DNA from: Ardenticatena maritima
Lineage (GTDB): Bacteria; Chloroflexota; Anaerolineae; Ardenticatenales; Ardenticatenaceae
Reading direction: 5' to 3'
Length of the DNA: 48,159 nt
Assembly (NCBI RefSeq): GCF_001306175.1
Contig: NZ_LGKN01000007.1
Coordinates: forward strand, 1-48,159
Position 1 is the first letter of the stretch. Each line of letters begins with the position of its first letter. A program made the position numbers and the translations under genes. Below are positions 1-48,159 of this stretch, piece by piece. The notes beneath the pieces are model-generated. The model saw only the letters and a program-made list of their open reading frames with translations. It did no database searches and was not told the origin of the DNA.

Positions 1-131
1 CTCGCCCCAAGATGAGGCCACCCACCTCCGCGAGAGGGTAAGCGCGCTGGGAGACGACCAGTTCGATAGGCCGGTGGTGGAAGCGTGGTAACACGTGTAG
101 CCTACCGGTACTAACGCGCGAGGGCTTCATC
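1..131 (+). rRNA. 23S rRNA, 3' end (partial)
   Basis: The sequence matches the conserved 3' end of bacterial large-subunit rRNA: a GACGACCAGTTCGATAGGCC block followed by CTACCGGTACTAA, as in helix 101 and the closing stem of domain VI. The gene begins before the window. The exact 3' end is estimated by comparison with the usual end of the mature RNA about 20 nt after GTACTAA. No 5S rRNA follows before the terminator at 184-210, so the usual 23S-5S linkage is missing here. Confidence 0.93.
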
Positions 132-183
132 GTACTGTGCAGCGATTCGCCATACCCTATTCAGTTGTCAGGGTGCAACCAAA

Positions 184-210
184 ACCCGCTCAATTCGAGC
201 GGGTTTTTTT
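184..210 (+). terminator. Rho-independent terminator of the rRNA transcript
   Basis: Stem ACCCGCTC / GAGCGGGT with a 5-nt loop, followed by a run of T. It lies about 50 nt after the 23S end and closes the rRNA transcript. Confidence 0.9.
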
Positions 211-260
211 GTTGTCCTGGTATGGTGTTGAATGACAAAAGGGGTTTCCTTTCTTGAAGA

Positions 261-289
261 TTGACCGACTGTTTGTTTTGCGACACAAT
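261..289 (+). promoter_or_regulatory. Putative sigma-70 promoter of thiI operon
   Basis: TTGACC at 261-266 and CACAAT at 284-289 with a 17-nt spacer (4 to 5 of 6 matches each), 38 nt before the preferred thiI start. An in-frame upstream start for thiI at 261 would fall inside this -35 box, which argues for the downstream start. Confidence 0.4.
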
Positions 290-326
290 ACCCCTTGCGA
301 GTTTGCCGAATGGTGGAGTTCATCTC

Positions 327-1556
327 ATGACACAAGATTTTGTGATACCGGAACGCCCGGTTTTGGTGTTGCATTACCATGAAATTGGATTGAAGGGCGG
401 AAATCGCGATTTTTTTGAGCGGCGGCTCAAACGGAACGTGGAAGCCGCTTTACGCTCGCTGGGTGCGCCCAACGTCAAACGGCTGCGTGGGCGTATGCTT
501 GTGCGGGGAATGCGCCCCGAGCATGTGCCCGAAGCCTTGGCGCGTCTGCAAAAGGTCTTCGGTTTGGCGACAATCAGCGTCGCGGCGGAAGTAGAACCAA
601 CGTTGCCGGCTTTGGCGGCGGCGGCGGTGGCGCAGGCGCGTGTTCATCCCCCGGCGGAAACATTTGCAGTGCGTGCCAAACGTGCCGAGAAACACTACCC
701 TTTTACGTCGCAAGACATTGGGCGCGAAGTGGGCGCCGCCGTGGCTGAGGCGACGGGTTGGCGCGTTGACCTTTCTTCTCCCGATGTGGAGGTGTTTGTT
801 GAAGTCGCGCAACAGCGCGGATTGGTGTACATTGGCAAAATTCGCGGGCCTGGCGGCTTGCCGGTGGGAACAGCGGGGCGCGCCGTCTCGCTGTTTAGCG
901 CCGGGCTTGATTCCCCCGTGGCCACATGGCGCATGATGAAGCGCGGGCTGCATGTGCATTTGGTGCATTTTCATTCGCAGCCCTTTATGGACCGCGCCAG
1001 CGAAGAAAAATCGCGTCGGCTGGCGGACCTGTTGGCGGACTGGCATGGACCTCTCAAACTGACCATCGTCCCCTTCATCGAAGCCCAACAGGCGATTATC
1101 GCCTACACACCCGAAAAGTTCCGCACCATTCTGTATCGGCGGTTCATGCTGCGCATTGCTGAAGCCATTGCGCGCGAGGACAAAGCCAAGGCGCTTATTA
1201 CCGGCGAATCGTTAGGACAAGTCGCCAGCCAGACGTTGGAAAACCTTGCCGCTATTGAAGATGCAGCCACCATGCCGGTGTTGCGCCCATTGATTGGCAT
1301 GGATAAGCAGGAAATCATTGACGAGGCGCACCGCATTGGCACGTTTGATATCAGCATTTTGCCGCAAGATGACGCCTGTACTCTGCTGGAACCCAAGCGC
1401 GTGGAAACACGCGCCAAACTGCACGAAGTGCGCCGCGCCGAATCGGCGCTGGATGTGCAGGCGCTGGTGGCGGCGGTGCTGGCGCAGATTCAAACCGAAG
1501 TTCACTATCCATCCTGGTGGCATGAGCCCGTTCCACAGGATACAACCACCATGTGA
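327..1556 (+). CDS. thiI: tRNA 4-thiouridine synthase ThiI
   Basis: 409 residues. ThiI adenylates and thiolates U8 of tRNA and in many bacteria supplies sulfur for the thiamine thiazole. An N-terminal ferredoxin-like/THUMP region (residues about 10-170) is followed by a PP-loop ATPase domain with SAGLDS at residues 191-196. The length matches the short B. subtilis type; the C-terminal rhodanese domain of E. coli ThiI is absent, so the sulfur relay must use another partner. The ATG at 327 is chosen because GGAG lies 8 nt upstream; an open frame extends back to 261 but has no good ribosome site. It is first in a tight plus-strand series that continues with a DinB-like gene 13 nt downstream. Confidence 0.93.
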   Translation: MTQDFVIPERPVLVLHYHEIGLKGGNRDFFERRLKRNVEAALRSLGAPNVKRLRGRMLVRGMRPEHVPEALARLQKVFGLATISVAAEVEPTLPALAAAAVAQARVHPPAETFAVRAKRAEKHYPFTSQDIGREVGAAVAEATGWRVDLSSPDVEVFVEVAQQRGLVYIGKIRGPGGLPVGTAGRAVSLFSAGLDSPVATWRMMKRGLHVHLVHFHSQPFMDRASEEKSRRLADLLADWHGPLKLTIVPFIEAQQAIIAYTPEKFRTILYRRFMLRIAEAIAREDKAKALITGESLGQVASQTLENLAAIEDAATMPVLRPLIGMDKQEIIDEAHRIGTFDISILPQDDACTLLEPKRVETRAKLHEVRRAESALDVQALVAAVLAQIQTEVHYPSWWHEPVPQDTTTM

Positions 1557-1569
1557 ATGAGGGGGGACC

Positions 1570-2046
1570 ATGTTTCTGGAAAAAACACGGCGCAAACTTG
1601 AAGAAACGCGCGCCGAAACATTGGCGCTCATCGAAGGGTGCGATGAAGCGACCTTACGCGCGGCGCGTGTGAATGACGAATGGAGCGCCTTCGATGTGCT
1701 GGCGCACTTGGCGCACAGCGAAGCCGACCATCTGCGCACCATCACTGCCACGCCTGAGGAATTGGCCGAGTTTGCCGCCACCTTCGACCTTGACGCCTGG
1801 AACCGCAAGCAAACCGAGGCGTTGCGGGCGCTCTCGTTGCCCGAATTGTTGCAGCGCCTGGCGGATGTGCGCGCGCAAACAATGGCAACGCTCGCCGAGA
1901 TTGGCGAAGAGGGCATGGTGGAAAAAGTGCACCACCCTGTCTTTGGCGAGATTGAACGGGGCAAGTTGTTCCGCATTATTGCCATGCACGAGCGCATGCA
2001 CCAGCAGGATATTCGCAAAGCATTGCAGGAGGCGGCGAGTGCTTGA
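1570..2046 (+). CDS. DinB-like four-helix metal-binding protein
   Basis: 158 residues, all-helical. Histidines sit in the pattern of the DinB/YfiT/MDMPI superfamily: HLAHSEADH in the second helix and MHERMHQQD near the C-terminus, which in relatives bind one divalent metal. Family members are thiol-dependent transferases or hydrolases, many with no known substrate, and none can be proposed here. A GAGGGGGGA ribosome site precedes the ATG. The stop codon overlaps the GTG start of the downstream histidine kinase, suggesting coupled translation. A second, unrelated-looking DinB protein is encoded at 16995-17585. Confidence 0.75.
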   Translation: MFLEKTRRKLEETRAETLALIEGCDEATLRAARVNDEWSAFDVLAHLAHSEADHLRTITATPEELAEFAATFDLDAWNRKQTEALRALSLPELLQRLADVRAQTMATLAEIGEEGMVEKVHHPVFGEIERGKLFRIIAMHERMHQQDIRKALQEAASA

Positions 2047-3421
2047 CGCCGTGCGCCAATTTTTCGCCGTCAATGGCTTGCTGGTGCAAGCCCTCAACGC
2101 GCAAGGGCATTTCATTTTGGGGTTGGCGGTGTTGCTTCAATGGCGGCGTGAAAGCCAATTGGAACTGGCGCGCTCTGTGCCTTTGCTGGCCGCCTTCGGG
2201 TTGACCATTTCGCTGGCAATTTGGGCGGACATTTTCATCCCCCTGCAACAAGTCTATCTTTCGCGTGAAGCCATCGAAGCCTTGCGGCTGGGGCATGCCC
2301 TGTTGTACATTGTCGCCTACGCTTTTCTGCTCCATTTTGCCTTGCGTTTGAACTGGGTACACCCCGTGAGTGAGCATCTGCCGTGGTTGCTGGCAGTGCT
2401 TGGGAGCATGCTTGCCATCGGCGCCCAACTGCGAGGCATGCCGGCGGGCGAAGTGCTGCTGTGGGTGCAACGTCTGGGGCGTCCGAGTATCGTGTTTCCA
2501 GCGTCCTTGCTGGCGGCATGGGGATTGCGCCGCGAGGCGGAGCAGATTCAGCGCATGGGATTGCCTTCATTCATTGTGGATTGGTTGCGCATTGCGGGAT
2601 TTAGTTTTGGCTTCTACGCCATTGTGAGTGGGCTTTTTATCCCGCGTTCAGCCGACGGCCGCTCCTGGTTTTACTATGCGACAGGCATTCCCATTGACGT
2701 TTTTCAGGCGGCGGTGGGCATGGTGCTGGCGTATGCCATGACCCGCGCCTTGACCATCTTCCGCCACGAATTGCAGCGCCTGGTGGTCGTGATGGGGCGC
2801 GAACGTGCGCTGGCGGCTGACCGCCAACGCATTGGGCGCGAATTGCACGATGGCACCATCCAATCCATCTACGGCGCGGGGCTGGTACTGGAAAACGCCT
2901 ACCACCTTGTGCGCAGCGACCCCGAGACGGCGGAGCGGCTCATTCAGCATGTGATGAAAGCCCTCAATGAGACCATCGCTGATATTCGGCGCTACATTTT
3001 CGACCTTGCCGAAACCGAGGGCTCGCTGGAAGAGTTGCTGGGCGAGGTGGTGGAGGAATTTCGGGCGTCAAGTGGGTTGGAGATTGATTTCCGTATCGAA
3101 GGCAATGTCCCCCATTTTTCGCCTGAAGCCAGCAAGCATGTGCAGCAAATGGTGCGCGAAGCCCTGAGCAACATTGTGAAACACGCCCACGCGACACAGG
3201 CCAGCGTGGTGGTGCGGGGCGATGCCGATGCTGTGCGCCTGCTCATCGCCGACAATGGGCGTGGATTGCCCGAAGGCGGGGCGTATCGCCGGGGTGGGCG
3301 TGGTGTGCCCAATTTGCTGGCGCGGGCGGGCATGCTGGGGGGGCGTGCGGTCATCCGCAATCGCCCCGAAGGTGGCGCAATTGTCGAAATCACAATTCCG
3401 AATATGTTTCAAGAAGCATAA
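2039..3421 (+). CDS. Membrane sensor histidine kinase, NarL/HisKA_3 type
   Basis: 460 residues. The first about 260 residues contain roughly seven hydrophobic segments and no recognisable extracellular sensor domain, so the signal may be sensed in or near the membrane. The HisKA_3 dimerisation box RIGRELHDG carries the phospho-accepting His270, and a HATPase_c domain follows with N-box EALSNIVKHAHA and G-box DNGRGLPEGG. The GTG at 2039 is chosen because AGGAGG lies at 2027-2032 with a 6-nt gap and the start overlaps the upstream stop; longer in-frame extensions would run through the DinB gene. The partner regulator follows 80 nt downstream. The stimulus is unknown. Confidence 0.88.
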   Translation: MLDAVRQFFAVNGLLVQALNAQGHFILGLAVLLQWRRESQLELARSVPLLAAFGLTISLAIWADIFIPLQQVYLSREAIEALRLGHALLYIVAYAFLLHFALRLNWVHPVSEHLPWLLAVLGSMLAIGAQLRGMPAGEVLLWVQRLGRPSIVFPASLLAAWGLRREAEQIQRMGLPSFIVDWLRIAGFSFGFYAIVSGLFIPRSADGRSWFYYATGIPIDVFQAAVGMVLAYAMTRALTIFRHELQRLVVVMGRERALAADRQRIGRELHDGTIQSIYGAGLVLENAYHLVRSDPETAERLIQHVMKALNETIADIRRYIFDLAETEGSLEELLGEVVEEFRASSGLEIDFRIEGNVPHFSPEASKHVQQMVREALSNIVKHAHATQASVVVRGDADAVRLLIADNGRGLPEGGAYRRGGRGVPNLLARAGMLGGRAVIRNRPEGGAIVEITIPNMFQEA

Positions 3422-3501
3422 ACCGCTGACGCCATGCGTTGTTGAACAGAAGCCCAATCCCTGTTTGAAGAGCATAGGTAGAAAGTGCGAGGACGAAGAC
3501 A

Positions 3502-4161
3502 ATGAAGAAGTTGCGCATTCTCCTGGTTGATGACCATGAAGTGGTGCGGTTGGGGTTGAAAGCCTTACTCGACCGCTACCCGCAATTTGAGGTGGTGGCC
3601 GAAGCCAGCACCGCAGACGAAGCCCTGGCGCGCGTGGCACAGTACCGCCCGGACGTGGTGGTGATGGACGTGCGCTTGCCTGGCAAGAACGGGATTGAAG
3701 CCACGCGGGAAATCAAAGCCACCTATCCAGAGACAGAAGTCATCATCCTCACGTCGTATGCCGAAGATGATTTGTTGTTTGATGCGATACGGGCGGGTGC
3801 GAGTGGGTATGTGCTCAAACAGATTGGGAGCGACGACCTGGTGCGTGCCCTGGATGCCGTCGGCAAGGGGGAAGCCCTGCTGGACCCCAAGTTGACGCGC
3901 CGCGTCTTTGAGCGGGTGCGTGATGCCGAGCGCGAAGCCGAAGCCTCAGCCTTCCGCGACCTTTCCGACCAGGAATTGCGCGTGTTGGCGCTGCTGGCCG
4001 AAGGCAAAACCAACAAGGAAATTGCCCGTGAACTCTATCTGAGCAGTGGCACGGTGCGCAATTATGTGAGCAGTATTTTACATAAACTTGGGCTTGGCAA
4101 TCGCGCCGAAGCCGCCGCGTATGCGGTGCAACACCACATTTGGGACTACCTGCCTGAGTGA
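3502..4161 (+). CDS. NarL/LuxR-family response regulator
   Basis: 219 residues. N-terminal receiver domain with acidic pocket D10-D11, phospho-acceptor D56 in VVMDVRLPG, and the switch region TSYAED. The C-terminal LuxR-type helix-turn-helix shows [14 protein letters not shown] and the recognition-helix region [17 protein letters not shown]. It is the evident partner of the HisKA_3 kinase immediately upstream. Its targets are not visible; the operon position suggests autoregulation is possible, but this is inference. Confidence 0.93.
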
Positions 4162-4168
4162 GCATGCC

Positions 4169-5005
4169 ATGACCACCGTCCGCATTTCGATCGCCCAATT
4201 CAGCGTTGAGCAGGCGAACCCCACCGCGAATATGGCGACGGTGGCGGCGTATGCGGCCGAAGCCGCCGCGCGGGGGAGCGATCTGCTGGTGCTCCCGGAA
4301 CTCTGGGGGCATGGCTACGATTTGGCGCATGCCGACGCCTACGCTACCCATCCGCATGAGGGCTTGTTCGCTGAAACGGCGGCGCTGGCACGGCGGCATG
4401 GGCTGTTCATCTACGGCTCGTTGTTGGGGCGTTTGCATGGTCGCCCGGCGAATACGGCGGCGCTTTTTACCCCATCTGGAGATGTCGCCGCCACGTACAG
4501 CAAAGTGCACCTGTTTCGCCTGATGGACGAAGACCAGTGGCTGACCCCCGGCGAAGAAGCCGTCCTCGTGGATGCCCCGTGGGGGGCAACGGGGTTGGCG
4601 ATTTGCTACGACCTGCGTTTTCCTGAACTGTTTCGGCGGTATGCACTGGAAGGAGCGCAGGTCTTTTTGATTTGCGCGCAATGGCCGCAGACGCGCTTGG
4701 CGCATTGGCGCACCTTGTTGCGCGCGCGTGCCATCGAAAATCAGGCGATTGTGGTGGCATGCAACCGCTGTGGCGAAACCGACGGCACACGCTTCGGCGG
4801 GCATTCGGTGGTGTTGGATGCGTGGGGCGAACCGATTGTTGAAGCCGGGACAACCCCCGTTCTGTTGACAGCCGATGTGGATGTCGCAACTGTTTCAGCA
4901 GTGCGCCGCAAAATCCCCGTTTTCGAGGACCGTCGTCCTGATGTGTACCAGGCGAGGGTGCGGCGTGTGGCGCTCAAAGACGAGAAGGGAGAGGCAACAC
5001 CATGA
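4169..5005 (+). CDS. Carbon-nitrogen hydrolase (nitrilase superfamily amidase)
   Basis: 278 residues from the ATG at 4169, which fits the family size. The Glu-Lys-Cys triad is present: E44 in LPELWGHGYD, K112 in YSKVHLF and C146 in AICYDLRFPELFR. Closest in pattern to omega-amidase and NIT1/NIT2-like amidases, which hydrolyse small amides such as alpha-ketoglutaramate or deaminated glutathione; the true substrate cannot be told from sequence. It starts 7 nt after the response regulator and overlaps the next hydrolase by 4 nt (ATGA), so the two amide-cleaving enzymes are probably made together. Confidence 0.88.
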   Translation: MTTVRISIAQFSVEQANPTANMATVAAYAAEAAARGSDLLVLPELWGHGYDLAHADAYATHPHEGLFAETAALARRHGLFIYGSLLGRLHGRPANTAALFTPSGDVAATYSKVHLFRLMDEDQWLTPGEEAVLVDAPWGATGLAICYDLRFPELFRRYALEGAQVFLICAQWPQTRLAHWRTLLRARAIENQAIVVACNRCGETDGTRFGGHSVVLDAWGEPIVEAGTTPVLLTADVDVATVSAVRRKIPVFEDRRPDVYQARVRRVALKDEKGEATP

Positions 5006-5985
5006 CGAAACCGATGCTGGTGGCGTCGCGCAATGCGGCGGTTGGGTTTGATGAAGGCATGCGCTTGCTGCGTGAGGGGGCGTCGGCGTTGGATGCCGCC
5101 ATTGCAGTGGTGCGCATTGTGGAAGACAACCCCGATGATCATACCGTCGGCTACGGCGGGCTTCCCAACCTGCTGGGGGAAGTCGAATTGGATGCGATGG
5201 TGATGGATGGGCGCACACTCAAAGCCGGCGCGGTGGCGGCGCTCAAAGGGTTCCGCAACCCGGTGCTGGTGGCGCGCAAAGTGATGGAAGAATTGCCGCA
5301 TGTGCTGCTGGCGGGTGAGGGCGCGGCGCGCTTTGCGCGTGAAATGGGGTTCGAGGAAGCCGAGTTGCTGACTGACGAGGCGCAGCGCATTTGGCGCGAG
5401 CGGTTGACGGCGAGCGATGTGCCCGAAGATGTGGCGCGCTACTATGACCACATGCGCCGCTTTGCGCGCGATTTGGCGCGCGACCCCGAGCAAGCCGCCA
5501 AAGACGCCGGTTCGGGCGTGATGGGCACGGTGGTGGTGCTGGCGCGCGATGCGCAGGGCAACATTGCCGTGGCAACGAGTACAAGCGGCTGGGCGTGGAA
5601 GTATCCCGGCCGGGTGGGGGATACGCCCATTCCGGGCGCGGGCGGCTACGCCGATAACCGGTATGGCGCGGCGGCGTGTACCGGGCGCGGCGAAATGGCG
5701 TTGCGGGCGAATACCGCGCGCTCGATTGTGCTCTACATGAAAATGGGCTTGCCGCTCTGGAACGCCGCCCGCGAAGCGACCGCCGACCTCTATGCGCTCG
5801 ATGATGAGTTCGCCAACGTGTTGACCATCTACGCGATGGATGCGCATGGGGGGCATGTGGGGTTCAGCAATCGTCCGGGGCGCACCTACGTGTTTCAGAC
5901 GGCCGAGATGGATGCGCCCGAAGAGCGTCCCTGCACCTATGTGGACGCTGCGGGGAAAGCGCATATCCGCACGCAAGAGGCATAA
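5002..5985 (+). CDS. Asparaginase/glycosylasparaginase-family Ntn hydrolase
   Basis: 327 residues. Matches the N4-(N-acetylglucosaminyl)-L-asparaginase and plant-type asparaginase family: VGYGGLPN, then a DAMVMDG segment, then MGTVVVLARD, where T176 would be the nucleophile freed by self-cleavage into alpha and beta chains. Downstream the STSGWAWKYPGRVGDTPIPGAG segment (broken here as STSGWAWK and PGRVGDTPIPGAG) holds the conserved substrate pocket. No signal peptide is apparent, so it should be cytoplasmic. The ATG overlaps the stop of the upstream amidase. The likely reaction is hydrolysis of the side-chain amide of asparagine or of isoaspartyl dipeptides. A strong terminator follows. Confidence 0.85.
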   Translation: MTKPMLVASRNAAVGFDEGMRLLREGASALDAAIAVVRIVEDNPDDHTVGYGGLPNLLGEVELDAMVMDGRTLKAGAVAALKGFRNPVLVARKVMEELPHVLLAGEGAARFAREMGFEEAELLTDEAQRIWRERLTASDVPEDVARYYDHMRRFARDLARDPEQAAKDAGSGVMGTVVVLARDAQGNIAVATSTSGWAWKYPGRVGDTPIPGAGGYADNRYGAAACTGRGEMALRANTARSIVLYMKMGLPLWNAAREATADLYALDDEFANVLTIYAMDAHGGHVGFSNRPGRTYVFQTAEMDAPEERPCTYVDAAGKAHIRTQEA

Positions 5986-6007
5986 GCCCAAAACTGAACG
6001 ACCCTAT

Positions 6008-6038
6008 GGCGGGATGAGGCGTCTCATCTCGCCATTTT
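6008..6038 (+). terminator. Rho-independent terminator
   Basis: An 11-bp stem (6008-6018 with 6023-6033, one G-T pair) and GCGT loop, followed by ATTTTTC. It ends the thiI-to-asparaginase transcript; the ribosome site of the next gene (AAGGAG, 6048-6053) lies just beyond it. Confidence 0.85.
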
Positions 6039-6061
6039 TCTTTTGGGAAGGAGAATGGGCG

Positions 6062-6679
6062 ATGTTCGATGAACGCTTGCGACGCTGGAAAGATGCGGCG
6101 CTCATGCCGCTGGCGCACGTCGTACCGGTTTCCCCCCTGGCGTTGACGCTGGCGGGGTGGGGCGTTGGGATGGCGGCGGTGGTGTGCGCCTGGCGGGGCA
6201 TGTTCGCCTGGGCGTGCGCGGCCTGGCTGGTGAACCGCGTGCTCGACGCGCTGGATGGCGCTGTGGCGCGGGCGCAGGCGCGCACAAGCGACCTGGGCGG
6301 CTACGTGGACATTCTCGCCGATTTCAGCGTGTACGCCTTTTTGCCGCTGGCGCTTGCCGCCGCGCATGCGTCGCCGCGGGTGTGGCCGGCGCTGGCGTGC
6401 CTGCTGGCTTCGTTCTACCTCAACGCGGCGTCGTGGATGTATCTGGCGGGGGTGCTGGAAAAACGCGCCGCCCAGACACCGCGCACCACGACGCTCGCCA
6501 TGCCGGCGGGGCTGGTGGGGGGTGTGGAAACGTTCGTCTTCTTCACGCTCTTTTTGCTCATGCCGCGCTTTCTTGTGCCGCTCTACTGGTTGATGACGGC
6601 GCTGGTCTTCGCCACGGTGGTGCAACGCCTGCTCTGGGCGGTGCGGGTGTTGGGTGGGGCGCAGCCTGCGCGCAAATGA
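6062..6679 (+). CDS. CDP-alcohol phosphatidyltransferase family protein
   Basis: 205 residues with about six membrane segments. The family signature D-G-x2-A-R-x8-G-x3-D-x3-D is complete: D65-G66, A69-R70, G79, D83, D87. These aspartates bind the two metal ions that activate CDP-diacylglycerol or a CDP-alcohol. Members make phosphatidylglycerol-phosphate, phosphatidylinositol-phosphate or related lipids; the acceptor cannot be assigned. The ATG at 6062 has AAGGAG 8 nt upstream. It is preceded by a terminator and followed by a promoter, so it may be transcribed alone. Confidence 0.88.
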   Translation: MFDERLRRWKDAALMPLAHVVPVSPLALTLAGWGVGMAAVVCAWRGMFAWACAAWLVNRVLDALDGAVARAQARTSDLGGYVDILADFSVYAFLPLALAAAHASPRVWPALACLLASFYLNAASWMYLAGVLEKRAAQTPRTTTLAMPAGLVGGVETFVFFTLFLLMPRFLVPLYWLMTALVFATVVQRLLWAVRVLGGAQPARK

Positions 6680-6684
6680 GCACG

Positions 6685-6712
6685 TTGCCTTTGCCGTGCG
6701 GCGCGTTATACT
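6685..6712 (+). promoter_or_regulatory. Putative sigma-70 promoter of modBC
   Basis: TTGCCT at 6685-6690 and TATACT at 6707-6712 with a 16-nt spacer, in the 65-nt gap before modB. There is no room for a molybdenum-cofactor riboswitch, and I see no ModE-like palindrome. Confidence 0.5.
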
Positions 6713-6744
6713 CTGCCGCGTTGCGGCCTTGAACGAGGAGAAAG

Positions 6745-7395
6745 ATGATGTGGACGGCGTTCTGGTTATCCATTCGCATTACGGCGGTGGCGACAGCCGC
6801 CTTGATGGTGCTGGGTGTGCCGCTGGGCTGGGCGCTGGCGCGCTTGCAGTTTCGGGGGCGCATGTTTGTGGAAACGTTGCTCAACTTGCCGCTGGTCTTG
6901 CCGCCCAGCGTTGTGGGCTACTACTTGCTGCGCGCGTTGGGGCGTGGAAGCCCACTGGTGGCGTGGCTGAATCTGGACATATTGTTTACGTGGCAAGCGG
7001 CGGCTGTGGCTTCAACCGTGGTGGCGTTGCCGCTCATGGTGCAGTCGGTGCAGGCGGCAATCGCCGATGTTGACCCGGCGCTGGAAAACGCCGCGCGGAC
7101 GTTGGGCGTCAACGAGGTGGAGATTTTCTGGCATATCACACTCCCCCTCGCCCGCCGCGGTATTCTGGCGGGGGTGCTGCTGGGTGGCGCACGGGCGTTA
7201 GGTGAATTTGGCGCAACCTTGATGGTCGCCGGCAACATTCCAGGGCGCACGCAAACCCTGCCGCTTGCCATTTACGACGCTGTGCAGAACCGCCAGTACG
7301 ACCTGGCGAACCAGATGGTCTTGCTGATGACGGCGCTGGCGTTTTTGGCGTTGTGGGGCGTGCGCCGAGTGGAGATGAGCCGCCATGCCGCATGA
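6745..7395 (+). CDS. modB: Molybdate/tungstate ABC transporter permease ModB
   Basis: 216 residues, five or so membrane helices. It carries the cytoplasmic EAA loop of binding-protein-dependent permeases (ENAARTLGVNEVEIFWHITLP) and the ModB-typical stretch LLGGARALGEFGATLMVAG. It would form the membrane channel that works with ModC and an external molybdate-binding ModA. GAGGAG at 6735-6740 fits a start at either ATG 6745 or ATG 6748; the second has the better spacing. It overlaps modC by 11 nt. No modA gene lies in this window. Confidence 0.9.
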   Translation: MMWTAFWLSIRITAVATAALMVLGVPLGWALARLQFRGRMFVETLLNLPLVLPPSVVGYYLLRALGRGSPLVAWLNLDILFTWQAAAVASTVVALPLMVQSVQAAIADVDPALENAARTLGVNEVEIFWHITLPLARRGILAGVLLGGARALGEFGATLMVAGNIPGRTQTLPLAIYDAVQNRQYDLANQMVLLMTALAFLALWGVRRVEMSRHAA

Positions 7396-8497
7396 AAACG
7401 CTTTGCTCCACGTGGCGTTTTGCAAACAACTTGACGCCTTCACGCTCGACATGCGCCTGGACGTGGGGCGTGAAATTCTGGTGCTTTTCGGGCCGTCGGG
7501 GGCGGGCAAAACCAGCGTGCTGAACGCCATTGCCGGCTTGCTCACGCCCGACGAGGGGGAAATCCGTTTTGAGGGTACGATCTTCTTTCGGCGGCGTCCG
7601 GGCGCGCCAACGGTGAACCTGCCGGCGCGCAAGCGGCGCGTGGGTTACGTGTTTCAGCACTATGCGCTTTTTCCCCACATGACCGCGCTGGAAAATGTCC
7701 GTTTCCCCCTGCGCCGCCAGCCCGACGCCGACCGCCGCGCCCGTGAGTGGCTGGAACGGATGCATATCGCCCACCTTGCCGACCGCTATCCGCGCCAGAT
7801 GTCGGGGGGGCAACAGCAGCGTGTGGCGATTGCGCGCGCGCTGGCTTCTTCGCCGCGCTTGCTTTTGCTGGACGAGCCTTTTTCGGCGCTGGATGTGGCG
7901 GTGCGCGAGCGCCTGCAAGCCGATGTGAAGGCGCTTCAGGAGGAGTTGGGGCTGGTGGTGCTCTACGTGACGCACCGGCTGGAAGATGCGTTCGCGGTGG
8001 GCGACCGCCTGGCGGTGATTCGGGAAGGGCGCGTGATGCAGGTGGGTCCCATTGAGGAAGTGGTGCGGCGTCCGTCCAGCCTGGCGGTGGCGGAAAGCAT
8101 TGGTGTGCGCAATCTCTTTCGGGCGACGGTGGTGCGCGTGGAGCCGACGGGCATTCTGCTGGATTGGGACGGTTTGCCGCTTTGGGCGGCGCCGCAACCT
8201 GTGCCCGTCCACCCGCGCGTGACGGCGTATGTGCGCCCCGAGGATGTCAAAATTCTCTATCCCGACCGCCCGGTGGCGGAGACGGTGCGCTTCAACCAGA
8301 TGCAGGCTCGTATCCGCGAGGTGCGTGAGGGGGCGCAGGTGCGCGTGTTGTTTGTGGAAGTGCCCAATGGGCACGTGTTGGAAATTCACTTTCCCCACTA
8401 CGCCTACACACCGTTGCGGCTGGCGCCCGGCGAGACGATTCAAATTGCCTTGCGCCGCGAAGGCGTTATGCTGGTGCCCGAAACAATGCGTACCTGA
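7385..8497 (+). CDS. modC: Molybdate ABC transporter ATP-binding protein ModC
   Basis: 370 residues. Walker A GPSGAGKT (K42), ABC signature MSGGQQQRVAIARAL from about residue 139, Walker B LLLLDEPFSALD and the switch histidine in THRLEDA. The C-terminal about 120 residues look like the regulatory region with a TOBE/MOP-type fold that binds molybdate in ModC proteins. It overlaps modB by 11 nt, so they are co-translated. It energises uptake of molybdate or tungstate, needed for molybdenum-cofactor enzymes such as nitrate reductase. Confidence 0.9.
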   Translation: MPHENALLHVAFCKQLDAFTLDMRLDVGREILVLFGPSGAGKTSVLNAIAGLLTPDEGEIRFEGTIFFRRRPGAPTVNLPARKRRVGYVFQHYALFPHMTALENVRFPLRRQPDADRRAREWLERMHIAHLADRYPRQMSGGQQQRVAIARALASSPRLLLLDEPFSALDVAVRERLQADVKALQEELGLVVLYVTHRLEDAFAVGDRLAVIREGRVMQVGPIEEVVRRPSSLAVAESIGVRNLFRATVVRVEPTGILLDWDGLPLWAAPQPVPVHPRVTAYVRPEDVKILYPDRPVAETVRFNQMQARIREVREGAQVRVLFVEVPNGHVLEIHFPHYAYTPLRLAPGETIQIALRREGVMLVPETMRT

Positions 8498-8544
8498 CAA
8501 CGTCTGTCATGGTGTGCAAAACAACAAGCGAGAGGTGAGGAAGG

Positions 8545-9786
8545 ATGACACCGCTGTTTACCGAAGATGTGGAGTTGCGTGGGCATATCATTGACTCGCT
8601 CATTCTGCCCAAAGCGTTCGACACGATTATGGACATGGGCGGCGATTTCGATGTCTTGCACATTGAAGTTGGCCGCCACAAGGAAGACCCCAGTTATGCG
8701 CGGTTGCGCGTGAAAGCCGAAGATGAAGAGACGTTGCACGAGATTCTGGCGCAGTTGCAAAACTTGGGGGCGTCGCTGGTGACGGCGCAGGATGTGCGCA
8801 CGGAGCCGGCGCCCAAGGATGGCGCGTTGCCGCCCGATTTTTACAGCACCACCAATTTGCCGACCGAGGTGCGTATCAATGGGCGTTGGGTGCCGGTCTA
8901 TCCCATCGAAATGGATGTGGCGATTGTGGTGGATTGGGAGAACGAAACGGCGATGACCAAGCCCATGCTCGAAGTCAAGAAGGGGGAGCATGTGGTGGTG
9001 GGGCATGCCGGTATTCGGGTGCGCCCGTTGGAACGTTCGCGCCAGGCGGATGTGTTCTCCTTCATGCAGAGTGATGTGAGTTCGGAAAAGCCCAAGAAGT
9101 TGATGATTCATGAAATTGCGCGCGAGATGCGCCAGGTGAAAGAGCGCGGCGGCAAAATCCTCGTGGTGGCCGGTCCGGCGATTATTCACAGCGGGGCGGG
9201 ACCTTATCTGGCGGCGCTGATTCGCAACGGCTACGTGGACGTGCTCTTTGGCGGCAACGCCATCGCCGTGCATGATGTTGAAGCGGCGCTGTTTGGCACC
9301 AGCTTGGGGGTGAACTTGCAAAGCGGTGTGCCGGTTGAAGGGGGGCACCGCCACCATATGCGCGCCATCAACGCCATTCGCAACGCCGGTTCGTTGCGCG
9401 CCGCGGTGGAGCAGGGCATTCTCACGCGCGGCGTCATGTACGAAGCCATCCGCAAGGGCATTACCCTGGTGCTCGCCGGCTCCATCCGCGACGACGGCCC
9501 ACTGCCGGACGTGATTACCGACGTTATCGAAGCGCAGAAAGCCATGCGGGCGGCGCTGCCCGGTGTGGAACTGGTGCTGATGATTTCAACCATGCTGCAC
9601 AGCATTGCCACCGGCAACATGCTGCCGGCGACCGTGAAGACCGTTGCGGTGGATATCAACCCGGCGGTGGTCACCAAGCTGGCTGACCGCGGTTCGTGGC
9701 AAGCAGTGGGGCTGGTGACGGATGCGGAGCTCTTCCTGCGCGAATTGACCACGGCGCTGGATGTGGAGATGGACGAGGCGCTTTGA
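8545..9786 (+). CDS. TIGR00300/LOR-SDH family protein, archaeal-type ornithine cyclodeaminase-like
   Basis: 413 residues. The sequence fits the TIGR00300 family: an N-terminal regulatory-like region (residues 1-90) in which the phrase HIEVGRHKEDPSYARL is typical, a middle region with the DFYSTTNLPTEVR motif, and a C-terminal Rossmann-type NAD-binding part with ALFGTSLGVNLQSGVPVEGG and a HxHH cluster. Relatives include the ornithine cyclodeaminase of methanogens and the C-terminal half of cyanobacterial arginine dihydrolase, which convert ornithine to proline plus ammonia with NAD. Whether this protein does the same is inference. AGGAAGG precedes the ATG; the gene lies 47 nt after modC and ends at a strong terminator. 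Confidence 0.78.
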   Translation: MTPLFTEDVELRGHIIDSLILPKAFDTIMDMGGDFDVLHIEVGRHKEDPSYARLRVKAEDEETLHEILAQLQNLGASLVTAQDVRTEPAPKDGALPPDFYSTTNLPTEVRINGRWVPVYPIEMDVAIVVDWENETAMTKPMLEVKKGEHVVVGHAGIRVRPLERSRQADVFSFMQSDVSSEKPKKLMIHEIAREMRQVKERGGKILVVAGPAIIHSGAGPYLAALIRNGYVDVLFGGNAIAVHDVEAALFGTSLGVNLQSGVPVEGGHRHHMRAINAIRNAGSLRAAVEQGILTRGVMYEAIRKGITLVLAGSIRDDGPLPDVITDVIEAQKAMRAALPGVELVLMISTMLHSIATGNMLPATVKTVAVDINPAVVTKLADRGSWQAVGLVTDAELFLRELTTALDVEMDEAL

Positions 9787-9806
9787 CGGCTTGCGGGGGG
9801 AAAGTG

Positions 9807-9842
9807 AAACGCCGCGCGGACCTTTGCCGCGCGGCGTTTTTG
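9807..9842 (+). terminator. Rho-independent terminator between convergent units
   Basis: A 13-bp perfect stem (9807-9819 with 9827-9839) and 7-nt loop followed by T residues. It closes the plus-strand modBC/TIGR00300 transcript; the minus-strand pair at 9860-10407 converges on it, but the T-run on that side is weak. Confidence 0.85.
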
Positions 9843-9859
9843 GTTGCCAAGTGTGGGGT

Positions 9860-10111
9860 TCAGAAGAGATGCGGCAAGGCGACCAGCAGACCCGCTACGG
9901 TTGCGACGGCGAAGATGACGCCGTACACGCGGCGGCGTTCGTACCAGACGCGGTGCGCCCATGCCGGCCCATGCGGCGGTTGGGCGCGTAGCGCTGCTTG
10001 CGCTTTCCCAAGAACCAGCGGCATGGAGAGAATGCCCACTCCGGCGACGATGACGAACGTCAGCGAGAACCAGGCGAAGGCGGTGAAAAGTGGCATAAGG
10101 GTTTCAGTCAT
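9860..10111 (-). CDS. Small hypothetical membrane protein
   Basis: 83 residues with three or so hydrophobic stretches: one from about residue 5 to 34, one at the C-terminus (YGVIFAVATVAGLLVALPHLF region) and a basic loop WYERRRVYG between. No family is recognised. Its ATG overlaps the TGA of the upstream minus-strand gene (ATGA), a sign that the two are translated together and that both are genuine genes. The layout resembles accessory subunits of membrane complexes, but no function can be assigned. Confidence 0.6.
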   Translation of the reverse strand: MTETLMPLFTAFAWFSLTFVIVAGVGILSMPLVLGKAQAALRAQPPHGPAWAHRVWYERRRVYGVIFAVATVAGLLVALPHLF

Positions 10112-10407
10112 TGGTGGTCTCCTCCTTCTCGTTGGCGCAAGACTCGCAAGGCTTCTTCAGCCCCCGCCAAGAGGGCGTTTGCCCGCACAAAGGGGGCGCT
10201 CACGCGTTGCTCGATACGGCGCAGGTGGCGGCGACCTTCTTGCAGGTAGGTGTGGGCTTTCTGGAAGGCGAGGTCGGCGTGGGCGACAACCCAGGCCATG
10301 CCTTTCCAGAGCCCAAACCCCAGCGCCGCCAGGATCAACATGCCGACGATGCATTGCAAGAGCAAAAAACTGGCGGCGACGGCGCTCCACGTTTCCAATG
10401 AACCCAT
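10108..10407 (-). CDS. Hypothetical membrane-anchored helical protein
   Basis: 99 residues. One long hydrophobic segment (about residues 8-42) is followed by a charged, probably coiled helix rich in Arg, Glu and Leu (HTYLQEGRRHLRRIEQRV). The topology resembles small DUF948-like envelope proteins, but no family match is claimed. GAGGGA lies 5 nt before the ATG. It overlaps the downstream small membrane protein by 4 nt and is divergent from the cytochrome c gene. Confidence 0.6.
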   Translation of the reverse strand: MGSLETWSAVAASFLLLQCIVGMLILAALGFGLWKGMAWVVAHADLAFQKAHTYLQEGRRHLRRIEQRVSAPFVRANALLAGAEEALRVLRQREGGDHQ

Positions 10408-10444
10408 GCTGGTCCCTCAATGGCATGTTGGTTGATAAGCCCTA

Positions 10445-10465
10445 TTTTACGCAACTTGCGCAAAA
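10445..10465. promoter_or_regulatory. Palindrome in the divergent region before the cytochrome c gene
   Basis: An almost perfect inverted repeat centred on 10455: TTTT, one base, CGCAA, centre C, TTGCG, one base, AAAA. It lies between a minus-strand membrane gene and the cytochrome c gene, 79 nt before the latter's start. The AT-flanked symmetry looks like a dimeric repressor or activator site. It differs in half-site spacing from the Crp/Fnr-like sites further on. Confidence 0.4.
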
Positions 10466-10490
10466 TGGCGAGCGGATTTACGCTTCTTCT

Positions 10491-10510
10491 CCCACCCCCC
10501 TGGGGGTGGG
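10491..10510. repeat. GC-rich inverted repeat upstream of cytochrome c
   Basis: CCCACCCC and GGGGTGGG around a 4-nt loop, 33 nt before the cytochrome start. No T-run follows on the plus strand, so it is not a standard terminator; it may protect or fold the 5' leader. Confidence 0.4.
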
Positions 10511-10543
10511 GCTCTTGCAACAAAATACCCAAAGGAGGGTGGT

Positions 10544-11125
10544 ATGCGAACCAAAGTGCGTTGGCTGAGTGTGGTGTTGGTTCTGTTGGCGTTGGTGCTG
10601 GCGGCGTGCGGTGGGAACACGGCGACCGCACCAGATGAAAGCGAGCATGATGTTTCCGCAGCTCCGGCGCATGATGCGAGCGAGGAGCACGTGGCCGATG
10701 AAGCGCACGCCGAAGCGCATGGCTTGCCCGAAGAAGCCCTGCAACTGGAAAACCCCATTCCCGCCACAGAGGAATCCATTGCGCGTGGGCGCGAAATCTA
10801 TGCCCAAAATTGCGCCTCGTGCCACGGGGATGAAGGCTATGGCGATGGGCCTGCGGCGGCGGGGCTGGACCCCAAACCGGCGAACCTGCACATGGGGCAC
10901 GTGCAAATGCTCCCGGACGGTGGCTTGTTCTGGATCATCAGCCACGGGGTTGAAGGCACGGCGATGCCGGCGTGGGAGAATGTGCTGAGTGAAGAAGACC
11001 GCTGGCATGTGGTGAACTACATTCGCACGTTCGACGATATGGGCATGCAGAACATGCACGAAGAGGGCGGCATGGGCGAGATGCACGAAGACGGCCACAT
11101 GCATGAGGAAGGCGATTCACACTAA
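10544..11125 (+). CDS. Lipoprotein class I cytochrome c
   Basis: 193 residues. A signal peptide ends in the lipobox LAAC with Cys22, so the protein is probably lipid-anchored outside the membrane. A low-complexity Asp/Glu/His linker leads to a single-haem cytochrome c domain: CASCH at residues 90-94 and the likely sixth ligand M141 in GTAMPAW. The last about 25 residues are rich in His, Met, Glu and Gly (repeated HE and MHE motifs), which could bind copper or another metal. It would carry electrons between a quinol-oxidising complex and a terminal acceptor. AAGGAGG lies 5 nt before the ATG and a strong terminator follows. Confidence 0.9.
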   Translation: MRTKVRWLSVVLVLLALVLAACGGNTATAPDESEHDVSAAPAHDASEEHVADEAHAEAHGLPEEALQLENPIPATEESIARGREIYAQNCASCHGDEGYGDGPAAAGLDPKPANLHMGHVQMLPDGGLFWIISHGVEGTAMPAWENVLSEEDRWHVVNYIRTFDDMGMQNMHEEGGMGEMHEDGHMHEEGDSH

Positions 11126-11147
11126 GCCCAACGTTGCCGGATGGCAC

Positions 11148-11179
11148 AGGGCGGCGTGCAGAGGCATGCCGCCCTTTTT
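11148..11179 (+). terminator. Rho-independent terminator after cytochrome c
   Basis: A 12-bp stem (11148-11159 with 11164-11175, one G-T pair) and AGAG loop followed by TTTT. It stands in the 61-nt gap between the cytochrome gene and the 3' end of the convergent STAND ATPase gene. Confidence 0.85.
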
Positions 11180-11186
11180 GTGTGGC

Positions 11187-14100
11187 TCAGGCTGCGCCCC
11201 CCACCACCGCCTCCACCGCCTGAATGCGTTCCCACGTCTCCGTGATGACACCCAGCCGGCCCAGCACCGGCGCGAAGGCAGCGATATGCGCCCATGCACT
11301 ATCTCGTCCCTGCGCCCGAGCGTAGCGGAAGGCGGTCGCCACCAGTTGTGCTACCACTTCTGGTTGGCTTTCTGCGATTTCGGTTAGCGTGTTGGCGATG
11401 GTGGCGAGGGCTTGTGCGCGGAGGCTGTTGAGCTCAATTTTTTCGGCGACGGCGAGGGCGATTTGGATGGTCTGGCGGGCGTGGTTGGTATCGCCAAGTT
11501 GAACAAAGGCTTGGGCGATGGTGGCGAGGGCTTGTGCGCGCTTGTAATCATCTTCAATTTTTTCGGCGACGGCGAGGGCGATTTGGATGGTCTGGCGGGC
11601 GTGGTCGGCCTCACCAACCTGAGCAAGGGCGTGAGCGATGTTGGCGAGGGCTTGTGCGCGCTTGTAATCATCTTCAATTTTTTCGGCGACGGCGAGGGCG
11701 GTTTGGAGGGTCTGGCGGGCGTGGTTGATATCACCAGCCTGGGCAAGTTCGTGGGCGATGGTGGCGAGGGCTTGTGCGCGGTCGCGGTAGCGTTCAATTT
11801 TTTCGGCGACGGCGAGGGCGTGGTCGGTATCGCCAGCCTGGGCAAGGACTTGGGCGATGGTGGCGAGGGCTTGTGCGCGCTTGTAATCATCTTCAATTTT
11901 TTCGGCGACGGCGAGGGCGTGGTCGGTATCGCCAGCTTGGGCAAGGGCTTGGGCGATGTTGGCGAGGGCGTGTGCGCGTGTGTAATCATCTTCAATTTTT
12001 TCGGCGACGGCGAGGGCGTGGTCGGTATCGCCAGCCTGGGCAAGGACTTGGGCGATGGTGGCGAGGGGTTGTGCGCGGTCGCGGTAGTGTTCAATTTTTT
12101 CGGCGACGGCGAGGGCGTGGTCGGTATCGCCAGCTTGGGCAAGGGCTTGGGCGATGTTGGCGAGGGCTTGTGCGCGGTCGCGGTAGCGTTCAATTTTTTC
12201 GGCGACGGCGAGGGCGTGGTTGGTATCGCCAAGTTGAACGAAGGCTTGGGCGATGTTGGCGAGGGCGTGTGCGCGTGTGTCATCATCTTCAATTTTTTCG
12301 GCGACGGCGAGGGCGATTTGGATGGTCTGGCGGGCGTGGTTGGTATCGCCAAGTTGAACGAAGGCTTGGGCGATGTTGGCGAGGGCTTGTGCGCGGTCGC
12401 GGTAGCGTTCAATTTTTTCGGCGACGGCGAGGGCGTGGTTGGTATCACCAGCCTGGGCAAGGACTTGGGCGATGTTGGCGAGGGCGTGTGCGCGTGTGTA
12501 ATCATCTTCAATTTTTTCGGCGACGGCGAGGGCGTGGTTGGTATCACCAGCCTGGGCAAGGACTTGGGCGATGTTGGCGAGGGCGTGTGCGCGGAAGAAG
12601 TCGAATTCAATTTTTTCGGCGGCGGCGAGGGCGTGGTTGGTATCACCAGCCTGGGCAAGGACTTGGGCGATGTTGGCGAGGGCGTGTGCGCGTGTGTAAT
12701 CATCTTCAATTTTTTCGGCGACGGCGAGGGCGTCGTTGATATCACCAGCCTGGGCAAGGACTTGGGCGATGTTGGCGAGGGCGTGTGCGCGTGTGTAATC
12801 ATCTTCAATTTTTTCGGCGACGGCGAGGGCGTCGTTGATATCACCAGCCTGGGCAAGGACTTGGGCGATGTTGGCGAGGGCGTGTGCGCGTGTGTAATCA
12901 TCTTCAATTTTTTCGGCGACGGCGAGAGCGATTTGGAGGGTCTGGCGGGCGTGGTTGGTAGCGCCGAGTTGAGCAAAGGCGTGGGCGATGTTGGCGAGGG
13001 CGTGTGCGCGGAAGCGGTAGCGTTCAATTTTTTCGGCGACGGCGAGGGCGTGGTTGGTATCGCCAGCCTGGGCAAGGACTTGGGCGATGTTGGCGAGGGC
13101 GTGTGCGCGTTTGTCATCATCTTCAATTTTTTCGGCGACGGCGAGGGCGTGGTTGGTATCGCCAAGTTGAACGAAGGCTTGGGCGATGGTGGCGAGGGCG
13201 TGTGCGCGGTCGCGGTAGCGTTCAATTTTTTCGGCGGCGGCGAGGGCGTTTTGCAAAATCTGACGGGCGCGCGCAGTGGCGTTGGGGACGTCGTGTGTGA
13301 GCAGTGTCAGAGCCATGCGCCGGTAGGCGTCGGCTTGTTGTTCGGGATCAGTGATGAGGGCGGCGTAGCGCAGGGCGCGTTCGTGCTCGCCCAGCAGGAC
13401 CATCGCTTCTAGCGCTTCAAGCGGTACGTTGGTTGCCAGCGTGCGCACGGTGGCGTAGAGCAGGCTCCAGGCCACCACTTGGGGCAGGGTGTCCACTGCG
13501 CCTGTGGGTACACGCTCCTCAGCCATGGTCAGGGCGCGTTCCACGTCTGCGGCGAAGAGGTGGCGGCTGGGGTCGTAGGTGCGGCTGGCTCTGTACCAGG
13601 CGGGTGTTTCGATGAGTTGGGAGAGGGATTCCAGGTCGCCAATCTGCTGGAAATGGACGCTGGCATAGTGCAGCAGGTAGGGAGAAACCGCTTCGGCGGG
13701 CGTTTCCCCTTTTACCAATGTGGCGAGAGTTTCTTGCGCCCATGCCGCAAAGCGGTGCTGCACCTGTTTCGCCTCCTGGTGTAGGACCTCTTCGCGGAAG
13801 TATTCGCCCAGTTTGGGATGGCTCAGCGTATAGCCCTGTTTACGATCGCCCACCACAAAGCGTGCGATGGGGCGCAGTGCCTCTCCCAGGGTCCAGGGGT
13901 CCAGATCGGCCGACTTGTCGGCCAGAGCCAGCAAGTCATCCTGGGTGAGGGGACCCAGCGCGCAAGCCAGCAGGGTGAGCACCTCGCGCACATCTCGTTC
14001 CTTCAAGGGGGCTTGCTCGCCCCACAGTTTACGTTGATCTTCCCACCAGCGATCGAAGTAGCCCTTATAGCCCGGTTCAAGTGTTTGCAGGTCTTCCGGT

Positions 14101-15476
14101 TGCAGACGGGCGGCGTCTTCTCCTCGCTTCCACAGGTCATCCACATAGAGGCGGACCAGCAGGGGGTCGCCTTCGGTCAAACGCGCCAGTTCTTCCACGA
14201 TGTCCACGTTGCGCCCCAGTTCATCGAGCGGGAAGCCCATCGAGGCCAGGGCTTCGGCAATGCCCTTCTGGTCTAGCCCTTCGAGTGTGCGAGCTTGGGC
14301 GCGGTCCCGCCAGTTGAGGGTGTCCAGCCATTTATCGGGTGTGTGGCGGGTGGCGGTCAATCGCGCGCTCACCACCACGCGCACGCGCTCTGCCGGTTGG
14401 GTGGGGAAGAGGTCGGCGCCGGGGGTCCAGTCGGCGGCTTCGTCCAGCCCATCCACCACCAGCACCAGCCGTTTGCCGTCGGGCGGCGGCTGGCGCAGGA
14501 TTTCCGTCACAAAGGCGCGCCACATTTCGGGCGTTTCGTCTTTCTGGGGGGCTGGCTTGTTGTAGATCTGCGCCAGTTGGGTCGCCAAAATAGCGAATGT
14601 GACGCCGTAAAGGTTGGTGTTGAAACGGATGCTGATGGGGGCAAAGGCCACAGCCACGTCGGGGCGTTGTTGCAGAGCGGCCGCCCAGCGGGTGAGCAGG
14701 GCGCTTTTGCCGCGACCGGCCGGCGCGGTGATGAGAAGATAGGGGCGGGCGGTTTCGTCTTCCAGCCACCGGCTGAGGTCGGCGAGTTCTGCGGTGCGGC
14801 CGCCGAAAGGCACCGGGCGGTCGGGCGTTCCCAGGTATTCATGGAGAAAATTTTCCACTCGTCCGGCATAGTCGGTCGGAAGTGTGCGCGCCGGTTCGGC
14901 GAAGTAGTTGACCGTGTTCTGGTCGCCGGTGACGAGAACGGCGTGGTGTACGTCTCCGGCGATGCGCACACTGCGTTCGGCGGTGCGGAGCGCGGTGATG
15001 TAATCCGCGCGTAAGGTTGCCAGCAGTGCCTCGGTGTTTTCAGCAATACGCTCCAACGCCCGGCTGTCGAAGAGCGGTTGCAGGGCTTCTTCTTTTCTCA
15101 ATTCCTCATTGAAGAAACGCAAGAAGTCGGCTAAGGCGCGAACTGCCTTTTCTTGTTGGTCTTCGTCCACGTCATGCAATTGGGCGGCCCATGTCGTGGC
15201 GATAGCATTTACATCGGGCGTATCTCGGGTGAGAAAACGGGCTAATTCGCGGCTCACCGTCTCGCCGGTGAAGAAGGTCTCGTCTAGCAGGGAGGCGGCC
15301 CAGGCGGGGTGCCGGTCGGCAAAGCGTTCCAGCGCATGCAGCAGGGCGGTCTGGAACGCCAGGCGGGTGGGGTCGCGCCCCAGCCAGTGGCGCAGGCGGT
15401 CGCCCAACCCACTTTGTTCGAGGGCGTAGCCGAAAACGGCTTCGGTGATTGTGCCGATGAGAGGTTCCAAGAGCAT
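11187..15476 (-). CDS. STAND/NACHT-type ATPase with C-terminal helical repeat array
   Basis: 1,429 residues. Residues 1 to about 165 are helical with no recognised fold. Around residues 175-195 lies a VTGDQNTVNYF segment like the GD-x-N-x-V motifs that precede NTPase domains in many large bacterial signalling proteins. The P-loop domain has APAGRGKS (residues 251-258, K257) and a NACHT-like Walker B LVLVVDGLDEA (D342, D345, E346), then a winged-helix-like part. Residues about 735-1365 are roughly 18 TPR-like repeats of 33 or 40 residues with the core AVAEKIE...RAxALAxIAQ. Such proteins couple ligand sensing by the repeats to NTP-driven oligomerisation; many are anti-phage or regulatory, but no effector is identified here. 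It is monocistronic, with its own promoter and convergent neighbours. Confidence 0.85.
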   Translation of the reverse strand: MLLEPLIGTITEAVFGYALEQSGLGDRLRHWLGRDPTRLAFQTALLHALERFADRHPAWAASLLDETFFTGETVSRELARFLTRDTPDVNAIATTWAAQLHDVDEDQQEKAVRALADFLRFFNEELRKEEALQPLFDSRALERIAENTEALLATLRADYITALRTAERSVRIAGDVHHAVLVTGDQNTVNYFAEPARTLPTDYAGRVENFLHEYLGTPDRPVPFGGRTAELADLSRWLEDETARPYLLITAPAGRGKSALLTRWAAALQQRPDVAVAFAPISIRFNTNLYGVTFAILATQLAQIYNKPAPQKDETPEMWRAFVTEILRQPPPDGKRLVLVVDGLDEAADWTPGADLFPTQPAERVRVVVSARLTATRHTPDKWLDTLNWRDRAQARTLEGLDQKGIAEALASMGFPLDELGRNVDIVEELARLTEGDPLLVRLYVDDLWKRGEDAARLQPEDLQTLEPGYKGYFDRWWEDQRKLWGEQAPLKERDVREVLTLLACALGPLTQDDLLALADKSADLDPWTLGEALRPIARFVVGDRKQGYTLSHPKLGEYFREEVLHQEAKQVQHRFAAWAQETLATLVKGETPAEAVSPYLLHYASVHFQQIGDLESLSQLIETPAWYRASRTYDPSRHLFAADVERALTMAEERVPTGAVDTLPQVVAWSLLYATVRTLATNVPLEALEAMVLLGEHERALRYAALITDPEQQADAYRRMALTLLTHDVPNATARARQILQNALAAAEKIERYRDRAHALATIAQAFVQLGDTNHALAVAEKIEDDDKRAHALANIAQVLAQAGDTNHALAVAEKIERYRFRAHALANIAHAFAQLGATNHARQTLQIALAVAEKIEDDYTRAHALANIAQVLAQAGDINDALAVAEKIEDDYTRAHALANIAQVLAQAGDINDALAVAEKIEDDYTRAHALANIAQVLAQAGDTNHALAAAEKIEFDFFRAHALANIAQVLAQAGDTNHALAVAEKIEDDYTRAHALANIAQVLAQAGDTNHALAVAEKIERYRDRAQALANIAQAFVQLGDTNHARQTIQIALAVAEKIEDDDTRAHALANIAQAFVQLGDTNHALAVAEKIERYRDRAQALANIAQALAQAGDTDHALAVAEKIEHYRDRAQPLATIAQVLAQAGDTDHALAVAEKIEDDYTRAHALANIAQALAQAGDTDHALAVAEKIEDDYKRAQALATIAQVLAQAGDTDHALAVAEKIERYRDRAQALATIAHELAQAGDINHARQTLQTALAVAEKIEDDYKRAQALANIAHALAQVGEADHARQTIQIALAVAEKIEDDYKRAQALATIAQAFVQLGDTNHARQTIQIALAVAEKIELNSLRAQALATIANTLTEIAESQPEVVAQLVATAFRYARAQGRDSAWAHIAAFAPVLGRLGVITETWERIQAVEAVVGGAA
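11383..13275 (-). repeat. Tandem coding repeat array, about 18 units of 99 or 120 nt
   Basis: Units of 99 nt (33 codons) alternate with 120-nt units that carry an extra 7-codon RQTIQIA-like insert. Several neighbouring units (around 12463-12900) are almost identical at the DNA level, including silent positions, so the array has expanded recently. Variation is concentrated in the four codons after AEKIE (for example DDYT, RYRD, FDFF, HYRD, LNSL) and in the end-of-unit choice QAGDTNH or QLGDTNH. As every unit is a multiple of three, frames free of stops in one unit stay open throughout. Confidence 0.92.
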
Positions 15477-15512
15477 CGCGCCGCTCCGTTTGTTGAAGGG
15501 TTGTATGCGTTC

Positions 15513-15541
15513 AGTATAAGCACGTTATCGGGGGTGAGCAA
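15513..15541 (-). promoter_or_regulatory. Sigma-70-like promoter of the STAND ATPase gene
   Basis: On the minus strand TTGCTC (15541-15536) and TATACT (15518-15513) are separated by 17 nt, placing the start of transcription about 30 nt before the ATG. This supports transcription independent of the upstream dioxygenase gene. Confidence 0.6.
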
Positions 15542-15549
15542 CCGCTTGC

Positions 15550-15581
15550 AAAAAAAATCACCCCTCGCAGACGCGAGGGGT
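15550..15581 (-). terminator. Rho-independent terminator of the CatE-like gene
   Basis: A 9-bp perfect stem (15560-15568 with 15573-15581) and 4-nt loop; on the minus strand it is followed by eight T residues. It separates the dioxygenase gene from the STAND ATPase gene. Confidence 0.88.
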
Positions 15582-15601
15582 GGCGTGGGCGTGGGGCGCG
15601 G

Positions 15602-16477
15602 TTAGAGCGCGGCGGCCTCATCCGTGGCGACGAGCACGCGGTTGCCCGATTGGTCGCGGAGGAAGGCCGCTTGCGCGTTGAGGCGCGTTTCCAGCACGTT
15701 GGCGGCTTCGGCGCGGGCGATAATCTCCGCCACGGCTTGCGCGTCGGGCACCACCAGCGTGAAGAACCGCAACCCCACCGCGTGCGGGGGCGGCGGCGGC
15801 GCGCCTTGCCCAGCCCAAATGTTCGTGCCCACGTGATGATGGTACCCCCCCGCGGCAAAAAAGCGCGCGCCGGGGTAGTCGCGCTGGGTGCAGTCCAGCC
15901 CAAGCACGCCCGCATAGAAGGCCTCGGCTTCGTCCAGGTCGCGCACATGCAGGTGCACGTGCCCAATGTCCGTGTCGGGGTGAATGCCCGTCCAGGGGCG
16001 CGCGTCGGCTTGCGCTTCACGCAAGAGCGCGTTCACGTCCAGCGGGTCGGTCCGCATGGCGACTTGCCCCCCGCGCCAGGGCCACGTCTCGCGGGGGCGG
16101 TCGCGGTAGAGTTCCAGACCGTTGCCGTCGGGGTCGGGCAGGTAGATGGCCTCGCTTACCTTGTGGTCTGAAAAGCCGTGGAAACGCCACTCATGCGCCA
16201 CCAGGCGGGCAAACACGCGCGCCAGTTCTTGCCGATTGGGCAGACGAATGGCAACGTGGTACAGTCCCGTGGTGCGGGGCGGTTTGGGAACGGCGTCGGC
16301 GCGCGCGGTGAGAATGAGCCGCGGCGGCCGGTCGGGGCCGCTGGTGAGCACGACGGTTTCACCGTGGCGTTGCATTTCTTGAAAACCGAGCAGAGTGCTG
16401 TAAAAATGAAGCGCACGCGAGAGATCGCGCACGATGAGATGGACGGGTCCAATGTGAGTTGTCGCCGGCAGCGTCAT
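15602..16477 (-). CDS. Two-domain VOC protein, CatE-like catechol 2,3-dioxygenase
   Basis: 291 residues from the ATG at 16477. Two vicinal-oxygen-chelate domains: the first opens with IGPVHLIVRDLSRALHFY and ends at DPDGNGLELYRD, the second opens with DIGHVHLHVRDLDEAEAFY and holds GGYHHHVGTNIW. This arrangement is that of B. subtilis CatE (YfiE), an Fe-dependent ring-cleaving dioxygenase; glyoxalase-like roles remain possible. A longer frame extends to 16615 but has no ribosome site, and the 16477 start has GGAG upstream. It is divergent from the PPOX gene. Confidence 0.82.
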   Translation of the reverse strand: MTLPATTHIGPVHLIVRDLSRALHFYSTLLGFQEMQRHGETVVLTSGPDRPPRLILTARADAVPKPPRTTGLYHVAIRLPNRQELARVFARLVAHEWRFHGFSDHKVSEAIYLPDPDGNGLELYRDRPRETWPWRGGQVAMRTDPLDVNALLREAQADARPWTGIHPDTDIGHVHLHVRDLDEAEAFYAGVLGLDCTQRDYPGARFFAAGGYHHHVGTNIWAGQGAPPPPPHAVGLRFFTLVVPDAQAVAEIIARAEAANVLETRLNAQAAFLRDQSGNRVLVATDEAAAL

Positions 16478-16522
16478 CTTTCCACTCCGTTTGTTGGTAT
16501 TTTTACGAAACTTGATACAAAA

Positions 16523-16550
16523 ATGATACTGAAGAATATGACACTGACAA
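16523..16550 (-). promoter_or_regulatory. Putative promoter in the divergent dioxygenase/PPOX region
   Basis: In the 98-nt AT-rich gap, the minus strand has TTGTCA (16550-16545) and TATCAT (16528-16523) with a 16-nt spacer, aimed at the CatE-like gene. A plus-strand pair TTGATA (16512-16517) and AATATG (16535-16540) is weaker. No operator palindrome is evident. Confidence 0.35.
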
Positions 16551-16575
16551 ATTGGCAAATCAAAGGAGTCATTCC

Positions 16576-16998
16576 ATGCCAGCAGCCTCTTTCGACCATT
16601 TGCAATCGGCGACATACATCAACCTGACAACCTTTCGCAAAAACGGCACCCCTGTGCCGACGCCCGTCTGGTTCGTGCTGGACGAAGATGGGCGGCTCTA
16701 CGTCTGGACGGAGGCGGAGAGCGGCAAAGTCAAGCGCTTGCGGGCGAATGGGCGGGCGCAGATTGCGCCGAGCGATTCGCGCGGCAATCCGCAAGGGCCG
16801 TTTGTGGCGGCGCGCGGGCGCATTCTGGCGGATGAAACCGCCGCGCGTGAGGTGCTGGCGCGTTTTCGGCGCAAGTATGGCTTGCTGTTTCGGGCGTTTG
16901 AAGTGATGGGACGCCTGCGCGGTGGGCGGCGGGTGGTGTTGGTGTTTGAGCCAGTGGATGAACCGGCGGAGACCAATCAACCGGGAGGTGTGGCATGA
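16576..16998 (+). CDS. PPOX-class (F420/flavin-binding) oxidoreductase
   Basis: 140 residues from the ATG at 16576, which has AAAGGAG 8 nt upstream. The split-barrel pattern of the pyridoxamine-phosphate-oxidase-like family is clear: [20 protein letters not shown] near the N-terminus (first 20 residues quoted), then [17 protein letters not shown] and [11 protein letters not shown]. These features match short PPOX proteins annotated as F420-dependent in Actinobacteria and Chloroflexota; FMN is the alternative cofactor. The substrate is unknown. The stop overlaps the start of the DinB gene by 4 nt. Confidence 0.82.
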
Positions 16999-17585
16999 GC
17001 AAAGCCTTCTTCGATGCGTTTTTCGCGCCTGTCAATCGTGGCGAACAATCATTGGCGGAGCGGGTTGCCGAGTTGACGCGCGACGACCTGCGCGAGATGA
17101 CCAACCGCATGATTGACGCCATGCTGGCGTTGATTGCGGACTGCACCGATGCGGATGTGGTCTTTGTGCCGCATGACCCCAACGCCTACGACCCCTTTGC
17201 GCCGGAGGAAGAGCAAACCGCCGCCTGGACGCTGGGGCATGTGATTGTGCACACCACCGCCTCGGCGGAAGAAGCGGCGTTCATCGCGGCCGAATTGGCG
17301 CGCGGCGTGCCCTACCACGGGCGTTCGCGCTATGAAGTGCCCTGGCAGACCATGCGAACCATCGCGCAGTGCCGGCACCGGCTGGAAGAGAGCCGCCGTA
17401 TGCGCCTGGCGACGCTGGATGTCTGGCCTGACGAGCCGCACCTGGATAACACGTATGTGCCCTTTGACATGGCGGGCGAATTGAACGCCGTGGGGGCGTT
17501 TGTGGTGGGGCTGTGGCACGATAGCGACCACCTGGGGCAAATCGAAGAGATTGTGCGCCAGGCGCGCGCGGCGCGCGAAGGGTGA
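16995..17585 (+). CDS. DinB-family protein
   Basis: 196 residues. A helical-bundle protein with candidate metal-binding His residues at the expected spacing: one in [15 protein letters not shown] and a C-terminal pair in [14 protein letters not shown]. It overlaps the PPOX gene by 4 nt and sits 3 nt before a membrane glycosyltransferase, so it belongs to this operon. DinB proteins typically bind one metal and may use low-molecular-weight thiols; the substrate is not known. It is distinct from the shorter DinB-like protein next to thiI. Confidence 0.75.
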
Positions 17586-17588
17586 GCG

Positions 17589-19052
17589 ATGTCGTTGGCG
17601 GCGCGAGTTGAACGCTGGGCGTGGCGGCTGCTGCTGGTGCTGTTGCTTGCGGCGGCGGCGCTGTTTCTGGTGCATGTGTGGCTGGCGGTGCGTGCAGACG
17701 CCCCGCTCGACTACGGCGAAGGGCCGCTTTTGAACCAGGCGCGCTTGCTGGTGCAGGGGCGCCCGCTCTATCGTCCCACGCTGGACGAACCGCCCTACAC
17801 GATCACCAATTACCCCCCGCTCTACCAGATGTTGGTGGCGCTGGTGGGGGCTGTGGTCGGCTTTACCTACGCCACGGGGCGTTGGGTGTCGGCGGCGGCA
17901 AGCCTCGCGGCGGCGGGGGCGGTGTGGGCGCTGGTGCAGGCGCTGACCGGTGATCGTCGGGCGGGCGCGCTGGCGGGGGCGCTTTTCCTGGCGTTCCCGA
18001 TTGTTTTTTATTGGGGCGTGCTGGGGCGGGTGGATATGCTCGCGTTGGCGCTCAGCCTGTGGGGTATCTGGTGGGCGGTGCGCTGGCCGCAGGCGTGGCG
18101 GGGCGTCATCGGCGCGGCGGTGTTGCTCACAGCGGCGGCGTTCACCCGCCAGTCGTACCTGCTGGCGGCGCCGCTGGCGGTGTTGTGCTGGCTTGCCGCC
18201 CACGAACGGCGCTGGGCGGTGCGGTTTGTGGCGCTGTTCGCGCTTCTGGTAGCGGGGCTGGGCGCGCTCGCCGTCTGGTGGACGGACGGCGGCTTTTGGC
18301 TGCATGTTGTCGTGGCGAACCGGAACCGGTTAGAGTGGTGGCGGTTGCTTTTGGGGGTCTACATGCTTTTGTTGTTTGCGGCTCCACTGGCGGTCATTAC
18401 GCTTGTGGAGGTACCGCGGCATGTGCGGCATGTGCGTCGTCGGCAGGCGAGGAGTTGGCTGTTGCTGGGATATTTTGTGGGGGCAAGTCTTTCTGCGCTC
18501 ACAATTGCGAAAGTCGGCAGTAATGTGAATTACTTACTGGAATGGTGCGCGGCAAGTGTGCTGCTTGTGGGTGTGGGCGTGGTGCGCTGGCAACGCGAGA
18601 TGACGCCGACGGCGCGGCTCTTGCCGCTGGGGTTGTTGATCGCCGGCTTGGGGCTTGCCTTGTGGGAAGATACAACCTTTTTGGAGACCACCTCTTGGGC
18701 TGCCCATGAGTTGGCGAGTGAAGTCGAGCAGTTGGAGGCGCTGGTTTGCGCGGCAGAGGGGCCCGTGCTGGCTGATGACATGATGAGTGTGCTTGTGGTG
18801 TGCGGGAAGGAGATTTACCTGCAACCGTTTGAGTACACGCACCTGGTGGAAGATGGCGTGTGGGACCAACAGCCCCTGCTCGATGCCATTCGGGCGCAGC
18901 AGTTTGCCTTGATTTTGATGTCGGATACGGCATGGCATGGCTTAGACCGTCATTGGACGCCTGAAATGGAAGCGGCTATTCGCGAGGCGTACACGCCTGC
19001 GGAACGGCTCGCGGGCACGCTGGTCTATCACCCCAAATCGCGCACGCCATGA
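17589..19052 (+). CDS. GT-C fold membrane glycosyltransferase (PMT/ArnT-like)
   Basis: 487 residues with about ten membrane helices. The first external loop holds LDYGEGPLLNQARLL, at the place where PMT/ArnT-type enzymes have their catalytic acidic residues, and the following LYRPTLDEPPYTITNYPPLY is typical of GT39/GT87-like proteins. The C-terminal about 130 residues form a soluble domain. Such enzymes move a sugar from a polyprenyl-phosphate donor to a lipid or protein outside the membrane; donor and acceptor are unknown. It ends about 90 nt before asnS, which has its own promoter. Confidence 0.75.
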   Translation: MSLAARVERWAWRLLLVLLLAAAALFLVHVWLAVRADAPLDYGEGPLLNQARLLVQGRPLYRPTLDEPPYTITNYPPLYQMLVALVGAVVGFTYATGRWVSAAASLAAAGAVWALVQALTGDRRAGALAGALFLAFPIVFYWGVLGRVDMLALALSLWGIWWAVRWPQAWRGVIGAAVLLTAAAFTRQSYLLAAPLAVLCWLAAHERRWAVRFVALFALLVAGLGALAVWWTDGGFWLHVVVANRNRLEWWRLLLGVYMLLLFAAPLAVITLVEVPRHVRHVRRRQARSWLLLGYFVGASLSALTIAKVGSNVNYLLEWCAASVLLVGVGVVRWQREMTPTARLLPLGLLIAGLGLALWEDTTFLETTSWAAHELASEVEQLEALVCAAEGPVLADDMMSVLVVCGKEIYLQPFEYTHLVEDGVWDQQPLLDAIRAQQFALILMSDTAWHGLDRHWTPEMEAAIREAYTPAERLAGTLVYHPKSRTP

Positions 19053-19087
19053 GCGCGCCGAAACCAATTCGCGCATCTGCGCACCCT

Positions 19088-19096
19088 TGCTATAAT
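19088..19096 (+). promoter_or_regulatory. Extended -10 promoter of asnS
   Basis: A perfect TATAAT at 19091-19096 preceded by TGC (19088-19090), the extended -10 form. No good -35 box stands 16-18 nt upstream, as is common for extended -10 promoters. It lies 43 nt before the asnS start. Confidence 0.6.
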
Positions 19097-19139
19097 CGCC
19101 CCACACCACCGAAACCAAATCCCACGAAGGAGTGAGACT

Positions 19140-20444
19140 GTGGCTGAATGGGTTCGCATTCGTGATATCGGCAACTACGAAGGCCAGACCGTCACCTTGA
19201 AAGGATGGCTCTATTTGCGCACTGACAAGGGGCGCTTGAAGTTCTTGCGTGTGCGTGATGGGAGCGGCGTCATTCAGGCGGTTGTGTTCAAGAAGAATGT
19301 GCCGCCCGAAGCGTGGGAAGCCGCCGACAAGTTGACGCAGGAATCCTCGTTGATTGTGACGGGGACGGTGCGGGCGGATGAACGCGCACCGGGGGGCTAC
19401 GAACTGGATGTGAGCGACCTCGAAGTTGTGCACTACGCCGAGCCTGACTACCCCATCCAGCCGAAAGAGCACGGCGTGGGCTTTTTGATGCAGAACCGCC
19501 ATTTGTGGATTCGCTCGCCGCGCCAGGCGACCATCTTGCGGATTCGCGCAACGGTCATCCGCGCCATTCGCGATTGGCTGGATAGCCACGATTTCGTCAA
19601 TGTGGATACGCCAATCCTGACGCCCGCCGCCGTGGAAGGCACCACCACGCTTTTTGAGACCGATTATTTCGGCAAGCCGGCCTACCTCTCGCAAAGCGGG
19701 CAGTTGTACAACGAAGCGAACATTTTTGCGCTGGGTAAAGTCTATTGCTTTGGCCCCACATTCCGCGCCGAAAAGTCCAAGACGCGCCGCCATCTCACCG
19801 AGTTCTGGATGGTGGAGCCTGAAATGGCGTTCGCCACGTTGGAAGATGTGATGGACGTCGGCGAGCAGATGGTCTCGTATGTGGTGCAGACTGTGCTTGA
19901 AAAGCACCGCCGCGAGTTGGAAGAAGTGCTGGAACGTGATGTGAGCGTGCTCGAAAAGATTACGCCCCCCTTCCCGCGCATCTCGTACGACGAAGCGGTG
20001 GAGATTTTGCACGCCAACGGCTTTGAAGATTTCCCGTGGGGCGAAGATTTTGGCGCACCGCATGAAACAACCATCAGCAGCCAGTTCGAGAAACCTGTTT
20101 TCGTCTACCACTACCCGACCAAAGCCAAGGCGTTCTACATGGAAGAAGTGCCTGGCCGCCCCGAAGTCTGCCGCAGTGTGGACTTGTTGGCGCCTGAGGG
20201 GTATGGCGAAATTATCGGCGGTGGGCAGCGCATTGCCTCGGTGGAGTTGCTGGAACAGCGTTTGCGCGAGCACAACCTGCCGCGCGAAGCCTACGAGTGG
20301 TACATTGACTTGCGCCGCTATGGGTCTGTGCCGCACGCCGGTTTTGGCCTGGGTGTGGAGCGCACGCTCGCATGGATTTGCAAGTTGCCGCATGTGCGTG
20401 AAACGATCGCCTTCCCGCGCATGCTGGACCACATTTATCCGTGA
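19140..20444 (+). CDS. asnS: Asparaginyl-tRNA synthetase
   Basis: 434 residues, the usual length. An N-terminal OB-fold ([17 protein letters not shown]... quoted in part) binds the anticodon of tRNA-Asn. The class II catalytic core follows, with motif 2 [20 protein letters not shown] (first 20 residues) and motif 3 [16 protein letters not shown]. The start is GTG at 19140 with AAGGAG at 19127-19132. It charges tRNA-Asn directly in the cytoplasm, so this organism need not rely on the GatCAB transamidation route for asparagine. A small membrane protein gene follows immediately. Confidence 0.95.
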
Positions 20445-20452
20445 GGCAGAGC

Positions 20453-20755
20453 ATGACCGAACCGCAACCGCCAAAAAAGAAGCAGCGCATGCCCACCAGC
20501 GCCTACATTGGCAGTGGGCTGGTGGGCATCGCCGTGCTGGGGGGGCTTTGCTGGTGCGCCGCTTTTCTACGCACAAACGCCCTCATCAAAGCCGGCTTGG
20601 GCGACCCCGCGAACTATGTGCTCATCTTGTGGCTCATTTCCATTTTTCTGGTTGGGCTCCCGCTCTATGTAGGCTTGCGGTTGATGCGCCAAACCAAGCG
20701 GCGCATGGAAGCCGAAACCGCTCGCCGGCAGGGCGACGACACCCCCGAAGCGTGA
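20453..20755 (+). CDS. Small two-helix membrane protein
   Basis: 100 residues. A short basic N-terminus (QPPKKKQRMP) leads to two membrane helices: one around residues 18-38, one around 54-76, then a charged tail. No family recognised. The ATG at 20453 is preferred over the GTG at 20441, which overlaps the asnS stop but has no ribosome site. It probably rides on the asnS transcript and ends at a strong terminator. Confidence 0.6.
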   Translation: MTEPQPPKKKQRMPTSAYIGSGLVGIAVLGGLCWCAAFLRTNALIKAGLGDPANYVLILWLISIFLVGLPLYVGLRLMRQTKRRMEAETARRQGDDTPEA

Positions 20756-20759
20756 ACAT

Positions 20760-20801
20760 GCGACCCGACAAGAAACCGCCGACTTGTCGGGTCGCGCTTT
20801 T
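20760..20801 (+). terminator. Rho-independent terminator after asnS operon
   Basis: A 13-bp perfect stem (20760-20772 with 20783-20795), 10-nt loop, then GCTTTT. It separates the asnS unit from lutAB. Confidence 0.85.
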
Positions 20802-20837
20802 CAAGCCAAGGTGCGTTCAACCAAAGGACACGGCTCT

Positions 20838-21557
20838 ATGCAACGTGTAGCGCTTTTTGTCACGTGTCTGGTCGACCAGGTGATGCCGGAGATTGGCATC
20901 GCAACTGTGCGCCTCTTGCGCGCCGCCGGGTGCGAGGTGGTTTTCCCCGAAGCGCAAACCTGCTGTGGGCAACCCTTCTTCAACAGTGGCTTTCGCCCCG
21001 AAGCCCGCCGTTTGGCCGAGCGCACCATTGCCGCTTTTGAACCGTTTGATGCCGTTGTCGCGCCGAGCGGTTCGTGTACCACCATGTTGCGCGTTGAGTA
21101 CCCTCATCTTCTGGGCGATCGGCCGGGGTGGGCGCATCGCGCCCGCGAACTTGCCGCCAAGACCTACGAATTGAGCGAGTTTTTGACACAGGTCCTCGAT
21201 TGGGACCCCCCGCGACGTGTCGCTGGCGTGCGGGTCGCCTACCACGATTCATGCCACATGTGCCGCCTGCTGGGCTTGCGTGAACCGCCACGCGATGCCT
21301 TGCGCCGCGCCGGGTACGACCTGGTGGAAATGCAGGAACCAGACCGCTGTTGTGGCTTTGGAGGGCTTTTTTCGGTGCGCATGCCCGAAGTCTCGAACGC
21401 GATGACGGCGGAGAAGTTGGCGCAGGCGACCGACACAGGCGCACACGTGCTCGCCACCGCCGACCCCGGTTGTCTGATGCAAATGCGTGGGCTGGCGCGT
21501 GAGCGTGTCCGCATTGAGCACATTGCCACGCTTTTAGCCGCTTCCCTGGAGGCATGA
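20838..21557 (+). CDS. lutA: Lactate utilisation Fe-S protein LutA (CCG domain)
   Basis: 239 residues from the ATG at 20838, with AAAGGA 9 nt upstream. Two cysteine-rich CCG domains: TCCGQPFFNSG in the first half, and HDSCHMCRLLG then DRCCGFGGLFSVRMP in the second. This is the LutA/LldE/YkgE pattern; the domains bind Fe-S clusters in the complex that oxidises L-lactate to pyruvate, or in related respiratory oxidoreductases such as GlpC and HdrB. The lutB gene follows after one base, but no lutC follows. Confidence 0.88.
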   Translation: MQRVALFVTCLVDQVMPEIGIATVRLLRAAGCEVVFPEAQTCCGQPFFNSGFRPEARRLAERTIAAFEPFDAVVAPSGSCTTMLRVEYPHLLGDRPGWAHRARELAAKTYELSEFLTQVLDWDPPRRVAGVRVAYHDSCHMCRLLGLREPPRDALRRAGYDLVEMQEPDRCCGFGGLFSVRMPEVSNAMTAEKLAQATDTGAHVLATADPGCLMQMRGLARERVRIEHIATLLAASLEA

Positions 21558-21558
21558 C

Positions 21559-22953
21559 ATGGTCTCGGTAGATGATTTTCGCCGCAAAGCCGCCGAAGCG
21601 ATTGCTGATGCGCGCATGCAGGGCGCGCTGGAACGCGCCACAGCCAAGTTTCGCGAAGGGCGCACGCGCGCATTGGCGGAACTGCCCGACGCCGACGCCC
21701 TGCGCGACCACTTCAAACGTGTGCGTGCGGCAACGCTGGCACGCTTGGCGGAGCATCTGGAAACGTTCGAGCAGAATGCTTTGGCGGCGGGGGCTCAGGT
21801 GCATTGGTGCGAGACAGCCGAAGATGCGGCGCGGCTGATAACCGCGCTGGCGGCACAGCATGGCGCGCGCTTAGCCGTCAAAAGCAAGAGCATGACCACC
21901 GAAGAAATTCATTTGAACCACGCCCTGGAGGCCGCCAACGTGCAGCCCGTCGAAACCGACTTGGGCGAGTGGATTATCCAGTTGGCGCACGAACCACCTT
22001 CACACATTATCGGGCCCGCCATTCACAAAACGCGCGAACAAGTGGCCGCGCTTTTCAGCCGCGAGGTTGGCCGCCCCCTGCCGCCCGACGATGTGGGCGT
22101 GTTGACCGCCGAAGCGCGCCGTTTGTTGCGCGAAAAGTTTTTGGCGGCGGGGATTGGCATTTCAGGGGTGAATGTCGCCGTTGCCGAAACGGGGAGCGTC
22201 GTGTTGGTGACGAATGAAGGCAACGGGCGCATGGTCACAAGCGTGCCGCCTGTGCATGTGGCGGTGATGGGTATCGAAAAGATTGTGCCCACCTGGCGTG
22301 ATGCTGCCGCGTGGCTGGCGTTGTTGGCACGGAGCGCCACAGGTCAGCCCATGAGCATCTACACCAGCGTCATCACAGGTCCCGCCCGTGCGGAAGACCC
22401 CGACGGGCCGCGCGAAGTGCATATCGTCATCCTGGACAATGGGCGCAGTCGGGCGCTGGCGTCGCCTTTTGAAGAGGCGTTGCAATGCATTCGGTGTGGG
22501 GCGTGTTTGAATGTCTGCCCCGTGTACCGTGAGGCTGGCGGGCATGCCTATGGCAATCCGTACAGTGGTCCCATTGGGGCGATTGTGGCGCCTTTGTTGT
22601 TTGGCGTGGAGGCTATGAGCGGCTTGCCGCAAGCCAGCACCCTGTGCGGCGCGTGCCTGGATGTCTGCCCCGCGCGCATTGACATTCCGCGTATGTTGCT
22701 GGAATGGCGCGCGGTTGAAGTGGAGCGGCGGCTGGTGCCATGGTACGAACGTGTGGGGGAACGGCTGGCGGCGTGGGTACTGGCGCATCCGCGCCTGTTG
22801 CGCCTGGTGCGCCGCCTGGCGGCTACGGGGCAACGGCTGTTCCTGCGAGATGGGCAAATCCGTTTGCCGGGGCGCTGGCATCCGGCGGGGGAGCGCGATT
22901 TGCCTGCGCTGGCGTCCCGTCCATTTCGCGATTGGTGGCGCGAAAACGCCTGA
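21559..22953 (+). CDS. lutB: Lactate utilisation Fe-S protein LutB
   Basis: 464 residues. The N-terminal LUD domain (residues about 60-300) has AVKSKSMTTEEIHLNHALE and GVNVAVAETGSVVLVTNEGN, as in LutB and YkgF. A ferredoxin-like region near residue 310 has CIRCGACLNVCPVY and a second CGACLDVCP, together giving two 4Fe-4S sites. The C-terminal about 110 residues are the variable LutB tail. GGAGG lies 6 nt before the ATG. With LutA it would pass electrons from lactate to the quinone pool; the usual third partner LutC is not adjacent. Confidence 0.9.
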   Translation: MVSVDDFRRKAAEAIADARMQGALERATAKFREGRTRALAELPDADALRDHFKRVRAATLARLAEHLETFEQNALAAGAQVHWCETAEDAARLITALAAQHGARLAVKSKSMTTEEIHLNHALEAANVQPVETDLGEWIIQLAHEPPSHIIGPAIHKTREQVAALFSREVGRPLPPDDVGVLTAEARRLLREKFLAAGIGISGVNVAVAETGSVVLVTNEGNGRMVTSVPPVHVAVMGIEKIVPTWRDAAAWLALLARSATGQPMSIYTSVITGPARAEDPDGPREVHIVILDNGRSRALASPFEEALQCIRCGACLNVCPVYREAGGHAYGNPYSGPIGAIVAPLLFGVEAMSGLPQASTLCGACLDVCPARIDIPRMLLEWRAVEVERRLVPWYERVGERLAAWVLAHPRLLRLVRRLAATGQRLFLRDGQIRLPGRWHPAGERDLPALASRPFRDWWRENA

Positions 22954-22956
22954 GGG

Positions 22957-23904
22957 CTACCTGTCGAGATGTTTCAAGGCCACACGGTTGCGCCCGGCGC
23001 TTTTGGCTTCGTATAAGGCGTTGTCTGCCAAGGCGATGTATTCGTCCAGCGACTGTTCAGGCGTTTGAATAGCAAGCGCGCCAATGCTGGCCGTCAGGTT
23101 GATGGTTGTCTGCTCATTGAGGCGGATGGGTTCATTCCGAATAGCGTTGAGCAAGCGTGTCGCAATTTCAGCAACTTGTTCAGCGGGCGTATCAGGCAAC
23201 ATAACAACAAACTCTTCCCCACCCCAACGCCCCACGATGTCGTAAGGGCGCACGCTGGTCGTCAGTCGAGCGGCGACCGTTCGCAGGGCTTCATCCCCGG
23301 CGAGGTGCCCAAACGTATCATTCACCTGCTTGAAATGGTCAATATCAATCATGCAGAACCCCACAGGGGTGCGCTCGCGTTTCGCCCGTTCGAGCACAGC
23401 GGTTATCTGCTCGGTGGCGGCGCGGCGATTCAAGAGGTGCGTCAGCATGTCGTATGTGGCCAACTGCTCCATTTCAGCAATGTTTTGCCGCAATGAATCT
23501 TCCAACTGCACAATGCGTTGCCCAATATGGACACGTGCCAGCAAAATATCGCTGTCGAACGGTTTGCTGATGAAATCGTCGGCGCCGGCTTCCAACGCCT
23601 CGACGAGTTCCGCTTTGCTATTCTTGGCAGTCACCATGATGATGTAGGTGTAGTAAGGGAGATTGCGTGCGCGAATCGCTCGCACAAAATCCAGACCGCT
23701 TGATTCATCTTCCAGGAGCCAATCAACAATCAAGATGCGTGGAGACTCTGTTTCAAGATAAGACCATGCTTCTTCGGTGGACTGTGCGAGAAAAATCTCA
23801 AATGGTTCTTTCGCCAGAAACCACTCAAGCAATTTTTGGTGTGTCGGGTTATCTTCAAGAATAAGAACCTTGGTTCGGCGTTGTTTTGTGTCGTCTGCTG
23901 CCAT
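22957..23904 (-). CDS. Response regulator with GGDEF diguanylate cyclase domain
   Basis: 315 residues. Receiver domain with E17-D18 and phospho-acceptor D61, a short linker, then a GGDEF domain with an intact GGEEF active site (residues 228-232) and an RPYD inhibitory site five residues upstream, so it should make c-di-GMP and be product-inhibited. The start is uncertain: ATG 23904 has AAGGT upstream, while a TTG at 23937 has AAAGGGA 7 nt upstream and would add 11 residues. It lies downstream of the Ras-like GTPase gene, in the same direction, but with its own promoter. Confidence 0.92.
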   Translation of the reverse strand: MAADDTKQRRTKVLILEDNPTHQKLLEWFLAKEPFEIFLAQSTEEAWSYLETESPRILIVDWLLEDESSGLDFVRAIRARNLPYYTYIIMVTAKNSKAELVEALEAGADDFISKPFDSDILLARVHIGQRIVQLEDSLRQNIAEMEQLATYDMLTHLLNRRAATEQITAVLERAKRERTPVGFCMIDIDHFKQVNDTFGHLAGDEALRTVAARLTTSVRPYDIVGRWGGEEFVVMLPDTPAEQVAEIATRLLNAIRNEPIRLNEQTTINLTASIGALAIQTPEQSLDEYIALADNALYEAKSAGRNRVALKHLDR

Positions 23905-23963
23905 GGTCAGACCTTGTTGCATGTTGTACGTACCCAAAATGTATTCCCTTTGCCAAATGGGTT

Positions 23964-23991
23964 GATATAAAAATTACCAAAATACTGGCAA
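23964..23991 (-). promoter_or_regulatory. Putative promoter of the GGDEF gene
   Basis: On the minus strand TTGCCA (23991-23986) and TATATC (23969-23964) with a 16-nt spacer, in the AT-rich gap after the GTPase gene. The predicted transcript start near 23957 would allow either candidate start codon. Confidence 0.4.
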
Positions 23992-24032
23992 GGACTATTG
24001 CAAACTGTAGCCGTAAAAGATTACAAACACAA

Positions 24033-24554
24033 TTACAACAGCACAGGCGTTCGTTTCAGTGTCTGGTGCACCAACGCCATGAAGGCTTCCTCAACATTTT
24101 CACCCGTTTTGGCGCTTGTGAGAAAGAAGGGGGCGCCAAGGGATTCAGCCATGTTATGCAGTTCTGCTTCATCAATCGCTTGTTGTTTGGTCAAATCGGA
24201 CTTATTGGCGACCAACACGCAAGCCGCATAAGGGTTGACAGCGCGAAGCCGCGTTGTGTATCGCCGCCACGCTTCCAGGGTTTCCGGCCGAGTCAGGTCG
24301 CACACAATCATTCCCCCGTCAACGCCAAGCAAGTAATGCTCTTGTGTTCCCGTGAAATGCTCATTGCCTGTCAGGTCGCACACAATCAGGTCAAGATGTG
24401 TTGCCCCGATGGAAACAGGTTTACGGCTGACGTGCACGCCCAGCGTGCTCCGATACGTGGGCTCGAAGTTTCCTTCTACGAAGCGGCGCACCAGGCTGGT
24501 TTTGCCGACGGCAAATGACCCAAGCATGCAAATTTTCTTCCGCAACTGATACAT
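24033..24554 (-). CDS. Ras/Rab-like small GTPase
   Basis: 173 residues, a free-standing G domain. G1 is GSFAVGKTS (G12-S20), G2 has T37 in RSTLGVHV, G3 is DLTGNEHF (D60, G63, N64), G4 is NKSD (117-120) and G5 is TSAKTG (146-151). Overall it resembles eukaryotic Rab and bacterial Roc/MglA-type GTPases, which act as polarity or signalling switches. The catalytic Gln of DTAGQE is replaced by Asn, so intrinsic hydrolysis may be slow. There is no C-terminal prenylation Cys. No MglB/Roadblock gene is adjacent. It is divergent from hemA and upstream of the GGDEF response regulator. Confidence 0.88.
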   Translation of the reverse strand: MYQLRKKICMLGSFAVGKTSLVRRFVEGNFEPTYRSTLGVHVSRKPVSIGATHLDLIVCDLTGNEHFTGTQEHYLLGVDGGMIVCDLTRPETLEAWRRYTTRLRAVNPYAACVLVANKSDLTKQQAIDEAELHNMAESLGAPFFLTSAKTGENVEEAFMALVHQTLKRTPVLL

Positions 24555-24674
24555 CTGGCAGGCTCCTGTATGGGCTCGCTTGAATAGGGAGAACCAATTT
24601 GGCGCTCGTTAGGCTAAACGCTGCAAAAGCAATTTTTTCGCATGCACACCATCAGCAAGCGTGCAATCGAGATT

Positions 24675-24688
24675 GTGACATTTGTCAC
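24675..24688. promoter_or_regulatory. Crp/Fnr-type palindrome between the GTPase and hemA genes
   Basis: GTGACATTTGTCAC is a perfect inverted repeat (GTGAC, ATTT, GTCAC), preceded by T so that it also reads TGTGA-N6-TCAC. It is in the 302-nt divergent region, about 80-90 nt upstream of the predicted hemA transcript start. A sister site with the same ATTT centre lies at 35858-35871. The regulator is not in the window. Confidence 0.5.
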
Positions 24689-24732
24689 TAAAATGCCTAT
24701 GACGAATTGAAGGGGTGAAGGGACAAAGAGGG

Positions 24733-24760
24733 TTGACGAATTACCCACATTCCATACAAT
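24733..24760 (+). promoter_or_regulatory. Sigma-70-like promoter of the haem operon
   Basis: TTGACG at 24733-24738 and TACAAT at 24755-24760 with a 16-nt spacer (5 of 6 matches each). The leader to hemA is about 90 nt and contains three copies of AGTTTTG (24768, 24799 and 24809), of unknown meaning. Confidence 0.6.
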
Positions 24761-24856
24761 CACGCACAGTTTTGAGCAAAAGAACGATTGATTTGCTTAG
24801 TTTTGCATAGTTTTGAAAATTTCAGCCCCAATTGAACCTGTGTGGAGGAGAGACCG

Positions 24857-26155
24857 GTGCCACTCTTTTTGCTGGGACTTGATCATACAACCGCACCTGT
24901 CGAAATCCGTGAACGGTTGGCGTTTCGCGAAACCGACATTCCGCAGGCGTTGCAAACGCTGGTTGCTTCACCAGCCATTACCGAAGCCGCCTTGTTGAGC
25001 ACCTGCAACCGCGTCGAAGTGGTGTTGTACGGCGACGACCCGCGCGCGATGGAAGCCGCCGCATTGGGGTTCCTTTCGGCGTGGCATCGGTTGCCGCGCA
25101 CCCATTTTGTCGAAACAACGCGCTCATTCATCGAAGATGCCGCCGCCGAGCATCTGTTCCGCGTTGCCGCGGGGCTGGAATCGTTGGTGCCCGGCGAAAA
25201 GCAAATTTTGGGGCAGGTGAAACAGGCGGGGCAATTGGCGCGTGATGCCGGCACGCTCGGCAAGATGCTGACCCGCCTGTTTGATGCAGCGGTGGCGTGT
25301 GGGCGGCGGGTACGCCACGAGACGGAGATTGCCCGCCACCCGGTGAGCGTGAGCCATGCCGCCGTAGTGCTGGTGCGCGAGCACCTGGGCGACCTCGAGG
25401 GGCGGCATGTGTTGCTGATTGGGGGCGGCAAGATGATTGAAGTCGCCGCCAAGCAGTTGCATGACCTTGGCGCCACGCACTTCACCATTGCAAACCGCAC
25501 GCTGGCGCGGGCGTGTGAATTGGCGCAACAATGGGGCGGTGATGCTCGTCCACTCGATGCCATTCCAACAGCGCTGGTCGAAGCCGATGTTGTCATTTCG
25601 GCGACCGCTGCGCCGCACCTGGTTGTGTATGCCGAAACCGTCGCCGCCGCGATGCAGCAGCGCCAGGGACGCCCGCTGTTGCTGGTTGATTTGGCTGTGC
25701 CGCGCGATATTGACCCCCTTTGCGCCGACATTGACGATGTGACCCTGGTTGATGTGGATGGCCTGCGCGATGTCGTCAACCGCAGTATGCAATTGCGGTT
25801 GCAGGCGCGTGAAGAAGCCGCCGCCATTGTTCGTGAAGAGGTGCGTGCGTTCATGGAGTGGTACGCGGTCCAGCGTGTGGCGCCGACGTTGGCGGCGTTG
25901 CGCCAAAAAGCGGACGCGATCAAGCAAGCGGAATTGGAACGCGCCTTGCGCCGCCTGGGTGATGTTTCCCCCCATGAGCGCAAGGTGCTGGAAACATTGG
26001 TGCATAACGTCGTCAACAAGTTGCTGGCTGCGCCGACGGTGCAGTTGCGGCAACGGGCGGTTGAAGGCGACGGCGACCTCTATGCGCAGGTGTTGTCAAC
26101 ACTTTTTGAATTACCGCAGGCTGAAGGCTCGCGGGCGTCGGAGCAAACCGTATGA
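24857..26155 (+). CDS. hemA: Glutamyl-tRNA reductase
   Basis: 432 residues. It reduces Glu-tRNA to glutamate-1-semialdehyde with NADPH, the first step of C5 haem synthesis. The N-terminal catalytic domain has the nucleophile C50 in STCNRVE and the GEKQILGQVK stretch; the NADPH domain has LIGGGKM; a C-terminal helical dimerisation domain follows. GTG at 24857 is chosen as the start because GGAGGAG lies at 24844-24850; an alternative GTG at 24842 would overlap that ribosome site. The next enzyme, GSA aminotransferase (hemL), is not in the cluster. hemC overlaps by 4 nt. Confidence 0.95.
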   Translation: MPLFLLGLDHTTAPVEIRERLAFRETDIPQALQTLVASPAITEAALLSTCNRVEVVLYGDDPRAMEAAALGFLSAWHRLPRTHFVETTRSFIEDAAAEHLFRVAAGLESLVPGEKQILGQVKQAGQLARDAGTLGKMLTRLFDAAVACGRRVRHETEIARHPVSVSHAAVVLVREHLGDLEGRHVLLIGGGKMIEVAAKQLHDLGATHFTIANRTLARACELAQQWGGDARPLDAIPTALVEADVVISATAAPHLVVYAETVAAAMQQRQGRPLLLVDLAVPRDIDPLCADIDDVTLVDVDGLRDVVNRSMQLRLQAREEAAAIVREEVRAFMEWYAVQRVAPTLAALRQKADAIKQAELERALRRLGDVSPHERKVLETLVHNVVNKLLAAPTVQLRQRAVEGDGDLYAQVLSTLFELPQAEGSRASEQTV

Positions 26156-27072
26156 GACGCATTCGAGTTGGGACACGGGGAAGTTTGTTGGCGCGAACAC
26201 AAACAGCGCACGTTGTGGCGTTGTTGCAGGCGGCGCACCCAGCGCTCGAAATAGAAACCGTCATCATCCAGACCAGCGGCGACCACTCAACGGCGTCATT
26301 GCGCCAGATTGGTGGCCAGGGGGTGTTTACGCGCGAACTGGAAGCCGCCTTGCTGGATGGGCGCATTGACGTAGCCGTACATTCGCTGAAAGACTTGCCT
26401 TCAACGATGCCCGACGGCCTCTGCCTGGCGGCGGTTCCCCCACGTGAAGATGTGCGCGATGTCCTCGTCAGTCGCTTTGAAGGCGGGCTGGACGCCTTGC
26501 CTGCGGGCGCACGGCTCGGCACGGGGAGTTTGCGGCGTCAGGCGCAACTCCTCGCGGTGCGCCCCGACCTGCAAGTTGCCGATATTCGCGGCAATGTGGA
26601 TACGCGCCTGCGCAAACTGGCGGATGGTCAGTACGATGCGATTGTGCTGGCGGCTGCGGGGTTGGCGCGCTTGGGGTGGCTCGACCGCGCGACCGCATTT
26701 TTGCCGGTAGAGGTGATGCTCCCCGCGCCGGCTCAGGCGGCGTTGGGGGTGCAGTGCCGCGCAGACGACGAAGAGATGCGCACCTTGTTAGCGGCGATTG
26801 ACGATGCGCCCACACATGTCGCCGTGCGTGCTGAGCGGGCAGTCTTGCAGCGATTGGGGGCGGGGTGTCGTCTGCCTGTGGCGGCGTATGCCGTGGCGAC
26901 GCCTGACCGCCTGACGTTGCGCACACGTATTGTTGGCTTTGAGGGTGCGCCTGTGTTGGAAGATGTGCGTTCAGGCGCGTGGGCGGATGCTGAAGCGTTG
27001 GGAATGGCATCCGCCGAAGCGTTGCTGGCGCAAGGCGCAGGCGCATTGTTGAAAAACGTCCTGTCTGAATAA
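26152..27072 (+). CDS. hemC: Hydroxymethylbilane synthase (porphobilinogen deaminase)
   Basis: 306 residues. It joins four porphobilinogens into hydroxymethylbilane in the cytoplasm. Typical features are IRVGTRGSLLARTQT at the start, HSLKDLPS, and C239 in GAGCRLPVAAYA, which carries the dipyrromethane cofactor. The ATG overlaps the hemA stop. The uroporphyrinogen III synthase (hemD) that normally follows is missing, so it must be encoded elsewhere. Confidence 0.95.
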   Translation: MRRIRVGTRGSLLARTQTAHVVALLQAAHPALEIETVIIQTSGDHSTASLRQIGGQGVFTRELEAALLDGRIDVAVHSLKDLPSTMPDGLCLAAVPPREDVRDVLVSRFEGGLDALPAGARLGTGSLRRQAQLLAVRPDLQVADIRGNVDTRLRKLADGQYDAIVLAAAGLARLGWLDRATAFLPVEVMLPAPAQAALGVQCRADDEEMRTLLAAIDDAPTHVAVRAERAVLQRLGAGCRLPVAAYAVATPDRLTLRTRIVGFEGAPVLEDVRSGAWADAEALGMASAEALLAQGAGALLKNVLSE

Positions 27073-27081
27073 GGAGGCACT

Positions 27082-28161
27082 ATGCGCGATTTCAATCAAG
27101 CCCCACTGCTGATTTACTGGGAAGTGACGCGTGCTTGTGAGTTGGCGTGCCGCCATTGCCGCGCGGAAGCAATGCCGCGCCGCCATCCCCTGGAACTGAC
27201 GACCGAGGAAGGCTATCGCTTGTTGGAACGTCTGCGCACATTCAGCGAACCACCGCCGCACCTCGTTTTCACAGGGGGCGACCCCTTGCAGCGCCCCGAC
27301 CTGTTCGATTGGATGTCCTACGCGGTCGAACTGGGGTTTCTCACGGCGATTACGCCCAGCGGCACGTATGCGCTCACGCCTGAGGTGGTGCGGCGTTTCA
27401 AGGAAGTAGGCGTCTGGATGATGTCGGTCAGTCTCGACGGCTCAACCGCCGAACGCCATGACGCCATTCGCCAGGTGCCGGGCAGTTTCGACCAGACGGT
27501 GCGCGCCATCAAGTGGGCGAAAGCCGAAGGCTTGCCGCTTCAAATCAACACGCTGGTATGCGCTGAAACGTATGACGATATCCCCGCCATTGGTGAATTG
27601 CTGGCGACGTTGGGCGTGGAGCGGTGGAGCATCTTCTTCCTCGTCTCAACGGGGCGCGGGCGCGTCCTGGGCGACATTACGCCACAGCAAGCCGAAGACC
27701 TCTTGATGTGGATTCACAATTTCAGCCGCACAGCCCCCTTTGCCATCAAAACGACCGAAGCGCATCACTATCGGCGTGTGGCGATTCAGCGGACACGGAG
27801 CGAAGGATACGACCAGGAGCCGCGCCGCGTGCGCCAGGGCTTCGGTATTCGCGACGGCGCGGGCATCATGTTCATTTCCCACATTGGCGAGATTTACCCC
27901 GCCGGCTTCTTGCCCATCGTCGTCGGGAATGTGCGGCGCGATGACCCTGTGCAGGTCTATCGTGAGCATGAGTTGTTCCGCGCCTTGCGTACGCCCGACC
28001 TCTTCAAGGGCAAATGTGGGGTGTGTGAGTTCCGCAAGGTTTGTGGCGGTTCGCGTGCGCGCGCCTACGCGGCGACGGGCGACCCGCTGGAAAGCGACCC
28101 GCTGTGCGTGTACGTGCCCCCCGCGTGGGAAGCACAGCAAGCGGGCGTGATGGCGCGCTAA
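27082..28161 (+). CDS. Radical SAM/SPASM protein, NirJ/AhbD-like haem synthesis enzyme
   Basis: 359 residues. The radical SAM site CELACRHC (C-x3-C-x2-C) lies near residue 20, followed by FTGGDPLQRPD. A SPASM-type C-terminus has GKCGVCEFRKVCGGSRARAY and DPLC, with the cysteines for an auxiliary 4Fe-4S cluster. This is the pattern of AhbC/AhbD and NirJ, which decarboxylate or remodel haem precursors; AhbD turns Fe-coproporphyrin III into haem b. It sits between hemC and hemB, so a haem role is likely, but since hemQ is also present the two may be alternatives, for example for anaerobic and aerobic conditions, or this one may make another tetrapyrrole. Confidence 0.82.
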   Translation: MRDFNQAPLLIYWEVTRACELACRHCRAEAMPRRHPLELTTEEGYRLLERLRTFSEPPPHLVFTGGDPLQRPDLFDWMSYAVELGFLTAITPSGTYALTPEVVRRFKEVGVWMMSVSLDGSTAERHDAIRQVPGSFDQTVRAIKWAKAEGLPLQINTLVCAETYDDIPAIGELLATLGVERWSIFFLVSTGRGRVLGDITPQQAEDLLMWIHNFSRTAPFAIKTTEAHHYRRVAIQRTRSEGYDQEPRRVRQGFGIRDGAGIMFISHIGEIYPAGFLPIVVGNVRRDDPVQVYREHELFRALRTPDLFKGKCGVCEFRKVCGGSRARAYAATGDPLESDPLCVYVPPAWEAQQAGVMAR

Positions 28162-28344
28162 TGCGTTTGGGAAAGCCAGGCGCGAAGAAGCGCGCCAAAA
28201 CCTTGAAATCGTCAAGTGCATGAAAGCATGACCAGCGCGTTTTGGTACAAGCCGGCAACTTTGGCTCCGTATTCAACGTGTAGTCTGTCTGTTTGAAAGC
28301 AGAGCGCAATCAACTGTCAAAATCTGTGTGGAGATGAGGACGCC

Positions 28345-29370
28345 ATGACACGCAAACATGAACCGCAAACGCTCACAAGCGCGCAGTTTCCGCGTGTGCG
28401 TATGCGTCGGTTGCGGCGGACACCCGCTTTACGCCGCATGGTGCGCGAAACAACGCTCGCGCCGGACGACTTCATCTACCCGCTTTTCGTCACCCACGGG
28501 CGCGGCGTGAAGCGCGAAATCCCATCCATGCCGGGGCAATACCAGTGGTCGCTGGACATGCTGGCGGCGGAAATTGAAGAAGTTGCCGCATTGGGCATCC
28601 CCGCCGTCATCCTGTTTGGTATTCCCGCCAGCAAAGACCCCATCGGTACCGAAAACTTTGCCCCCGATGGGATTGTCCAGCAAGCGATTCGGCTCATCAA
28701 GGACGTCGCCCCTGAGTTGGTGGTTGTGACGGACGTTTGCATGTGCGAATACACCGACCATGGCCACTGTGGCATCGTGCATCAACATGGCGACACCTTC
28801 GAGATTGCCAACGATGAGACACTGAACATTTTGCAGCGCGTGGTTGTCTCACATGCCGAGGCGGGCGCCGACATTGTCGCCCCAAGCGGCATGATGGATG
28901 GCATGGTGGGCGCGATTCGTGAAGCGCTTGACAGCCATGGCTTTCACAACGTGGCGGTGCTCTCCTATGCCGTCAAATACGCCTCCGCCTTCTACGGTCC
29001 CTTCCGCGACGCCGCCGAGTCGCCGCCCCAGTTTGGCGACCGCAAGACGCACCAAATGGACCCCGCCAACGTGCGCGAAGCCTTGCGCGAAGCCGCGTTG
29101 GACGTTGCCGAGGGGGCGGACATGCTCATGGTCAAGCCTGCACTGCCCTATCTGGATGTGATTCGTGCGGTGCGTGAGGCGTTTGACCTGCCGCTGGCGG
29201 CGTACAACGTGAGCGGCGAGTACAGCATGGTGAAAGCGGCCGCCGCCAACGGCTGGATTGACGAGCGGAGTGTGGTGCTTGAACTGTTGACGGGGATCAA
29301 GCGTGCAGGCGCCGACCTGATTTTGACCTACTTTGCCAAAGACGCCGCGCGGTGGTTGCAGGAAGCATAA
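28345..29370 (+). CDS. hemB: Delta-aminolevulinic acid dehydratase (porphobilinogen synthase)
   Basis: 341 residues. It condenses two 5-aminolevulinates to porphobilinogen. Schiff-base lysines are K211 ([12 protein letters not shown]) and K264 ([12 protein letters not shown]). The metal loop [13 protein letters not shown] has C132, C134 and C142, the zinc-binding triple-cysteine type. A 183-nt gap separates it from the radical SAM gene; within it I see a weak GC hairpin (GGCGCG / CGCGCC near 28179) and a CTTGA-N5-TCAAG palindrome (28202-28216), but no clear terminator or promoter. Confidence 0.95.
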
Positions 29371-29426
29371 CCCCGCCGCGGCACGCTCAGACTGACCAAC
29401 AAATACGACAGGGAGGAACACGGTTT

Positions 29427-30110
29427 ATGAGCCGCATTCGGACGTTGAATCACTTTGCCTTTTTCCGTTTCACGGATGCTTACTATGCGCTGGACGAAGA
29501 GCAAAAAGCCCCCATTCGGGCGCAATTGCTGGCGGGCTTGCGTGAAGCCGCCGAGCGTGTGGATATTTACCAGGTCTATCCCGCCCGCCATGAACACGAC
29601 ATCATGGTCTGGAGCGCTTGCAACGCCGAGGAAGTGGGCGTGGCGGCGGAATTCTTCCAACGCTTTGCGCGAGCAACCAACCCGTTGCGCCGCTGGCTGA
29701 CCCCCACCTTCACCATGTGGGGCTTCACCAAGCCATCCATTTACTCGCGCAGTGAGCGCAGCGCGCAAGAGATTGACCCCTTCGCCGAAGAACGCAAGCG
29801 CTACATGGTCGTCTATCCCTTCGTGAAAACCGTAGACTGGTACTTGCTGCGCCGCGATACGCGCCAGGGGATGATGAACGAGCATATTCGCATTGGGAAA
29901 CAATACCCGCAAATCACCCAATTGTTGCTCTATTCGTTTGGGCTTGCTGACCAGGAATTCATCGTCACCTATGAAACCGACGACCTGAACGAATTTTCGG
30001 ACCTGGTGATGGAATTGCGCGGAAGCGACGCCCGCAAGTACACCGAACGCGATACACCCATCTTTACCGCCGTCTATCACCCAGCCGAAGAGACGCTGGC
30101 ACTTTTCTAG
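29427..30110 (+). CDS. hemQ: Coproheme decarboxylase HemQ (chlorite-dismutase-like)
   Basis: 227 residues from the ATG at 29427, with GGGAGGA upstream; it corresponds to the HemQ size. HemQ converts Fe-coproporphyrin III to haem b using peroxide, the last step of the coproporphyrin pathway. Key features are NHFAFFRF at the start, the YPFVKTVDWY segment containing the catalytic Tyr and Lys of the family, and MMNEHIRIGKQYPQI with the proximal haem-ligand His. Its presence with hemE and hemH indicates that this bacterium uses the coproporphyrin route. Confidence 0.92.
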   Translation: MSRIRTLNHFAFFRFTDAYYALDEEQKAPIRAQLLAGLREAAERVDIYQVYPARHEHDIMVWSACNAEEVGVAAEFFQRFARATNPLRRWLTPTFTMWGFTKPSIYSRSERSAQEIDPFAEERKRYMVVYPFVKTVDWYLLRRDTRQGMMNEHIRIGKQYPQITQLLLYSFGLADQEFIVTYETDDLNEFSDLVMELRGSDARKYTERDTPIFTAVYHPAEETLALF

Positions 30111-30129
30111 GAAGGAGCGATAACCCGAT

Positions 30130-31188
30130 ATGAACGACCGTTTTCTCCGTGCCTGTCGGCGCGAGTCCGTGGATACCACCCCCGTCTGGTTTATGCGCCA
30201 GGCGGGACGCTTTTTGCCTGAATATCGCGCCTTGCGCGAAAAACATCCCATCCTGGAGATGATCAAGACGCCGGAACTGGCTGTCGAAGTCACATTGCAG
30301 CCCCTGCGCCGCTTTGACCTGGACGCGGCAATCATCTTTGCGGACATTTTGCCGCTGTTGGAGACCATGGGGCTGGAACTTGAATTTGTGAAGGGGGAAG
30401 GTCCTGTTATTCACAACCCCATCCGCACGCCTGACGACGTTGCCGCGTTGCGCGTACCAGACGCTGAGGAAATCGCTCCCTTCACCATCGAGGCGATTCG
30501 GCTCTGTCGGCGTGAGTTGGATGGGCGCGTGCCGCTGATTGGCTTTTCAGGTGCGCCCTTCACGCTGGCGAGTTATGCCATTGAGGGCGGTTCATCGCGC
30601 CACTACCGCCTGACCAAAACCTTCATGTACGCCCAACCGCAGGCGTGGCACAGCCTCATGGACAAGTTGGCGCAGGTGATTGGCGCGTATTTGCAAGCGC
30701 AAGCCGCGGCGGGGGCGCAAGCGTTGCAGTTGTTCGACAGTTGGGTGGGGGCGCTCACCCCCAACGATTACGCCGAGTATGTCCAACCTTACTCGCGCCG
30801 TGTGCTCGACATGGCGCGCCAAACCGGTGTGCCCGTCATCCATTTCAGCACGGGCACAGCCGGCATGCTCGAACAGATACGCGCCACAGGGGGCGACGTC
30901 ATCAGCATTGACTGGCGCATCCACCTGGACGACGCCTGGGCGCGTATCGGATACGACCGTGCCATTCAAGGCAATCTCGACCCCATCGCGCTGATGGCGC
31001 CCTGGCCTGAACTGCGCCGCCGCGCTGAGGATATTTTGCGCCGCGCGGGTGGTCGCCCCGGCCATATCTTCAACTTGGGGCATGGTATTTTGCCCCAAAC
31101 CCCGATTGACAACGTCGCGCGGTTGGTGGATTTTGTGCACGAATGGCGTGTTGTTTCGCCAACACATGAAAGAGAGGAGCAAGCATGA
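30130..31188 (+). CDS. hemE: Uroporphyrinogen decarboxylase
   Basis: 352 residues. It removes four carboxylates from uroporphyrinogen III to give coproporphyrinogen III. The N-terminal [16 protein letters not shown] and the [17 protein letters not shown] region are hallmarks. GAAGGAG lies about 12 nt before the ATG. It follows hemQ by 19 nt and overlaps hemH by 4 nt. Confidence 0.95.
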
Positions 31189-32141
31189 GCGAACGAGACC
31201 CCATCGCCTTGCTGGTCATGGCATACGGTGGACCCAATTCACTGGACGACATCGAACCCTACTTGCTGGACATTCGCGGCGGTCGCGCGACGCCCCCCGA
31301 ACTGGTGGAAGAAATTCGCGAGCGCTATGCGCTGATTGGGGGGCGTTCGCCCCTGCTGGATATCACACGCGCCCAAGCCGAAGCGCTTGCCGCCGCCTTG
31401 AACGCTGACAACCGCGCCACCTTCAAGCCCTACGTGGGCATGCGCCACTGGTTCCCCTACATTCGCGAAGCCGTCGAGCAGATTGTGGCGGACGGCGTGC
31501 AGCGCGTCGTCGCGTTGGTGATGGCGCCGCACTATTCGCGCATGAGCATCGGCGCCTACATCAAGAAGGTTGAGGAAGCGGTGGCCGAATTGGGCGCTGA
31601 CCTGGACATCACGTATGTGCGCCACTGGGGAGACCATCCTCTCTACATCGAAGCCGTTGCCGAGCATATTCGCGAGGCGTTGCAAAAATTTGCGCCCGAA
31701 GAACGCGAGCGCGTCAAACTGCTCTTCACGGCGCACAGTTTGCCCGCCGCCATCATGCAACAGGGAGACCCCTACGACGCCCAATTGCGTACGACGGCGC
31801 GGCTGGTCGCTGAGCAGCTCGGCTGGACGGAAGACCGCTGGCTCTTCTGCTATCAGAGTGCGGGGGCAAGCAACACCAAGTGGCTGGGACCCGACATCAA
31901 CGACGTGCTTCCTGAACTGGCGGCGCAGGGTGAAACAGCGGTGCTTGTTGCGCCGGTGGGCTTTGTGGCAGACCATGTCGAAATTCTCTACGACATTGAC
32001 ATCGAAGCGCGGCAGATTGCCGAAGCGCATGGCTTGCACCTGGAACGTATGGCTTCGATGAACACCGCGCCGCGCTTTATTGAAGCGCTTGCCGCCATTG
32101 TTCGCGAACATTTGGCGCAGGCGGAACGCACAACCGCGTAA
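31185..32141 (+). CDS. hemH: Ferrochelatase (probably coproporphyrin ferrochelatase)
   Basis: 318 residues. The N-terminus [19 protein letters not shown] and the conserved HSLPAAI and [16 protein letters not shown] segments define the family; the first of these His residues and the Glu of VEILYD bind the metal. In genomes with HemQ this enzyme inserts iron into coproporphyrin III before decarboxylation (CpfC). The ATG overlaps the hemE stop and AGAGGAG precedes it. It is the last gene of the haem operon, closed by a strong terminator. Confidence 0.93.
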
Positions 32142-32166
32142 ACCTTTCTGGCATAACAACAACAAA

Positions 32167-32206
32167 GCCCTGTCAGGTTGCATGAAGCCCTGACAGGGCG
32201 TTTTTT
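32167..32206 (+). terminator. Terminator between haem operon and convergent cluster
   Basis: An 11-bp perfect stem (32167-32177 with 32189-32199) and 11-nt loop followed by G and six T. On the minus strand it is followed by TTTGTTGTT, so it may also serve the convergent transcript that ends at 32225. Confidence 0.88.
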
Positions 32207-32224
32207 CATCTTCACACTTTCATT

Positions 32225-32659
32225 TCATTTGCGAACAAGCCCCTCGTGCGCATCCACACGAAACGGCTTGACGCGCGGCCAGGCGTTGACTGCAAAACTG
32301 ACCACCGCCAGCAATTCACACACGCGCCCAATAAGGGTGAGTGTTGGCGCACCGCCGCGCAAGCCGGCGAGAGCAATCAACACCACCCCGATATTCAGCA
32401 GGGCATACGCCAGCCACACAGGGGCTTCCGGCCCACGCGAAGCGCCCCCCTCAAAGCGGGGCAAAATCCAGTACGCGACACCTAACGCAAATTGAAATGT
32501 CCACCCAAAGAGCAAAAACTCAATATGCAGGGGCAGCAACCGCCACATGATGGGGTGTAGAAAGACCCCTTTGTGTGCCAGCATCAGCGCCCCGGCGGTG
32601 AAACCCGCCAGAAAATAGAGCGCCGCCGTGCGAATGTAGACGCGCGAGAGCAGAGGCAT
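32225..32659 (-). CDS. Mini oxidase-subunit-I-like membrane protein
   Basis: 144 residues, four predicted membrane helices. The second helix holds PLHIEFLLFGWTFQFALGVA (20 residues quoted), a His followed by Gly-Trp, then YWILPRFEG; this resembles one helix pair of haem-copper oxidase or NO reductase large subunits. Too short to hold the full haem-copper site. It is a paralogue of the protein encoded just upstream (32662-33108) and is separated from it by 2 nt. It may be a haem-binding accessory or NO-related protein; this is inference. It is the last gene of the minus-strand NnrS operon. Confidence 0.7.
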   Translation of the reverse strand: MPLLSRVYIRTAALYFLAGFTAGALMLAHKGVFLHPIMWRLLPLHIEFLLFGWTFQFALGVAYWILPRFEGGASRGPEAPVWLAYALLNIGVVLIALAGLRGGAPTLTLIGRVCELLAVVSFAVNAWPRVKPFRVDAHEGLVRK

Positions 32660-32661
32660 GG

Positions 32662-33108
32662 CTACTTCTCCAAGCGTCGTGGTTTTTTGGTGTCGCGTAC
32701 ACGCGGCCAAATGTGAACCACATACGCCAGCGCCGCCAGCCATTGCAGAAGGGCGGAGACAACCAGCAACCAGCCCCACACACCGCCGGGCGATGTGCTG
32801 TTGAGCGGTTCAGCCAGCACACGCAACGCCAACCCCACGTTCAACAACCAGAATGAAGCGTACACGGGGCGTTCGTCGCCGCGCTTTTGCGCGCCGCGCC
32901 CGATGGTCGGAAACATCCAGAATGCCACGCCAAAGATGAGTTGCGTCACCCAGCCGACCATGAGCATGTGAAAATAGGTCGGCGTCATGGCACGGACAGC
33001 CGCCGGTAGCGGAAATGACGAAGGCAGAACAAGCAACAACCCTACAACCATGGCGGCGATGAAATAGAGCAAACCGGACTTGATGAACCAGCGTGTAACA
33101 GGTGGCAT
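32662..33108 (-). CDS. Mini oxidase-subunit-I-like membrane protein (paralogue)
   Basis: 148 residues, four predicted helices. It shows TYFHMLMVGWVTQLIFGVAF then WMFPTIGRG, the same His...Gly-Trp...Pro layout as its downstream neighbour, and a similar C-terminal IWPRVRD ending. The pair looks like a tandem duplication that has diverged. Similar stand-alone four-helix proteins accompany NnrS in denitrifiers and are often annotated as cytochrome-c-oxidase-like. The start is ATG 33108. Confidence 0.7.
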   Translation of the reverse strand: MPPVTRWFIKSGLLYFIAAMVVGLLLVLPSSFPLPAAVRAMTPTYFHMLMVGWVTQLIFGVAFWMFPTIGRGAQKRGDERPVYASFWLLNVGLALRVLAEPLNSTSPGGVWGWLLVVSALLQWLAALAYVVHIWPRVRDTKKPRRLEK

Positions 33109-33120
33109 CGTTCTCCTGCG

Positions 33121-33507
33121 TCAACGTTCAAGTTTGCCAAGACGTTTGAGGATGGCGCGTTGCAACGCCTGACGTGCATACGTGCGTTCGTGAATGGTGG
33201 CGCGGATGATCCACGGCTCATCACCCGTGTTTTCAAACCCATGCTCCACACCCGCCGGGACGAAAATCACATCACCTGGGCGCGTTTGTACCGCTTCACC
33301 ATCCAGCCAGATTGTGCCATGCCCGGCGAGCACGTCAAACACTTCATGTTCGTGTTCGTGGCTGTGCCGCCGCAACACTTGGCCGGGGCGGAAGTAGAGA
33401 ATGCAGGCCCAAAACTCCTCTTCGCGGAACAGAAAAACATTCGTCAACGGTTCTTCGTCGTAGCGTTCCAGGTCGTGGATGTTGAATATCTGTGCCTTAC
33501 GCGGCAT
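33121..33507 (-). CDS. Cupin-domain protein
   Basis: 128 residues. A single conserved beta-barrel with metal motif HSHEHEHEVFDVLAG (the first cupin motif, several His and Glu) and PGDVIFVPAGVEHGFENTG (the second motif, with His). Single-domain cupins of this size may be metal-dependent isomerases or dioxygenases or simply ligand sensors. AAGGAGG precedes the ATG at 33507, which overlaps the NnrS-family gene by 11 nt. Its place in the NnrS operon suggests a link to NO or redox stress but no substrate can be given. Confidence 0.83.
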   Translation of the reverse strand: MPRKAQIFNIHDLERYDEEPLTNVFLFREEEFWACILYFRPGQVLRRHSHEHEHEVFDVLAGHGTIWLDGEAVQTRPGDVIFVPAGVEHGFENTGDEPWIIRATIHERTYARQALQRAILKRLGKLER

Positions 33508-34609
33508 GGAGTGCGCCTCCTTCGCGTCGTTTTTGTCGTTCTTGCAAAACAGCGAGCATGGTATTGGCAAAGAAAAGAATGATGGCAAGCCCGTTCAGCA
33601 AACCGCCCCACCGTCGCAGGGGCACGATGGCGAGCACATCACCCCCCACACGCATGATGAGCGACGCATGCAGCAACACCAGGTGCGCGTAGAAGCGCGA
33701 ATGGTAGAAGGGGGGAACACCCAGCACCGCCGGCATGATGATGGGCGCGTGCCCGAAAATCATGCTGAACACGAAGCCCACGAACACCGCATGCAGTTGG
33801 GCGTCGTAGAGCAAGCCGCCGCCTTGAAAGCCGGCTATGAGCGCCAGCAGTCCACCGACCAGCAGCCAGGCGTAGCCCGGAAGCAGGCACGCCGCAATGA
33901 AGCGCGTCAGCCCTTGCATGTGAATGGTGCGCCGCGCAATATCAAACTGCAAGAGCCAAAGCCCTAACCCCATCAACCCAACACCTGCCAGCCGCACCCC
34001 CACGGCGTGCGCAAAGGGGACGATGAGCACCCCCAGCGCGTAGAGGAGCGCAACCGCCAGAAATGCCTGCGACGTGCGGCGTGTCAGGCGGCGCATACGC
34101 CCCAATTCGAGGCGTTCGCCTGCAATGGTCAGTACCAGAAACGCTTGCCAGAACCAGGTTACAACGGGAACAGGTTGCCCAACGAGCCAGAGCAGATGGC
34201 CCATGAACCAGAACACCGCGGCGCTGAGCATGGTCATGGTAAACAGGGCGCGTTGCTTCTGGACTACCACCAACATCAGCACAACCAACCCCGCGCTCCC
34301 GCCGAGAAGCAGAAGCCGGCCGCTTTGGAAAAAGCCCGCCACCAGCGCCAGCCCCCCGACGCCCGCCAGAAACGGCGCCGCATAGCCCGCAGGGTGGCGC
34401 AACGCCACCGCCCGTTCCAGGCTGATGAGCGTCCCCAGGAAACCCGCTACCATAAGTGCGCCATGCCACGCCGCCCAGCGCCCATGCACATCAGCCGGAC
34501 CAGGCAACTGCCAGCCGATGCGCCACAAGCCGCCTTCGAGCGCAGCAATCAGCCCCACGACGACGCTGGCAAACAGCGCACCGCGAAAGAACCGTTCACG
34601 GCGCGTCAT
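33497..34609 (-). CDS. NnrS-family membrane protein
   Basis: 370 residues, about twelve membrane helices. Family marks are WHGALMVAGFLGTLISLERA and LHAVFVGFVFSMIFGHAPII (20 residues), with His residues that in NnrS bind haem and copper. NnrS proteins are found with denitrification genes and protect against nitric oxide or nitrosylated iron. ATG 34609 is preferred because GGGAG lies 8 nt upstream; the upstream DUF1858 gene overlaps it by 14 nt. It is the central gene of this operon and suggests that the cell meets nitric oxide, although no nitrite or NO reductase is in the window. Confidence 0.83.
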   Translation of the reverse strand: MTRRERFFRGALFASVVVGLIAALEGGLWRIGWQLPGPADVHGRWAAWHGALMVAGFLGTLISLERAVALRHPAGYAAPFLAGVGGLALVAGFFQSGRLLLLGGSAGLVVLMLVVVQKQRALFTMTMLSAAVFWFMGHLLWLVGQPVPVVTWFWQAFLVLTIAGERLELGRMRRLTRRTSQAFLAVALLYALGVLIVPFAHAVGVRLAGVGLMGLGLWLLQFDIARRTIHMQGLTRFIAACLLPGYAWLLVGGLLALIAGFQGGGLLYDAQLHAVFVGFVFSMIFGHAPIIMPAVLGVPPFYHSRFYAHLVLLHASLIMRVGGDVLAIVPLRRWGGLLNGLAIILFFANTMLAVLQERQKRREGGALHAA

Positions 34610-34862
34610 CGTGCGTCTCCCATGTTGCCGAGTGGTTGGTGGGGGGAAGCGGCGCTGATGACGCCAGCGCTTGCAGCGCCGCCTGTACCCGTTCGACAAA
34701 ATTGGGCAATTCGTAGAAGGCTTCTACCTGCGCCAGCGTGCAAAACATGTCCATCATGCACCCGACACAGTGCAATCCATTTTCCACAAAAAAGGGAGCG
34801 AGGCGTGGTTCTTGCTGAAACAGCGTTGCCACAGTTGTATCCGGCGATATTTTGGGACTCAT
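34596..34862 (-). CDS. DUF1858 redox protein (hybrid-cluster-associated)
   Basis: 88 residues. The DUF1858 domain is visible as TVATLFQQEPRLAPFFVENG followed by LHCVGCMMD, where the C-x2-C pair would form a redox disulfide or bind metal. Members occur with hybrid-cluster protein, ScdA/YtfE iron-repair proteins and nitrosative-stress genes. ATG 34862 is chosen because GAGGTG lies 6 nt upstream; two more ATGs upstream lack a ribosome site. It is the first gene of the operon and lies about 70 nt after a Crp/Fnr-like palindrome. Confidence 0.82.
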   Translation of the reverse strand: MSPKISPDTTVATLFQQEPRLAPFFVENGLHCVGCMMDMFCTLAQVEAFYELPNFVERVQAALQALASSAPLPPTNHSATWETHDDAP

Positions 34863-34931
34863 GGGGCACCTCAACATCTTGTTGTCCATCGTTGTCGAGT
34901 ATGAGCATAGTCGCTTTGCGCGGTTCTTTCT

Positions 34932-34945
34932 TTGCGCTGGCGCAA
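34932..34945. promoter_or_regulatory. Crp/Fnr-like palindrome before the DUF1858-NnrS operon
   Basis: TTGCGCTGGCGCAA, with half-sites TTGCG and CGCAA spaced by four bases as in Fnr/Dnr sites (TTGAT-N4-ATCAA). It lies about 70 nt upstream of the DUF1858 start on the minus strand, a normal place for an activator. A near copy occurs at 35908-35923. Confidence 0.5.
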
Positions 34946-34978
34946 GTTTGTTCTCAAAATCACAAATCAGTCAAAACG

Positions 34979-35485
34979 TTAGAACCAGCCGCGCACCATC
35001 ATGACCGCCATGAAGACCACAAGCAACCCCAACAGCAGGTTGAAGCGCCCAAAAAGCCCTGCTTGCCGCCGTAAGCGTAGCGTCGCGGGGTCTGTTGGGT
35101 TTTGGCGCATGGCGGCGGTGGCTTTGGGGCCAATCCAGAAGTCATGAAGGGCGCTGGCAATCAGAATGAGCGTGAAAAGCACCATTTTGATGGCAAAGGC
35201 GCGCCCAAAAGGCCCTTGCCAGAGCCGCCCATTCCAGATATCCGCCCAGCCATACCCGCGATAGGCGAGATTGAACGTGCCGCTCGCAAGAAGCAAGCCA
35301 AAACAGACCCACCCAAGATTGCGGAACTGGACGCCCATTTCATGCAGAAAACGCCCCGCGATACCACCATACGTTTGGCGGCGGAGCACCGGCACCAGGA
35401 CAAACACCAAATAGAGCATGCCACCCAGCCAGAGCATGGCGGCCAGAATGTGCAACCAAACGGATGCGATGTAGAGTGCTTTCAT
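34979..35485 (-). CDS. CopD-like membrane protein
   Basis: 168 residues with four predicted membrane helices. The first helix carries VWLHILAAMLWLGGMLYLVF (20 residues), the typical start of the CopD/DUF2269-like family, whose His may bind copper or haem. Members are involved in copper import or delivery to oxidases, but many are uncharacterised. GGAGG lies before the ATG. It is probably separately transcribed from the DUF1858 operon, as the palindrome at 34932 lies between them. Confidence 0.7.
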   Translation of the reverse strand: MKALYIASVWLHILAAMLWLGGMLYLVFVLVPVLRRQTYGGIAGRFLHEMGVQFRNLGWVCFGLLLASGTFNLAYRGYGWADIWNGRLWQGPFGRAFAIKMVLFTLILIASALHDFWIGPKATAAMRQNPTDPATLRLRRQAGLFGRFNLLLGLLVVFMAVMMVRGWF

Positions 35486-35522
35486 TGGTGCTCTCTTCCT
35501 CCATTTGCTTTATTGACATAAT

Positions 35523-35569
35523 GAAGACCTGACAATCATCTAGGATTGTCAGGTCTTCAAGCGTTTTTT
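35523..35569 (+). terminator. Strong hairpin with plus-strand T-run
   Basis: A 14-bp perfect stem (35523-35536 with 35545-35558) and 8-nt loop, then AAGCG and six T on the plus strand. It lies between the CopD-like gene and the 3' end of the DUF2249 gene, both on the minus strand, so the T-run is on the wrong side to end either. It may still act as an RNA 3' end for the DUF2249 transcript. Confidence 0.7.
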
Positions 35570-35582
35570 ACAGCGTGTGGCA

Positions 35583-35816
35583 TTATACCTTGCCAATCTG
35601 AACACGCCAGACGTCAGGACCTTCTTCTAGATAGGTCCACGTAAATTGCCCCTCGCGCTCGAAAGAAAATTGGTAGAAGAGCGGTTTGGGGTCGTGGTCG
35701 TTGACCAGGATGAACGCTTCGCCCGGCGCAAGTGCATCAAATGTCTGGAAAATCAAAGGATGCCGCTCGCGGGGCGGAATGGTGCGGACGTCGAGTTCCT
35801 TGATTGCTGTTGACAT
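35583..35816 (-). CDS. DUF2249 domain protein
   Basis: 77 residues, a single DUF2249 domain: LDVRTIPPRERHPLIFQTFD (20 residues), then LAPGEAFILVNDHDPKPLFY and the closing YLEEGPDVWRVQI. The fold is TusA-like, and members are linked with hemerythrin-like and denitrification or NO-response genes. Some have been proposed to handle Fe-S or iron. GGAGG precedes the ATG. It is divergent from the MIP18/Mrp operon, across a 185-nt control region with three palindromes. Confidence 0.85.
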   Translation of the reverse strand: MSTAIKELDVRTIPPRERHPLIFQTFDALAPGEAFILVNDHDPKPLFYQFSFEREGQFTWTYLEEGPDVWRVQIGKV

Positions 35817-35857
35817 GAGTTGCCTCCTTCATTGTTCCATTTGGAAGTGATAGGATC

Positions 35858-35871
35858 GTGATATTTATCAC
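35858..35871. promoter_or_regulatory. Crp/Fnr-type palindrome, DUF2249/MIP18 divergent region
   Basis: GTGATATTTATCAC, a perfect inverted repeat with half-sites GTGAT and ATCAC and an ATTT centre. It shares the form GTGAY-ATTT-RTCAC with the site at 24675-24688 before hemA. It lies 42 nt upstream of the DUF2249 start and 130 nt before the MIP18 start. Confidence 0.5.
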
Positions 35872-35874
35872 TTC

Positions 35875-35893
35875 GTTGAGCAGTTTACTCAAC
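35875..35893. promoter_or_regulatory. Inverted repeat in the DUF2249/MIP18 control region
   Basis: GTTGAG and CTCAAC separated by 7 nt. It lies between the two Crp/Fnr-like palindromes. The arrangement could be a third operator or a leader hairpin. Confidence 0.35.
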
Positions 35894-35907
35894 AAAGACG
35901 GCTTGTC

Positions 35908-35923
35908 TTTGCGCTGGCTCAAA
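35908..35923. promoter_or_regulatory. Crp/Fnr-like site before the MIP18-Mrp operon
   Basis: TTTGCGCTGGCTCAAA, sharing 14 of its 16 bases with the site at 34931-34946. Its centre is about 87 nt before the MIP18 start on the plus strand. The AAAG-containing region downstream has no clear consensus promoter. Confidence 0.42.
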
Positions 35924-36001
35924 GATACGCCCCAAAGAACGCATATGATACGGTGTGAGAGGTGTTCATACAGAGACGTGAAGCGAAGAAAGGAGTTCAG
36001 T

Positions 36002-36307
36002 ATGGTTGCCGAAAAAGAGGTGTGGGAGGCTTTGAAGCAGGTGATTGACCCGGAATTGGGCGTCAATATCGTGGATTTGGGGTTGGTGTATGAGGTGCAT
36101 TGCACGCCGGAAGGGCGCGTGCAGGTCAAAATGACGATGACGACGCCCGCGTGTCCGCTTTCGCGCTATTTGACGGATGCTGTGGAAGCGGCGCTCTGGC
36201 GGTTGGATGGTGTCTCGGCGGTGGATGTGCAGTTGGTGTGGGACCCGCCATGGCATGCCGGCATGATGACAGAAGAAGCCAAGCGAGCATTGGGGTGGAT
36301 ACGATGA
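36002..36307 (+). CDS. MIP18/SufT-like Fe-S assembly protein (DUF59)
   Basis: 101 residues from the ATG at 36002, which has AAAGGAG 7 nt upstream. The DUF59/MIP18 pattern is complete: DPELGVNIVDLGLVYEV, then MTTPACPLSRYLTDAVEAAL with the reactive Cys, then VSAVDVQLVWDPPW. Relatives (SufT, PaaD, human MIP18) help Fe-S cluster insertion. The gene is followed with a 4-nt overlap by the Mrp-type ATPase, a known Fe-S carrier, which supports that role. Confidence 0.88.
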   Translation: MVAEKEVWEALKQVIDPELGVNIVDLGLVYEVHCTPEGRVQVKMTMTTPACPLSRYLTDAVEAALWRLDGVSAVDVQLVWDPPWHAGMMTEEAKRALGWIR

Positions 36308-37383
36308 ACGAACAAGAATTGAAACAACGGGTTTGGCAAGCGTTGAAGCGCATTACATACCCTGGCTATACACGCGACATTGTTTCTTTCGGGTTGGTGG
36401 AGCGCGTGCATGTTGAAGGGCGTCAGGTGACGGTCTCGTTGATGCTTTCGCATTTGCCCGCCCAGCGCCAGGAAGAGGTGATGCGCCTGGTGCAAGAGGC
36501 GTTGGGGGCGTTGCCCGATGATGTGGTAATTCGCGTTGAGCACGCAACACAGCAGGCGGTTTCTGCATCACAAGACCCGTCGCATGCGCGCCCGCCCACG
36601 GTTCGGCGTGTGTTGGCTGTGGGAAGTGGCAAGGGGGGCGTTGGCAAATCCACAGTGAGCGTCAATCTGGCGGTTGCGCTTGCGCGGTTGGGGTTGCGCG
36701 TGGGCTTGTTGGATGCCGATGTGTATGGACCCAATGTGCCGCGCATGATGGGGGTGGATACGTTGCCGCCGCGCCGCCAGCGGGGGCGTATTCCCACGGC
36801 GGAAGCGTATGGCGTGCGCTTGATTTCGGTGGGCTTTATGGTGCAGCCCAACCAGGCGATTGCCTGGCGCGGTCCCATGACGGATAAACTCATTCGTCAG
36901 TTCCTGGCGGATGTGGAATGGGGCGACCTCGACGTGTTGGTGGTGGATTTGCCGCCTGGGACGGGGGATATTGCCATGGCGCTGGCAAAATACGGGCGAC
37001 CTGAGGGGGCGCTTCTTGTTGTCACACCGCAGGCTGTCGCATGGGACGACGCCTTGAAAGCGGCAACGATGTTCCACAAATTGGATATACCGCTTCTGGG
37101 GTTTGTGGAGAATATGGCGTATTTTGTGTGTGATGAATGCGGGAAGCGGCACCTGTTCTTCCCACAAAATCGCCCTGCGCCCGAAGTGCTTGGCGGCGAG
37201 TGGCAGCCGCTTGCCCAATTGCCCTTTGACCCGGCGCTGGCGTTTGCCGGTGATGCAGGGCGTCCCGTCGCGGCGGATGAAAACTCGCCCTTGGCGGATG
37301 CGTTTATGGCGCTGGCGCGGCGCGTGGCTTTGCGGCTTGATTTGCCGCTGAACAAGGACGCTGAAGAAGGAGCGCATGCATGA
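36304..37383 (+). CDS. Mrp/NBP35-family Fe-S carrier ATPase (ApbC-like)
   Basis: 359 residues from ATG 36304 (ATGA overlap with the MIP18 gene). An N-terminal MIP18-like domain (about residues 1-85) is followed by the deviant P-loop GSGKGGVGKSTVSVNLAVAL, DADVYGPNVPRMMG and DLPPGTGDIA. The C-terminal CDEC motif in FVCDECGKRH binds the bridging 4Fe-4S cluster between subunits. The N-terminal domain lacks the usual DPEL and ACP residues, so the stand-alone MIP18 protein may supply that function. It probably loads Fe-S clusters onto proteins in anaerobic or NO-stress conditions, as inferred from context. Confidence 0.9.
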   Translation: MNEQELKQRVWQALKRITYPGYTRDIVSFGLVERVHVEGRQVTVSLMLSHLPAQRQEEVMRLVQEALGALPDDVVIRVEHATQQAVSASQDPSHARPPTVRRVLAVGSGKGGVGKSTVSVNLAVALARLGLRVGLLDADVYGPNVPRMMGVDTLPPRRQRGRIPTAEAYGVRLISVGFMVQPNQAIAWRGPMTDKLIRQFLADVEWGDLDVLVVDLPPGTGDIAMALAKYGRPEGALLVVTPQAVAWDDALKAATMFHKLDIPLLGFVENMAYFVCDECGKRHLFFPQNRPAPEVLGGEWQPLAQLPFDPALAFAGDAGRPVAADENSPLADAFMALARRVALRLDLPLNKDAEEGAHA

Positions 37384-38594
37384 AAGCCATATCGGTTCGC
37401 CCGACGCGAATATGGGATGCCTCGTTAGCGTTGTTTGTGGTGGCGATTGCGACAGGCGTCTTCTACCGCTACGGGATGCTCACCCCGTTGCCCGGCGGTT
37501 TGGCGTTGCCCAATGTGCGCCATGCCCACTCTCATCTCATGTACTTTGGCTGGGTGACGCCGCTCCTCATGGTTCTCATCAGTGAAACAGTCGCGCCACA
37601 GCGCCCCTTTGGGCGGCGGTTGGTGTGGGGGCTGATTGCCCTGGCGGTGCCAACATGGGCGCTTTTTTTGCGATATGGGTATGGCGTTGTGGCGCTGGGT
37701 GAGGCGCGTTTGCCGCTGGCGACCATTTTTTCAAGCCTGCATATGCTCGTCTGGTATGCGTTTGCAGCGGCATACGTGCGGGCGACGTGGGGAATGCGCC
37801 GCACGCCCGCGCTCCGTGTGTGGGATGTGGCGCTGGCGTTTTTGGTGCTTGCTTCGGGTGGGGCGTGGGCGCGCGCGGCTTTTGTGGCGCTTGATGTGCG
37901 CGACCCCTTTTTGACGACGGCGGCGGTGCACCTCTTCCTCGACCTCTTTTCTGACGGTTGGTTCTTGTTTGCACTGTTGGGGGTCTGGCTGGCGCGCTTC
38001 CCCGCGCTCTGGACGCCACGCTTGCGCCTGTTGACGCTTGGCATGGCTGTGGGGGCGCCGCTGGCGTTTTTGCTGGGTGTGCCTGTTGCCCTTACCCCGC
38101 CGCATGTGCGCTGGGTGGCGAGTGGTGGGGGGCTTCTGTTGGCGCTTGGCTGTGTGGGGTACGCGCTGGCGCTCTGGCGCGAGGTGCGCGGTGTTGAGCG
38201 GTTGGCGCTTTTCTTCCTCGTGTTGAAAGCAACGGGCTTGATGGTTGCCAGCCTTCCCGCGGGGGCGATGTGGGGTGAGCAAGTCGGTTTGCGAATTCCC
38301 TACCTGCATTGGTTCTTGTTGGGGACGGTTTCGGTCGTGTTGCTGGCGCGTTATGCTGAACGCTTCCCGTCAACGCAACCGGCTATCCGTGGGCTGGTCG
38401 GGGCTATCGTACTGGTGCAGGTGTCGCTTCTGCCTTTGACCGGCGTGTGGCCTGCCGCACTGGGGGGCGCATGGCGGCTCTGGTTTGCGTTTGGGGCGGC
38501 GTTCATCGCGTGTGTGGCGGCGTGCTGGGTGTGGATGACGATGTGGATGAGCCGTCGCGCGGGGCAATATGCCCCAGCCCCAATTGCTCCATAA
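37380..38594 (+). CDS. Polytopic membrane protein with oxidase-like HxHSHxxxxGW motif
   Basis: 404 residues, about eleven to twelve predicted membrane helices. Near residue 50 it has NVRHAHSHLMYFGWVTPLL, a His-rich segment entering a helix, like the His...Gly-Trp segments in the mini oxidase-like proteins at 32225-33108 and in NnrS. Other His occur mid-protein (SLHMLVWYAF, VHLFLDLFSDGW) and near the end of the core (YLHWFLLGT). These could bind haem or copper, so it may be a divergent NO-reductase- or oxidase-like protein; the function is unproven. It overlaps mrp by 4 nt. Its last 92 nt overlap the 3' end of ybeY on the other strand. Confidence 0.7.
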   Translation: MKAISVRPTRIWDASLALFVVAIATGVFYRYGMLTPLPGGLALPNVRHAHSHLMYFGWVTPLLMVLISETVAPQRPFGRRLVWGLIALAVPTWALFLRYGYGVVALGEARLPLATIFSSLHMLVWYAFAAAYVRATWGMRRTPALRVWDVALAFLVLASGGAWARAAFVALDVRDPFLTTAAVHLFLDLFSDGWFLFALLGVWLARFPALWTPRLRLLTLGMAVGAPLAFLLGVPVALTPPHVRWVASGGGLLLALGCVGYALALWREVRGVERLALFFLVLKATGLMVASLPAGAMWGEQVGLRIPYLHWFLLGTVSVVLLARYAERFPSTQPAIRGLVGAIVLVQVSLLPLTGVWPAALGGAWRLWFAFGAAFIACVAACWVWMTMWMSRRAGQYAPAPIAP

Positions 38595-39012
38595 TTGCCG
38601 CCTGACGTGCCCACATGGCGCGTCGGGCGGTTTCCTCTTCGTCGTCGTAGCCTAGCAGGTGCAGGACGCCGTGCACCGCGAGCAGTTCCAATTCTTCATG
38701 GGGCTGGTGGCCGCCGTATTCGGCGGCTTGGCGCTCCGCCTGCGGCCAGCATACGATAATATCCCCCAAGTAGATTTCCTCGTCGGCTTCGGCGGGCATT
38801 TCATCGGCGGGAAACGTGAGGACGTCGGTGGGACCCTCTTCGCCGCGGAAGTGGAGATGCAGGCGGCTCATCTCCTCATCGCCAACGATGACAAGTGAAA
38901 GCGCCGCATGGGGGGGCGCTTGTTCGGCACGCAACGCCGTTTCGACGGCGCGGTGCAGGCGCTCTTCGTCAATCAAATCGGCAAATTGTGGGTCAACGTG
39001 CAGATGAAGCAT
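38503..39012 (-). CDS. ybeY: Endoribonuclease YbeY (16S rRNA maturation factor)
   Basis: 169 residues. Family features are PTDVLTFPAD and the metal-site motif HGVLHLLGYDD. Canonical YbeY has HGxLHLxGYDH; here the third His is Asp (D124, after H114 and H118), so the zinc site would be His-His-Asp. YbeY is needed for 16S rRNA 3'-end maturation and ribosome quality control. The C-terminal about 30 residues are Ser/Thr/Pro-rich and are encoded in the stretch that overlaps the convergent membrane-protein gene. Its start overlaps the upstream pgpH gene by 20 nt. Confidence 0.9.
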   Translation of the reverse strand: MLHLHVDPQFADLIDEERLHRAVETALRAEQAPPHAALSLVIVGDEEMSRLHLHFRGEEGPTDVLTFPADEMPAEADEEIYLGDIIVCWPQAERQAAEYGGHQPHEELELLAVHGVLHLLGYDDEEETARRAMWARQAAIMEQLGLGHIAPRDGSSTSSSTPSTPPHTR

Positions 39013-41176
39013 GAGCCACCTCGGCGTCGGGGGTTAGTTCGTCAAGCGGGACGTGTACCAGGTTGATGAAGTCTTGGCGCGGTGCCGGTTTTGGGTATTT
39101 GATGCGCGGATGGTAGATGCTCATCAGCGTTTTGATGAACGCCTGGCGGATTTGTTCCAGGTCTTGCAAGGTCAGATTGGTGTCAACGAGTTGCCCTTCT
39201 TGCAATTTTTGGGCAATGACCGAGCAGACCAGGTCGTCAATGGCGTCGGCGGTGGCGGGTTTTTCGGCGCGGGCAATGGCTTCGACCGAATCCGCCAGCA
39301 TGAGAATGGCGGCTTCGACGCTTTGCGGGCGTGGGCCGGGGTAGGTGAAATCGGCGGGGTTTACGTTTTCTTCGCCGTATTCGCGCACCGCCACGCGGTA
39401 AAAATAGGAGACCATGGTTGTCCCGTGGTGTTGGGCGATCAAGTCAATGATGCGACGCGGCAAGCGATGTTTGCGCGCAATTTTGATGCCGTCCGTGACG
39501 TGCCCGATGATGATTTTGGCGCTTTCCCATGGGTTGTTGAGTTCGTCGTGGGGGTTGAGCGTGCCGGTTTGGTTTTCCACGAAAAAGACGGGGTTTTTGG
39601 TTTTCCCGATGTCGTGGTAGTAGGCCGCCACACGCACCAGAAGCGAATCCGCGCCGATCGCGTCGGCGGCACGTTCAGCCAGGTTGCCCACCACAATCGA
39701 ATGGTGGTAGGTACCGGGGGCGGTGAGCAAGAGTTCGCGCAGCAAGGGATGGTTGGGGCGTGAGAGTTCCCAAAGTTGCAAGAAGGTTGTGACGCCCAGG
39801 AATTGCCCCAGCACGTAGAAACTCGCCAGCGTGATGGCGGCGCTGAGCAACCCGTTCCCCAGAGCGGCGCCCAGATGCGAAATCATGGAAAGCGATTGCT
39901 CCATGCTGGTGTCTCGCAGGGCAAACACCAGCAACGTCGCCACGTTGGTCAGCCCCACCAGCAGCCCCGCGCGCACAAACCCTTGCAGGCGGTCGAGTTG
40001 CCACATGGCGAGTGCGCCGACACTGCTTCCCAAAAGCGTGTAGAGGCTGAGTTCGTAGGAGCGGGTCATGTCGAACACCAGCACCGTCATCACCAGGCTG
40101 GCGACAATCGCCAGGTCAATGCTCAGCACACCCGCTAGCACCATGATGCCCGCGGAAAGCGGCACAAGATAGACCAGCGCCGTTTCGGCATCGAGGAACA
40201 ACGAAGCCAACCCCGCCGCCCCTGCCAGAATGCCAAGGTAGGCGAACAGGTAGCGCGGTTGTTGCCACGTGTAGGGGTGCAGCCGTGCAGTGTACAGCCC
40301 GACGATGAGCACCAGCAACCCCAGGAGCAAGGCAGTGCTGGCGATTTGCTGGCGCGAGGGGGTGGACGATTGCAGTCCCAGCGCTTCGAGCGCTTCAACG
40401 TGTTCAGGTTGAACCACCTCACCCGCGCGTACAATGCTTTGCCCCTGTTCCAGATGCACCTCAACCGGCTGGACATTCTGGCGGGCGTTTTCGCGGGCGT
40501 TTTCGGTGGCTTCGATATCGAGGAAACTGTTGGGCACCAGGAGCGCCGCGACCCATTCTTCGATAATCAGGCTTTCGGCGTCGCTCATGGTCGTGCTAAT
40601 TTGCGAACTGATTTCACGGCGACGCGCTTCCACCTGGTCTTCGCGCACACCGCGCCGATAGAGTTGGTCGAGAATACGCTGCACCTCGCTGACAACCCGT
40701 TGCCATCTTGTCTCATCGAGTTGCAAAATGGTGTCAATGGCGTCTGGCGAAAAGGGAACGGGTTCGATTTCTTCAATCTGGCGGCGTTTCTCTTCCAAGG
40801 TCAGCGAAGACGACTGGCGGATATTGCTCAGCACATTGGCGATATCTTGCGCGGTGCGCAATTGTTGCAAGGCAATGGAGCGGTCGGGTGGGGTGTAGAT
40901 GTCGGCGACAAGATTGGCGGCTTGCTCGCGTGCGCGTTCGGTGCGGATATTACTAATGTAGGAAATGCGGCGCGGGGCGCGAATATCCACGGGGCTGACG
41001 TTCCCCGCTTTGAGTGGTCGCGCCCCGATAAAGTCGTTTGCGAAGAAAATAATCAGCAAAGCCGCCCAAAACGCCAACAACAGCACCAGACCGATAGAGG
41101 TCTGCCGCCAGGTCAGGCGTGATGTGGGCGGCGTTTTTTGTTGTGGGAGTGGTATGGCAATGTGCGGTTCAGTCAT
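38993..41176 (-). CDS. pgpH: 7TM-HD family c-di-AMP phosphodiesterase PgpH
   Basis: 727 residues. An N-terminal membrane helix, an extracytoplasmic 7TMR-HDED region (about residues 55-290), seven membrane helices (about 280-460) and a cytoplasmic HD domain with TYHHSIVVGNLAERA and YYHDIGKTKNP (H521-D522). Relatives degrade cyclic di-AMP to pApA and govern osmotic balance and wall integrity. The pgpH-ybeY order is common in Firmicutes and relatives. It lies 6 nt downstream of yqeY. Confidence 0.92.
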   Translation of the reverse strand: MTEPHIAIPLPQQKTPPTSRLTWRQTSIGLVLLLAFWAALLIIFFANDFIGARPLKAGNVSPVDIRAPRRISYISNIRTERAREQAANLVADIYTPPDRSIALQQLRTAQDIANVLSNIRQSSSLTLEEKRRQIEEIEPVPFSPDAIDTILQLDETRWQRVVSEVQRILDQLYRRGVREDQVEARRREISSQISTTMSDAESLIIEEWVAALLVPNSFLDIEATENARENARQNVQPVEVHLEQGQSIVRAGEVVQPEHVEALEALGLQSSTPSRQQIASTALLLGLLVLIVGLYTARLHPYTWQQPRYLFAYLGILAGAAGLASLFLDAETALVYLVPLSAGIMVLAGVLSIDLAIVASLVMTVLVFDMTRSYELSLYTLLGSSVGALAMWQLDRLQGFVRAGLLVGLTNVATLLVFALRDTSMEQSLSMISHLGAALGNGLLSAAITLASFYVLGQFLGVTTFLQLWELSRPNHPLLRELLLTAPGTYHHSIVVGNLAERAADAIGADSLLVRVAAYYHDIGKTKNPVFFVENQTGTLNPHDELNNPWESAKIIIGHVTDGIKIARKHRLPRRIIDLIAQHHGTTMVSYFYRVAVREYGEENVNPADFTYPGPRPQSVEAAILMLADSVEAIARAEKPATADAIDDLVCSVIAQKLQEGQLVDTNLTLQDLEQIRQAFIKTLMSIYHPRIKYPKPAPRQDFINLVHVPLDELTPDAEVAHASSAR

Positions 41177-41182
41177 ACAGGT

Positions 41183-41641
41183 TTAGGATGCCGAGCGTTC
41201 GGCTAACAATTCGCGTACAACCTTTTGCACCAACGCCCCGTCGGCGCGCCCACGCAGTTTCGCCATGAGCGGCCCCATGACTTTGCCCATATCGCGCGGG
41301 CTTGTGGCGCCAACGGCTTCAATTTGCGCAAGCGCTTCGGCGCGGATTTCATCCTCGCTCAATTGTTCGGGCAGATATTCTTCGATGATGGCGAGTTCGG
41401 CGCTTTCTTCGGCCACCAAATCCTCGCGCCCCCCTTGCCGATATTGCTCGATGGAATCGCGCCGCTGCTTGGCTTGCTTTTGCAGCAATTGCACGATTTG
41501 TTCGTCGCTCAGTTCACCGCCATGTTCGATTTCGGCGTTTTTGATGGCGGTGAGCAGCAATCGAATGGTGTTGCGGCGCACGTCATCACGATTGCGCAAG
41601 GCTTCTTTCAGGTCTTGTTGCAAACGTTCTTTCAGGCTCAT
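41183..41641 (-). CDS. yqeY: YqeY/GatB-like protein
   Basis: 152 residues from the ATG at 41641. The helical YqeY domain is plain: LKERLQQDLKEALRNRDDVR (20 residues), RLLLTAIKNAEIE, IIEEYLPEQLSEDEI and a final GKVMGPLMAKLRGRADGALV region. It resembles the tail domain of GatB, which contacts tRNA; the role of free YqeY is not settled. It belongs to the ybeY/pgpH group; the HIT gene lies 44 nt upstream. Confidence 0.9.
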   Translation of the reverse strand: MSLKERLQQDLKEALRNRDDVRRNTIRLLLTAIKNAEIEHGGELSDEQIVQLLQKQAKQRRDSIEQYRQGGREDLVAEESAELAIIEEYLPEQLSEDEIRAEALAQIEAVGATSPRDMGKVMGPLMAKLRGRADGALVQKVVRELLAERSAS

Positions 41642-41685
41642 TGTTTCCCCCGTATGCTGTCGTTGTATGATGGTGTTGTCGTTGC

Positions 41686-42039
41686 TCAGCCTGGCGGCCA
41701 CCCCATTTTGCGCCCACCCAGCACGTGTACGTGCAGGTGATGCACGACCAGCCCCCCTTCATCGCCATAGTTGACGAGTACGCGGAAGCCGCGGTCGGGT
41801 GTGGCAAGCCCCTCTTGGGCGGCGACTTGCGCCGCTACACGCAGGAGATGCCCCGCCAGTGGCTCATCCGCCTCGCTCAGGGCGGTGATATCGTCAATGT
41901 GCCGATTGGGCACCACCAACACATGCATGGGCGCTTGCGGGTTGATATCGCGAAAGGCGGTCGCCAGTTCGTCTTGATAGACAATCGTGGCGGGAATCTC
42001 ACCCTGGACGATTTTGCAGAAAATGCAATCCTGGCTCAT
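41686..42039 (-). CDS. HIT-family nucleotide-binding protein (HinT-like)
   Basis: 117 residues. It starts with DCIFCKIVQGEIPATIVYQD (zinc Cys pair of HinT type) and ends with the catalytic HHLHVHVLGGRKMGWPPG. HinT-like proteins hydrolyse nucleoside phosphoramidates such as AMP-lysine. AAGGAG lies just before the ATG, with a possible extended -10 TGGTATCAT on the minus strand near 42060. Confidence 0.93.
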   Translation of the reverse strand: MSQDCIFCKIVQGEIPATIVYQDELATAFRDINPQAPMHVLVVPNRHIDDITALSEADEPLAGHLLRVAAQVAAQEGLATPDRGFRVLVNYGDEGGLVVHHLHVHVLGGRKMGWPPG

Positions 42040-42107
42040 TGACTACTCCTTGTGCTTGAATGATACCACCGGTTGGCGCTCGGTTGCTTGACGCTTGCAC
42101 AACGATT

Positions 42108-42129
42108 CGCCGCCAGCAGAGTGGCGGCG
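42108..42129. repeat. Inverted repeat in the HIT/livH divergent region
   Basis: CGCCGCCA and TGGCGGCG with a 6-nt loop, in the 250-nt gap between the HIT and livH genes. No T-run on either side. The rest of the gap holds the livH promoter and no recognisable RNA gene. Confidence 0.4.
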
Positions 42130-42217
42130 GCACGATATGGTAGCATGGTTGAAGGGGAGAGCAAAGCCCAAATAGCAAAGGCGTTTTGTTGACGGGGTTT
42201 CCGCACGCTGGAGACGT

Positions 42218-42247
42218 TTGACAATTTGCTTTGCGAACGATTATAAT
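42218..42247 (+). promoter_or_regulatory. Consensus sigma-70 promoter of the liv operon
   Basis: Perfect TTGACA (42218-42223) and perfect TATAAT (42242-42247) with an 18-nt spacer. Transcription should start near 42254, 36 nt before livH. This is the strongest promoter in the window and implies high expression. Confidence 0.85.
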
Positions 42248-42289
42248 CCGCGCCGTCTCCGTGTTGTAGGGAAATCGTAGGGGGAGCGT

Positions 42290-43354
42290 ATGACGATCAA
42301 AGCCTCACGCCGTGCCCGAACGATGCCCGACTTCACCACGCTCATTCTTTGGGGGTTGGGTGGCATTAGTTTGCTGGTCATTCTCTACCGTATTTTTGTT
42401 GTTCTGACGACCCAAGAAGAGCTGACGGCGACCATTTGGGGGTTCCAGCTGGTCAACGGGCTTGTTCTTGGGGGTGTCTATGCCCTGATTGCGTTGGGGT
42501 ACACGCTCGTGTACGGCATTCTCTTCATGATTAACTTTGCCCACGGCGAAGTGATGATGCTGGGGGCGTATGCGGGCTACTTCACCCTGACGTTCCTCAA
42601 TGCGCGCGGCTTTATGGAAACGAACCCGATTTTGACGCTGGTGATTACGTTCATCGCGGGGATGCTCGTTTCCATGCTGGCCGGGATTACCCTGGAACGG
42701 GTGGCGTATCGTCCGTTGCGGCGTGCGCCGCGCCTTGTGCCGCTGATTACCGCTATTGGGGCGTCCATTTTCTTGCAGAATGCGGCGCTGCGTATCTTCG
42801 GTTCCAAGTTGCGGGTGTATGTGAAGCCGAGTGTCATTGAAGGGGGCTTCCGCCTGGGTGAATCGGGGATTTTTGTGCCGCGCACCGGTGTGCTCATTTT
42901 CGTCACCTCGATTTTGCTGATGATTGGCTTGTACCTGTTGGTGCAATACACCAAGTTGGGGAAAGCCATGCGCGCGGTCGCTGAAGACAAAGACACCGCC
43001 GCGCTGATGGGGATTGACGTTGACCGCGTGATTGTCCAAACGTTTATGCTTGGTTCGCTGCTGGCGGGTGCCGCCGGGGTGATGCTGGGCTTCCACAATA
43101 GCCAGGTCAACGCCTTCATCGGCTTCATCCCCGGAATCAAAGCCTTTACGGCGGCGGTGTTGGGGGGGATTGGTAACATCCCCGGCGCTATGTTCGGCGG
43201 CTTCTTCCTGGGGTTGGCGGAATCCCTGGGGCCGACGGCGCTGGGTATTCCGTCGCAGTACAAGGACGTGATTGCGTTCAGTTTGCTGGTGTTGGTGCTC
43301 ATCTTCCGCCCGACGGGTCTGTTGGGTGAAGTGTTGTCTGAAAAGCGAGCCTAG
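42290..43354 (+). CDS. livH: Branched-chain amino-acid/amide ABC permease LivH
   Basis: 354 residues, about eight membrane helices plus an extra N-terminal helix. Family marks: GLVLGGVYALIALGYTLVYG (20 residues), INFAHGEVMMLGAY, and the cytoplasmic loop AMRAVAEDKDTAALMGIDVD. With LivM it forms the transmembrane channel. AGGGGGAG lies 5 nt before the ATG; another ATG is at 42323. The genes livM, livG, livF and livK follow in order. Confidence 0.92.
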   Translation: MTIKASRRARTMPDFTTLILWGLGGISLLVILYRIFVVLTTQEELTATIWGFQLVNGLVLGGVYALIALGYTLVYGILFMINFAHGEVMMLGAYAGYFTLTFLNARGFMETNPILTLVITFIAGMLVSMLAGITLERVAYRPLRRAPRLVPLITAIGASIFLQNAALRIFGSKLRVYVKPSVIEGGFRLGESGIFVPRTGVLIFVTSILLMIGLYLLVQYTKLGKAMRAVAEDKDTAALMGIDVDRVIVQTFMLGSLLAGAAGVMLGFHNSQVNAFIGFIPGIKAFTAAVLGGIGNIPGAMFGGFFLGLAESLGPTALGIPSQYKDVIAFSLLVLVLIFRPTGLLGEVLSEKRA

Positions 43355-43372
43355 TTGGGGAGACAAACCACC

Positions 43373-45076
43373 ATGCGGAACGTGCGATTGGGAATCCGCG
43401 ACGGTCTGATTTTTGGCGTTGTGTTTCTGTTCGTCGTGCTGGTGGGCTTGTATGGGGCGTTTGCCGCCAATAGCCTGCTGGGTGTCAGTGTGCCGAATAT
43501 GATTTTTGCGCTCTTTGGGGTGTGGGTGGGCGCGTATGTGATGCGAACGGTTCGCCGTGATGGTGGACAGATTGGCGAAGGTGCGCTGTCGGCTGCCGTG
43601 GCCGGCGCCACGATGACGGTTTTGCTGGCGCTCTTCACCTTCTGGGCGAGCCGTGTCAACTTGCGCGACGTGTTCGCCAATATCACACCTGAGACGGTGG
43701 AGCTGCTGACGTTTGGGCGCGGTGTGCCCACCGGTTTGGTGCTGCAAGTGGTTGGCGGCGTGGTGTTGGCGCTGGTAGGCGCTTTCGGCAATGTGGCGTG
43801 GAACCGCATTCGTTTGCCCGAAGGCGCAACCGCAACGGGCAACCGCCTCGCTTCCTTCTTGCTGGTGCTCTATGTCATCGTCGGCGGGGTGACGGCGCTC
43901 TTGTTCGCCTTGGGGCAGTGGATGCCCGCCCTGCGTGAACTCGCGGAAGGCCCGTTGGGCTTTGCGCTTCCGAATGACCTCTACCGCATTTTGCGCATTG
44001 GTGCTGTGGTGCTGATTGTCGGGTATCTGGGCGGGATTGCCCTGTCGCTGGCGGCGCCGGCGCAAGCCGTGCGCCTCAAAGAACGCCTGACCACCACGCG
44101 CCGCCTCTTTGGCATTGCCTTCATTCTGCTGGCGCTCTTCTTCCCGCTTTCGCTGGGGAGCTATTGGAACCAGGTGCTCACCACCATTGGCATTTTCGTG
44201 ATGATGGGGTTGGGCTTGAACGTGGTGGTCGGTTTCGCCGGCTTGCTCGACCTGGGGTATGTCGCCTTCTTCGCTATTGGCGCGTACACCTACGCCTTTC
44301 TCAATTCGCCAAAGTATGGGCTGGACCTTTCGTTCTGGCTTTCGCTACCGATTGCGATGATGGTGGCGGCGTTGGCGGGGATTATCCTGGGTGTGCCGGT
44401 GTTGCGGATGCGTGGCGACTACCTGGCGATTGTGACGCTGGGCTTTGGTGAAATCATCCGCCTCATCATGAACAACCAGACTGAGCTGACCGGTGGGGCG
44501 CAGGGCATTTTGCAGATTCAGCCGCCGGAGATTTTTGGCTTTGTCATCAATACACCGCTGCGCTTCTACTACTTGATTTTCATCGGGGCGGTGTTGGTTG
44601 CGTTTGTGACGGCGCGGCTCAACAATTCGCGTATTGGGCGCGCCTGGATTGCAATGCGTGAAGATGAAGACGTTGCGCAAGCCATGGGAATCAACACCGT
44701 CAATTACAAGTTGCTGGCGTTTGCCACGGGTGCCGCGTTTGCCGGCCTGGCCGGGCTGATTTTCGCCGCCCGTCAGCGCAACATCTTCCCCGCCGACTTT
44801 GGGTTGCTGGTTTCGATTGAAGCGCTTTCGCTCATCATCATCGGTGGGATGGGCTCGATTCCCGGCGTGATTGCCGGCGCGGTGGCGCTCAAGGGGTTGC
44901 CTGAGCTGTTGCGCGCCTTGCAGGAATACCGCCTGCTCATCTACGGGGCTTTGCTGGTGGTGATGATGCTGGTACGCCCCGAAGGGTTGTTGCCCTCGCG
45001 CCGACGTGCACGCGAAATCCATGAAGCCATGGAAGACATCGAGATTGACGAAGCCGAGTTGAAAAGTACGGCATAG
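43373..45076 (+). CDS. livM: Branched-chain amino-acid/amide ABC permease LivM, N-terminally extended
   Basis: 567 residues from ATG 43373 (GGGGAG at 43357-43362). The C-terminal about 330 residues are LivM: LGLNVVVGFAGLLDLGYVAF (20 residues), YLAIVTLGFGEIIRLIMNN and IAMREDEDVAQAMGIN. The first about 230 residues add roughly five membrane helices not found in the ordinary 300-425-residue LivM. Their role is unknown. It follows livH after 18 nt. A TTG at 43355 is a less likely start. Confidence 0.9.
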   Translation: MRNVRLGIRDGLIFGVVFLFVVLVGLYGAFAANSLLGVSVPNMIFALFGVWVGAYVMRTVRRDGGQIGEGALSAAVAGATMTVLLALFTFWASRVNLRDVFANITPETVELLTFGRGVPTGLVLQVVGGVVLALVGAFGNVAWNRIRLPEGATATGNRLASFLLVLYVIVGGVTALLFALGQWMPALRELAEGPLGFALPNDLYRILRIGAVVLIVGYLGGIALSLAAPAQAVRLKERLTTTRRLFGIAFILLALFFPLSLGSYWNQVLTTIGIFVMMGLGLNVVVGFAGLLDLGYVAFFAIGAYTYAFLNSPKYGLDLSFWLSLPIAMMVAALAGIILGVPVLRMRGDYLAIVTLGFGEIIRLIMNNQTELTGGAQGILQIQPPEIFGFVINTPLRFYYLIFIGAVLVAFVTARLNNSRIGRAWIAMREDEDVAQAMGINTVNYKLLAFATGAAFAGLAGLIFAARQRNIFPADFGLLVSIEALSLIIIGGMGSIPGVIAGAVALKGLPELLRALQEYRLLIYGALLVVMMLVRPEGLLPSRRRAREIHEAMEDIEIDEAELKSTA

Positions 45077-45103
45077 CCGAGTGTGAGAAGACGGAGCACG
45101 CAG

Positions 45104-45919
45104 ATGAGCGATTACATTCTCGAAGCACGTGGGGTGACCAAACGCTTTGGCGGTCTGGTGGCGGTCAATCGCGTCAATTTCACGATTGAACGCCGCACGA
45201 TTGCCGGGCTGATTGGCCCAAACGGGGCTGGCAAGACGACGTTTTTCAACTGTCTCACCGGATTGTACAAGGCTGATGAGGGCGAAATCATCTTTGACGG
45301 CAAGTATTCGCTGATTGGCGTCCCGCCCGACCGTATTACGGCGTTGGGGATTAGCCGCACGTTCCAGAACATTCGTCTTTTCGGGAGTATGACGGCGTTG
45401 GAAAATGTCATGGTCGGCACGCATTGCCGCACCAAGTCGAACATGATTGATGCGATTTTCCACACGCCGCGCTATCGCCGTGAAGAGGCGTGGGCGCGCA
45501 AACGTGCGCTGGAATTGCTGGAATACGTGGGAATGGCGGATGCCGCGGATGAAGTGGCAACCAGCCTGCCCTATGGCTACCAGCGCCGCCTGGAAATCGC
45601 CCGCGCGTTGGCAACCGAGCCGAAACTGCTCTTGCTCGACGAGCCGACGGCGGGGATGAACCCGAACGAAACCGAAGAGATGACCGACCTGATTCGGCGC
45701 TTGTGTGATGATTTGGGGCTGAGCATTCTGCTGATTGAACACGATATGCGTGTGGTGATGGGGATTTCCGACAAAGTCAGCGTGCTTGACCATGGCGAAC
45801 TCATCGCCGAGGGGACGCCCGAAGAAGTGCAAAAGAATCCCAAGGTCATTGAGGCGTATCTTGGGACAGTGGGGACGGAACAGGCCGCCGAAGCACGGCG
45901 ACGCGGGAGGGACGACTAG
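45104..45919 (+). CDS. livG: Branched-chain amino-acid ABC ATP-binding protein LivG
   Basis: 271 residues from the ATG at 45104. Walker A GPNGAGKT, the LivG-typical FQNIRLFGSMTALENVMVG, Walker B LLLLDEPTAGMNPNE and switch His in LIEHDMRVV. The usual signature LSGGQ is replaced by LPYGYQRRLEIARALA, as is normal in LivG. It powers the LivHM channel together with LivF. Its stop overlaps the GTG start of livF by one base. Confidence 0.95.
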   Translation: MSDYILEARGVTKRFGGLVAVNRVNFTIERRTIAGLIGPNGAGKTTFFNCLTGLYKADEGEIIFDGKYSLIGVPPDRITALGISRTFQNIRLFGSMTALENVMVGTHCRTKSNMIDAIFHTPRYRREEAWARKRALELLEYVGMADAADEVATSLPYGYQRRLEIARALATEPKLLLLDEPTAGMNPNETEEMTDLIRRLCDDLGLSILLIEHDMRVVMGISDKVSVLDHGELIAEGTPEEVQKNPKVIEAYLGTVGTEQAAEARRRGRDD

Positions 45920-46623
45920 TGCTCGAATTGAAGAATGTTCACACGTTCTATGGTCATATTCACGCGCTGAAAGGGATCTCGCTGACGGTGGAAGAAGGCG
46001 AGATTGTCACCCTGATTGGCTCGAACGGCGCCGGGAAAACAACCACCCTGCGCACCATCAGCGGCTTGTTGACGCCGCGCGAAGGGGAAATTTGGTTTGA
46101 AGGACAGCGTATTGACGGCTTGCCGGCGCACAAGATTACCGAGATGGGTATCGCGCATTGTCCCGAAGGGCGCAAAATTTTCGGGCGTTTGACGGTGCGC
46201 GAAAATTTGGAACTGGGCGCTTTTTTGCGTAAAGATAAAGATGGTATCAAGGAAGACTTCGAGCGTGTGCTCAACCTGTTCCCGCGCTTGCGCGAACGGC
46301 TCAAACAACCGGGGGGAACACTCTCCGGCGGTGAACAGCAGATGCTGGCGATTGGACGCGCGTTGATGAGCCGTCCGCGCATTCTCCTGTTGGACGAGCC
46401 GAGCATGGGGTTGGCGCCGATTCTGGTTCAGCAAATTTTCGACATCATCAAGGAAATCAACGAGCAAGGCACAACTGTCCTGCTGGTGGAACAAAACGCG
46501 CGCTTGGCGCTTTCAATTGCTACGCGCGGCTATGTCCTCGAAACCGGACGCATTCGCTTGGCCGGACCGGCGGCCGAGTTGATGGATAGCGAGGAAGTCA
46601 AAGCCGCCTATCTGGGCGGTTGA
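45919..46623 (+). CDS. livF: Branched-chain amino-acid ABC ATP-binding protein LivF
   Basis: 234 residues, GTG start with GGGAGG upstream. Walker A GSNGAGKT, signature LSGGEQQMLAIGRALM, Walker B ILLLDEPSMGLAP and VEQNARLALSIATRGYVLET (20 residues), the normal LivF layout. It partners LivG. A 56-nt gap with a small stem (GGTTG / CAACC) precedes livK. Confidence 0.95.
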   Translation: MLELKNVHTFYGHIHALKGISLTVEEGEIVTLIGSNGAGKTTTLRTISGLLTPREGEIWFEGQRIDGLPAHKITEMGIAHCPEGRKIFGRLTVRENLELGAFLRKDKDGIKEDFERVLNLFPRLRERLKQPGGTLSGGEQQMLAIGRALMSRPRILLLDEPSMGLAPILVQQIFDIIKEINEQGTTVLLVEQNARLALSIATRGYVLETGRIRLAGPAAELMDSEEVKAAYLGG

Positions 46624-46679
46624 GACGGTTCTGCCAACGTGGTTGCGTTGTGTCAACCAACCGCAAAAGGAGGAGGCCT

Positions 46680-48159
46680 ATGCGCAAATATCTCATTGCC
46701 TTGATGGTGCTTCTGGCGCTGGCGTTGGCCGCCTGTGGTGGTGGCGGTGAAGAGACGACGGCGACGGAAGAACCGCAAGCCGGCAGGGAAACCACGGAGC
46801 AGACCGGCGGGGAAGCCGCGACAGTGGAAGACCCGTGGGGTGTGGTGGAGTTGGCGCCGGGAGAACCGGTGAAGATAGGGTTTGCCGCGGGGCTGAGCGG
46901 CGACGTGGCGAACCTGGGGATTGACATGCAGAACGCCGCGGAGTTGGCGGTGGAAGACAAGCCGGAAATCAAGGGGCACCCGGTGGAGTTGGTGGTCGAA
47001 GACTCGCAATGCTCGGGTGAAGGCGGGACGGCCGTGGCGCAGAAGTTTGCGGCGGACGGGAAGATCCTGGGCGTTGTGGGGCACATGTGCTCGAGCGCAT
47101 CGATTCCGGCGAGCGACATTTACGAACAGGCGCACATCGTGATGATTAGCCCGTCTTCGACGGCGGTGGCGCTGACGAGCCGCGGGTTGGAGACGGTGAA
47201 CCGCGTGGCGTGGAACGACGCAGTGCAGGGGTCGGCGGCAGCCGAGTACCTGTACAACGAGTTGGGAGTGCGGAAGGTCGCGGTGATTCACGACGGGTCG
47301 GCGTATGGTCAGGGCCTGGCGGACGTGTTCAAGGAAACGTTCGAGGGTCTTGGCGGGGAAGTGACCGACTACGAAGGGATCACGGTTGGCGAAAAGGACT
47401 TCCGTGCGACGTTGACGAAGATTGCGGCGAACGCACCGGAGGCGATTTACTTTGGTGGGTTCCAGGCGGAAGCGGCGTTGCTGGTGAGCCAGAAGAACGA
47501 AGTGGGCCTGGAAGATGCGATTTTCTTCACGGACGACGGTGCGTTCTCGGACCAGTACATTGAAGCGGCCGGTGGGGCGGCGGAAGGGTCGTATGCGACG
47601 TTTGCAGACCTGCCGGCGGGGTCGCCGGAGTTGGAAGCGTTCCGCGCACGGTACAAGGAGAAGTACGGCGTGGAGCCGAGCGAACTGGGACCGTTCCACG
47701 CGCACGCGTATGACGCGACGATGGTGCTGCTGAACGCGATTGAGAAAGTGGCGGTGGAACGGGAAGACGGCACGCTGCTGATTCCGCGCAAGGCGTTGGC
47801 GGAAGCGGTGCGTGCGACGAAGAACTACCAGGGTCTGAGCGGCACGATTACGTGCGACGAGAAAGGCGACTGTGGTTCGGCGAACATCATCATCTACCAG
47901 GTGCAGAACGGCGAATGGGTGCGCGTCTTCCCGCCTGAGGGCGAAAGCATGGGCGGTGAAGAAGGCGCTGTGGACGTGAGCAATGACCCGTGGGGCGTAG
48001 TGGAGTTGGCGCCGGGTGAACCGGTGAGGATTGGGTTTGCCGCGGGGCTGAGCGGCGACGTGGCGAACCTGGGGATTGACATGCAGAACGCCGCGGAGTT
48101 GGCGGTGGAAGACAAGCCGGAAATCAAGGGGCACCCGGTGGAGTTGGTGGTCGAAGACT
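46680..48159 (+). CDS. livK: Branched-chain amino-acid/amide-binding lipoprotein LivK, duplicated in frame (partial)
   Basis: At least 493 residues, open to the window edge. A signal peptide ends in the lipobox LAAC with C19, followed by a Gly/Glu/Thr-rich linker and a Peripla_BP_6 domain (about residues 50-425): VKIGFAAGLSGDVANLGIDM (20 residues), ISPSSTAVALTS, VIHDGSAYGQGLADVF and the GPFHAHAYDATMVLL stretch. At residue 436 a second copy of the domain begins, with DPWGVVELAPGEPVRIGFAA nearly identical to residues 51-70 of the first; no stop lies between. So the gene seems to encode two tandem binding domains on one lipoprotein. The rest of the second domain is outside the window. AGGAGG lies just before the ATG. 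Confidence 0.88.
   Translation, partial: MRKYLIALMVLLALALAACGGGGEETTATEEPQAGRETTEQTGGEAATVEDPWGVVELAPGEPVKIGFAAGLSGDVANLGIDMQNAAELAVEDKPEIKGHPVELVVEDSQCSGEGGTAVAQKFAADGKILGVVGHMCSSASIPASDIYEQAHIVMISPSSTAVALTSRGLETVNRVAWNDAVQGSAAAEYLYNELGVRKVAVIHDGSAYGQGLADVFKETFEGLGGEVTDYEGITVGEKDFRATLTKIAANAPEAIYFGGFQAEAALLVSQKNEVGLEDAIFFTDDGAFSDQYIEAAGGAAEGSYATFADLPAGSPELEAFRARYKEKYGVEPSELGPFHAHAYDATMVLLNAIEKVAVEREDGTLLIPRKALAEAVRATKNYQGLSGTITCDEKGDCGSANIIIYQVQNGEWVRVFPPEGESMGGEEGAVDVSNDPWGVVELAPGEPVRIGFAAGLSGDVANLGIDMQNAAELAVEDKPEIKGHPVELVVED
46830..47004 (+). repeat. Direct repeat within livK, copy 1
   Basis: These 175 nt match 47985-48159 with 5 differences (two at the DPWGVV codons, three in the EPVKIG region); the last about 125 nt to the window edge are identical. 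Distance between copies is 1,155 nt (385 codons), in frame. Confidence 0.95.
47985..48159 (+). repeat. Direct repeat within livK, copy 2 (cut by window end)
   Basis: Second copy of 46830-47004. Only one of the five base differences changes the protein (Lys to Arg). The repeat may extend beyond the window. Confidence 0.95.

Follow-up and report, generated by a model that had tools for sequence, protein, structure and literature searches.

Binding proteins normally occur as one per importer, or as tandem copies fused to one importer. The predicted protein considered here resembles two known families. With LivJ/LivK binding proteins it shares the Peripla_BP_6 family, the liv operon context and a lipoprotein-like signal, while it differs from them in having two copies per chain, fused to a DppA-type domain. 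With the DppA/OppA family (SBP_bac_5, cluster C), the common features are the sequence, the predicted fold and the dppBC genes downstream, while the differences are a circular permutation, the fusion behind LivK, and that no dppDF genes of its own were found nearby. Two tandem binding domains near a translocator are also present in GlnPQ of Lactococcus (PMC8025302). The GlnPQ domains, however, are continuous with the membrane domain of a single importer, while here domains of different families would form a separate lipoprotein beside two importers. A naturally circularly permuted binding protein is Treponema MglB-2 (Tp0684), designated 'Type Ic / Cluster Bc' (PMC4990184), which belongs to the cluster B (type I) glucose-binding family, while the permuted domain described below is of the SBP_bac_5 family, is frequent in one bacterial class and is often fused. 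A literature search covering titles and abstract openings, with subscription journals mostly outside its scope, recognised neither a permuted SBP_bac_5 domain nor a single lipoprotein that combines binding domains from different families, and a survey of binding-protein repertoires (PMC9602780) contained no mention of fused, tandem or permuted forms.

Layout of the locus

The stretch of DNA analysed here (the window) is the whole of contig C7, 48159 of 48159 nt, from a genome of 12 contigs and 3.56 Mb (labelled G000). The source organism is a hot-spring bacterium. The genes livH, livM, livG and livF are colinear with their homologues in genomes G001, G002, G005 and G021, and the fused binding-protein gene lies directly behind them, which places it in a liv operon context (Table 1). 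The translation of livG more likely starts at the in-frame ATG at 45104 than at 45083. The promoter-like site before livH was the only match between positions 41500 and 48159, where shuffled sequence gave a mean of 1.7. The 3′ end of a bacterial LSU rRNA gene (RF02541, cut at its 5′ side) is located at positions 1-134, at the opposite end of the contig. Because this gene lies at one end and the LivK repeat at the other, C7 probably breaks at repeats on both sides.

Table 1. Features of the window and of the probable continuation of the fused gene
Feature	Position	Strand	Remarks
Sigma-70-type promoter-like site	42218..42247	+	Perfect TTGACA-18-TATAAT, 12/12 matches, 42 nt 5′ of livH
livH, branched-chain amino acid permease	42290..43354	+	ORF; name by resemblance
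livM, permease	43355..45076	+	ORF; name by resemblance
livG, ATPase	45083..45919	+	ORF; name by resemblance
livF, ATPase	45919..46623	+	ORF; name by resemblance
Fused binding-protein gene, 5′ part	46680..48159	+	Cut by the end of C7; begins MRKYLIALMVLLALALAAC, lipoprotein-like signal
Repeat copy 1, start of LivK 1	46830..47004	+	175 nt, 97% identical to copy 2
LivK 1, complete Peripla_BP_6	46866..47912 (residues 63-411)	+	Pfam, E 2.9e-62
Linker between LivK 1 and LivK 2	47934..47984	+	Without lipoprotein signal; junction sequence unique in the window
Repeat copy 2, start of LivK 2 (first 58 codons)	47985..48159	+	Cut at the contig end
Inferred continuation of the fused gene	C11, 26989 (contig end) to ~24654	-	Rest of LivK, circularly permuted SBP_bac_5, stop, then dppB, dppC

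The reading frame of the fused gene is open from 46680 to 48158, with zero stops, and the LAAC motif near the N-terminus of the protein is presumably a lipobox. LivK 1 matched the Pfam Peripla_BP_6 profile with 211.8 bits (cut-off 31.7) over profile positions 1-342 of 343, and a second Peripla_BP_6 stretch follows it in the same frame. The nearest solved chains to LivK 1 were amino-acid binding proteins, e.g., 3td9 and 2lbp. The score of LivK 1 against NCBIfam PRK15404, the high-affinity branched-chain amino acid binding protein, was under the cut-off (209.3 versus 477 bits), and therefore this specific subfamily is not claimed for LivK. The two copies of the repeat differ at 5 of 175 nt (46841, 46844, 46862, 46873 and 46877 in copy 1); four of these differences are silent at codon position 3, while one is nonsynonymous and changes K to R at the start of copy 2. 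A chance repeat is ruled out by the 97% identity over 175 nt, in register and in frame. The open frame, the Pfam matches and the alignment bear out the earlier note, which had described a complete Peripla_BP_6 domain followed in frame by a nearly identical copy, i.e., tandem fused binding domains.

Probable continuation of the gene on a second contig

Across the whole genome, matches of comparable length to the window gene were found only in C7 itself and at the end of contig C11. Each of these contigs ends within LivK, and their orientations are compatible. On the minus strand of C11 the LivK sequence continues, without leaving the frame, into a domain that Pfam identifies as SBP_bac_5, followed by a stop and by the genes of DppB and DppC, which were named by resemblance. 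The C11 LivK differs from copy 1 at 9 positions in 753 nt, and as all nine differences are synonymous, the protein is identical where it can be compared. The earlier note had stated that its reading would be contradicted if the frame were stopped or shifted shortly beyond the window edge, and neither was seen on the C11 continuation. Contigs C9 and C10 matched over 38 nt only, in the part that encodes the lipoprotein signal, and these matches lie in unrelated operons. A separate intact gene for the second LivK copy was not found in the genome, in which the other LivK-like genes were 23-36% identical to the queries. The window gene thus very probably resumes on C11 of the same genome, and we infer from the two contig ends that the encoded protein is a single lipoprotein, LivK-LivK-cpDppA, with its gene located between livHMGF and dppBC.

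The end of C7 lies 127 nt past the last difference between copy 1 and copy 2, which is the expected behavior of a k=127 de Bruijn assembly that halts where two copies become identical. The draft genome of Ardenticatena maritima 110S, which is likely the source of this assembly, was assembled with SPAdes, with no k given (PMC4653789). The same rule fails to explain the start of C11, which lies 13 nt before the first LivK difference, while about 127 nt would be predicted. The gap between C7 and C11 is spanned by no read or contig, and about 204 nt of copy 2 are missing if there are two LivK copies; there may also be a third copy, or a partner other than C11.

Related genomes contain genes of the same type. 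In the congener G001, with 97% protein identity to the C11 frame, one contig (C10) ends after livHMGF and the start of LivK (to about residue 96), while the end of another (C94) carries LivK from about residue 181, the permuted peptide domain and dppBC. This break at nearly the same LivK residues is as expected if G001 also has a LivK repeat, but a plain gap would leave the same picture. G161 contains an intact LivK-LivK-cpSBP5 gene of 1337 aa inside a 109-kb contig, in which LivK 1 and LivK 2 share 347 of 370 residues. An intact gene of 1348 aa is present in G317, where the two LivK domains agree at 256 of 376 aligned positions. The Pfam families of these two homologues are all binding-protein types, without a permease fusion. 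The two-LivK gene of G161 adjoins a LivK-cpSBP5 paralogue of 957 aa, and the peptide domains of the two match at 503 of 506 residues. In G002, which belongs to the family of the window's organism, an intact LivK-cpSBP5 gene with a single LivK is present.

Two other explanations of the contig ends were considered. The neighboring one-LivK and two-LivK paralogues of G161, together with the unspanned gap, are compatible with two genes, of which one would be a LivK-LivK (or longer) array on C7 ending in an unsequenced part, and the other a separate LivK-cpSBP5 gene on C11. We regard this as unlikely, because the genome search with the window gene returned C7, C11 and the two 38-nt signal matches with no further LivK start, and because G001 repeats the arrangement, with one contig end after livF-LivK and another before LivK-cpSBP5. 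An assembly error, in which a single LivK exists and C7 gained its second copy through a false join, could be suspected at a contig end of a short-read draft. It is highly improbable, given that the join passes in frame through a linker that is unique in the window, that the copies differ at 5 sites while C11 contributes 9 more differences, and that two other genomes of the class carry intact two-LivK genes built in the same way, one of them within the 109-kb contig.

Age and history of the LivK copies

The comparison of copy 1 with the LivK copy on C11 gave dS of 0.049 and dN of 0 over 708 nt, while dS between G000 and G001 over the same segment was 0.42. These values agree with the very recent duplication or continuing gene conversion that had been proposed from the window alone. 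Both LivK copies look constrained, as all 9 of the 9 differences are synonymous. The pair has the look of a single specificity that was duplicated recently or has been homogenised, and G001 has no overlapping copies by which duplication age and gene conversion could be told apart.

The livHMGF operon of G002 and G005 is closed by a separate LivK gene of its own, which is 64-65% identical to copy 1, and the LivK fusion, whose LivK is 78% identical to copy 1, sits elsewhere. In the window, a fusion-type LivK is placed directly behind livF, and in a quick LivK tree of 27 rows the window copy grouped with the C11 copy and G001. Plausibly, the Ardenticatena lineage saw a merger of the two loci, with livK as the meeting point.

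The permuted SBP_bac_5 domain

The C11 frame matched Pfam SBP_bac_5 with 283.4 bits (cut-off 32.4). Its residues 278-650 correspond to DppA 123-502 and are followed by residues 691-768, which correspond to DppA 35-118, so the parts stand in permuted order. Because the chain order is non-canonical, the domain is a permuted variant and not a canonical DppA; its score against the NCBIfam DppA_dipep equivalog was also under the cut-off (200.6 versus 1005 bits). An AlphaFold model of a permuted homologue (L072), obtained with a 13-row alignment, had pLDDT of 83.5 and pTM of 0.82. Residues 1-388 of this model aligned to DppA 121-507 (Z 27.8, rmsd 4.1, 378 aligned), and the last quarter of L072 is, by sequence, the part that is N-terminal in DppA; in the 50 structural matches listed for the model the alignment reached only to about residue 390.

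The permuted order was found in 13 of the 80 loci kept by a search of genome contigs, 12 of them in records titled as Chloroflexota or its lineages and one as Devosia, and one more locus (L084) has a different cut. Among the frames of these 80 loci, 14 were permuted, 62 were canonical and 10 contained the C-part only. Of 396 genomes of the class, 168 matched the permuted query with E of at most 1e-75. The permuted order was confirmed in 70 of the 71 genes with both parts (10 loci and 60 regions, the regions being a non-random sample in which 30 were chosen for long frames). In a quick tree of 105 rows based on the C-part only, the 42 rows labelled permuted need 6 changes, of which 3 are forced by starred branches; in this tree the deep rows L034, L035 and L036 are uncertain, and L150 carries an automatic label that has no support from the frame-order classification. 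The permutation may have arisen once or more than once.

The Devosia locus (L080:7854-9527, +) is a permuted SBP_bac_5 gene within a 2.7-Mb contig of a record titled Devosia sp. FKR38. Its domain is 61% identical to that of the window genome, and its presence there could reflect either a transfer or a mixed assembly. Locus L084 (1134-2927, +), from a Thermoflexales MAG, has a signal-like N-terminus and an SBP_bac_5 with a different permutation point, in the order C148-378, N1-111, C1-148 on the scale of the frame-order classification. A canonical SBP_bac_5 was present in the middle of a 1852-aa open frame in L118 (5478-11033, +), which runs off the locus.

Modular fusions and neighboring permeases

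Among the 71 genes, 25 contained a fused SBP3 and 8 a fused LivK. The combinations observed were SBP3-cpSBP5, LivK-cpSBP5 and LivK-LivK-cpSBP5, with LivK-SBP3-cpSBP5 in G023 and LivK-SBP3, without SBP5, in G005. In G053 (L158:934-3774, +), a gene located between livF and dppBC joins LivK to an SBP5 with the canonical order, so that LivK fusion has also taken place with the canonical form. In L027 and L028 (from G049 and G014), a permuted SBP5 gene adjoins a separate SBP3 gene, as an unfused counterpart of SBP3-cpSBP5. In G161, G220 and G317 (L178, L180 and L181), the LivK fusion is preceded by a gene with two SBP3 domains in one frame (565-633 aa), which represents a further tandem binding protein and is followed by a HisM-type gene.

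A dppB gene was located at most 6 kb downstream in 51 of the 58 genes with at least 2.8 kb of downstream sequence. The presence of a HisM-type gene nearby was compared for the 53 permuted genes that had 4.5 kb or more of downstream sequence; the other 18 of the 71 were dropped, 17 for too little sequence and one as canonical. HisM-type genes accompanied 11 of 17 genes with fused SBP3 versus 3 of 36 without it (Fisher p 3.8e-5, ignoring kinship). Each of the three exceptions without fused SBP3 had a separate SBP3 gene nearby, and for 6 of the 17 fused-SBP3 genes no HisM was found. G002 and G005, with the same outer neighbors, carry LivK-cpSBP5 with dppBC and LivK-SBP3 with hisM, respectively, as though a single exchange had replaced both the C-terminal domain and the permease that follows it. 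Liv genes near the fused LivK were not found in G002, G161, G220, G317 and G023.

A general interpretation of these arrangements, offered tentatively as slightly short of evenly probable, is that Chloroflexota of this class possess modular composite receptors, in which LivK, SBP3 and cpSBP5, from three unrelated families, are variously joined on one lipid anchor, and each chain would work for two or three unrelated ABC importers whose genes surround its own. A domain would be gained or lost along with its cognate permease, and cpSBP5 with its new ends would be the enabling module, with a further cut point in L084.

Proposed function

The gene of the window probably encodes a composite lipid-anchored receptor (signal, LivK, LivK, cpDppA), which would lie between livHMGF and dppBC and most likely feeds two importers. 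Amino acids would be captured by the LivK domains, which would dock on LivHM, powered by LivGF, and short peptides by the permuted DppA domain, which would dock on DppBC. One transcript could yield the anchored receptor chain together with two pairs of permeases and the ATPase pair LivGF. Sharing an anchor and a transcript would keep the receptors for the two importers close together and in a fixed ratio. The class of Chloroflexota concerned is a large, mostly uncultured bacterial group. If the model is true, a single anchored chain with receptors of different families, located between the genes of different importers, would be a new wiring of nutrient uptake in this group. The series of natural forms, with one LivK, two LivK, swapped partners and moved permutation points, could serve studies of binding-protein evolution and docking, and annotation by one domain name would conceal such composite genes.

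Genes for dppD or dppF were not found beside dppBC on C11, and the genome contains four ATPases with an oligo_HPY tail, all on C6. DppBC would borrow DppDF-type ATPases encoded elsewhere; shared ATPases have precedents among sugar importers (PMC7658222). The LivK pair would act as a doubled amino-acid receptor, which a recent intragenic duplication produced or gene conversion keeps uniform. The tandem domains of GlnPQ show the same binding as the isolated domains and compete for docking (PMC8025302), and by analogy, two identical LivK domains would raise occupancy and not alter specificity. The suggestion that the pair may allow two ligand specificities found no support, as the protein is identical where the C11 copy is comparable, with one K-to-R change in copy 2. 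For the whole protein two specificities are likely, because a permuted DppA-type domain follows LivK; the second would reside in this third domain, which is outside the window and was therefore not visible to the earlier note.

The composite protein could also be mainly a scavenging buffer or sensor, whose fused domains need not dock on the adjacent permeases. Some LivK fusions are without nearby liv genes, and in L189 the permuted domain is joined to caspase-like and FHA domains, which suggests sensing. This explanation appears quite improbable in view of the dppB gene that follows 51 of 58 genes at a distance of at most 6 kb, and of the association of fused SBP3 with HisM (11 of 17 versus 3 of 36), for which the three exceptions have a separate SBP3 nearby. 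It is also opposed by the comparison of G005 and G002, where, between the same outer neighbors, a change of the C-terminal domain goes along with a change of the permease behind it. A receptor that feeds both importers is the reading that we prefer for the window gene. The L189 frame (1908-5165, +) encodes 1086 aa with Peptidase_C14 (caspase-like), FHA and permuted SBP_bac_5 domains, and is perhaps a sensor or signaling use of the permuted domain.
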